From contig JAUWQD010000021.1 in NCBI GenBank assembly GCA_030611265.1, positions 1 to 42,488 on the forward strand: DNA of 42,488 nucleotides, read 5' to 3'. Positions 1-42,488 of this stretch are shown one piece after another. Origin of the DNA: Methanosarcinaceae archaeon (GTDB lineage: Archaea; Halobacteriota; Methanosarcinia; Methanosarcinales; Methanosarcinaceae). Positions within the stretch are counted from its first letter, which is position 1, and every line of letters starts with the position of its first letter. A program made the translations under genes and the position numbers. The notes beneath the pieces are model-generated. The model was given only the letters and a program-made list of their open reading frames with translations. It made no database searches and was not told the DNA's origin.

Positions 1-1502
1 CCATTCCACAGTAATCAAAGCCATGTGTTTGAATGGTTTGGGATTCAACGAAAGCCGACTGTACCTTTATTCTGACTATTTTGAAAACCTTCCAACAGAA
101 CGATTATTGGGTGAAGGAATTCTTCCAGAACACATAAACGACGACGTTCTTGGAAGAACACTTGATAAAATATATGAACACGGCTGTACTGAACTTTTCA
201 ATAAGATAGTCCTCACAGCAATGAAAAACGTTCCGTTAGACAACCATATTCTACACAACGACACAACCAGTTTCAGTTTATATGGAAATTACGAAAAACG
301 TGATACTGAACTCAATACCATTGAAATTACTTACGGCCACCCTAAAGATAATCGATGGGATTTGAAACGTTTTGTACTGAACATGGTTTGTAATCAGGAA
401 GGAATACCTCTTTTTGTCGAAACCCTTTCGGGAAATGCTTCTGATAAAACAACATTAGTGAAAAACGTCAAGAAAATACAGAATAGTCTTGATTTGGACG
501 AAAAAGTGTATCACATTGCTGATAGTGCGATTTACAGTGACAAGAACATCTCAGAGTTAGGGGAAAAAACTCTTTGGATCACAAGACCGCCTGCGACAAT
601 AAATGAAGTTAAAGATCTTCAGAATACATATGTTGAATTAGAATTTTGTACAGATCAGCGATACTCGTATTATGAAACGACATCGTCATATGGTGGAATT
701 GAACAAAAATGGGTATTGATTCAATCTAAAGCGACTAAAAAACGACAGGTGAAGACATTTAACAACAATATTGAGAAGAATCTGAATACTGCAAATAAAT
801 CACTTAACAAATTGAAAAGGGTGGAGCATGCATGTGAAAAAGATGCAAATCAAGCTGCACAAAAATGGCTTGAAGAACACCAAATGTATCAATTTAAACA
901 GCTATCAATTGAATCAAAATCACGTAAGATTGATGGTAAAAAGGGACGGCCAAAGAAAGGAGAAGAAGTTAAAACTGTTTATTTGATTAAGGCAAACATT
1001 AAAGTTAGTAGACAAGCAATAACACAAAAACGTAAAACACTTGGGAGATTTGTTCTGGCTACAAATGATCTTGATCTTACGGTTGATGAAATATTGTCTT
1101 ATTATAAAAATCAGGGTAATGTTGAGCGTGGGTTCATGTTTCTGAAAGATAAGAGCTTTCATATTTCAGAGGTGTATTTAAAGAAGGAAAGTAGGATTGA
1201 AGCTTTGTCAATGATTATGGTATTATGTTTGTTCCTTTATTCAATTGCTCAATGGAAGTTGAGAAGTAAGTTAAAAGAGACTAAGAAATGTGTCCAGAAT
1301 CAGGTTAAGAAGACTACACAGAGTCCAACAATGAAATGGGTATTTTTCTTGTTTAGGAGGATTACGGAATTGGAAATTTCACTTGATGGGATTGTTGAAA
1401 AAAGGGTGGCAAATATGACTGATGAATTATGGGATATATTAAGTCTGATGGGGAAAGAATGCGAAAAATACTATGTTTGATGAAAGACGTGCGGAAAGTG
1501 CG
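1..1502 (+). mobile_element. IS1634/IS4-like insertion sequence, left end outside window
   Basis: This is the right-hand part of an insertion sequence. Its right terminal inverted repeat (tgcggaaagtgcg, 1490-1502) is the exact complement of the left-end repeat of the broken second copy at 12883-12895. The left end and the first 47 codons of the transposase lie outside the window; the second copy shows what they look like. The element is inserted in a YqaA-like gene whose reading frame stops matching exactly at the repeat edge, so the boundary at 1502/1503 is well supported. The target duplication cannot be checked because only one side is visible. Confidence 0.85.
2..1480 (+). CDS. IS1634/IS4-family transposase, 5' truncated by window edge
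   Basis: DDE-type transposase that cuts and pastes its own IS. The open frame is read through the window start; the in-frame ATG at 23 is internal, because the partial copy at 13034 has 47 further codons before the equivalent Met. Candidate catalytic acids are in HNDTTSF, in ADSAIYS, and the Glu of NVERGFMFLKD, which also fits the Y-R-E-K region of the IS4/IS1634 group. A lysine-rich stretch in the middle (KSRKIDGKKGRPKKGEE) separates the second acidic residue from the Glu, as in the IS1634 group. The visible frame has no stops or frameshifts, so this copy could be active. The family call comes from motif memory; IS1634 versus another IS4 subgroup is not proven. Confidence 0.85.
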   Translation, partial: HSTVIKAMCLNGLGFNESRLYLYSDYFENLPTERLLGEGILPEHINDDVLGRTLDKIYEHGCTELFNKIVLTAMKNVPLDNHILHNDTTSFSLYGNYEKRDTELNTIEITYGHPKDNRWDLKRFVLNMVCNQEGIPLFVETLSGNASDKTTLVKNVKKIQNSLDLDEKVYHIADSAIYSDKNISELGEKTLWITRPPATINEVKDLQNTYVELEFCTDQRYSYYETTSSYGGIEQKWVLIQSKATKKRQVKTFNNNIEKNLNTANKSLNKLKRVEHACEKDANQAAQKWLEEHQMYQFKQLSIESKSRKIDGKKGRPKKGEEVKTVYLIKANIKVSRQAITQKRKTLGRFVLATNDLDLTVDEILSYYKNQGNVERGFMFLKDKSFHISEVYLKKESRIEALSMIMVLCLFLYSIAQWKLRSKLKETKKCVQNQVKKTTQSPTMKWVFFLFRRITELEISLDGIVEKRVANMTDELWDILSLMGKECEKYYV

Positions 1503-1686
1503 ATGCACCTAAATAATTACCAATTGAAGCCACAAAAACAACTGTCATAAAATCAAATTTATTTAGTACCATTAATGCGACCAATCCTTCAGATCCCAAT
1601 GGAAGTATAGTCGAAGCAAGAAAACTTGTTACAAATAGACTAATGTATCCATAACTATTGAGAATCGCATTCACATCAAAAAACAT
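1503..1686 (-). pseudogene. YqaA/DedA-like membrane protein, N-terminal fragment cut by IS
   Basis: Reading from 1686 on the minus strand gives about 61 residues starting MFFDVNAILNSYGYISLFVT. They include a hydrophobic segment, LPLGSEGLVALMV, and a conserved-looking GNYLGA, which resemble the start of YqaA-type (SNARE-associated/DedA superfamily) inner membrane proteins. After GNYLGA the frame runs into the terminal inverted repeat of the IS, so the rest of the gene must lie beyond the other IS end, outside the window. Family assignment rests on a short fragment. Confidence 0.65.
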
Positions 1687-1811
1687 ATTTAATCAATTCA
1701 AATGATATTTTTCATAATTCGCACAGAGTTTATGATATTTACTAAAGTAATATATAAAATGTGCTATTATATTAATGTAGATTTATTGTATTTTCCCTAA
1801 CTGTGATCAAT
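1687..1811. promoter_or_regulatory. AT-rich divergent intergenic region
   Basis: Very AT-rich spacer between the disrupted YqaA-like gene and the PEGA gene, with several TATA-like stretches, for example around 1748-1760. It probably contains both promoters; no operator can be singled out. Confidence 0.35.
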
Positions 1812-3959
1812 ATGCTGAAAATAAATTCACTGAATAACAGACCATTTTTATTATTGTTCGTAGCATTGATTATTTTAATATCTGTTTCGATTCCAGTGGA
1901 TGCAGCCGCACCAAAAGTATCAGTATCTACATCTTTTTCCAGTCATGTTGATCCAGGGGATACTTCTCAGTTAAATATAGTCGTTTCAGAAACAGGGGGT
2001 CTCGACTGGATAAAGGATGCAACGGTTGGGATTAGTGTATCACCTTCTGATGGCATATATTTATCGAAAACTACATCAAATACTGTTGCACGAATTAACA
2101 AATTATCTTCTGCTAATTTTGCATTTCCAATACAGGTTTTGGATAATGCGCCATCAGGTGAAAAAACTATACACATAACTGTTCGATATTATGAAATGGA
2201 TATATTCAATATTGATACTTATGGACCTTATTTTGTTACTTTGAGTAAAACATTTTATGTGAATGATCAATATGGTACCATAGAAATAGTATCAAATCCA
2301 AGTGGTGTAAATGTTTACCTTGATGGTGCATACAAAGGAACTACACCGACAACATTATACAATGTTCCAATCGGTTCCCATACAGTCAAATTAGCAAAAT
2401 CTGGTTACAGTGATGTGTCCAGTACTGTAACTGTAAGTTCAGGTAAAACAGCATCTGTTTCCAAGACACTCACTGCTCAAACAGGTTCTATCAGTGTATC
2501 TTCAAATCCAAGTGGTGCAAATGTTTACCTTGATGGCACATCCAAAGGAACTACACCGATAACGTTACACAATGTTCCAATAGGTTCACATACAATCAAA
2601 TTAGCAAAATCGGGTTACAATGATGTATCCAGTACTGTAACTGTAGGTTCAGGTCAAACATCATCTGTTTCTAAGACACTCACTGGCCAAACAGGTTCTA
2701 TCAGTGTATCATCAAATCCAAGTGGTGCAAAAATATATCTCGATGGGACATATAAAGGAACTACACCAAAAACTCTGAGCAACGTTCCAATAGGTTCACA
2801 TACGGTCAAATTAGCACAAACAGGGTACAGTGATGTTTCTAAGTCAGTGACTGTTACTTCGGGTAAAATAGCACAGGTCTCGAAAACATTATCCATAGAC
2901 CCAATTTTAGTTATTGGTGGTCTTTTTCTATTGTTATTTCCCATTATTGGCTTCATTTTTAGAAAGAGAAAAAATTCAAATGTTTTGCCAGATAGTACAA
3001 TCACCTCCGTGCGTTCAGATAGTACAAATTTACAAAAACAAAACACATCAAAGCCGACAATTGCAATCGAATCAAAAGAAAAGAGTATCAACATAAAATC
3101 TGCCTTCGGCTATAAAGGCGCGACTATCCAATATAAGATAAAAATTGAAAATCCCACACCTGAGCCAATCGGTGATATCAAAGTAAATCTCTATGTGCCG
3201 GATGTGTTTCTTGTATCGGAAATCACCAAAACAATTGGTATGTTAAAACCGGATGAGGCTAAGACTGTAACTTTTGAGATACGCCCAACAGGGGAATGTG
3301 GCGATTGTGAAGTGTCTGGCAAAGTAATATATTACGATTATTTGACCAAAAAGACAAGCGAGATAGATATTCCTTCAAAGAGCCTGAGCATCGTTTGCCC
3401 CATGCTGAAAGTAAAAGAGATCAACGAGTCCGAATGGCACAATGTTGTCGGGAGCCTTGTCGAAACAGAAGAAAATACAAGGGAGATCGATATGCCGGCA
3501 GAGACGTTATTCGCGATGTTGTCTCGCATCGTGAAAGACATGCACATGTATTCGCTTAAACCCGAAATAACAGGGGACCAGCAGTTATTCAACGGTGTAG
3601 CAAGGTTCTACGGCGAAGGTGTCAAGGAATTGAAATACGCCGCGCAGATCGAGGTCGTTGGCGGCGCGAAGAAATCAAAACTCATACTCAAAGCATGGGC
3701 AGAGCGCGAGGATGCATTAACAGGATTCTATCATGGAATACTTGATGAACTGGAAAAGCGTGTGCAGGTCAAAGGATATATTAATGACAGTATCGTGCAG
3801 AACTTCTATCACTATGGTGACAACATCGGAACGCAAGTGAAGGATTCGTTTGTGTATAAATCGAATGTTGGAAACGGTGATACTGGTACTTGTCCGCAGT
3901 GTGGAATGGAAAAAACAGAAGGGGAGCCATTCTGCTCGGGGTGCGGGACGAAATTTTGA
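1812..3959 (+). CDS. PEGA-repeat membrane protein with cytoplasmic zinc ribbon
   Basis: About 715 residues from the ATG at 1812; a GTG at 1803 is in frame, but its bases look like part of the ribosome binding site (tgtgatc). Layout: signal peptide (about 7-32), an extracytoplasmic beta-rich domain, three PEGA repeats of exactly 70 residues (about 155-224, 225-294, 295-364; core NPSGxxxYLDGxxKGTTP and GSHTxKLAxxGY), one membrane helix (about 365-386) followed by RKRK, a cytoplasmic Ig-like domain, an unassigned alpha/beta-looking region, and a C-terminal zinc ribbon with two CxxC pairs (first Cys about 694). PEGA domains are common on archaeal and bacterial cell surfaces and are thought to bind surface polymers. 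A role linking surface contact to a cytoplasmic partner is inference. The 3' part is visibly richer in GC than the repeat part. Confidence 0.85.
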   Translation: MLKINSLNNRPFLLLFVALIILISVSIPVDAAAPKVSVSTSFSSHVDPGDTSQLNIVVSETGGLDWIKDATVGISVSPSDGIYLSKTTSNTVARINKLSSANFAFPIQVLDNAPSGEKTIHITVRYYEMDIFNIDTYGPYFVTLSKTFYVNDQYGTIEIVSNPSGVNVYLDGAYKGTTPTTLYNVPIGSHTVKLAKSGYSDVSSTVTVSSGKTASVSKTLTAQTGSISVSSNPSGANVYLDGTSKGTTPITLHNVPIGSHTIKLAKSGYNDVSSTVTVGSGQTSSVSKTLTGQTGSISVSSNPSGAKIYLDGTYKGTTPKTLSNVPIGSHTVKLAQTGYSDVSKSVTVTSGKIAQVSKTLSIDPILVIGGLFLLLFPIIGFIFRKRKNSNVLPDSTITSVRSDSTNLQKQNTSKPTIAIESKEKSINIKSAFGYKGATIQYKIKIENPTPEPIGDIKVNLYVPDVFLVSEITKTIGMLKPDEAKTVTFEIRPTGECGDCEVSGKVIYYDYLTKKTSEIDIPSKSLSIVCPMLKVKEINESEWHNVVGSLVETEENTREIDMPAETLFAMLSRIVKDMHMYSLKPEITGDQQLFNGVARFYGEGVKELKYAAQIEVVGGAKKSKLILKAWAEREDALTGFYHGILDELEKRVQVKGYINDSIVQNFYHYGDNIGTQVKDSFVYKSNVGNGDTGTCPQCGMEKTEGEPFCSGCGTKF
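2274..2903 (+). repeat. Three tandem 210-bp repeats encoding PEGA domains
   Basis: Three consecutive 210-bp units inside the preceding gene. The marker aatccaagtggtg recurs at 2296, 2506 and 2716. Units 1 and 2 are close to each other at DNA level and unit 3 has diverged more, suggesting recent internal duplication of the middle unit. Confidence 0.9.
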
Positions 3960-4030
3960 GGGAAGAGGATGTGGGGGATTTGACACTGTATAAAACCGAG
4001 AACTGATTGAAATCCCACTTGTTTTTTTAC

Positions 4031-4384
4031 TTATTGCTGCTTTTTCAGTTGAGTCTCGATAAATGTCAGTATATCGGTTAAGTTCACATCATCACTCGGT
4101 AAGACATCGTTTTTATCGTGAACATGGTGTGGAAAATTCGACAGATTTCTGTGATGTGGGGCGTTATCCCATCTTCTTATCAAGACGCCGTTCTTTTGCC
4201 AGTGATAAGAATATTCTCGCCAGTCTTCTCCCATGATTTCAGATACATATAATACAGACTCATCTGTAAGAGTTGCATTCGCTCTGATCATTTCAATTTC
4301 AGGTTCGACCAGGGTTTTTGTGATATTAAGATCAACAACAACACTATGGTTTCTTAGAATAGTTATAGTCCTGATCACAACCAC
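4031..4384 (-). CDS. TumE-like (DUF6516) toxin of a toxin-antitoxin pair
   Basis: About 117 residues starting with a GTG. Features reminiscent of the TumE/DUF6516 family are an N-terminal beta region, an aromatic YSYHWQ segment, then IRRWDNAPHH and FPHHVHDK, with a leucine/lysine-rich C-terminus. The gene starts inside the end of the upstream gene: GTG codons at 4384 and 4378 overlap its TGA (GTGA at 4378-4375), typical of translational coupling in toxin-antitoxin operons. The family is thought to act as a toxin held by its partner; the molecular target is not clear. The assignment rests on motif memory and gene arrangement. Confidence 0.6.
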   Translation of the reverse strand: MVVIRTITILRNHSVVVDLNITKTLVEPEIEMIRANATLTDESVLYVSEIMGEDWREYSYHWQKNGVLIRRWDNAPHHRNLSNFPHHVHDKNDVLPSDDVNLTDILTFIETQLKKQQ

Positions 4385-4692
4385 GGTGATATCTCCCCAT
4401 GGGTAGATTTCCAGTAATTATATGCTTTGGAATATGCTTTCCATTCAATATAATCGTCCCATTTTTCAAAATCTTCGGTTTCAGCTGATTTGATCTGTTG
4501 TTCAAAATCTTCAAAAACAATGCCATATTTTGTCTCGAAATCTTGCATGGATGATTCGAATTCTTTCATCTTTGACAAACTAAGATCATGTACTATATTT
4601 ATAATGGCAGATCTTTCATTTTTGAATAAGCCATGGTGTACCATGCCCGTGATGGGTTTCCAGACATTTGCAGGTATTTCTAAAGTTTCCAT
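4375..4692 (-). CDS. Putative antitoxin partner of the TumE-like toxin
   Basis: About 105 residues, starting METLEIPANVW. The ATG at 4692 is preferred over an in-frame GTG at 4701 because the archaeal ribosome binding site ggtgat (4702-4697) lies just ahead of it and includes the GTG. The protein begins with a short strand plus helices (VHHGLFKNERSAIINIVHDL, ribbon-helix-helix-like), then is acidic and helical, ending KWDDYIEWKAYSKAYNYWKS. Small genes of this pattern sit directly upstream of DUF6516 genes in archaea. It overlaps the toxin gene by 10 bp and diverges from the ATPase gene at 4832. Antitoxin function is inferred from position and size. Confidence 0.55.
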   Translation of the reverse strand: METLEIPANVWKPITGMVHHGLFKNERSAIINIVHDLSLSKMKEFESSMQDFETKYGIVFEDFEQQIKSAETEDFEKWDDYIEWKAYSKAYNYWKSTHGEISPWL

Positions 4693-4802
4693 AAATATCA
4701 CCGGATTTTAATATATCATTTCTAATGTACATTGCTCATTCTCTCTATTATAAATATCGCTAATGGTGCACTTTATAAAAACATGTAGTTCATAAAAGTT
4801 AT

Positions 4803-4831
4803 ATACTTCAAAGTATAATACTTCAAAGTAT
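4803..4831 (+). promoter_or_regulatory. Duplicated palindrome touching the ATPase start codon
   Basis: Two identical 14-bp imperfect palindromes, atacttcaaagtat, lie at 4803-4816 and 4818-4831, one base apart. The second ends at the base just before the ATG at 4832. Each has arms atactt/aagtat around a 2-nt centre. The spacing of 15 bp and the contact with the start codon suggest an operator, or a site bound by the gene product itself. Confidence 0.6.
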
Positions 4832-6229
4832 ATGAATTTCATTGGTCGAAAAAGAGAACTGGAAACCCTCTCAGCAAGGTTTGCAAGCAGCAGAGCCGAA
4901 TTCCTGATAATCTATGGCAGACGAAGGATTGGCAAGACCGAACTGATAAAAACCCTAATCTCCAAACAACATCCCGGCATAATCTTGATTGGCAGGGAAG
5001 AATCAAAGAAACTCCAGCTTGAACGCTACTCAAGGATACTCGCCGAGTATTTTAATGACGAACTGTTGAAAATACAGGGTTTTGCAGACTGGGATGCGTT
5101 CTTTGAATACATCTGTCAACAGGCTAAAGGACAGCGTTTCATTCTGGCACTTGATGAGTTTCCATACCTTGTGAAAGACGACAAAGCACTACCCTCCATA
5201 TTACAAGATTATTGGGACAACAAACTTAAAGACAGCAACATATTCCTGATCCTTTCAGGTTCCAGCATCGCCATGATGGAAAAACTCATGTCATATCGTG
5301 CCCCCCTCTACGGAAGACGCACAGGTCAGATAAAACTTGATGCACTGCCATTTAAGGACGTAGCAGGCTATGTGGGAAATATAAAGCGAGCAGTGGAGAT
5401 GTACAGCGTATTTGGCGGCACTCCTGCATATATCACACAAACCGACCCTGCACATGACATATACTGGAATATCGACAAGAACATATTGAATTTTGATTCG
5501 TTCATCTACAGGGATATTAAATTTATCCTGCTTGAAGAACTTGAAGAGCCCAGATATTATTTCTCAGTGCTTGAATCAATAGCCAGCGGTAGCACAAACC
5601 TTGGCAAGATCACGAATTATACGGGACTTGATCGCAGTCTCGTAAACAAATATTTGAGTGTACTTATCGATCTTGGAATAATAAAACGGGAAATTCCGGT
5701 AACAGAATCCATCCGATCCAAAAAAGGACTCTACTCCATAAAGGATAATGCATTCGCTTTTTGGTTCCGGTTCATTTTCCCCAGCGAGGATCTGATCGAC
5801 CTTGGACGCGGAGAAGTTGCGTTGAAACGTATTAAAACTGGGCTTAACTCTTATCTTGGCAGAACATTTGAAGAGATTGCAAAAGAGTTCTTGTGGGACA
5901 TGAACTTAAAAAAAGGTGTGCCATTTTCATTTTTAAAACTTGGATCATGGTGGTACAAAGAGAGAGAGATCGATATTGTAGCCCTTGATGATGAATCCAA
6001 CATTTTCTTTTGTGAAGTGAAATGGAAAGACATGACTGAGGCAGAAGCATTGAGCCTGATCGGGCAGTTAAAGGAAAAATCTGAGCATGTCCATTGGCGC
6101 AATGAACATCGAAATGAATATTATGGAATCATAGCCAGAACAATAGAGGGGAAGGGAATGGAAAAATTAACCGATGCCGGCTACTTTGTTTATGATCTTA
6201 ATGATTTTGAGAAATGGATAGTTGAATAA
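4832..6229 (+). CDS. Archaeal AAA+ ATPase with DUF234/PD-(D/E)XK-like C-terminus
   Basis: 465 residues. The N-terminus MNFIGRKRELETL is typical of the archaeal ATPase family. Walker A is GRRRIGKT (29-36) and Walker B is FILALDEF (Asp108, Glu109), followed by sensor-like LSGSS. A winged-helix segment (about 250-300, GLDRSLVNKYLSVL) leads to a C-terminal domain with GRTFEEIAKEF and a nuclease-like core Asp381, Glu395, Lys397 (IDIVAL...CEVKW). Such proteins are widespread in archaea, often near mobile DNA, with no settled function; DNA handling or defence is a guess. The palindromes directly upstream suggest tight control, and no ribosome binding site is visible. It diverges from the toxin-antitoxin pair. 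Confidence 0.85.
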   Translation: MNFIGRKRELETLSARFASSRAEFLIIYGRRRIGKTELIKTLISKQHPGIILIGREESKKLQLERYSRILAEYFNDELLKIQGFADWDAFFEYICQQAKGQRFILALDEFPYLVKDDKALPSILQDYWDNKLKDSNIFLILSGSSIAMMEKLMSYRAPLYGRRTGQIKLDALPFKDVAGYVGNIKRAVEMYSVFGGTPAYITQTDPAHDIYWNIDKNILNFDSFIYRDIKFILLEELEEPRYYFSVLESIASGSTNLGKITNYTGLDRSLVNKYLSVLIDLGIIKREIPVTESIRSKKGLYSIKDNAFAFWFRFIFPSEDLIDLGRGEVALKRIKTGLNSYLGRTFEEIAKEFLWDMNLKKGVPFSFLKLGSWWYKEREIDIVALDDESNIFFCEVKWKDMTEAEALSLIGQLKEKSEHVHWRNEHRNEYYGIIARTIEGKGMEKLTDAGYFVYDLNDFEKWIVE

Positions 6230-6247
6230 CTCAAAAAGTTCATTTTA

Positions 6248-6275
6248 TCCCCTATATCATCTTAAAGGGGAAAAA
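6248..6275 (+). terminator. Possible terminator hairpin after the ATPase gene
   Basis: A cccc...gggg pair flanked by T-rich (left) and A-rich (right) sequence about 20 bases after the ATPase stop. The stem is short and the loop long, so support is weak. Confidence 0.3.
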
Positions 6276-6383
6276 TTCAACAATCAAATTAATTTCATTT
6301 ATATAAGAGTGTATCATTTTCCCATATAGGTTCCTATTTGGTAAATATGATATACTTCCCATATCTGCATTTATTAAGAGAAT

Positions 6384-6425
6384 GCGCCGCCTGCGGCGTA
6401 TTGTTGTATTGTTTTTTAGTTTAGT
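6384..6425 (+). repeat. GC hairpin plus T-tract element, copy 1
   Basis: cgccgc-ct-gcggcg (6385-6398) followed by an AT-rich spacer and ttttttagtttag. The same 14-bp palindrome recurs at 34973-34986 and a close variant at 27201-27216, each followed by a T-rich run ending in ttttagttt. It lies at the 3' side of pdxT (minus strand) and after the ATPase gene (plus strand), so it could terminate plus-strand transcripts. Confidence 0.6.
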
Positions 6426-6437
6426 CAAAGCAGCGTG

Positions 6438-7037
6438 TTACCGCCCAAAAACCCTATCCAAAAAATACCGATGCAACCTCAAATCATCCGTAAGTTCAGG
6501 ATGGAACGCCAGCGCAAGCACATTTCCCTGCTCGGCTGCCACCACAAATTCATCAATCTTTGAAAGCACCTTCACATCATCCCCAAATTCCACAATCGCA
6601 GGAGCGCGAATAAACACTGCATTGTACGGTGAATCCAGCACCGAAACATCAAGTTCTGCTTCAAATGACTCACGCTGTCGCCCGAATGCATTTCTGTTAA
6701 CTCTGACATCCATAAGCGAGAGTAAATTCTGGTGCGTCTTCTCAACCTGCGAATCTCCCTCTTTTGCAAGAAGTATCAATCCTGCACACGTGCCCATTAT
6801 TGGCATACCCTTCGCAGCAGCCTCCTTGATCTCATCTGCAATCCCCTCGTGAACCAACAAACTGCCAAGTGTTGTGCTCTCCCCACCGGGCAGGACAAGA
6901 GCATCACATTCAGGAACTAACCCACTATGTTTAATGGCAACTATCTCGGCACTCTCTCCACGCTCGGAAAGTGCACGCTCAAGTGCCTCAACATGTTCGG
7001 AAACAGCACCCTGAATAGCAATAACACCAATACGCAT
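6438..7037 (-). CDS. pdxT: Pyridoxal 5'-phosphate synthase glutaminase subunit
   Basis: Glutaminase half of the two-subunit PLP synthase; it releases ammonia from glutamine and channels it to PdxS. The start at 7037 (MRIGVIAIQG, 199 residues) matches the family; a longer frame to 7067 adds ten unlikely residues. The class I glutamine amidotransferase features are complete: oxyanion region PGGEST (50-55), nucleophile Cys84 in GTCAGL, and the His179/Glu181 pair in FHPEL. It lies 77 bp downstream of pdxS on the same strand, so the two are probably co-transcribed. Confidence 0.95.
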   Translation of the reverse strand: MRIGVIAIQGAVSEHVEALERALSERGESAEIVAIKHSGLVPECDALVLPGGESTTLGSLLVHEGIADEIKEAAAKGMPIMGTCAGLILLAKEGDSQVEKTHQNLLSLMDVRVNRNAFGRQRESFEAELDVSVLDSPYNAVFIRAPAIVEFGDDVKVLSKIDEFVVAAEQGNVLALAFHPELTDDLRLHRYFLDRVFGR

Positions 7038-7114
7038 AATTAAAGCACCATCAAAAATAAAGACCAATAATTAATTCAATATTAAATATAAAAATAAAAA
7101 AGACTGCGGTGGGA

Positions 7115-8011
7115 TTACCAGCCGCGTGTCTGGAGAACCTGGTCCTCCGGGATCGAACTGACACTGATCCCTTTCATACCGGATCCGATACCTTTTGAAA
7201 CCTCGGCAAGCACTTCAGGTTTGTCGTAATTGTTAACTGCCTCGACAATAGCTTTTGCCATAGCTTCAGGTTTCTCTGCCGTGAAAATACCTGAACCCAC
7301 GAACACGCCATCTGCACCAAGGCGCATCATAAGTGCTGCATCTGCAGGTGTTGCAACTCCGCCCGCAGCGAAATTGACTACAGGAATACGCTCCATCTTT
7401 GCAGTCTCAATAACAAGTTCTATAGGTGCCTCAATATCGCGAGCGACCATAATGAGTTCTTCCTTTGTTTTGCCCTTGAGTTCCCGTATCTCACCCATAA
7501 TCTGCTTCATGTGGCGTACGGCCTCACTAACATCACCGGTACCTGCTTCGCCTTTTGTGCGTATCATTGCAGCACCTTCATTGATCCTTCGAAGAGCCTC
7601 GCCCAAGTTTCTTGCACCACAAACGAATGGTACTGTGAACTCTGTCTTGTCAATATGATAAAAATTATCAGCAGGTGTCAACACCTCTGACTCATCGATC
7701 ATATCAGCACCAAGGGATTGCAATATCTCAGCCTCAACAAAATGCCCGATACGTGCCTTTGCCATAACAGGGATCGTCACAGTATCAATGACTTCAGCAA
7801 CCATTGCCGGGTCTGCCATTCTTGCGACTCCGCCCTCTTTTCTGATGTCGGAAGGCACAGACTGAAGTGCCATGACCGCAACAGCACCGGCATCTTCAGC
7901 GATCTTTGCCTGCTCAGGGTTCGTGACATCCATAATAACGCCGCCTTTTTGCATTTTTGCAAAGCCGCGTTTGATCAATTCAGTACCATGTCGTAATTTC
8001 TCAAGCTCCAT
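7115..8011 (-). CDS. pdxS: Pyridoxal 5'-phosphate synthase lyase subunit
   Basis: Synthase half of PLP synthase, a (beta/alpha)8 barrel that makes pyridoxal 5'-phosphate from ribose 5-phosphate, glyceraldehyde 3-phosphate and ammonia. At 298 residues it has normal length. The substrate-binding lysine is Lys85 in [10 protein letters not shown], and the conserved Asp28 (VIMDVT) and the phosphate-binding region [13 protein letters not shown] are present. The partner pdxT lies directly downstream. The pair provides the cofactor without the DXP-dependent route. Confidence 0.97.
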
Positions 8012-8128
8012 TATAATCTCCTCATACTATCAGTGCGATAAAGCAATAGTCAAATTTATCCCATCTTAAACTTAAATCTACTAAATACAGGTCAATAGTT
8101 AAAAGCGTTTACTTCCAACATATCGACC

Positions 8129-10684
8129 TTATTCGTCATCGTTCTCCGGCTTGATCCTCGCGACCCCAACGACCGCATCACCTGATTTTATGTTCATGAT
8201 CTTAACACCCTGTGTGTTCCTGCCTTGCACGCGAATACCCTTTACAGGTATTCGTATGATTATACCGTCAGAACTGGTTAGCATAACCTCATCATCTTGC
8301 TCGACAGCCTTGACATTCACCACAGGACCATTTCGAAGACTGGTGACGATCGTAATAACTCCACGTCCGCCCCTGTGCATTGTACGGTACTCTCCAAATT
8401 CGGTACGCTTTCCGAATCCGTTTTCGGTAATTGTCAAAAGGGTGGCATTCTCATCCACAATATCCATACTGACAACAGCATCACCCTCTCCAAGCCTCAT
8501 ACCTCGAACCCCACGAGCGCTTCTGCCCATGGAACGCACATCGGATTCAAGGAATCGAATGGCTTTGCCGTGTCTTGATACCATAACAACGTCTCTTGAG
8601 CCGTCTGTCATAATGACATTTACAAGTTCGTCGTCATCAAGCAATGTAATTGCAATAATTCCGCCTTTCCTCGGATTACTGAAATCAGAGAGTGCACTCT
8701 TTTTCACAGTACCTGACTTTGTACCCATTAACAGGTACTTGTCATCCTCAAACTTGCTCACAGGGATCATCGCAGTTACCGATTCATCCTCACCAAGTTC
8801 AAGGAAGTTCACGATCGCCTTTCCGCGTGATTGTCTGCTCGCAGCCGGAATATCATACACCTTTCGCCAGTGTATCCTGCCCTTGTTCGTGAAACAGAGC
8901 AAATAATCGTGAGTGGATGCAACAAAGATGTCTTCGACAAAATCTTCCTCTTTTGTGTCCATTCCAATAACACCTTTACCACCACGGTGCTGTTGCTTGT
9001 ACGTATCAACAGGCAACCGCTTGATGTAACCACTGTTTGTAACAGTGACCGCAACCTCTTCTACCGGAATTAGATCTTCATCAGTAACATCATCATGTAA
9101 TATCTTGATAGTTGACCTTCTGGCATCTGCAAATTTGGCACGCAACTCTGTGAGTTCTTCCCTGATTATCTCATATTTGCGGGATTCACTCGCAATGATA
9201 TCTTTCAACTCTGCGATAACTTTGATCAGTTCATCAAATTCATCATCGATCTTCTGGCGCTCAAGTCCGGTCAGACGCTGCAGGCGCATGTCAAGAATTG
9301 CTTTTGCCTGCAACTCATCCAACCCGAACTTCTCAATAAGACCTGCCTTTGCCTCATCAGCAGTCCTTGAAGCACGGATGAGTGCAATGACCTCATCGAT
9401 ATGGTCAAGTGCGATCTTCAAACCATTTAAGATATGTGCCCTTGCCTCTGCCTTATTCAGGTCGAACTGGCTGCGCTTAAGGATGATATCGATCCTGTGC
9501 TGCAGATATATCTGTAATATCTCACGAAGGTTCAGTACCCTTGGCACATTATCAACCAGAGCGAGATTGATGATCCCGAATGTGGTTTCCATCGAGGTAT
9601 GCTTGTGTAACTGGTTCAATACAACATTCGGATTGGTAGTACGTGTAAGTTCAATCACAACACGGATCCCATCGCGGTCTGACTCATCACGGATATCGGA
9701 AACTCCGATGATCTTCTTTTCGCGGACCAATGCAGCAATACTCTCGATAAGTCTTGCCTTGTTGACCTGATATGGAAGTTCCGTAACAATGATCCTGTTC
9801 TTGTCGTGTTTCATTTCCTCGATTCTAGAAACTGCCTGCAATCGTATCTTTCCACGACCGGTCTCAAACGCATCTTTGATACCCTGTGTACCAAGTATTG
9901 TCGCAGCAGTTGGGAAATCGGGTCCCTTGATGACGGTCATAAGTTCAGGGATTGTCACATCCGGATTATCGATCAACATCAGGGTAGCGTCAACAACTTC
10001 ACCTAAATTATGCGGTGCCATGTTGGTAGCCATTCCTACTGCAATACCTGTTGAACCGTTGATCAAAAGGTTTGGTAGTTTTGCAGGAAGCACTCTGGGT
10101 TCCTCAAGTGATCCGTCATAGTTTGGTTGAAATGCTACAGTTTCCTTGTCAATATCCCCAAGCATCTCATTCGATATCCTGTCCATACGGACTTCGGTAT
10201 ATCGCATTGCTGCTGCGGAATCACCATCAATAGAACCAAAATTACCCTGTCCGTCAATTAGGGGATGTCTCAATGAGAACACCTGTACCATCCTGACGAT
10301 CGTATCATAAACAGCCGAATCGCCATGTGGGTGGTACTTACCCATTACATCTCCCACTACACGTGCGGATTTTTTGTAAGCCTTCTCAAATGTGATGCCC
10401 GATTCCTTCATGGAATACAGGACTCTGCGATGTACAGGCTTCAAACCGTCACGTGCATCAGGAAGTGCACGCCCGATGATAACACTCATCGCATAATCGA
10501 TGTATGAGTTTTTCATCTCATCTTCGATCAATACGGGTATGATCTTTTCACCTGTATCTGTGGTCTGGAGATCGAATGTTTGTTGTTCTTCATCCGGTTG
10601 TGTATCCAATGTTTCGTCATTATCGTTAACATTAACATCAGCATTAACGTCAGCATTTGCATTAATATCGTTGTCTTCTGCCAT
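8129..10684 (-). CDS. gyrA: DNA gyrase subunit A
   Basis: 851 residues; the breakage-reunion subunit of type IIA topoisomerase, which introduces negative supercoils with GyrB. The catalytic tyrosine is Tyr162 ([10 protein letters not shown]). The C-terminal beta-pinwheel carries the GyrA box region QHRGGKG needed for wrapping DNA. The quinolone pocket keeps Ser123 and Asp127 ([12 protein letters not shown]), the residues usual in drug-sensitive enzymes. The first about 45 residues form an unusual Asp/Asn/Val-rich extension ([13 protein letters not shown]), encoded by short imperfect DNA repeats. Start is at ATG 10684, 11 bp after the gyrB stop, so gyrB-gyrA form one operon. Gyrase is a bacterial acquisition shared by many euryarchaea. 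Confidence 0.97.
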
Positions 10685-10695
10685 CTTTTCTCACC

Positions 10696-12882
<2,187 letters not shown>

Positions 12883-13434
12883 CGCACTTTCCGCAGGTAA
12901 ATCCCAAAAGTGAATCTTTTTAATAGTATATATTTTATAAATATATAGTGCAAGTTAATCCGAGCATAGCGAGGATTTTCTTGTCAACTTCACCCATTTC
13001 ATCAGTAAACTCATCTGAGGCGGTGACTACTGCATGAATATAACAACAATATCACTATCTCATTTAGGATTAGTTCGCGGAACGTTTGACGAACTTGGTA
13101 TTGCAGACTTAATAGATGCCAACATGCCAAAAAATCAAAAGCACAATTTACCTCATTCCACAGTAATCAAAGCCATGTGTTTGAATGGTTTGGGATTCAA
13201 CGAAAGCCGACTGTACCTTTATTCTGACTATTTTGAAAACCTTCCAACAGAACGATTATTGGGAGAAGGAATACTATGAAAAACGTTCCATTTGGCAACC
13301 ATATTCTGCACACCGACACAACCAATTTCAGTTTATATGGAAATTACGAGAATCGTGATCCTGAACTCAATACCATTGAGATTACTTATGGCCACCTAAA
13401 GACATGCGATGGGATCTGAAACGTTATGTATTGA
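12883..13434 (+). mobile_element. Decayed copy of the IS1634/IS4-like element
   Basis: It begins with the left terminal inverted repeat cgcactttccgca (12883-12895), carries a 5' leader, and then the start of the transposase. Identity to the copy at the window start is high to about 13272. Then about 97 bp are missing (the equivalent of 121-220 of the first copy is replaced by 3 bases). Weaker similarity continues to about 13434, after which the rest of the element is gone. No right end is visible. Confidence 0.85.
12928..12983 (+). repeat. Tandem hairpin repeat (AT hairpin + GA-loop hairpin), copy 1
   Basis: AT hairpin atatattt-tat-aaatatat (12928-12946), then a second hairpin (12951-12983) with outer pairs caag/cttg, inner stem aatcc/ggatt and loop gagcatagcga. 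Near-identical arrangements occur at 33983-34038 and, on the other strand, at 19415-19470, with paired base changes in the stems. Here it lies in the IS leader region between the left end and the transposase start. Confidence 0.75.
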
Positions 13435-13440
13435 GCTTTT
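13034..13440 (+). pseudogene. Transposase remnant, internal deletion and frameshift
   Basis: Provides the true N-terminus of the transposase family here (MNITTISLSHLGLVRGTFDE). After 81 codons the frame ends at a TGA created at the edge of the internal deletion. Beyond it, sequence matching codons for MKNVPxxNHILHxDTT, the region before the first catalytic Asp, is still visible. A one-base loss near 13397 and divergence to about 13434 complete the decay. It cannot make an active enzyme. Confidence 0.85.
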
Positions 13441-13501
13441 TGGAGCTTTTTTTGTTTACGATGTATTGACACCTTCCAAATACCAAAAATACAATTCCCC
13501 A

Positions 13502-13597
13502 CATCACTCCATCGCAAGCCTCACAAGTTCCACCAGATCAATAACATCCGTGTCACTCCCGCCTTCGATCAAATTCTTGGTACAAAGCGGACACGAT
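13502..13597 (-). pseudogene. 96-bp duplicate of the 3' end of the GlcF-like gene
   Basis: Matches 14083-14178 with only two differences in 96 bases. In the minus direction it encodes the last about 31 residues of the iron-sulfur oxidoreductase plus its stop. No start or upstream part is present, so it is not a gene. It lies between the IS remnant and the small membrane-protein gene. Confidence 0.9.
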
Positions 13598-13615
13598 AAC
13601 ACGTCAACATAATAT

Positions 13616-14038
13616 CTATTCCAAAAAACCCTCTATTATGTATATTGGATAATCTTCACTCCCTTTATAATATATTATTATGGCTATAGCTTTCAAAAGA
13701 TGTATTTTTGTAGTATGTGTCTCTGTAATTTTATCGTCAAGAGTAACTCTAAAGGTGTATTCTGACCATCGGTCAATCTTTAACCGGAGTGTTTTAGGAC
13801 AGGTTGCAGACGTTCTTGGATATACTAAAAACTCTTCTTTAAGTATTGATCTATTATGTGAATCAAATACTTCAACTACTATTTTATGATCGTTAAAATC
13901 CTGATTTTGTATACCAAATAGTGGCAGTGGATCCTCACGAGGATAAAGTAAAGCCTTCTGGACGAAAGGAGATGCGACATATAATCCTAATATTAGTATT
14001 GTCAGACCCACCAATACTACAACAATTTTTTTGTTCAT
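13616..14038 (-). CDS. Small membrane-anchored protein of unknown function
   Basis: 140 residues starting MNKKIVVVLVGLTILILGLY: an N-terminal membrane anchor or signal segment (about 5-25), then a predicted extracytoplasmic beta-rich domain (KIVVEVFDSHNRSIL, EYTFRVTLDDKI) that looks like a small Ig-like fold. There are no catalytic motifs or cysteine pairs. The gene is flanked by the two copies of the 96-bp direct repeat, so it may have arrived with, or been trapped by, a local duplication. No family recognised. Confidence 0.6.
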   Translation of the reverse strand: MNKKIVVVLVGLTILILGLYVASPFVQKALLYPREDPLPLFGIQNQDFNDHKIVVEVFDSHNRSILKEEFLVYPRTSATCPKTLRLKIDRWSEYTFRVTLDDKITETHTTKIHLLKAIAIIIYYKGSEDYPIYIIEGFLE

Positions 14039-14084
14039 TTTTCACCCCATTTAAAAAAAGATGGTAACTTTAAACAATTAATCA

Positions 14085-15143
14085 TCACTCCATCGCAAGC
14101 CTCACAAGTTCCACCAGATCAATAACATCCGTATCACTCCCGCCTTCTATCAAATTCTTGGTACAAAGCGGACACGATGTAATAAGATAATCCACCCCAT
14201 CGGGAACTTCCTCCAGCCTCTTTTTTGCAAGTGCAAGCGAAAGCTCCGGGTACCCTGTGCGAACACCGCCTCCACCGCCACAGCATCGCGCATTCTCGCG
14301 GTTCGTCTTCATCTCCTTAAGATCGCACACAGCCTCGATTACCTTTCGCGGCGCATCGAATACTCCTCTCCATCGTCCAAGATGGCATGCATCATGATAC
14401 GTTACAGTAAGGTCAAGACGCTTAAGTTCCATCTCAGACAGGCGTTCCGCCAAAAACTCAGACACGTGCACCACCTCGAACTCATCAGAATGACTCTCTG
14501 TCAGGGCATTGTGGCACCCTGCACAACTCGTGATGATAGTATGCGCACCCACCTTCCGCATCTGATCTGCATTGTGTGCAATATTCTCATCCACATTAAA
14601 ACCTGTTCTAATAAGAGGTGAACCGCAACACACCTCATCAGGCAGTATAGTAACATCAAAATGACTCAGAACATCAAAAATCGCAATCAATGATTCAGGA
14701 TAACGATATGCTCCAAGGCACCCCACGAAATACACATATTCCGCAGTCTCCTTTATCGATCCCGTATACTTACCAAGCCACGCGCGCCTGTCCGACACAT
14801 CACCAAGCGAATTGCCGGTCCCGTTTATCCTTTCATGGAGTTTCTCCTGCGCCGTGGTCATATTACCATTCATCACAAGCTTGTGACGGGTATTCTCAAT
14901 AACATCAATAGGATCCGCACCTGCCGGACACATCTGTTTGCACATCCCGCACGTCATACAGGTGTTAATACTCTCAAGCACATCATCATCAACATCAAGC
15001 CCCTGCGAGAGACCATGTGCAACAAGCATACGCCCGCGCGCACCGGCCGATTCCCATCCAACCTCCTCCAGAACAGGACAGACCGAGCGGCATGCACCAC
15101 ACCTGACGCATTTTAATATCGACCTGAGATCCGATCCAAGCAT
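14085..15143 (-). CDS. GlcF-like iron-sulfur (CCG-domain) oxidoreductase subunit
   Basis: 352 residues. The N-terminus has two [4Fe-4S] ferredoxin sets, Cys12/15/18/22 and Cys62/65/68/72. Two cysteine-rich CCG domains follow (VCCGSP...CAGCHN and ARCCGGGGG...SCPLC). This is the layout of the electron-transfer subunit of glycolate/lactate oxidases and of heterodisulfide reductase HdrD-type proteins. It starts 3 bp after the stop of the FAD subunit gene, so the two form an operon. It likely takes electrons from the flavoprotein to a membrane or quinone-like carrier (methanophenazine in this group, by inference). The 3' end exists twice (see 13502-13597). Confidence 0.85.
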   Translation of the reverse strand: MLGSDLRSILKCVRCGACRSVCPVLEEVGWESAGARGRMLVAHGLSQGLDVDDDVLESINTCMTCGMCKQMCPAGADPIDVIENTRHKLVMNGNMTTAQEKLHERINGTGNSLGDVSDRRAWLGKYTGSIKETAEYVYFVGCLGAYRYPESLIAIFDVLSHFDVTILPDEVCCGSPLIRTGFNVDENIAHNADQMRKVGAHTIITSCAGCHNALTESHSDEFEVVHVSEFLAERLSEMELKRLDLTVTYHDACHLGRWRGVFDAPRKVIEAVCDLKEMKTNRENARCCGGGGGVRTGYPELSLALAKKRLEEVPDGVDYLITSCPLCTKNLIEGGSDTDVIDLVELVRLAME

Positions 15144-15146
15144 AAC

Positions 15147-16520
15147 TTACACCCCCAACTTCCCGGGATTCAATATCCCTTTGGGATCAAGTGCGTGCTT
15201 GATCAGGATCATCACATCCAAAGCACCCCCGTGCTCAAGCCTCATATACTCAGACCGCGCGCTGCCTATCCCGTGCTCCGCACTCACAGTCCCACCAAGC
15301 ATGATGGCAGTTTTGTGAATTTTATCCGCAGCAAGATTCAGTCTTTCCCACTGCTCATTATCCAGCATATCAATACACATGCCCGTATGCAAGTTACCGT
15401 CCCCGATATGCCCATATGTCATGATAGGCAGGTCAAATTCATCTGAAATTGACTGCACCAGTTTAAGCATCCTCGGAATTTCTTTTATTGGTACACCAAT
15501 ATCTTCCCCAACATAAACCCGCGTCCTGTTTGGATCGATCCTTGAAATTGCCGCACCAACCAACCTGCGCGCCGACCATATTTCCTCCATCTCCTCCCTG
15601 TCTGCCGCAATTCGAATACCTGATGCCAGAGGATTGCATACCGACTCAACAGTTTCCGATTCTTCCACAACAGAACTCTGTGTTCCATCCAACTCAAACA
15701 AAATCGTCGCACCGGCATTCGGAATTGAGATATTGGGATCATAAGCATTCAACACCTCGACAGTTGTCCTGTCAAGTATCTCACATGCAGACGGTATCAC
15801 ACCTGCCGAAAGCGCCTTAACCACAGCCTCACCTGCAAGTTCAGGAGTTTCAAATGATGCCAGAACAACAGTCCGCGCTTTTGGAAGCGGAAGTACCTTG
15901 AGCACCGCCTTTGTGATCACGCCAAGCGTACCTTCAGAACCCACCATTAGCCGCGTCAGGTCATAACCTGCTGATGATTTTAATGTTTTTGAACCCGTGT
16001 TTATCACACTGCCGTCTGCCATGACAACCTCAAGGTCAAGCACATAACTTTTTGTGGTCCCGTATTTCACAGAACGCATCCCGCTCCCATTGTTTGCGAC
16101 CAATCCCCCGATCGTACACATAGCCGAACTTCCCGGGTCAGGCGGGAAAAAGAAACCTTCCGCCTTTAGCGCTTCATTTAGTTTTGAATGTATAACACCA
16201 GGCTCGACCGCAACCTGTAGGTTACTAATATCAATATTAAGTATTCGATCCATGCCTGAAAGGTCAAGAACGATCCCCCCCTCCAGCGCGACAGCCCCGC
16301 CTGCAAGACCGGTTCCGGCACCACGTGCTGTCACAGGAATATCATGCTCATTTGCAACCCGCAGTATCTGTGAAACTTGTTCAGTATCCTGCGGACGCAC
16401 AACGCAGTCAGGGGTGCCACGGATCTGGGATGCATCTGAAGAATAACAGTATAACTGCACGGGTGCCGCTGTTGCCCTGTCAATTCCGACTATTTCCTGC
16501 AGTTTTGTAATTAAATCCAT
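15147..16520 (-). CDS. GlcD/Dld-like FAD-linked 2-hydroxyacid oxidase
   Basis: 457 residues of the FAD_binding_4 / FAD-oxidase C family: VVRPQDTEQVSQIL, then the FAD-binding loop TARGAGTGLAGGAV, NNGSGMRSVKYG, and C-terminal YGHIGDGNLHTGM and SAEHGIG with the metal/substrate histidines. The family oxidises D-lactate, glycolate or similar 2-hydroxy acids. Together with the adjacent iron-sulfur subunit it makes a two-part dehydrogenase, most simply a D-lactate dehydrogenase. The substrate cannot be set from sequence. The gene is divergent from arcS with 93 bp between starts. Confidence 0.88.
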   Translation of the reverse strand: MDLITKLQEIVGIDRATAAPVQLYCYSSDASQIRGTPDCVVRPQDTEQVSQILRVANEHDIPVTARGAGTGLAGGAVALEGGIVLDLSGMDRILNIDISNLQVAVEPGVIHSKLNEALKAEGFFFPPDPGSSAMCTIGGLVANNGSGMRSVKYGTTKSYVLDLEVVMADGSVINTGSKTLKSSAGYDLTRLMVGSEGTLGVITKAVLKVLPLPKARTVVLASFETPELAGEAVVKALSAGVIPSACEILDRTTVEVLNAYDPNISIPNAGATILFELDGTQSSVVEESETVESVCNPLASGIRIAADREEMEEIWSARRLVGAAISRIDPNRTRVYVGEDIGVPIKEIPRMLKLVQSISDEFDLPIMTYGHIGDGNLHTGMCIDMLDNEQWERLNLAADKIHKTAIMLGGTVSAEHGIGSARSEYMRLEHGGALDVMILIKHALDPKGILNPGKLGV

Positions 16521-16613
16521 TTTTCCTTAATTCTTTTGAGACGTTATGGTATGCTTAAAGTTTGCGGTGCTTTATGCCAAACATTTACATCTATGTAGGA
16601 GAATCTACATCCA

Positions 16614-18482
16614 ATGACAAGGTATTTTGAAGTACAACAACGCGATGGTGCCGCAAGAATAGGAAAGTTATTACTTGGCACGCAGATACGCACGCCACAT
16701 ATTATCGAGACCAGCCAACTCAAAAAATGGAAAAATGGAAACAATCCGATACTTGATGCAGGTTCGCTCTGGAGTTTAGGATCAAAAGAAAGTGCACAAA
16801 AGCATCTTGATGAGATACGTGCGAAGGTTGGTGGTGATACACTGATCATCCTCCCGCATCAGTCATTCCCACTTGCTGCACCCGATGACGTAGCAGTGAA
16901 GACTGCTGATGCTCTTGATCTTTCAACCGGTGGTGCCATTGGATCTACGTTCCGTGCAGGGCGGCAGGTCATAAAAAGCGACCTGTATGTAATGGAAGGC
17001 GCAGGAAGTCTTGAGAACAATTCAAGGCGTTTCTTCAATACCTTACTGGAACTGAAAAACAGTGTCCCTCCCGATACGGCGGTGTATGCGCCGAACATGT
17101 GCCTGCCCGAAAACGCGGCAATGCTCGTGTACCTCGGAATCGATATTGTAGATGATACGCGCGCGGTGGTTGCCGCATACAGCGACATCTATCTCACAAC
17201 ATCCGGCAGGTTCTATCTCGATTCACTCGCAGAACTTCCATGCAAATGTGAAACATGCGCGCATCTTGATATCAAAGAACTCAGGGATATGGATAAAATT
17301 AAGCGCGCACAGCATCTTGAAAAACATAACAGGAACGTGCTTGAAGCCGAACTCGCACTTGTGAGGGAAAAGATACGTGCAGGCACCCTGCGGGAATATG
17401 TCGAAGGACAATGCAGGACGCGTCCCTGGCTGACAGCGCTTTTGAGAATTGCAGATTCCGAATATGGTTATATCGAGCAGCGCGCACCGATCGTACGCTC
17501 AAACCAGATGATAGCAAATACCGGTGAATCGCAGACGCGCGCAGAAGTTGTGCGGTTTGCAAACCGGATCAATGAAAGATACACCCCGCCTGATGCTGAT
17601 ATATTGCTACTGTTGCCATGCTCTGCAAAGAAACCTTATGGAATTTCAAATTCACACCAGAGATTTATCAGGGCACTTGGGAAGGGACGCAAGTTCGTTC
17701 ACGAGGTCATTATCACATCCCCGCTTGGAATTGTTCCGCGTGAACTTGAACTAACCTATCCTGCCGCGCATTATGATATTGCTGTCACAGGATACTGGGA
17801 TGCAGAGGAAAAAGCATGGGTTAGTGAGTGTCTTGCCAATTATCTCTCAAAGAACAGTTATTCGACCATTGTTGCTCATGTGGAAGGTGCGTATCGTGAT
17901 ATTTGCAAAACTGTGAGCAAGGAACTTGGTATGGAGTTTATTTACACAAGCAGCGGCAATGTGACATCATATGAATCGCTACGGAATTTAAAAGATACTG
18001 TTTTAGAACTTTGCGACGGGCGCAAACGTTCGGCTGAGACCGTAAAAAAAGACATGCTGCGTAAGATCACAGATTACCAGTTCGGACATGGGGCTGGCGA
18101 GATACTGATACCTGAACGTGCGGTCATTAAGGCTCCATTTCCAAAACATCAGGTGTATATTGACAAGACCCATGTCGCAACCCTTGTGCCACAATACGGC
18201 ACACTGGCAATTACAATAGCGGGAGCAGAGATGTTGCTGCCACGTAACAAATATGTGGTTACGATCGAGGATTTCGTGCCAAAGGGCTCGATACTTGCTG
18301 TCGGTGTAACCGGTGCAGACCCTGATATCAGACCAAACGATGAAGTGCTTGTGTCAGGCAGTAAAGCATTCTGTGTCGGGCGCGCGGTGATGAGCGGAAA
18401 AGAGATGGAAGGATCTACACGCGGAATAGCTGTCGACCTGAGGCATGTGAAAAAAATCCTCCATCCGGTCGGATTTACTTAG
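16614..18482 (+). CDS. arcS: Archaeosine synthase (TgtA2/ArcS)
   Basis: 622 residues. The N-terminal part resembles the tRNA-guanine transglycosylase barrel but lacks the catalytic features of TgtA. The middle domain has the ArcS signature LPCSAKKPYGISNSH, and a PUA domain closes the protein (YVVTIEDFVPKGSIL...VGRAVMSGKEM). ArcS acts on preQ0 at position 15 of archaeal tRNA after TgtA has inserted it, adding lysine in the pathway that ends in archaeosine (with the radical SAM partner RaSEA where present). It is cytoplasmic and a single-gene unit here. Confidence 0.9.
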   Translation: MTRYFEVQQRDGAARIGKLLLGTQIRTPHIIETSQLKKWKNGNNPILDAGSLWSLGSKESAQKHLDEIRAKVGGDTLIILPHQSFPLAAPDDVAVKTADALDLSTGGAIGSTFRAGRQVIKSDLYVMEGAGSLENNSRRFFNTLLELKNSVPPDTAVYAPNMCLPENAAMLVYLGIDIVDDTRAVVAAYSDIYLTTSGRFYLDSLAELPCKCETCAHLDIKELRDMDKIKRAQHLEKHNRNVLEAELALVREKIRAGTLREYVEGQCRTRPWLTALLRIADSEYGYIEQRAPIVRSNQMIANTGESQTRAEVVRFANRINERYTPPDADILLLLPCSAKKPYGISNSHQRFIRALGKGRKFVHEVIITSPLGIVPRELELTYPAAHYDIAVTGYWDAEEKAWVSECLANYLSKNSYSTIVAHVEGAYRDICKTVSKELGMEFIYTSSGNVTSYESLRNLKDTVLELCDGRKRSAETVKKDMLRKITDYQFGHGAGEILIPERAVIKAPFPKHQVYIDKTHVATLVPQYGTLAITIAGAEMLLPRNKYVVTIEDFVPKGSILAVGVTGADPDIRPNDEVLVSGSKAFCVGRAVMSGKEMEGSTRGIAVDLRHVKKILHPVGFT

Positions 18483-18529
18483 AGTATATGAATTTTTTAA
18501 AATTTAAGAATTAATACTATGTTTTGTCC

Positions 18530-18613
18530 CAACCGCAGCAGAGTTGCCTCTATTTTTATTCTCTGCAGTCCTCTGCGGTTTTTCGAATCGTCTAGAAAAT
18601 AATAAAAAGTCTC
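18530..18613 (-). repeat. 'aaccgcagagg' intergenic repeat, copy A
   Basis: An inverted pair aaccgcag...ctctgcggtt (18532-18576) followed by ataataaaaagtctct. Read on the minus strand, it lines up with 32328-32382 over about 55 bases (gagactttttattat, then ttcg, aaaacc, cagagga, cagagaa). It follows the arcS stop and may also act as a terminator hairpin. Confidence 0.65.
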
Positions 18614-19303
18614 TGTAAATTTTCAAAAACCACAAGTTTATTAACCTTCAACCACTTATTACAATGTGTAATCACTTAATGCAGATTACATTCGTGATTG
18701 AAAATCAATAAATAGCGTAACTAAACGCTCAAATATTTCATTGGTACAATCACATTTACAATAATAGTTAGAATCATTAGTAATATTTAATTTACAACAT
18801 CATTAAATAATTCAAATGTCATATATACAAGGGAGCAAGAAAGTATATTCACAGGGTGAAGTTTTAGCAGATAAAAAAGATATGATGGTGGGTATTGACA
18901 AAGGCATTTTTCAGGGTTTAAATAAAGATCCTAAATCCTAAAATTGCAGGAGCATAGGCACTCCATAACAGTCTACATGACTGTAAGGACAAGAAGAGTG
19001 GTCTGGTTCAGGATTCTCAGCAATTCAACAATAAATGGGTTGTATTCATATCGAATCTAACATGCAAACAACATGATGCAAAAACATTTACAATCATTGT
19101 TTCTATTGTGACATTGTGGAAAAAGTTCGACACATAAAAACACGGACAACAACTTGTACGGAATATTGTACAAGCACAGTATTAGTATTTGAGGGAAAAT
19201 CAAATCTGACTGGTAGATACATCAGAAATCATTTCCCTTGTTATGTTGTAAATTATTTTAATTCTACTATTTTTGTATATAGTACATAATGTAAAATTAT
19301 GTC

Positions 19304-19531
19304 AGTCCGACTTCGTCGGACTCCTTGCACAAAGTACAAGGTCTCAGATTTAACGCGAACGAATTGAGTGTTTGCTCGATAATGTATAAAACAAGCCTCT
19401 TGCATAGGCTTAGACAAGAAAATCCTCGCTATGCTCGGATTAACTTGCACTATATGTTTATAAAACATATACTACAAGAAAATCTTCGCTGACGCTCAGA
19501 TTAACTTGGAATACATAATTTTACAAATTAT
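19304..19531. repeat. Cluster of seven short hairpins before dnaG
   Basis: In order: agtccgac-ttc-gtcggact (19304-19322); ccttg...caagg (19323-19341); aacgc/gtgtt with loop gaacgaattga (19352-19372); aagcct...aggctt (19393-19411); caagaaaatcc...ggattaacttg (19415-19447) with AT hairpin atatgtt...aacatat (19452-19470); caagaaaatct...agattaacttg (19474-19508) with AT hairpin ataattt...aaattat (19515-19531). The last two pairs are minus-strand copies of the tandem hairpin element at 12928-12983; between them aatcc/ggatt becomes aatct/agatt. The array ends about 50 bp before the dnaG start. Confidence 0.7.
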
Positions 19532-19583
19532 ATACAATGAAAAACGCACAATAAAAGATAATTAAATTGTGGAGAATAAAAAT

Positions 19584-20912
19584 ATGCAAAACACAGATAC
19601 TACAAAATACATCATTCATTCCAAGATTAACGCGGACGGGGTAATTGAGCGTCCTGATATAGTAGGTGCCATTTTTGGTCAGACCGAAGGACTGCTTGGC
19701 TCGGACCTTGACCTGCGCGACCTTCAAAAAACAGGTCGTATAGGCAGGATAGAGGTTATTGTAAATACAAAAAGCGGAAAAGCAAGAGGAAACATCCTGA
19801 TCCCTTCAAGTCTTGATAAAATTGAGACATCAATTTTGGCAGCGTCACTTGAAACGATCGACAGGGTCGGTCCTTGCAGTGCAAATATTGAGGTAACCAA
19901 CGTTGAGGATGTACGTGCTACAAAGAGGCAGCAGATCGTTGACAGGGCTAAGTTCATTCTCACCGATATGTTCGATGTGAATCTGCCTGAATCACAGGAG
20001 ATCGCTGACGAGGTACGTCAGTCCGTGCGCATTGAGGAAATGCAATATTACGGTAAGAAAAAGATCCCATGCGGTCCTAATATGCTCGAATCGGATGCTA
20101 TTGTGGTTGTCGAAGGGCGTGCTGATGTGCTTAACCTTTTGCGCTATGGTATTAAGAACACAGTTTGTGTCGGCGGTACGAATGTTCCGCCTGAAGTTGC
20201 AGAACTTACCAAAACAAGAACAGTTACTGCATTCACCGATGCTGACCGTGGAGGTGAACTTATCATTAAGGAACTTCTTCAGGTTGCAGATATTGATTAT
20301 ATTGCCAGGGCGCCTGATGGAAAATGTGTGGAAGACCTTGTCCAGAGGGAGATCGTGCGGGCACTGCGCCAGAAGGTACCTGTTGAACAGGCTATGGAGA
20401 AATATGCCATTCGCCAGTCCGATTCACAAAAGGCCAAAAGGGTTTCAAGGTTGCCGAAACGGAGTGAACGAAGAGGTGCAGAAGTTAAGAGGCCTGTGGC
20501 TGAAAAGGTTGAGACGGTTCCTGCAAAACTGCGCGAGCGGACAGTGTCAGAGCCATCACAACAGCGCCGCAGGGCACCTGCAAAAAAAGTTGAATCAAAG
20601 CCAAAAGCTGCAGTATCTGCAAAGGAAGCAATGGAAGGTAACAGATTCAAATCTCATGTGGATGCATTGGCGGGCACACTTGGAGCGCGCCTGTTAGGGT
20701 CAGATGATGATGTCGTTGTGGAAACTGCAGTTCGCGATCTTGTACACACATTAAAAGAGAGCAGTGAAATTGTTAAAAGTGTTGTATTCGACGGCGTAAT
20801 AACTCAGAGGATACTTGATATTGCGGCAGATAAGGGAATTGAGAATCTTGTTGGTGTTAAGGTAGGGAATATATCAAAAAGCCCTGCAGCAGTGAAAGTA
20901 TTTACAGTATAG
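19584..20912 (+). CDS. dnaG: Archaeal DnaG primase-like protein
   Basis: 442 residues from ATG 19584, which has ggag nine bases upstream; the in-frame GTG at 19569 overlaps that site and is less likely. The N-terminus [20 protein letters not shown] is typical of archaeal DnaG. The TOPRIM core shows [13 protein letters not shown] and TDADRGGE. A Lys/Arg/Pro/Ala-rich linker (about 285-355) precedes a conserved C-terminal helical domain. Archaeal DnaG is an RNA-polymerising TOPRIM protein also found with the exosome; the main replicative primase is PriSL. A long hairpin-rich region lies ahead of the gene. Confidence 0.93.
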
Positions 20913-21193
20913 TAATTGTGACAAATTGAGATGGGAAATGTGCTGGAAGGCTTTTACAAATATTTCCTGTCGGCTTCTTTTATCAACACTTTAAATATAT
21001 ATATAAAAACGCCATCAGCCTACGGGTTTATAACGATTAATCATAAGCATCATATATAAATGTTTATATACCACCGCTAGGAAATGACATTCCGGCAACA
21101 ACGGTTTTATTCAAGTCAAAAGAGTAATTATATGTTAGCCATTTTGGCTAAGGCTGTGAATTATAAATTATTATAAGGGTAGGTTAGCAATAT
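20913..21193. promoter_or_regulatory. Intergenic region with a perfect hairpin before the UPF0058 gene
   Basis: AT-rich spacer. It contains ttagcca-ttt-tggctaa (21135-21151), a perfect 7-bp stem with a 3-nt loop, followed by a TATA-like tataaattattata (about 21162-21175) some 20-30 bp before the start codon, so the transcript probably has a very short leader and the hairpin would lie upstream of the promoter. Confidence 0.45.
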
Positions 21194-21478
21194 ATGCACA
21201 AAGATGAATTAATTCAGCTACATACATTGATGGCACAGATTAAGAAACACTTTGAATGTGACGAATCCGGTCGCGATTTCAACGAATATCATTCATTGTC
21301 CATAAGTCCTGTACATATCCATCGCAGTAAGGCAGAACACAAACATGCGATCTTTGTTCTTGGAAACGAACTTGCTTCTATAATATCTGATGACGAATAC
21401 TCAGGTGTTGGAAGAACATCTGCAAGGATGCAGGAACTTGCATCACGCGCCGGTTCTGAGATTGTTCACAGTAACTAA
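21194..21478 (+). CDS. UPF0058 family protein
   Basis: 94 residues, MHKDELIQLHTLMAQIKKHFE at the start and ASIISDDEYSGVGRTSARMQELA near the end. This matches the small, helical UPF0058 family conserved across euryarchaea, whose function is unknown. No metal or catalytic motif is complete, though a His-rich patch (VHIHRSKAEHKH) is conserved-looking. It ends 4 bp inside the 3' end of the convergent acetyltransferase gene. Confidence 0.85.
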   Translation: MHKDELIQLHTLMAQIKKHFECDESGRDFNEYHSLSISPVHIHRSKAEHKHAIFVLGNELASIISDDEYSGVGRTSARMQELASRAGSEIVHSN

Positions 21479-22002
21479 ATAGAATCCGGAGTCTTGAAAG
21501 CAGGTCCATTTCTGATGGGGATGACCTGTTTTTGCAATGGATTATCCAAAGCATACAATAAACATTGTGGAGATGTGCGTATCTTCATGATAATTCCATC
21601 TTCCCCATCAAAGTAATATTTTTTTTCAACCCAGCAAGGCACGAATCCAACTCGCTGGTACAACTTTTGTGCGCGCACGTTGCTTATACGAACTTCAAGG
21701 CCGGCATACTGGATTGAGTTTTCATAAAATATCTTCAATATGGCATGGACAAGCTGGGTTCCAATACCACGACTTTTGTATTCATCTTTGACAGCAAGTG
21801 CGAATATGCGTCCTTCGTTCTCATTTAGTTGGTATCCCACCACAAAGCCAACAATTTCATCGTTTTTTACGGCTACCAGAAATCCGTTCATATTCATTTC
21901 ATAGAAATTGATGTAAACAAAAGTATCGTGGTCACTAAAAGCCTCTTGTTCAATTAAAAAGACCTCTTCAAAATCATCTGGAACAAAGCGTCGTATGTTC
22001 AT
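21475..22002 (-). CDS. GNAT-family (RimI-like) N-acetyltransferase
   Basis: 175 residues from ATG 22002 (a TTG one codon earlier is unlikely). The GNAT fold shows EGRIFALAVKDEYKSRGIGTQLV, where RGIGTQL is the acetyl-CoA pyrophosphate loop, and LEVRISNVRAQKLYQRVGF, typical of RimI/Ard1 enzymes that acetylate protein N-termini. The unusual C-terminal tail of about 25 residues (after IIMKIRTSP) is not part of the core fold. Substrate unknown. Confidence 0.85.
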   Translation of the reverse strand: MNIRRFVPDDFEEVFLIEQEAFSDHDTFVYINFYEMNMNGFLVAVKNDEIVGFVVGYQLNENEGRIFALAVKDEYKSRGIGTQLVHAILKIFYENSIQYAGLEVRISNVRAQKLYQRVGFVPCWVEKKYYFDGEDGIIMKIRTSPQCLLYALDNPLQKQVIPIRNGPAFKTPDSI

Positions 22003-22132
22003 CAATGATATGTTACGTCACTAATACTAAAAAAGAATATTGAGTATTAAATCTAATAGACTTTTTATTTTTTTCGAGATTTGCGTTTCTTTGAAAGTCA
22101 AGTCAGAAAAATAATTCGAAAAATCGGAAGGT

Positions 22133-23617
22133 TCACTGCTTCGCCGAATCCTTGACAGCATTGACATAAGCTCCGACCGCCGCACTTATCGCTGCAACCT
22201 TATGCTCTCGGTCATCAAGTGCAGACGCAAGTGTAGCGCCTTTTTCGGCATCTTCCTCAACAACCCTTTTCACATCATCAAGTATATTATAGTCATCAAT
22301 AAAATGAGTTGTAAGATTACCACTTCTGAAAGCCTCATGCCTGAGCACAGCCTTGTGGAACGGAATATTTGTCGTAACACCCACAACCACATATTCATAC
22401 AATGCACGCTTCATTCGAGCGATTGCTTCATCACGGTCACGTCCCCAGACACTTAATTTAGAGATCATAGAATCATAATACGGCGAGATATGATACCCCA
22501 CATGTACCCCACTATCCACACGTACACCTGGTCCGCCTGCCGATCGATATTTTTTAATCTTACCCGGGGATGGTGCAAAATCGTTCAAAGGGTCTTCAGC
22601 ATTGATGCGGCATTCAATTGCCCAACCATTGATCTTGATATCTTCCTGCTTGTAAGCCAACTTATCACCACAGGCAATATGCATCTGGTCTTTCGCAAGA
22701 TCGATGCCGGTCACCATCTCAGTAATAGTATGCTCAACCTGAAGACGTGTATTGACTTCAAGGAAATAATAATCACCCTTTGAGTACAAGAACTCAACCG
22801 TGCCTGCATTCTCATAACCGATAGCCTTTGCAGCCTTTACAGCAGTCTCACCCATCTCCTTACGAAGTTCGGGAGTCATAACAGGAGATGGAGCTTCCTC
22901 GATCAGTTTTTGATGTCTGCGCTGGATGGAACATTCCCTGTCTGAAACATAAACAGTATTGCCATACTTGTCTGCAAGTATCTGGAACTCGATATGCCTT
23001 GGCTCTTCAACATATTTCTCAATAAAAACAGTTGAATCTCCAAACGCAGACTCTGCTACCGATTTGATTGCACTTAGAGCATGATCGAACTCCTCCTTTG
23101 AATGCACGACCTTCATACCAATCCCACCACCGCCTGCAGATGATTTAATGATCACGGGATATCCGATCGAATTCGCGACCTTAATAGCCTCATCCACACT
23201 TTCAATAGGGTCTTCAGTACCAGGCACAACAGGGATACCTGCTTTTTTCATTGCAGTACGTGCAGCGATCTTGCTTCCCATCTGTTCAATAGAACTGCTG
23301 GAAGGACCAATAAATATAATCCCATTATCTTCGCACTTTTTTGCAAAAACGGCATTCTCAGATAAAAATCCATATCCGGGATGAATGCCATCAGCACCTG
23401 ATTCTTTTGCAACATTAATGATCGCATCCATATTCAGATAACTCTGGCTGGATGGTGCCGGACCTATCAGATAAGCCTCGTCTGCGTATTTAGCAAAAAG
23501 AGCGTTCTTATCCGCTTCCGAATACACGGCAACAGTAGGGACACCCAATTCACGGCATGCACGCATAGCACGGATCGCGATCTCGCCCCTGTTTGCAATA
23601 AGCACTTTGTTAAACAT
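22133..23617 (-). CDS. pycA: Pyruvate carboxylase subunit A (biotin carboxylase)
   Basis: 494 residues. It carboxylates the biotin on PycB using ATP and bicarbonate. The ATP-grasp core has the glycine-rich loop [13 protein letters not shown], the RDCS-like [14 protein letters not shown] and the metal-binding [22 protein letters not shown]. The C-terminal region has [14 protein letters not shown]. It lies 26 bp after pycB on the minus strand and is co-transcribed. The two-subunit enzyme makes oxaloacetate from pyruvate for biosynthesis in methanogens. Confidence 0.95.
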
Positions 23618-23643
23618 GTTCCTTCTTTCCTTCCGATCTCACT

Positions 23644-25365
23644 TTATTCGATCGCCATCAGCACATCGCCGGAACTTACCGAATCGCCATCAGCAATGAA
23701 TATTTCCTTCACAACGCCGCCGTGGGTTGCATGCACTCCATTTTCCATCTTCATTGCCTCAATTACACATATCGTATCCCCTTCTGCAACAGTATCACCG
23801 ATCTCAACCTCTATCGATAACACCATGCCCTGCATGGTACTGGTGACCGCACCCGCTACAGATTCAGGCGTCGCTTTTGTTGGTGCATCTGCAACCGACA
23901 CAACGGCACCTGTAGGTTCTACCTTTACATCGAACACATCGCCATCAACCTCAACCCTGAATTCCGTAGGGATCGCGGCTGATGGTGCAGAAACGGCTAC
24001 TTCCGCTTGGACAGGCATGAGAGCTTCCTCTACCGCTTCACCTTTCAAGAACTTCGGAGCAATTGCCGGATAGAGAATATAGGTTAGCACATCCTCCTCC
24101 TTTTTCACCAAACCAAGTTCTGCCGCTTCTTTTTTCAGGCTCTCGTATTCAGGTTCCAATAGATCAGCCGGACGACATGTGATCGGCTCTTCATCACCTA
24201 TGATCTTCGTGATGATATCATCACTGATAGGTGCAGGAGAACGACCATACAGACCCCTCACATAATCCTTGACCTCTTTTGGGATAACCTTATACCGCTC
24301 GCCCATGAGCACATTCATAACAGCCTGCGTACCAACGATCTGACTTGTTGGCGTGACAAGAGGCGGATACCCAAGTTCAGCACGAACCCTTGGCATCTCT
24401 GCAAGCACATCATCATATTTGTCAAGTGCATTCTGCTCTTTTAATTGTGAAACAAGATTGGACAACATGCCACCGGGTATCTGGTACAAGAGCACGTTCG
24501 TATCGATCTGCTCTGAGATCGGGTCAAGGATACCACGATATTCATCCTTTAACTTCTTGAAATACGCTGCAGCTTCCGATAAAAGTTCCAGGTCAAGCCC
24601 GGTGTCATAAGGAGTCGCTGCAAGTGATGCAACCATTGTTTCAGTTGGTGGCTGCGATGTGCCACCCGATAATGGGGATAATGCCGTATCAAGAATGTTC
24701 ACACCTGCCTCGCAAGCTGCCATGTAGCTCATTGGTGCCATACCTGATGTGCAGTGACAGTGAAGTGCAATTGGCAAGGATACTTCTTTTTTGATGGCTT
24801 TGATGATAACATGTGCCTCATGGGGTGAAAGAAGACCAGCCATGTCCTTTATACACAGGGAATCACATTCAAGTTGCTCAAGGTCCTTTGCAAGTTCCAC
24901 ATACTTTTCAACTGTGTGCACCGGACTGATGGTATAACAAACAGTACCCTGAACATGTGCACCTTCGCGGTTTGCTACTTTGATTGCGGTTTCCATGTTG
25001 CGAATATCGTTTACTGCATCGAATATCCTGAAAATGTCAATACCATTCTCATGAGCTTTTGTGACAAACTTGTCTACCACATCATCGGAATAATGACGAT
25101 ATCCCACCAGATTCTGACCCCGAAGAAGCATCTGTGCAGGAGTATTCTGCATGTGTTTTTTAAGTTCCCGCAGGCGCTCCCATGGATCTTCGTTAAGGTA
25201 CCTTATGCATGTATCAAAAGTTGCCCCACCCCACATCTCAAGGGAAAAATATCCGACCTGATCCAATTTATCGACTATTGGTATCATATCACGCGTACGC
25301 ATGCGCGTGGCAAGAAGAGATTGATGTGCATCCCGAAGAATGGTTTCTGTAAGTTTGACTTTCAT
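23644..25365 (-). CDS. pycB: Pyruvate carboxylase subunit B (carboxyltransferase + biotin carrier)
   Basis: 573 residues: an N-terminal carboxyltransferase barrel beginning with LTETILRDAHQSLLATRMRT (metal and pyruvate site, later HCHCTSGMAP), the conserved PycB/OadA domain, a Pro/Ala/Val-rich linker, and a C-terminal biotinyl domain with the biotin lysine Lys539 in EAMKMEN. It transfers carboxyl from biotin to pyruvate. A related enzyme, sodium-pumping oxaloacetate decarboxylase alpha, has the same build, but the adjacent pycA favours carboxylase. Ribosome binding site agaggtg sits six bases before ATG 25365. Confidence 0.93.
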   Translation of the reverse strand: MKVKLTETILRDAHQSLLATRMRTRDMIPIVDKLDQVGYFSLEMWGGATFDTCIRYLNEDPWERLRELKKHMQNTPAQMLLRGQNLVGYRHYSDDVVDKFVTKAHENGIDIFRIFDAVNDIRNMETAIKVANREGAHVQGTVCYTISPVHTVEKYVELAKDLEQLECDSLCIKDMAGLLSPHEAHVIIKAIKKEVSLPIALHCHCTSGMAPMSYMAACEAGVNILDTALSPLSGGTSQPPTETMVASLAATPYDTGLDLELLSEAAAYFKKLKDEYRGILDPISEQIDTNVLLYQIPGGMLSNLVSQLKEQNALDKYDDVLAEMPRVRAELGYPPLVTPTSQIVGTQAVMNVLMGERYKVIPKEVKDYVRGLYGRSPAPISDDIITKIIGDEEPITCRPADLLEPEYESLKKEAAELGLVKKEEDVLTYILYPAIAPKFLKGEAVEEALMPVQAEVAVSAPSAAIPTEFRVEVDGDVFDVKVEPTGAVVSVADAPTKATPESVAGAVTSTMQGMVLSIEVEIGDTVAEGDTICVIEAMKMENGVHATHGGVVKEIFIADGDSVSSGDVLMAIE

Positions 25366-25432
25366 TGAACACCTCTATGAAACTGGAAATATTGATTATG
25401 CAGATTAATTGATAATTGGTTATAGCAAATGA

Positions 25433-25452
25433 AATTGTACCTAATTGTACAA
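25433..25452. promoter_or_regulatory. Direct repeat/palindrome upstream of pycB, candidate operator
   Basis: aattgtac occurs twice, ten bases apart (25433-25440 and 25443-25450), and the second copy extends into the palindrome ttgtacaa (25445-25452). It is 68-87 bp before the pycB start, close to the expected promoter. A 10-bp period suits binding on one DNA face. A biotin or carbon regulator is possible but nothing in the window identifies it. Confidence 0.4.
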
Positions 25453-25547
25453 CTCCTTTTATTTAGTTTCTGGTATTGGTTTATGTGCAAAATGCCAGAT
25501 GCCATGTTTGGAGGCAAACTTCATGTAGTATAGTCGTGTTTTTGCGT

Positions 25548-25586
25548 GTGCATAAGGCCCACTCAACCATCAAGAGTGGCATGCAC
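25548..25586 (-). ncRNA. Two-part stem-loop upstream of pycB, possible structured RNA
   Basis: Outer arms gtgcat/atgcac and inner arms gc(c)cactc/gagtggc enclose the loop aaccatcaa, giving about 13 pairs with one bulge. It lies about 180 bp before pycB in a 413-bp gap. It may be a leader element or an independent small RNA; nothing shows transcription. Confidence 0.3.
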
Positions 25587-25697
25587 CGAATCACCTGATG
25601 GGCGCAAGAGATGACACTTACATTACTAACAGAGGCTCAGGTAACATCACTTTCAGGATATATTGTCAAACATGGAATCGCATTGCCAGAATTAATG

Positions 25698-25747
25698 GAC
25701 AGGATGAACAGGATATAAGTGGTCTGCCCCATCCTGTTAATCCCGTC
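25698..25747 (-). terminator. Inverted repeat downstream of the DEAD-box helicase gene
   Basis: Arms of 17 bp (gacaggatgaacaggat at 25698-25714; complement at 25731-25747) match at 15 positions with a 16-nt loop, starting 31 bp after the helicase stop. Sequence of the 'aacaggat' kind is a common intergenic repeat in this group; it may double as a terminator. Confidence 0.5.
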
Positions 25748-25778
25748 TAATATTTACCCACTCTATGTTGAGAAGATT

Positions 25779-27080
25779 CTACTTTTTACTACCGCCTTCG
25801 ACCACCATCTTCAACAAAGCAGCTGCCACATCAAAGGAAGCATAATCTTCCTGGATCACCTTTTCAACCAGATTTTCATACTTGCCAAGATGACCTTCCT
25901 CTACGATCCCTTTTACCTTTTCTATAAGCAGATTTGTTCTTATATCATTGACATCACTGACAGAAGGAACTTTTTGGGATATGATCTTAGTCTTTGTGAA
26001 TTTCTGGATACCCCTGATCCTGTGCACTTCCCTTCCTGAAACAAAGGTGTATGCATGCCCTGCTTTTCCGGCCCTGGCAGTTCTTCCGATCCTGTGTACA
26101 TAATATTCGACATCTGTGGGAATGTCATAGTTGAAAACAGCATCTGTTGCGCCTACATCGATCCCTCTGGCTGCTACATCAGTGGCAACCAATATGTCAA
26201 TATCACCGCTTCTGAATTTCGCCATGACTCGATCCCTTTGGGTCTGTGCCATATCACCATGCAATCCCTCAGCCAGATATCCTTTTGTCTTGAGATCTTC
26301 AACCAATTCATCCACACGTTTTTTAGTATTGCAGAACACGAGAGATAAATTGAAATCATGAATATCGATCAAACGGGACAAAACTTCAGTTTTCGCATGT
26401 TTTTTAACTTCGCAATAAAATTGTTTGACATTGGGGGCGGTCATTTTCTTGTGTACCAGTTTCACTATTTGTGGGTTGTCCTGATACTTTTTTGCCATAC
26501 GTAAAATTGCCTTTGACATGGTTGCAGAGAAGAGAATGGTCTGCTTATCCTCCGGCATATTCTCAACAATGAATTCAATGTCATCCCTGAATCCCATATC
26601 CAGCATTTCATCTGCTTCATCCAGTATGATCATTTCCACGCTATCCATTTTCAATGTACGGCGATTCATGTGGTCCATAACACGACCGGGAGTGCCGATT
26701 ACGATCTGTACGCCCTTTCTCAACGCTTTGATCTGGCGGTCTATAGGTTGTCCGCCGTAAACCGGTAATATTTGAATAGCCTTTTGATACTTTGACAGCT
26801 TTTTCAGTTCTTCAGATAACTGAACTGCCAGTTCTCGTGTAGGGCACAAGATCACAGCCTGTAATCTTTTATTTTCCGGATCAACCATCTCCAACGCTGC
26901 AATTCCAAAAGCCGCAGTCTTCCCGGTGCCGGTTTGTGCCTGTCCAACCAGATCCTCTCCATTTAGCATATGCGGAATGGCCTGAGCCTGAATAGGAGTG
27001 GGCTCCTCAAAACCCATGTCTTTAATTGCCCGCATTATTTCCTTTGATATATTCAGATCATTAAATTTTGAATTTTCCAT
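25779..27080 (-). CDS. DEAD-box RNA helicase
   Basis: 433 residues with the full helicase set: Q motif EEPTPIQAQAIP, motif I AQTGTGKT (48-55), Ia PTRELAVQ, TPGRVMD, II DEAD, III SAT, V ATDVAARGIDV, VI HRIGRTARAG. The C-terminal extension is short (VEKVIQEDYASFDVAAALLK), similar to cold-induced DeaD/CshA-like proteins but without an RNA-binding domain. It unwinds short RNA duplexes with ATP, probably in RNA decay or ribosome assembly. Single-gene unit. Confidence 0.93.
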   Translation of the reverse strand: MENSKFNDLNISKEIMRAIKDMGFEEPTPIQAQAIPHMLNGEDLVGQAQTGTGKTAAFGIAALEMVDPENKRLQAVILCPTRELAVQLSEELKKLSKYQKAIQILPVYGGQPIDRQIKALRKGVQIVIGTPGRVMDHMNRRTLKMDSVEMIILDEADEMLDMGFRDDIEFIVENMPEDKQTILFSATMSKAILRMAKKYQDNPQIVKLVHKKMTAPNVKQFYCEVKKHAKTEVLSRLIDIHDFNLSLVFCNTKKRVDELVEDLKTKGYLAEGLHGDMAQTQRDRVMAKFRSGDIDILVATDVAARGIDVGATDAVFNYDIPTDVEYYVHRIGRTARAGKAGHAYTFVSGREVHRIRGIQKFTKTKIISQKVPSVSDVNDIRTNLLIEKVKGIVEEGHLGKYENLVEKVIQEDYASFDVAAALLKMVVEGGSKK

Positions 27081-27200
27081 GTGTAATCACCTTAAAAGTA
27101 TTATTGAGATTTTCGATTTAACTTCTATAAAAACCATACATCCTAACAAGTTTATCCTCATAAACGTCACAATTGTACATAGATCAGTGGTACGGGGATG

Positions 27201-27238
27201 CCGCCGCGTGCGGCGGTCATCATTAGTTTTAGTTTAAC
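27201..27238 (+). repeat. GC hairpin plus T-tract element, copy 2
   Basis: ccgccgc-gt-gcggcgg (27201-27216) followed by tcatcattagttttagtttaac. The stem is one pair longer than in the other two copies and the loop is gt instead of ct. It lies between endA (minus strand, 3' end at 27274) and the helicase start. Confidence 0.6.
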
Positions 27239-27273
27239 TAAACCAATAACCATATTTTGTAATCCCCACGCAA

Positions 27274-28338
27274 TCACATCTTTATCCGGCCAATATCGAC
27301 ATAATCAACCCCTTTCTCGCTCTGCACTGCAAAGACCATGTGCTTCCTCACACTATTCGCCACCCGGATAGCCCGTGACATGACAGGCAGTGCAAACTCA
27401 TGATCAGGTGAGATCGTATGTACAAGATTCTCAGAGTGCGGCATCTTGGCAAGTGATCTTATCTGGCTGTACAGCCTGAAGTGGGTTCCGAACTTGAATC
27501 CTGTCTTTGGGACAAGCCCGCGGTTTCGCAGGTCTTCGTACACTTTGTACTTGCTGAAAAATTCAGGTTCTATCGCAGACGCACGCTTTGAGAACTCATC
27601 AATATCCAAAACAGCATCTGACTCGCGGTCATGTATCTCGATAATACCATTCTCAAGCAGATATCGGGATTCCACAAATGACAACTGCAATCTGCTGTCA
27701 TCAAGCATCTTGCCGTAAAAACCGTGCTCAAACAATGTGCTCGATGCATCGCTGTCCCAGACGATCACACGCTCTTCCAAAAGTGTAGCCTCGGCTGTGA
27801 TATCTGGATATATCTCATCCATTTCACCTTTTGGATTCACGGACTTGACTTCGTAGAACGTAATGTCACTTTCTTCATCAACGATTGCAAGTATCATCTG
27901 TTTGCGAACATTCGAAGCCGCATTTAATGACTTCATCAAATCACGAAGTGGCATTGGTATGCGCTCGGTGCGAACGTATACAAAACTCTTTGCAGCCGTT
28001 TTACCGGGGTGTCCGCCTCTTGGATATATCCTGAAATCAGTAACGCTGGGCTGAACGTACAATCCTCTCTCCCGCAGGTCCTTGTATACGATATACTTCA
28101 GCTCAAAATATTGCTGTCGCATTGATGCGATCTTAAAAAAGTCGGCAAAATCAAGCATCTCACCATCCAGTTCGACATCGATCTTGTTGCGGTAGAGTAG
28201 GAATGCAGCCTCGATAAGCGTCAGTTCAAGAATATCTCCTTTCGGTCGCCCGTAGTATCCCACATTATACAGTTCATTAATAGCCTGTTTACCGGCCACA
28301 ACAACATTTTTGGTCAATTTACCTATCACTTGAGTCAC
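27274..28338 (-). CDS. endA: tRNA-splicing endonuclease, tandem-repeat (alpha2) type
   Basis: 354 residues made of two related halves, each with KYxVYxDLRxRGL and NVRKxM segments, as in euryarchaeal homodimeric endonucleases. The C-terminal half keeps the catalytic triad: Tyr290 (THFRLY), His301 (MPHSENL) and Lys332 (SVRKHM). The N-terminal half has the Tyr (DFRIY) and Lys but no histidine at the matching place, so it is structural. It cuts bulge-helix-bulge sites at intron borders in tRNA precursors. Confidence 0.95.
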   Translation of the reverse strand: MTQVIGKLTKNVVVAGKQAINELYNVGYYGRPKGDILELTLIEAAFLLYRNKIDVELDGEMLDFADFFKIASMRQQYFELKYIVYKDLRERGLYVQPSVTDFRIYPRGGHPGKTAAKSFVYVRTERIPMPLRDLMKSLNAASNVRKQMILAIVDEESDITFYEVKSVNPKGEMDEIYPDITAEATLLEERVIVWDSDASSTLFEHGFYGKMLDDSRLQLSFVESRYLLENGIIEIHDRESDAVLDIDEFSKRASAIEPEFFSKYKVYEDLRNRGLVPKTGFKFGTHFRLYSQIRSLAKMPHSENLVHTISPDHEFALPVMSRAIRVANSVRKHMVFAVQSEKGVDYVDIGRIKM

Positions 28339-28412
28339 CTAAAAAAAGGTCAAACAAAAAAAATTGAAGCTCATGCGACATTTGGGTGCACACATAAGTT
28401 CAGTATAAAAAG

Positions 28413-28634
28413 TCATATTCCGCTAAACGGTTCGACAACAACAAATTTTTCACATCCCCTGATTACCTTATTGATGTCGTGCCATGCGATCATCATATCA
28501 GATGTATTATCAGATGGTATGAAGTGTACTCCAAAATCATCGAATTCTGTAATCCTTCCAGTCCTGAATATTAAGGAACTAAGTTCGATCGTAACTTCTT
28601 TATCGATGCAGTTTTTGAATATTTCCAGATTCAT
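28413..28634 (-). CDS. Small conserved-looking protein, possibly Sm-like fold
   Basis: About 73 residues from ATG 28634 (MNLEIFKNCIDKEVTIELSS); the frame extends 13 codons further, but ggggat ahead of 28634 supports the shorter form. The sequence CIDKEVTIEL...RTGRITEFDDFGVHFIP...MMIAWHDINKVI has the strand pattern and internal GRI-F-D-G spacing of a small SH3/Sm-like barrel. True Lsm signature residues are not all present. It stands alone between endA and cfbB. RNA binding is only a suggestion from the fold guess. Confidence 0.55.
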   Translation of the reverse strand: MNLEIFKNCIDKEVTIELSSLIFRTGRITEFDDFGVHFIPSDNTSDMMIAWHDINKVIRGCEKFVVVEPFSGI

Positions 28635-28742
28635 TATGAATATCCCCTTCAGGACGTGTACATATAATTTCAATTTTAATTGTAACTATAATTATACTTA
28701 AAATTGAACTTACAAGTACTTAAAACTATAGAAATTCAGCAG

Positions 28743-30215
28743 TCAATCCCCTGATACACACTTGACGAACGATCCTGCAAATTCCCTGTATGAAACCCCA
28801 TGCAAATGAGCATATGACCCTATCGTATTGTTAACCGTAAGCCCATCCCAGCCATCAATAATCCCAACCCCGCGGGAAAGTTTGATCGCAAATTTTGCAT
28901 CATGGGGCAGGTCCACGATCTCGGAATGATGGAATTCATGTCCCTTAAAAGAATTACCGCTCTGTCCTATGACAGTATCCATCTCCAGTGTTCCGATATT
29001 GTAACTGACAACCCTTGTGTGTCCCATAAGTGTATGTCCCGGAAGTGCACCAACCATCCGGTGCGTGGATTCCGGCATGTCAGCCATGTGGTATGTACCT
29101 TTTCCCTTGACACCGGTTGTCAGTTTTTCGGTCAGGTACATCAATCCGCCACATTCCGCATATATCGGTAACCCGGCGGTAGAAGCCTCTTTGATGTCAT
29201 TTCGCATAGACTCATTTGCTTCCAGTTCAGCCGCAAACAGTTCAGGATAACCGCCGCCGATATAGAGTCCATCCACATCCGGCAGGTGTGCATCATGGAT
29301 CGGGCTAAAGTATTTGATATTCGCCCCTGCAAGTTCAAGCAGTTCGATATTATCATGATAATAGAAATTGAACGCCTCATCCAGTGCAACACCGATCGTT
29401 GGACGAGTGCCGGTGTCTTTTAGTGAACGTGGCGTAAATATAGTGCTAGTACTTTTTGGTTTTTCCAATGGTCTGGCACTTTTCGCTATATCGATCACCC
29501 GGTCAATATCAATTCCTTTCGTGATGATATTCTCGATCGCACCGATCCGTTCATCAAAATCATCCACCCGCCGCCGCCCCTCAAGCGCAGGAACAAGTCC
29601 CAGATGTCGCATTGATATTTGCATGGAATTATCCCGTGGGATTATTCCTATAACGGACAAACCGGTGTAGTGTTCAATAGCTTCTTTTGCCTTTTTGGCA
29701 TGTCGTCCGCCACCGACATTGTTCAGGATGACCCCTGCAATATTCACATCAGGGTCAAAGTTCTTGTAACCATTGACGATAGCCGCAGCAGAGCGGGTTA
29801 TACTTCTTGCATTAATAATGAGAATTACGGGACAATCAAGTTGTTTTGCTATTTGTGCAGTGCTTCCAAGATCGCTGAAACTTTCAAATCCCTCATACAA
29901 TCCGCGAACACCTTCAATTATCGCAATATCCGAGCCGCCGTCAGATTCACATGCGTGTGTATAAACATCCAGTACGGCATTTTTGTCCATCAGGTACCCA
30001 TCAATATTCCTTGCGCGCCGTCCTGTGATCTCGGAGTGATAACTGGGGTCGATATAATCCAGTCCGACCTTGAATGGCTGTACATTATACCCGCGCTTGA
30101 TGAGTGCTGCAAGTAATCCGATGGTGATCGTTGTCTTCCCTGACGATGAGCGGTCTGCCGATAACAGCACGCGCGGGATTGATTTTATTTCCAGTGTATC
30201 TATATCTGCGTTCAT
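28743..30215 (-). CDS. cfbB: Ni-sirohydrochlorin a,c-diamide synthase
   Basis: 490 residues of the cobyrinate a,c-diamide synthase (CbiA) family. The N-terminal P-loop domain has SADRSSSGKTTITIGLL and VGLDYIDPSYH; the C-terminal glutamine amidotransferase domain has the nucleophile Cys in YAECGGLMYL and GHEFHHSE. In F430 synthesis it amidates two side chains of Ni-sirohydrochlorin using glutamine and ATP. Sequence alone hardly separates it from CbiA of the B12 pathway, but it sits directly after cfbC and cfbD, which settles the role. Confidence 0.92.
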   Translation of the reverse strand: MNADIDTLEIKSIPRVLLSADRSSSGKTTITIGLLAALIKRGYNVQPFKVGLDYIDPSYHSEITGRRARNIDGYLMDKNAVLDVYTHACESDGGSDIAIIEGVRGLYEGFESFSDLGSTAQIAKQLDCPVILIINARSITRSAAAIVNGYKNFDPDVNIAGVILNNVGGGRHAKKAKEAIEHYTGLSVIGIIPRDNSMQISMRHLGLVPALEGRRRVDDFDERIGAIENIITKGIDIDRVIDIAKSARPLEKPKSTSTIFTPRSLKDTGTRPTIGVALDEAFNFYYHDNIELLELAGANIKYFSPIHDAHLPDVDGLYIGGGYPELFAAELEANESMRNDIKEASTAGLPIYAECGGLMYLTEKLTTGVKGKGTYHMADMPESTHRMVGALPGHTLMGHTRVVSYNIGTLEMDTVIGQSGNSFKGHEFHHSEIVDLPHDAKFAIKLSRGVGIIDGWDGLTVNNTIGSYAHLHGVSYREFAGSFVKCVSGD

Positions 30216-30246
30216 TTGCGTTTATCTGCGGTTAATTTTAAAGATA

Positions 30247-31050
30247 TCATCGTGTAAGTTCGCGCAGCCTCTCATCCTCAAGTGCATTTGCCATTACTGA
30301 CTTGTTCCTTGACATGATCGCACGTGCAAGGTTTCGATAAACCTGTGCGATCTCGGAATCCGGTGCTTTCTCCATAACTGAAAATCCGTCACGCTCACAA
30401 TCCTGGACGATCTGCTCTTTTGGAATGAATGCGATGAGGTCGCTTCCGATCTCCTCGGCAAATTTACCGACGATCTCTTCTTCACGGCTGACATTGCGGG
30501 CATTGCAGATCACACCACTAAGCGGTGTGTTGATCTTGGACAGGCCGCGACATATATTGTTTGCCGCATACAGTGGCATATATTCACCGGATGTGAGCAC
30601 ATAAGCCTCACTGACAAGTCCTTTCCTGATGGGTGCCACAAATCCTCCGCATACGATATCGCCCGGCACATCATAGATGACAAGATCACACTCATCCTGC
30701 ACCTTTGATATCTTCTTAAGTTTCTGGATAGCCACAATGATCCCGCGTCCTGCGCATCCTATTCCGGGCTCAGGTCCGCCGACTTCTACACATTTGACGC
30801 CATTGTAACCCTCAAACACCACATCATCTTCTGTGATGTCAACACCTTTTCGTATGAGATCAAGGATCGTTGGAATTCTTTTGCCGCCAAGCAGTGTGAT
30901 GGATGAATCGCTTTTTGGGTCGCATCCGATAATCATAACCTTGTAACCCTCATCAGCACATGCGGCAGCAACATTGGATGCCGTGCTTGATTTTCCGATA
31001 CCGCCTTTGCCGTATATTGCTATGATCTTCGGTTTTTTAGAATCGTTCAT
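30247..31050 (-). CDS. cfbC: Ni-sirohydrochlorin a,c-diamide reductive cyclase, NifH-like subunit
   Basis: 267 residues from ATG 31050 ([17 protein letters not shown]), which has gggatga just upstream; the longer frame begins with a GTG overlapping the cfbD stop. NifH-like features: P-loop GKGGIGKSS (14-22), GCDPKSDSS, and the two cysteines that hold the shared [4Fe-4S] cluster (PGIGCAGRG and DIVCGGF). It passes electrons with ATP hydrolysis to CfbD for the six-electron reduction and ring closure that gives 15,17(3)-seco-F430. It starts 30 bp after cfbD. Confidence 0.95.
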
Positions 31051-31079
31051 ATTTTCATCCCTATTATCGCTAATGTAAG

Positions 31080-32198
31080 TCACTCTTCCTTTGCGACTTC
31101 ACGCAATGTTGCGCCAAACTCGGATTCCACAATGTTGTTTACTCCAAGTGTCTTTGGGTGCAGGTCGATCTCAACGATCACGTGATCATGCCCCATTTCC
31201 TTCATAGGCAAGACCTGTCTCGGACCGTTGGTCACTGAAACAATTTCCATTCCCGAGATGCTTTCCATAGGAATTGCATGCGGAACTCCGGTTATAACCA
31301 CGAAATCGTAATCACTGTACTTTTCCTCAATGAGTTTGCCGGCGATGTCACCTGCGATCGGGTACTCATCCATTCCACCGATGATATGATGAATCTTGAT
31401 ACCGCGTTCTTTGAAGTCATCCATGATGCACTTTGCATGATGGCGTACACGTGGAAGCCCAAGTGTGTCATCAATATTTGCCATGTTCACGATATTTGAT
31501 TCAACACCAAGTTGTTTTGCAATCTCATTCACAGCAACCGTGATGTCGGCAAACATGTATCCCGTTTCCTTTTTCGCATTCATGATGGTAATGCCGCGCT
31601 TTCCTTCTTTCAAAAGTTCGATGATACGCTGTGCAACCTTATATTTCACATCGCCGCGTGATGGTGCAAGATATTCCTTACTCGCTGCACCGTGGCGTTT
31701 CTCGACCATGGTTGCTTCCTCAAGCAGAATTTTCTGGCGGTCGAATTCTTTCTCAGTAATAATCCCTGAATCCAGTGCGGATTCGAGTGCGAACAGTACA
31801 CCTTTGGTATTGTTGCGATATCCTGCATGTACTTCCACTTCAATGACAGGCACATCAGGGTTTGCTTCCAGAACGGCATCATGCAGTTCTTCCCCGATAA
31901 TCATGCTTACGCATGTTCCGACGATACCAATGAGTTTCGGGTTGAACATCTCAGTAACTTTTCCCAAAAGCGCAACAAGTTCATCATGTCCGCCAAACAC
32001 GAATCCATTTTCATCAAGAGATGTCGTGACTACGTGTATCCCGTCTTCTTCAAGCAACCTTGCATGTTTGAAAGAACATCCCGGAGGTCCGTGCAGTATC
32101 GCAACATCGACATTCAAGTCACGCAATGTGTAAAGTGCGGCAACAATTGAACTGGGACGTGGGTGTATGATCGAAATCTCTTTTTTATCTTTCTCCAT
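31080..32198 (-). CDS. cfbD: Ni-sirohydrochlorin a,c-diamide reductive cyclase, NifD-like subunit
   Basis: 372 residues, a short homodimeric relative of NifD/NifK and BchN/BchB. It keeps cluster cysteines (GPPGCSFKH and VGTCVSM) and NifD-like stretches such as [12 protein letters not shown] and [12 protein letters not shown]. It binds the nickel tetrapyrrole and is reduced by CfbC. It is separated from cfbE by 362 bp that carry a structured repeat, so cfbD-cfbC-cfbB may form their own transcript. Confidence 0.95.
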
Positions 32199-32560
32199 GT
32201 TATCTCCTCATTTTGGTACGCCGTATTATTTCTTAATTATTATAGTTATGTACATAATTTTTAATTGTCTGGAATGCATGGCAAATAATTAACCGCTGAG
32301 GTCGCAGAGGGCCGCAGAGTTGTTCATGAATTCGAGACTTTTTATTATCTTCTGAAATGGTTCGGAAAACCACAGAGGACACAGAGAAAAATCAACGATT
32401 CTCTGCGACCTGCACGCCCTACGGGCGTAGCAGGCACTCAACTCCGTAGGAGGTGAGTGTCCTCCGCGTTCTCTGCGGTTAATACTTTAATTTATTGTAA
32501 TTTGCATGATATTAGTTAGGTTTGGTTTTTAACTATAATTTGGATAAATCACTTTAATAT
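32199..32560. other. cfbE-cfbD intergenic region carrying a structured repeat
   Basis: No gene seen. The 32290-32482 segment is the 'aaccgcagagg' repeat described separately. The remaining 32199-32289 is AT-rich, as expected of a promoter, with a TATA-like stretch around 32222-32260 in front of cfbD. Confidence 0.6.
32290..32482 (+). repeat. Long 'aaccgcagagg' repeat, copy B, with two strong stem-loops
   Basis: The ends are imperfect inverted repeats (ttaaccgctgaggtcgcagagg at 32291; complement of ttaaccgcagagaacgcggagg at 32461-32482). Inside are cctgcacgccc-tac-gggcgt(a)gcagg (about 32409-32434) and cactcaactcc-gta-ggaggtgagtg (about 32435-32459, ten of eleven pairs). The segment 32328-32382 matches the reverse of 18557-18613. 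It lies inside the F430 cluster, between cfbE and cfbD. Confidence 0.7.
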
Positions 32561-33961
32561 CTACCTGAAACACTTGACACAGGATAATATCAGGTCATTG
32601 CTGTCGGCAATTTCAGATGCAATAGACACCCCTTCTGAAAGTGAATCTGCATAATATGAATTTTTATGTTTGACCGCACGCATTCTCTTACCAACAAGGA
32701 CCAGTTCATCGATGTTTTTACCTTGCTGTCGCAGGAATTCCGATACATCTTCCGGGGGCAATCCTTCACACACCTGTGCGGCTTCTTCTCCAAGTACCAT
32801 GATGATCCTACCTTTTTTCTTAATTTGAAGTGTATTTGCGTATGCAAGTGATCTTTCCACCGATATTATATTCATTCCTGAATTGGAATTATCGATCAAT
32901 GTCTTGCCCTCAAATACCTGCTCGCACATTCTGCCACTAAGACCTTCAAAGTCGGATAATGTATCTCTGATGTCATCGGGTTCGATACCCATCTCAAGTG
33001 CAGCAGTTGCAGCAGCAACCATTGCGGTAGTATATGATCCAACATCATAACCGAGTTGTGCGTTGGCGACAGATATCCAATTACCGGAATTCATGACAAT
33101 CGCATATTTGTCGAGTGTCAGGTTCACATCACCTGGGCAGTTTTTTGAATCGCTAAAGGTGACCTTCTTCACCATGTCACCCAGTGTGCGACATGTCGCT
33201 ACATTGTCTGTGCAGTTTATGACAACGGTACTACCGGGTTTGGCATTGTCAAGCATCTGCATTTTTGCATCACTTGCCCATGCCGTTCCATTTGCAATCT
33301 TGTAGTCCTGTGTGAATGTGGTCAATATGCCGATGTCAGCATATCCCGTGCCGCCAATCGATACTTCAAATATGTATACGTCCGGTGCAATGTTGGGTTT
33401 GGGTTTGGAATTTGCTGATATGTATGATGCAGTCTTGTCCACTGCATGAAGGATACTCCCGGGTGCAATGCTAAGTCCCTGATGTATCAGGGACGGTGTG
33501 CCATTTTCCCAGTATTCGAGTCCGCGGGTTGTGTGGAGTACAACACTCAATTTGCGTGACAGCATGTCAGCAAGAATTGATGCCGTACTTGTTTTTGCTT
33601 TTGTGCCTGTGATCTCGATAATCTTTGCACCTGCAATCGTTTTGTCGTGGGATAGTATCTCGCCAACGATCTTATGATGTGTGACAATTTTTTTACCCAT
33701 GTCACGAGCCTGTTGCAACATCTCATAATTTCGGTCAAGATGCACGGGTGCAACGACTATGTCGAGATCGTCGACAGGGATCGGGTCTTTTGATGTCCTG
33801 ATATCAAAATTGTCCTGCAGGTCAGCAAGAATGGCAGGGTCTACAGTATTATATATGTCAATAGCGCTCACGTTGTAGCCGAGTTGTACCAATTTCTGTG
33901 CAATGATAATCCCGCCGTGTGTCAGGTCAAGCACAGCGGCGTTATTTTGACCTGTAGCCAT
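32561..33961 (-). CDS. cfbE: Coenzyme F430 synthetase (Mur ligase-like)
   Basis: 466 residues; it catalyses the last step, ATP-dependent closure of the carbocyclic ring of 15,17(3)-seco-F430 to F430. The Mur-ligase P-loop appears as ITGTKAKTSTASIL, with a central region VINCTDNVATCRTLG and the C-terminal Mur-like IDNSNSGMN...GKGRIIMVLGEE-type segment. The N-terminus starts at ATG 33961 (MATGQNNAAVLDLTHGG). It is downstream of cfbA and separated from it by a tandem hairpin repeat. Confidence 0.92.
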   Translation of the reverse strand: MATGQNNAAVLDLTHGGIIIAQKLVQLGYNVSAIDIYNTVDPAILADLQDNFDIRTSKDPIPVDDLDIVVAPVHLDRNYEMLQQARDMGKKIVTHHKIVGEILSHDKTIAGAKIIEITGTKAKTSTASILADMLSRKLSVVLHTTRGLEYWENGTPSLIHQGLSIAPGSILHAVDKTASYISANSKPKPNIAPDVYIFEVSIGGTGYADIGILTTFTQDYKIANGTAWASDAKMQMLDNAKPGSTVVINCTDNVATCRTLGDMVKKVTFSDSKNCPGDVNLTLDKYAIVMNSGNWISVANAQLGYDVGSYTTAMVAAATAALEMGIEPDDIRDTLSDFEGLSGRMCEQVFEGKTLIDNSNSGMNIISVERSLAYANTLQIKKKGRIIMVLGEEAAQVCEGLPPEDVSEFLRQQGKNIDELVLVGKRMRAVKHKNSYYADSLSEGVSIASEIADSNDLILSCVKCFR

Positions 33962-33982
33962 GTTCTGTTAATTTGTTTTAGT

Positions 33983-34038
33983 ATATATTTTACAAATATA
34001 TAGTGCAAGTTAATTCGACCGGAAGGAGAATTTTCTCG
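33983..34038 (+). repeat. Tandem hairpin repeat, copy between cfbA and cfbE
   Basis: AT hairpin atatattt-tac-aaatatat (33983-34001), then caagttaattc-gaccggaagga-gaattttctcg (34006-34038). The first 35 bases (33981-34015) differ at one position from the copy at 12926-12960; in the second hairpin the stem is aattc/gaatt instead of aatcc/ggatt, a paired change. It fills most of the 91-bp gap between cfbA and cfbE. Confidence 0.75.
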
Positions 34039-34052
34039 CGTTAATTTCCGGT

Positions 34053-34448
34053 TTACAATGCTTCCTGTACTCTTTTGAACACAAGGTCAGCGATCAACTC
34101 GTCACCGCCAAGAGGCTTTCCGTACACGATCGTGACATTATTGCCATCAAGTTGGATGCTTGTCTTCTCACTACCTTCTTCAAGACCGAGTATTTTTGGT
34201 ATATCCTTTGTAATATGTATACCGGATGCAAGAAATACCGGAACTGCTGCAATGGTTGTGACACCTGTACCTGCAAATGATGCAAGTGCATCCCCAATAC
34301 TTGGCTCGTTCATGTTCATGAATCCGACCTTTACAACAACATCCGTATGTTTACCTGCGATACTATTGGCAACGCTTTCTACGATCTCTTTGTTGTATGG
34401 AAGTTTACTGCCGTGCCCGATTGCTAATACTCCTAATTTTTCACTCAT
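34053..34448 (-). CDS. cfbA: Sirohydrochlorin nickelochelatase
   Basis: 131 residues from ATG 34448 ([15 protein letters not shown]); a four-residue longer start lacks the gagg site that precedes this one. A short class II chelatase of the CbiX-small type, with the two metal-handling histidines His12 (IGHGSK) and His78 (ASGIHITKD). It inserts nickel into sirohydrochlorin, the first committed step to F430. CbiX-small enzymes can also insert cobalt, but position at the head of the cfb set fixes the call. There is no His-rich loop. Confidence 0.92.
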
Positions 34449-34704
34449 ATTATGCCTCATTGTTATTTTAATATAAGTAACACAAGCGCAATTGGTTGTG
34501 TTACCACAGTTGGTTTTATTGTAATAGTTATTAGATTTAACACTTTTGAGTCATTGGGCCTGAGACAAAATTATGTACTTAACTATTAATGACACTTGGA
34601 TGTTGACGCGACACTGGTGCCTATCACCAAAACGAAGTTGTCAATCAGTGTCAAGGGGTAAGGGAGGAAAGTTACGACTGAGAATAAGGGCAGCCTTTAA
34701 AATA

Positions 34705-34716
34705 TAGGGGGCCCTA
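34705..34716. promoter_or_regulatory. TAGGG/CCCTA palindrome ahead of the regulator remnant
   Basis: tagggg-gcccta is an inverted repeat with arms TAGGG/CCCTA around GG, 10 bp before an ATG. Its shape is close to DtxR-family (iron/manganese regulator) operators such as TTAGG...CCTAA, which fits the downstream fragment. Confidence 0.4.
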
Positions 34717-34725
34717 ATATTAAGT

Positions 34726-34939
34726 ATGCTTTCCAGAAAAACCGAAGACTATCTTGAAGCAACTCTAAACATCACCGATAAAATTCACCCACCACTGCCA
34801 ACGAGATTAGAGGACTGGTCACAGGTTTTTGTTCCTTCTGATTATTGTTTATGGGATTAACAGGCATGAATTTACTGCAATGAAAGTCTTACCCACACGG
34901 AGTAGCGAAGAGGCAAAAAAATTAATTCGTTATGTGTAG
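34726..34939 (+). pseudogene. Decayed regulator gene, DtxR-like start
   Basis: An ATG at 34726 opens 44 codons (MLSRKTEDYLEATLNITDKI...), whose first about 20 residues look like the N-terminal helix of DtxR/MntR-type metalloregulators (LSRKxEDYLExIxxI). The frame then wanders and stops at 34860. A further open stretch in another frame (34865-34939, HEFTAMKVLPTRSSEEAKKLIRYV) reads like a protein C-terminus. Most of the middle is missing. The family call rests on about 20 residues. Confidence 0.45.
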
Positions 34940-34972
34940 GCTTGGGCCTCAGTTAATTGGTAACGGAGGGGG

Positions 34973-35006
34973 CGCCGCCTGCGGCGGTTTAATTGTTTTT
35001 AGTTTC
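34973..35006 (+). repeat. GC hairpin plus T-tract element, copy 3
   Basis: cgccgc-ct-gcggcg (34973-34986), identical to copy 1 over 14 bases, followed by gtttaattgtttttagtttc. It lies between the regulator debris and the lipoprotein gene, on the same strand as the other copies. Confidence 0.6.
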
Positions 35007-35144
35007 AGATAGAACAATCTCATTCACATAGCTATATTACCACAGCTATACAAATACAAAATCACAAATCAATGATTTCTATCGACCCCCTCTATCCAAT
35101 AATGGCGAAAACTTGATTTAATACACGATCACTTATAGGTCACA

Positions 35145-36005
35145 ATGAGAAACGCGACAATATTGACACTGTTAATCCTTATTTTTGCAACCATTGCGGC
35201 AGGATGCATTGACGAACTTGTGCCGGTCGAGGACAATGCGAACAATACGGACATCTCTGCCTATGAATTTGATGTTTTCGTAAACCAAAGCGCAAACAGT
35301 GATGTCGTTGTAAACACAACCACCTTTTACCTGTCAAAAGATGCAAGTGTCAGGGTAGTTCACATGCTTGTAAACACTACTCTCATCGATATTGTCCCTA
35401 TTGATGATATGAGTTCAAATCAGGAGTCACTCAACAATATTGTCATCATCGCCGACAATGCTAACACAACAGATGCATCGGTCGAGGTGTTTAACAGTTA
35501 TTCACTCGCGAGCGAGGTGTCAGATATTGGCCATACCATTTCAAAAGATGTAATTCGTGGACAAAAACATACCTACCTGAAATTCAATGAAACCATCACA
35601 GGATTTGTGGCATACACGATGCCAGTGCCAATAGGACAGGATTTTGTATACATCCCATCATCCCCGTCTATCGTGCGATTTATCTTGCCCGTGGGTTATA
35701 CCACAGGAAATCCATTGATCGGAATTTCCAGACCACAACCTGACGAAACATATCTCGATAAGGATGGCCGGGAGACTCTAATCTGGTATGAACATGAAGA
35801 TATGCCTATGCCAAGATCCATAATGGTGAAGTATTATTCTATATCAGCACCAAAAACGCTATTGATCGTAGGCAGCATTCTGGCATTTGGTGCGGCAATC
35901 GTTCTTGCAGACTACTACATAACCAGAAAGAATCTTAAAAAGATACGAGAGGATATTGAACAGGGTTCAAAGATGGATGAGCAAATGGATAAGCGCAAAA
36001 AATAA
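35145..36005 (+). CDS. Membrane lipoprotein, DUF5803-like
   Basis: 286 residues. The signal peptide ends in a lipobox-like IAAGC, with Cys21 as the likely lipid anchor, followed by an Asn/Asp-rich spacer, a beta-rich extracytoplasmic domain, one C-terminal membrane helix (TLLIVGSILAFGAAIVLADYY) and a charged cytoplasmic tail (KNLKKIREDIEQ...DKRKK). This plan matches the DUF5803 family of haloarchaea and methanogens, whose function is unknown. No neighbours in the same operon. Confidence 0.65.
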   Translation: MRNATILTLLILIFATIAAGCIDELVPVEDNANNTDISAYEFDVFVNQSANSDVVVNTTTFYLSKDASVRVVHMLVNTTLIDIVPIDDMSSNQESLNNIVIIADNANTTDASVEVFNSYSLASEVSDIGHTISKDVIRGQKHTYLKFNETITGFVAYTMPVPIGQDFVYIPSSPSIVRFILPVGYTTGNPLIGISRPQPDETYLDKDGRETLIWYEHEDMPMPRSIMVKYYSISAPKTLLIVGSILAFGAAIVLADYYITRKNLKKIREDIEQGSKMDEQMDKRKK

Positions 36006-36295
36006 ACCTACTGTCTCACCAATTTAGTTTTTAGATATAATACTTTGACAGGTTTTGTTCCATGGAGGGTTGTTATTTGTCGTGCATAGGTATAGTTGAC
36101 TGTGAATCTTTGACTACAGATTGCACATCGTTCTTTCTTTTTGGATTATTGAGTGATTTTGAGACGATAGATGTGCTTTTCCAGTCGAAAAAACAATGGG
36201 GGATTTACGAAGTTACAAGCCTAACTTGATGCTATGGCGACTTTGCACCACATTAAACTACATTTATCTAACATAACCACGTACCTAACAAATCC

Positions 36296-38629
36296 ATGAC
36301 TACAGTCGTATTCACAGAGAAAAACAAAGCAGCAGCCCAGATTGCAAACATACTTGCCGGCGGAAATGTCAGATGCTCATCAATTGGTGGGGTTGCTGTA
36401 TATGACCTCAAAAGAAACGGCAAAGACTGGAGAATAATGGGACTTGCCGGTCACATCATGGGATACGACTATCCTGCAGAATTCAACAACTGGCGTGAGG
36501 TTGACCCTAAAGTCCTTCTCGATACCCCGCCTGTGAAAAACATAACCAGGGCACAATTTGGAAGTGCCATAATAAATCTTGCAAAGGATGCTGATGAACT
36601 CATCCTTGCATGCGATTTTGACCGCGAAGGGGAAAATATCGGTTTTGAAGCAAAATCAATTGCAGAAAAGGTATCCAAAGCACCCGTAAAACGTGCACGT
36701 TTCTCATCCCTCTCAAAAAATGAGATCAACAGGGCATTCGACAATCTTGTCGAACCCGATGAGAATATGGCAATGGCAGCAGAAGCCCGCCAGATACTTG
36801 ATCTGAAGATGGGTGCCGCATTTACCAGATATGTGACGCTGTCTGTGCGTGAACGTGTACGCACCAAAGGGGTGCTGTCGATCGGACCGTGCCAGACGCC
36901 GACCTGCGGTTTCGTATACGACCGCGAACGTGCGATACGTGATTTCAAGTCAAAGGATTTCTGGAAAATTGAAGCAATTTTCAGCACACACGATTCAGAT
37001 TTCAAAGGACAACACCGTGGCGGGAACATAGCAGAACAAGAAAAAGCCGATGCCATATTTGCAAAGATAAAGGATTGCAAGGTGGCAACGATCGCAAAGA
37101 AGAGCGTAAAAGAAACAAGCACCGCGCCGCCATATCCATTGAATACAACCGAATTCTTAAAACGCGCATCAAAGTTTTTGGGAATGAGTCCCGAAAAATC
37201 ACTTGAGATCGCAGAGCAACTATACCTTTCAGGTTTTATCAGTTATCCCAGAACAGAGACCAATAAATATGCAGATGACTTTGAATTTAAACCAATACTT
37301 GTAGGTTTTACAAAAGGGGAGTATGCCGAATATGCACTTTCCATACTTTCAGGGGATATCGTATCCAAGAACGGCAAAAAAGATGGACATGACCACCCCC
37401 CGATCCACCCAATACGATATGCATCCAAGACCGATATTGAAAAAACGATCAATCTGTCGAATGCATGGAAAATATATGACTTCATAGCCCGCCATTTCCT
37501 TGCAAACCTGATGCCACCTGCATTGTTTGAGAAAACACGCCTTGAAGTTGCAGTAGAGGATGAGATATTTGATTCAATGGGCTCTGTGCAAAAAGATGCG
37601 GGCTGGCTTCGAGTGTACCCATTCGAAACAAAGAATGACAAACTCCTCCCACTTGTGGATGAAGGACAGAACGTAGCCGTTAAGAAGATCACGAACACAA
37701 AATCCAAAACATCACCCCCGAAAAAGTTAACCGAAGCCGAACTCCTAACACTGATGGACAAGCACGGAATCGGCACCAAAGCAACCGCCCCTTCGCACAT
37801 CGCAACAAACAAAAAGCGCGGGTATTTCGAGACAAAAGGTAAATCAGTCTCCATTCTCGAAACAGGTTTTACGCTGATGGATGCCCTGAACAACTCGGTC
37901 CCCATACTTGTCAAACCAGACATCCGCGGACGCATTGAAGCACTAATCCAAGAAGTGGAGGACGGCAAAAAGGAGTTTGAAGCATCGCTTGTTGAGGGGA
38001 CAACGCTGATCAAGGAAATGTACTCACAACTGTCATCAAACAAGAATGAACTTGTATCACAACTTGCAGGAACAATACAGGACGAAGCCGTTGCTGTTGA
38101 CAAAAAGAACTACATAGGTGAGTGTTCCGAATGCGGTCGGGCTCTTCATATGATCACGACTGACAAAGGGCGATTTGTCGGTTGCACCGGATATCCGCAG
38201 TGCAAAAATTCATATTCACTGCCAAAAGCAGGTGCCATTAATATTTTGCGAAGCCGCAAATGCAAAAAAGGCGGTGCTGCGGTCGTCAAGGTCGGGAACA
38301 AGTACCACTGGGCTGTTGGAATCGGTCCATGCTTCAACTGCGAGATGGAAAAAGAATGTTTCCCGCCGGAGATTGTGGGACCGTGCCCGAAATGTGACGG
38401 GGACATGTTCCTGATCGATATTAAGTCAAAGAACACGCGCTTTTTGGGATGCACTAAACGCTGCGGGCACAGCCAGTCATTGCCTCAGAACGGGCGGCTC
38501 ACCATACTCAAGCAGGTGTGCGAGAAGTGCGGCTGGCGGATGATTCGGGTGAAAGAGCAGGACAAAGATAAGGAAGCACGTGAGTTTTGTGCAAACAGGG
38601 TGTGTGCGCAAAGTTCAAGGCAGGGATAG
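36296..38629 (+). CDS. topA: DNA topoisomerase I (type IA)
   Basis: 777 residues. The TOPRIM domain has ACDFDREGEN (Asp107, Asp109, Glu111); the catalytic tyrosine is Tyr317 in FISYPRTETN; HGIGTKATAPSHI is the conserved region near the active site. Three C-terminal zinc-ribbon-like units follow (CSECGRAL...GYPQC; CPKCDGDM...CTKRCG; CEKCGWRM...CANRVC). It relaxes negative supercoils by single-strand passage and counterbalances the gyrase also encoded here. No reverse gyrase helicase domain. Confidence 0.95.
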   Translation: MTTVVFTEKNKAAAQIANILAGGNVRCSSIGGVAVYDLKRNGKDWRIMGLAGHIMGYDYPAEFNNWREVDPKVLLDTPPVKNITRAQFGSAIINLAKDADELILACDFDREGENIGFEAKSIAEKVSKAPVKRARFSSLSKNEINRAFDNLVEPDENMAMAAEARQILDLKMGAAFTRYVTLSVRERVRTKGVLSIGPCQTPTCGFVYDRERAIRDFKSKDFWKIEAIFSTHDSDFKGQHRGGNIAEQEKADAIFAKIKDCKVATIAKKSVKETSTAPPYPLNTTEFLKRASKFLGMSPEKSLEIAEQLYLSGFISYPRTETNKYADDFEFKPILVGFTKGEYAEYALSILSGDIVSKNGKKDGHDHPPIHPIRYASKTDIEKTINLSNAWKIYDFIARHFLANLMPPALFEKTRLEVAVEDEIFDSMGSVQKDAGWLRVYPFETKNDKLLPLVDEGQNVAVKKITNTKSKTSPPKKLTEAELLTLMDKHGIGTKATAPSHIATNKKRGYFETKGKSVSILETGFTLMDALNNSVPILVKPDIRGRIEALIQEVEDGKKEFEASLVEGTTLIKEMYSQLSSNKNELVSQLAGTIQDEAVAVDKKNYIGECSECGRALHMITTDKGRFVGCTGYPQCKNSYSLPKAGAINILRSRKCKKGGAAVVKVGNKYHWAVGIGPCFNCEMEKECFPPEIVGPCPKCDGDMFLIDIKSKNTRFLGCTKRCGHSQSLPQNGRLTILKQVCEKCGWRMIRVKEQDKDKEAREFCANRVCAQSSRQG

Positions 38630-38842
38630 GCATAAAGTCGGTTAATTGAACCAATATGTATCTATACCCTTTACCGACTATTGTAATCATGGGTTGTGTC
38701 CGTATTAGAGTTATTTTTATCATTAGGACTGATTAAATATTCTAATTAGCGTAATCCTTTATATTTCTTTTTAAAATTGTATTTTGATGCTTAAAAATTA
38801 AATTTTAAGTGTAATAATAGATGTACATAGAGGATTTTGAAA

Positions 38843-39268
38843 ATGAGGGCATTTACATCGAAATGCCATTGGCTCAAATCAGATATAAAATCGATTAGCA
38901 GATGCATCTACACTTCAACACTGACATGTTTCCATTGTTCCAAAGAATTATATCCACCTAAAATCAAACATAACATCATGGATTATAACATTAAAGTCCA
39001 TACATGGTGGGAGCACAGGATCAGGAAGATATCCATTAGTTCCGGTGACAACAAATTGAGCATCTGGTTTGCTCATTTTGGAATGCTTGATCTGGAAGAC
39101 AAGAAGACCCAGAACATCTTTGCAGGCATCATGCGGGGCATCTTCGGGGAACCCATTGAAACGCCCACCGTTCACATGGACATTGTCAAAGGCAAGACGA
39201 AACATTCCAAACGGGTGCGCAATACACAAGAGCTGATGGATAGTTTCAGGGAAGCCTTTGGAGATTGA
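38843..39268 (+). CDS. Hypothetical protein, start uncertain
   Basis: From ATG 38843 (with gagga nine bases ahead) it is 141 residues; from ATG 38978 (MDYNIKVHTWWEHRIRKISI) it is 97. The part after 38978 reads as a normal small alpha/beta protein (KLSIWFAHFGMLDLEDKKTQ...NIFAGIMRGIFGEP), while the first 45 residues are rich in Cys/Ser/Lys and look less protein-like. The ribosome binding site favours the long form, composition the short. No family recognised. Confidence 0.55.
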   Translation: MRAFTSKCHWLKSDIKSISRCIYTSTLTCFHCSKELYPPKIKHNIMDYNIKVHTWWEHRIRKISISSGDNKLSIWFAHFGMLDLEDKKTQNIFAGIMRGIFGEPIETPTVHMDIVKGKTKHSKRVRNTQELMDSFREAFGD

Positions 39269-39388
39269 ATTTTGGATATTTGATACTGAACATTGAGTTC
39301 ACAATTAATGCCAGCGTGCACTGCGCAGTTCACATCATAGCACACGGCATAGGCATCTTTTTTTATAAACACACGTATCAGTTACACT

Positions 39389-39754
39389 ATGAATGCCAAC
39401 CATTGCGGCACTGCCAGATCCGGCAGTTCATCAGATTATGCGATACAGCTTGCGCGACCGTGTGTTGATGAGCCTGGGAAATACATTGCAGAATCGAAGT
39501 ATCCGAATGGATTTTTGATGGATGTGCTTTGCAGCATATTGCAAAAGAACATTCAGGAAGCAAATATCTCGGAACTCAAGTGTTCCGAAAGGTTAGGGGT
39601 TGCAAGATTTGAACTGGGTGACAATACAATACTTCTATACAGAAATGGCAGGATCGATATACGAAGAGCTGCAGATGTCGCGGATGCAAGATTTATTATG
39701 GAAAAAATTAAAAGAATGGTAAAAGATGCTTTTACCGATATTGCCTGCGGTTGA
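39389..39754 (+). CDS. Hypothetical protein
   Basis: 121 residues. The second half (RLGVARFELGDNTILLYRNGRIDIRRAADVADARFIMEKIKRMV) has a strand-strand-helix pattern seen in several small archaeal proteins that carry 'RNGRIxIRRA' near the end, but no function can be named. Its 3' end overlaps the convergent gene by 23 bp. Internal Met at residue 44 is an alternative start; no clear ribosome binding site is visible for either. Confidence 0.55.
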   Translation: MNANHCGTARSGSSSDYAIQLARPCVDEPGKYIAESKYPNGFLMDVLCSILQKNIQEANISELKCSERLGVARFELGDNTILLYRNGRIDIRRAADVADARFIMEKIKRMVKDAFTDIACG

Positions 39755-40058
39755 CCTGTTCCATTGCGTCATCCAGCCTGTTGATGACCATGTTCATTTT
39801 TTTGGCTGTATTATCCTCTACACTCTGGATGTTGATACGCAGCGAGCGTTCCTTTGTATCGATCATTTTGTCGATCTTCCTAAGTCTTATATCGACTGAT
39901 AAGATCATGGCAGCCAGTGCGCCGATCATGACCATTGCTGATAATATGATGAGTGAATTTGCAGGGCTGTATTTGAACCTACCAAGCCATTCATATGTTA
40001 GCACAAAGGACGATACTACCATTACAACTGAGAAAATTATGTCACGCGTTTCCATCAT
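39732..40058 (-). CDS. Small membrane protein with coiled coil
   Basis: 108 residues; an ATG at 40055 is equally possible and better spaced from gaggg. Two membrane helices (IIFSVVMVVSSFVLTYEWL and LIILSAMVMIGALAAMIL) are followed by a charged helix likely to form a coiled coil (KIDKMIDTKERSLRINIQSV...INRLDDAMEQVN). No family named. It may oligomerise at the membrane. Confidence 0.6.
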   Translation of the reverse strand: MMETRDIIFSVVMVVSSFVLTYEWLGRFKYSPANSLIILSAMVMIGALAAMILSVDIRLRKIDKMIDTKERSLRINIQSVEDNTAKKMNMVINRLDDAMEQVNRRQYR

Positions 40059-40212
40059 CTACCCTCTTGCATGCTTTTGAATGATATTCATTCTGTATTT
40101 TCTATTAATTATTAGTACTATTTTAAACATACTATTCAATGTTGATTGAATTGCCACAAATTCGATCTATTGGCACGGTGTGCAAATACAGTACGCAATT
40201 ATGGTGCGAATT

Positions 40213-40233
40213 AATGTGAACGAAGTGAGTATT
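40213..40233 (+). repeat. GA-loop hairpin, isolated copy
   Basis: aatgt-gaacgaagtga-gtatt: the stem pairs as A-T, A-T, T-A, G-T, T-G around an 11-nt loop bounded by GA...GA, preceded by tta and followed by ttctc as in the copies at 12951, 19352 and 34006. It lacks the AT hairpin. It lies between the small membrane protein gene and the presenilin-like gene. Confidence 0.5.
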
Positions 40234-40328
40234 TTCTCATACATCAATAACTATGTCAAACTTAATTGAAACTTTTATATCTCATCACAATGTAAATAGT
40301 CATACTGATACAATGGAGTCCAAAACAG

Positions 40329-41237
40329 ATGAGTTCTGAAAAGCCCCCTGAAAAAATAACTCTTTCAAGTTACATGCCAATAGTTGTAATGGCAGCCATC
40401 ATCTTAATTGTGCAGGTCTTTGCCCTTCTCTTGGCAGCACCAATGTATGCGGAAGACATGGTAGCTTTTGAAGACCCCTCAGCAACAACAAATTCACTAT
40501 TGTACATCGCTTTCATTTTAGTATTCACACTCATGTTGCTTGTTGCAATCAAGAAAAACATGAAATGGATAATACAACTTACTATACTGCTTGCAGTCGC
40601 ATTTACCATATATTATGTACTCTATGCGCTTCTTTCGGTAACATCGATCTCCCCTTTTACCAACGAGATGGTGTCGATCTTGTTTTCCATAGGTGCGACT
40701 GTTGTCCTATACAAGTTTCCTGAATGGTATGTTATTGATGTTCTCGGGTTAATGATCGGCGCAGGTTGTGCCGCAATTTTTGGGATATCACTTGAAATTA
40801 TACCAACCATTGTACTTTTGGTATTGTTGGCAGTATACGATGCGATATCTGTTTACAAAACAAAACACATGATCGCACTGGCAGATGGTGTGATGGACCT
40901 TAAACTTCCGATATTGTTTGTAATTCCAAAACGTCTTGGCTACTCGTTCAGGACAGAAAAGTTCAACAAAGAAGGTGAAAAAGAGGCCTTTTTCATGGGA
41001 CTTGGTGACGCAGTGATGCCAACCATACTCGTGGTATCAGCATACATGTTCATAGACCAGATTGGAGCCATACACTATCCAGCACTCGGTGCTATGATCG
41101 GAACAACTGTCGGTTTCTTTGCACTTGGAATGTTTGTCATGAAAGGTAAACCACAGGCAGGTCTTCCATTTTTGAACAGCGGTGCCATATTGGGATACGT
41201 TGCAGGGTGTCTGCTGTCAGGTTCGCCGTTTTACTGA
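40329..41237 (+). CDS. Presenilin/signal peptide peptidase-like intramembrane protease
   Basis: 302 residues with about nine hydrophobic helices. It has the two catalytic aspartates of family A22/presenilin homologues: Asp171 in AVYDAISVY and Asp227 in FMGLGDAVMP, with the PAL-like QAGLPFLN (276-283) near the end. Archaeal homologues cut transmembrane helices of single-pass proteins. The hydrophilic loop between the two aspartates is short (about 195-219). It likely stands alone or with the HAD gene 54 bp downstream. Confidence 0.9.
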   Translation: MSSEKPPEKITLSSYMPIVVMAAIILIVQVFALLLAAPMYAEDMVAFEDPSATTNSLLYIAFILVFTLMLLVAIKKNMKWIIQLTILLAVAFTIYYVLYALLSVTSISPFTNEMVSILFSIGATVVLYKFPEWYVIDVLGLMIGAGCAAIFGISLEIIPTIVLLVLLAVYDAISVYKTKHMIALADGVMDLKLPILFVIPKRLGYSFRTEKFNKEGEKEAFFMGLGDAVMPTILVVSAYMFIDQIGAIHYPALGAMIGTTVGFFALGMFVMKGKPQAGLPFLNSGAILGYVAGCLLSGSPFY

Positions 41238-41291
41238 GGTATCTGGAATTTTGTCGTAAAGGTAATTACGTATTAGTTCAATCATCATTCC

Positions 41292-42092
41292 ATGCAAAAA
41301 CGAATTGCTGTGATATTCGATAGTGCTGGCACGCTCCTGCACATGTACCGTGTGGCAAAGGATCCACATGCCGATTGTATGATCGATGAGATCGAAAGCA
41401 CTGCATTGGTTGCAAAAAAACCACATCAAGCACTTGTTGTTCTTCATACTGATCCTGAAACGATATTGAGACATGATCCTGACATTTCGCTTATCAAGTT
41501 CATAAATGACAATGACATCTCGATCGACATAAGTTGCTCAAGCAGTCCTTTTACGATCGATATGGCATATGATGTCATCAAAAAGAACAAGGTTATGATA
41601 GGCGATTTTCATGATGTGCTAAAATGTGTGACAGGACAGTGCCCGAATGCATTTTATCTTGCAGTAGGTATTATTGCGGATTCGCAGAATGACACGATCC
41701 CTTATGTGTTGAGCACGGGAGGCCGTGTTTTCCAAAACACTCCAAAGACTGTCAAGACATTGGGTGAAATGGGAGTTGACACATATATCGCATCCGGGGA
41801 CAGCATGCACAACCTGCGGCAGCTTGCGAAATGTGTAAAGATCCCGATCGAAAGGGTCTTTGATATTGCAACAACACACGATAAAGAACGCATCGTCCTT
41901 GAAATGAAGAAAAAATACGATACCGTGCTGATGGTGGGGGACGGTATCAACGACATACTTGCATTGAGGGCGGCAGATGTGGGGGTTATGACCACTCAGC
42001 AAGGGGATGTGCGACCGCAAAAACTTAAGAATGCTGCAGATATTGTGATAAAGGACATAGTGGAAGTTGTCGATATAGTTAGCAATTTGTAG
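41292..42092 (+). CDS. HAD-superfamily phosphatase, P-type ATPase P-domain-like
   Basis: 266 residues. The N-terminal motif is FDSAGTL (Asp10 nucleophile, Thr14), with Ala rather than Asp at the +2 position, like the DKTGT of P-type ATPases. Motif II lies around IASGDSMHNL, the lysine is probably in the DKERIVLEMKKKYD stretch, and motif III/IV is MVGDGINDILALRAADVGV. No membrane helices, so it is a soluble relative of the metal-ATPase phosphorylation domain (the 'soluble P-type ATPase' group). Substrate unknown. It follows the presenilin-like gene on the same strand. Confidence 0.85.
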   Translation: MQKRIAVIFDSAGTLLHMYRVAKDPHADCMIDEIESTALVAKKPHQALVVLHTDPETILRHDPDISLIKFINDNDISIDISCSSSPFTIDMAYDVIKKNKVMIGDFHDVLKCVTGQCPNAFYLAVGIIADSQNDTIPYVLSTGGRVFQNTPKTVKTLGEMGVDTYIASGDSMHNLRQLAKCVKIPIERVFDIATTHDKERIVLEMKKKYDTVLMVGDGINDILALRAADVGVMTTQQGDVRPQKLKNAADIVIKDIVEVVDIVSNL

Positions 42093-42368
42093 ACCATTAT
42101 AAAAATGTCAAATGATGTCCACTGCATATGATTTCAGAAGTTCACAGTGCATAAATAATGCGTCATGTTTATGTAGTGCTTTCTATATTGTAATTGATGT
42201 TTATGTCAATTTAATTAATTGACAATGTTCTAAAATATAATAATGATGATAGTAATAATAGGATATTTGGGTTTTGCGCATACTATACAAAACTCTTAAG
42301 TAACTTAAACTAAATAGCAATTAAAACAAAACATCGCATCATCCTATCTTTGGCGGAGGAATCTATAA
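42093..42368. promoter_or_regulatory. Upstream region of the ABC ATPase gene
   Basis: AT-rich spacer. The palindrome-like ctcttaagtaacttaaac (about 42293-42310) lies some 60-75 bp before the start codon, and the strong ribosome binding site ggcggagga (42352-42360) is eight bases before the ATG. Confidence 0.45.
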
Positions 42369-42488
42369 ATGGCATTGTTCATAGAGATCAAAAACCTGAC
42401 CATCGAATACGAAGGGGTCAAGGTACTAAACAACATTAACCTTGATATCAATGAAGGAGAGGTCATTGGTATATTGGGTAGAAGTGGG
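42369..42488 (+). CDS. atwA: ABC ATPase, likely methyl-CoM reductase component A2 (partial)
   Basis: Only the first 40 codons are present. MALFIEIKNLTIEYEGVKVL leads to INLDINEGEVIGILGRSG, the start of an ABC Walker A. The form ILGRSG, rather than the usual GxNGAGK, and the N-terminus recall component A2 (AtwA), a double ABC protein that helps ATP-dependent reductive activation of methyl-coenzyme M reductase. An ordinary ABC transporter ATPase remains possible, since the rest is outside the window. A very strong ribosome binding site (ggagga) suggests high expression. Confidence 0.6.
   Translation, partial: MALFIEIKNLTIEYEGVKVLNNINLDINEGEVIGILGRSG

Follow-up and report, generated by a model that had tools for sequence, protein, structure and literature searches.

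What is the strongly folded DNA that separates cfbE from cfbD in the F430 cluster of this methanogen, and does it serve the genes next to it? The window (the whole stretch of DNA analysed here, 42,488 nucleotides of contig JAUWQD010000021.1 from a Methanosarcinaceae archaeon) encodes CfbE, CfbD, CfbC, CfbB and CfbA, all named by NCBIfam models. A stem-loop segment of 193 bp is present between cfbE and cfbD at 32290-32482, and the preliminary description took it for either a non-autonomous mobile element or a leader RNA of cfbDCB. Our results show the segment to be made of small non-coding mobile repeats nested in one another; it is neither a single element nor a conserved leader. We put at roughly three in four the probability of the complete reading, i.e. 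that nested mobile repeats occupy the cfbE-cfbD gap, that their arms are gene-less GxxExxY palindromes and that the GxxExxY protein probably spread them.

Position, folding and copies of the segment

The gap ahead of cfbD is the widest of the F430 cluster (362 nt by ORF coordinates). The segment has the imperfect inverted ends (TTAACCGC...GCGGTTAA) and the two strong stems described before: stem 1 is made of 11 pairs with one bulged A and stem 2 of 10 out of 11 pairs. Folding of the coding strand gives a z of -7.6 as DNA and -8.1 as RNA, and the RNA of the opposite strand gives -6.8; in each case 0 of 200 shuffles was as stable. Dispersal was borne out as well. The second copy in the window, at 18556-18613 on the minus strand (83% over 58 nt), begins 73 nt past the stop of ORF 16614-18482 and is devoid of the strong stems, as had been claimed. 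At least 41 further matches to the segment at E < 0.001, some of them adjoining at one place, were found in the genome (2.86 Mb in 108 contigs; 40 of 76 candidates were scored, hence a lower bound). Those on C5, C9, C48 and C102 reach contig ends or come within a few bases of them, as repeats that break assemblies do. The 193-bp form, treated before as one unit, has no other full-length copy in this genome search, and the next best match covers 138 of 206 nt. It was the reading of individual genome copies that let us recognise the segment as a composite. Its parts and neighbours are the following.

31080..32198, minus strand: cfbD, downstream neighbour (TIGR03282)
32561..33961, minus strand: cfbE, upstream neighbour (NF033197)
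32269..32519, minus strand: layer A plus inserts, a palindromic dispersed repeat with AT-rich ends (by eye against genomes G041 and G029)
32291..32319, plus strand: left arm of A, with the three motifs CGCTGAG, CGCAGAG and CGCAGAG in tandem, 9-10 nt each (from the sequence and alignment to G029 and other A copies)
32334..32395, minus strand: layer B, one half of a MITE, placed in the loop of A (matches the complete 154-bp B from G041; terminal-repeat pattern)
32401..32407, plus strand: first motif of the right arm of A, CTCTGCG, ahead of unit C (from the sequence; the arm is uninterrupted in G029)
32408..32459, plus strand: unit C, a 52-bp insertion of two hairpins into the right arm of A, with ends placed to within about 1 nt (in-register HMM match; the same arm of G029 is without C)
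32409..32434, plus strand: hairpin 1 of unit C, 11 pairs and one bulged A (folds, pair counts)
32435..32459, plus strand: hairpin 2 of unit C, 10 out of 11 pairs with an A.G mismatch inside (folds, pair counts)
32461..32480, plus strand: the other motifs of the right arm of A, past unit C (from the sequence and G029 comparison)
18556..18613, minus strand: second B half of the window, without A or C (83% over 58 nt)

The window holds other repeats too. A dispersed repeat of 65-69 nt (...AGTGCAAGTTAATYCGA...GAGGATTTTCT) is found at 33972-34036, 12917-12985 and 19413-19481, and one copy stops 10 nt ahead of the cfbE start codon. An AT-rich palindrome after cfbB (28658-28719) resembles at its end the AT-rich sequence that adjoins the insertion near cfbD (families D5 and I3). 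There is a tandem repeat of a 210-nt unit, three times over, at 2291-2921, probably within a coding region, and a 96-nt direct repeat at 13502-13597 and 14083-14178 (98% identical, 581 nt apart).

The gap within the genus

Layer A is bounded on the coding strand by AAAAACCAAAC and ACAATTAAAAATTATG. These ends were set by eye: G041 is without A at this place, and G029 has A alone with an identical left junction. Target duplications, which had been proposed as a sign of mobility, were found for the B family (8 bp) and none was established for the A-type palindromes, so that the ends of the latter are uncertain. The A family was found in six of the seven genomes of the genus.

The cfbE-cfbD gap was recovered in all seven genus genomes compared. 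Taken as the distance between the last codon matched in CfbE and the first one matched in CfbD, it is 365 nt in the source genome, 272 in G041, 243 in G038, 222 in G029, 97 in G040, 73 in G017 and 72 in G003; the values for G038 and G040 are slightly overstated because the CfbD match begins a few codons in. The content of the gap is polymorphic. In the source genome there is A, its loop holding half of B and its right arm unit C; G029 has palindrome A only, G041 has a complete 154-bp B between 8-nt repeats (AAAAATTA), and G038 has a different B-like element. No such repeat is found in the gaps of G017, G003 and G040 (three of seven). The stretch just before cfbD (TACGGCGTACCAAAATGAGGAGATAACATG in the source genome) is retained with few changes whether an insert is present or not. 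On the cfbD tree G017 and G041 are closer to the source genome than G029 is. As A is common to the source genome and G029 and missing in these nearer relatives, it must have been lost, inserted in parallel or again, or exchanged. The idea of a non-autonomous mobile element thus holds with regard to mobility, and what has to be given up is the single 193-bp element: there are three nested repeats, the gap is polymorphic and B carries 8-bp duplications.

Layer B

The layer B family is a MITE. Full copies have imperfect terminal inverted repeats (GAGACTTTTTATTAT...TCTGGA) at both ends; the copy in the cfbE-cfbD gap keeps one end, namely one terminal repeat (GAGACTTTTTATTATCTTCTGA) and half of the CACAGAG core. 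Among 23 distinct B insertions with both ends present, an exact adjacent 8-nt direct repeat occurs in 10 and a 3-nt repeat in one, with no other length between 3 and 12; if the repeat may lie up to 2 nt away from the ends, 13 of the 23 agree at 7 or 8 of the 8 positions. With other MITEs the family shares its terminal inverted repeats, target duplications of 8 bp, length of about 150 bp, lack of coding sequence and many copies. B differs from them in that its ends enclose tandem-motif palindromes of two sequence types and in having no parent IS among the loci inspected. Elsewhere the same terminal repeats enclose a core of a different motif (GCAGATGAACGCAGAT), and since two different cores share them, the B core may be a mere passenger. 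We looked for the parent IS among the 30 terminal-repeat matches of the genome, inspecting 10 loci over 300 nt, and found none. The only two ends that face each other at about 1 kb (C42:11025/11995) are, by position, more readily accounted for by a nearer end at 11150.

Unit C, a hairpin unit inside other repeats

The two stems of the preliminary description are two abutting hairpins of a single 52-bp unit. The search gave 103 rows for unit C, of which 64 have a score of at least 40 and both flanks; the other 39 (low score or short flanks) were left out of the target test, and the weakest rows may not be unit C. Of 100 genomes sampled from the family, 18 gave a match to it, among them all seven of the genus, and so did 7 of 392 genomes of the phylum sample, every one within the same order. 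The match is limited to hairpin 2 and a part of hairpin 1 in some genomes of g3 and g4. Across 57 distinct copies the share of paired cells is 0.937 for hairpin 1 and 0.925 for hairpin 2 (0.27-0.49 in slid controls). Both-sided changes number 7 per hairpin; the shuffle maxima are 5 and 6, slid controls reach 8, and this count alone is weak evidence. In the g4 genus stem 1 differs in sequence yet still pairs. It is the paired-cell share and this differing, still-paired stem that carry the argument.

Unit C is located in the spacer between motifs of other palindromes, with CGCAGAG, CACAGAG or CGCAGAT motifs, and with CGCAAAG in another family of the order. It prefers a short target: a TCNGYG-type motif lies to the left of 41 and to the right of 42 of the 64 copies, and on both sides of 28, while 0.055% of random positions have it on both sides. 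Inner copies of tandem arrays were scored as misses here; the unit is tandem at four loci, e.g. four copies at C93 and two at C42. At L137 and L161, in two genera (G041 and G065), it sits in near-identical palindrome surroundings, which suggests that unit C may have been exchanged between genera.

Two hairpins with a bulge or a mismatch, tandem arrays, a short specific target and no long duplication seen are also what a REP/BIME-like element mobilised by an IS200/IS605-type (RAYT) transposase would offer, and unit C shares with such elements its short, imperfect, paired and tandem hairpins. The genome has four Y1 transposase genes above the cut-off. One Y1 match (C53:5655-5810) lies about 180 nt from a repeat at C53:5317-5473 (about 1501-1656 and 1160-1320 of locus L090); however, this neighbour carries B ends and not unit C. 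At the five Y1 loci of the source genome, counting one below the cut-off, there is no nearby unit C beyond chance-level matches of 9-10 nt, and we rejected a Y1 transposase as its neighbour-linked driver. Moreover, REPs are described as having a GTAG or CGTC tag at the stem foot (PMC3733652). The unit C copies inspected have neither, and compared with REP/BIME elements so described, unit C lies inside other repeats and has no linked transposase in the source genome. We consider this origin of unit C unlikely, although it has a real share of the odds. Streptococcus BOX elements (boxA-boxB(n)-boxC) are modular composites. They resemble the repeats of the window in having a hairpin unit of varying copy number within a larger repeat (PMC3049150), and they differ from unit C, which enters several different host repeats and is missing from many copies.

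GxxExxY genes and palindromic arms

The GxxExxY and PDDEXK_3 families (TIGR04256, PF13366) are small proteins with a PD-(D/E)XK nuclease fold. The source genome has three GxxExxY genes. On C90 chains of CGCAGAG motifs stand on both sides of the gene, on C30 the chains on both sides are of ACAGGAT motifs, and on C46 ACACGGAT chains are found on one side only (this repeat has 33 genome matches, query and neighbours counted in). In G041 a GxxExxY gene lies within the loop of a CACAGAG palindrome resembling the B core. Inverted arms of tandem 9-10 nt motifs are thus common to the A and B cores and to GxxExxY loci of the genus (C90, G041). GxxExxY was detected in all seven genus genomes, intact in five and as a broken gene or fragment only in two (G003 and G038); 4 of 8 further genus loci have chains of at least three motifs on both sides. 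The C90 gene occupies the identical genomic place in G029 and in record L226, and with this locus unmoved we see no recent move of the gene-bearing form.

The association extends far beyond the genus. We surveyed the best 80 of 509 confirmed GxxExxY loci in GTDB genomes, with 272 positions in the same contigs as controls. Among these loci a flank inverted-repeat score of at least 20 was obtained for 49 of 78 (median 22) against 7 of 272 controls (median 12). Chains of at least three motifs on both sides were present at 28 of 75 loci and at 0 of 272 controls; the 28 of 75 excludes the three genes of the source genome, with which it becomes 30 of 78. Chains on either side were found at 49 of 75 loci versus 21 of 272 controls. 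The strict two-sided test was failed by 47 of the 75. Short flanks removed 5 of the 80 loci from the chain test, and 2 of the 80 were left out of the inverted-repeat test. The chain pattern was written after the arms had been inspected, allows steps of 8-11 nt only and was applied unchanged to the controls. Around CfbD, a further control with approximate coordinates, two-sided chains were found in 0 of 32 cases. In a test free of any motif pattern, 8.3% of 157 GxxExxY flanks and 0 of 552 control flanks held a strong 9-nt repeat (20 of 27 matches); for a 10-nt repeat the shares were 4.5% and 0.2%. Among eight plasmid hits the inverted-repeat score is at least 20 in four, and both-side chains are present in two. 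In IMG/VR there were 81 GxxExxY pattern matches, none of which was confirmed as a relative. One plasmid record, from Sphingomonas parapaucimobilis, has a GxxExxY gene annotated between fabD and fabG (L353, 1474-1902), an operon position resembling that of the window repeats.

The GxxExxY protein

On a FastTree tree of 83 GxxExxY proteins, 54 of which are labelled, the last letter of the arm motif (G or T) changes 3 times, as against at least 12 times (mean 17.2) in 500 shuffles; 29 proteins are unlabelled, and the tree is built on few columns, with weak support at many of its forks. For host phylum, 30 changes are counted over 49 labelled rows with an assigned phylum. The nearest relative from another phylum has the same last letter in 45 of 54 cases (52% expected). 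The four-letter motif core follows the tree less closely than the last letter does: it changes 26 times, and 200 shuffles gave no fewer than 30 changes.

The catalytic residues D65, E75 and K77 are retained in 82, 82 and 83 of the 83 proteins. A search of solved structures by sequence gave 0 hits. The AlphaFold2 model of L226, the closest relative, has a pLDDT of 96. Foldseek returned no match to it at E 0.001; the best matches are SSO0001 (4ic1), with a probability of 0.99-1.00, LHK-Exo, a Cas4 (4r5q) and lambda exonuclease. In VIA-align, 4ic1, which we take to be a Cas4-type nuclease, scores Z 9.8 (99 aligned, 3.1 A); 3ijm reaches 8.4 and BamHI 7.5, the last in a range that may mean a common arrangement only. 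The predicted fold resembles those of Cas4/RecB-like and BamHI-like nucleases, and a shared fold shows no function.

Origin of the repeats

Since similar arms flank its genes in many distantly related microbes, GxxExxY is a candidate partner of the repeats. The segment between cfbE and cfbD has arms of the same kind as those at many GxxExxY/PDDEXK_3 loci and differs from these loci in being without the gene. A and the B core are most economically read as gene-less relatives of the GxxExxY palindromes. Palindrome A, with its arms of tandem 9-10 nt CGCAGAG motifs, arrived in the gap first; half of MITE B now occupies its loop and the 52-bp unit C one of its arms. In the mechanism that we propose, the GxxExxY protein would recognise the arm motif that belongs to it, at about one motif in each helical turn, and would cut or nick the palindrome or a cruciform formed by it. 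Gene-bearing and gene-less palindromes might thereby be copied to new intergenic sites. B copies would be moved in addition by a putative transposase acting on their terminal repeats, and unit C takes the spacer between motifs as its own target. That GxxExxY binds or cuts the arms and so spreads the repeats is what their co-occurrence and co-variation suggest, and the gene could itself be a passenger.

If it were, the whole nest might be ordinary MITE debris, which a conventional transposase would have spread by way of terminal repeats, with the palindromic cores and the GxxExxY gene carried along. The clean 8-bp duplications of B agree with this, as does the fact that its terminal repeats also carry a different core; the three A-type core matches L129, L136 and L141 also lie inside B-type ends. 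On the other hand, many A-type palindromes (e.g. L057, L127, L038 and L040) are without B terminal repeats, and so is the GxxExxY palindrome of G041. The arm motif, moreover, follows the GxxExxY tree across phyla, which is not predicted for a passenger of unrelated transposases. We regard this explanation as possible and rather improbable, and we favour spread by the GxxExxY protein.

A more general form of the favoured reading we offer only tentatively, giving it clearly less than even odds. It would see here a widespread, unrecognised kind of mobile DNA, in which palindromes of tandem motifs, each roughly one helical turn long, are propagated by a 120-residue nuclease of Cas4/RecB fold, GxxExxY, that co-evolves with its motif, and in which gene-less copies form large families of dispersed repeats, parasitised in the order of this methanogen by a 52-bp hairpin element that inserts into the arms.

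No leader role conserved in the genus

A cis-acting RNA (leader, attenuator or processing site) regulating cfbDCB would suit the very stable RNA fold (z -8.1) and the location in an operon gap, but it is very improbable, with the segment missing in the closest relatives (CfbD of the nearest is 98% identical) and other repeats in its place in others, no Rfam match at the gathering score (0 in the window), and copies elsewhere that are not tied to gene starts. Of 39 such places, classed by a rough ORF call, 13 are tandem, 8 convergent and 7 divergent, 5 lie inside ORFs and 6 at edges. The segment is missing or replaced in five of the six other genus genomes, and the sixth, G029, has A alone; conserved regulation of cfbDCB is excluded on these grounds, and we rejected the leader RNA as a conserved feature. 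A local cis effect on the cfbDCB transcript in this one lineage is possible.

Significance

In the literature searched (by names, family ids and motif strings, partly by title) we found no report of a link between GxxExxY and repeats, and a search by title on archaeal MITEs, archaeal REPs and PDDEXK proteins with palindromes found no such report. The passages in which papers name GxxExxY have no bearing on repeats, and the literature searched gave no established function for the GxxExxY/PDDEXK_3 family. Dispersed repeats of the AACCGCAGAG/ACACGGATT style adjoin GxxExxY genes in many phyla, and we found no paper naming their partner. GxxExxY, a small family of nuclease fold with a phylogeny that tracks the arm motif, offers a concrete and testable candidate. 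The repeats are a likely substrate for the uncharacterised GxxExxY family. Unit C would be unusual as a second-order element with other repeats for its targets. As for the F430 cluster itself, our results call for caution against reading the stable stem-loop before cfbD as a regulator.
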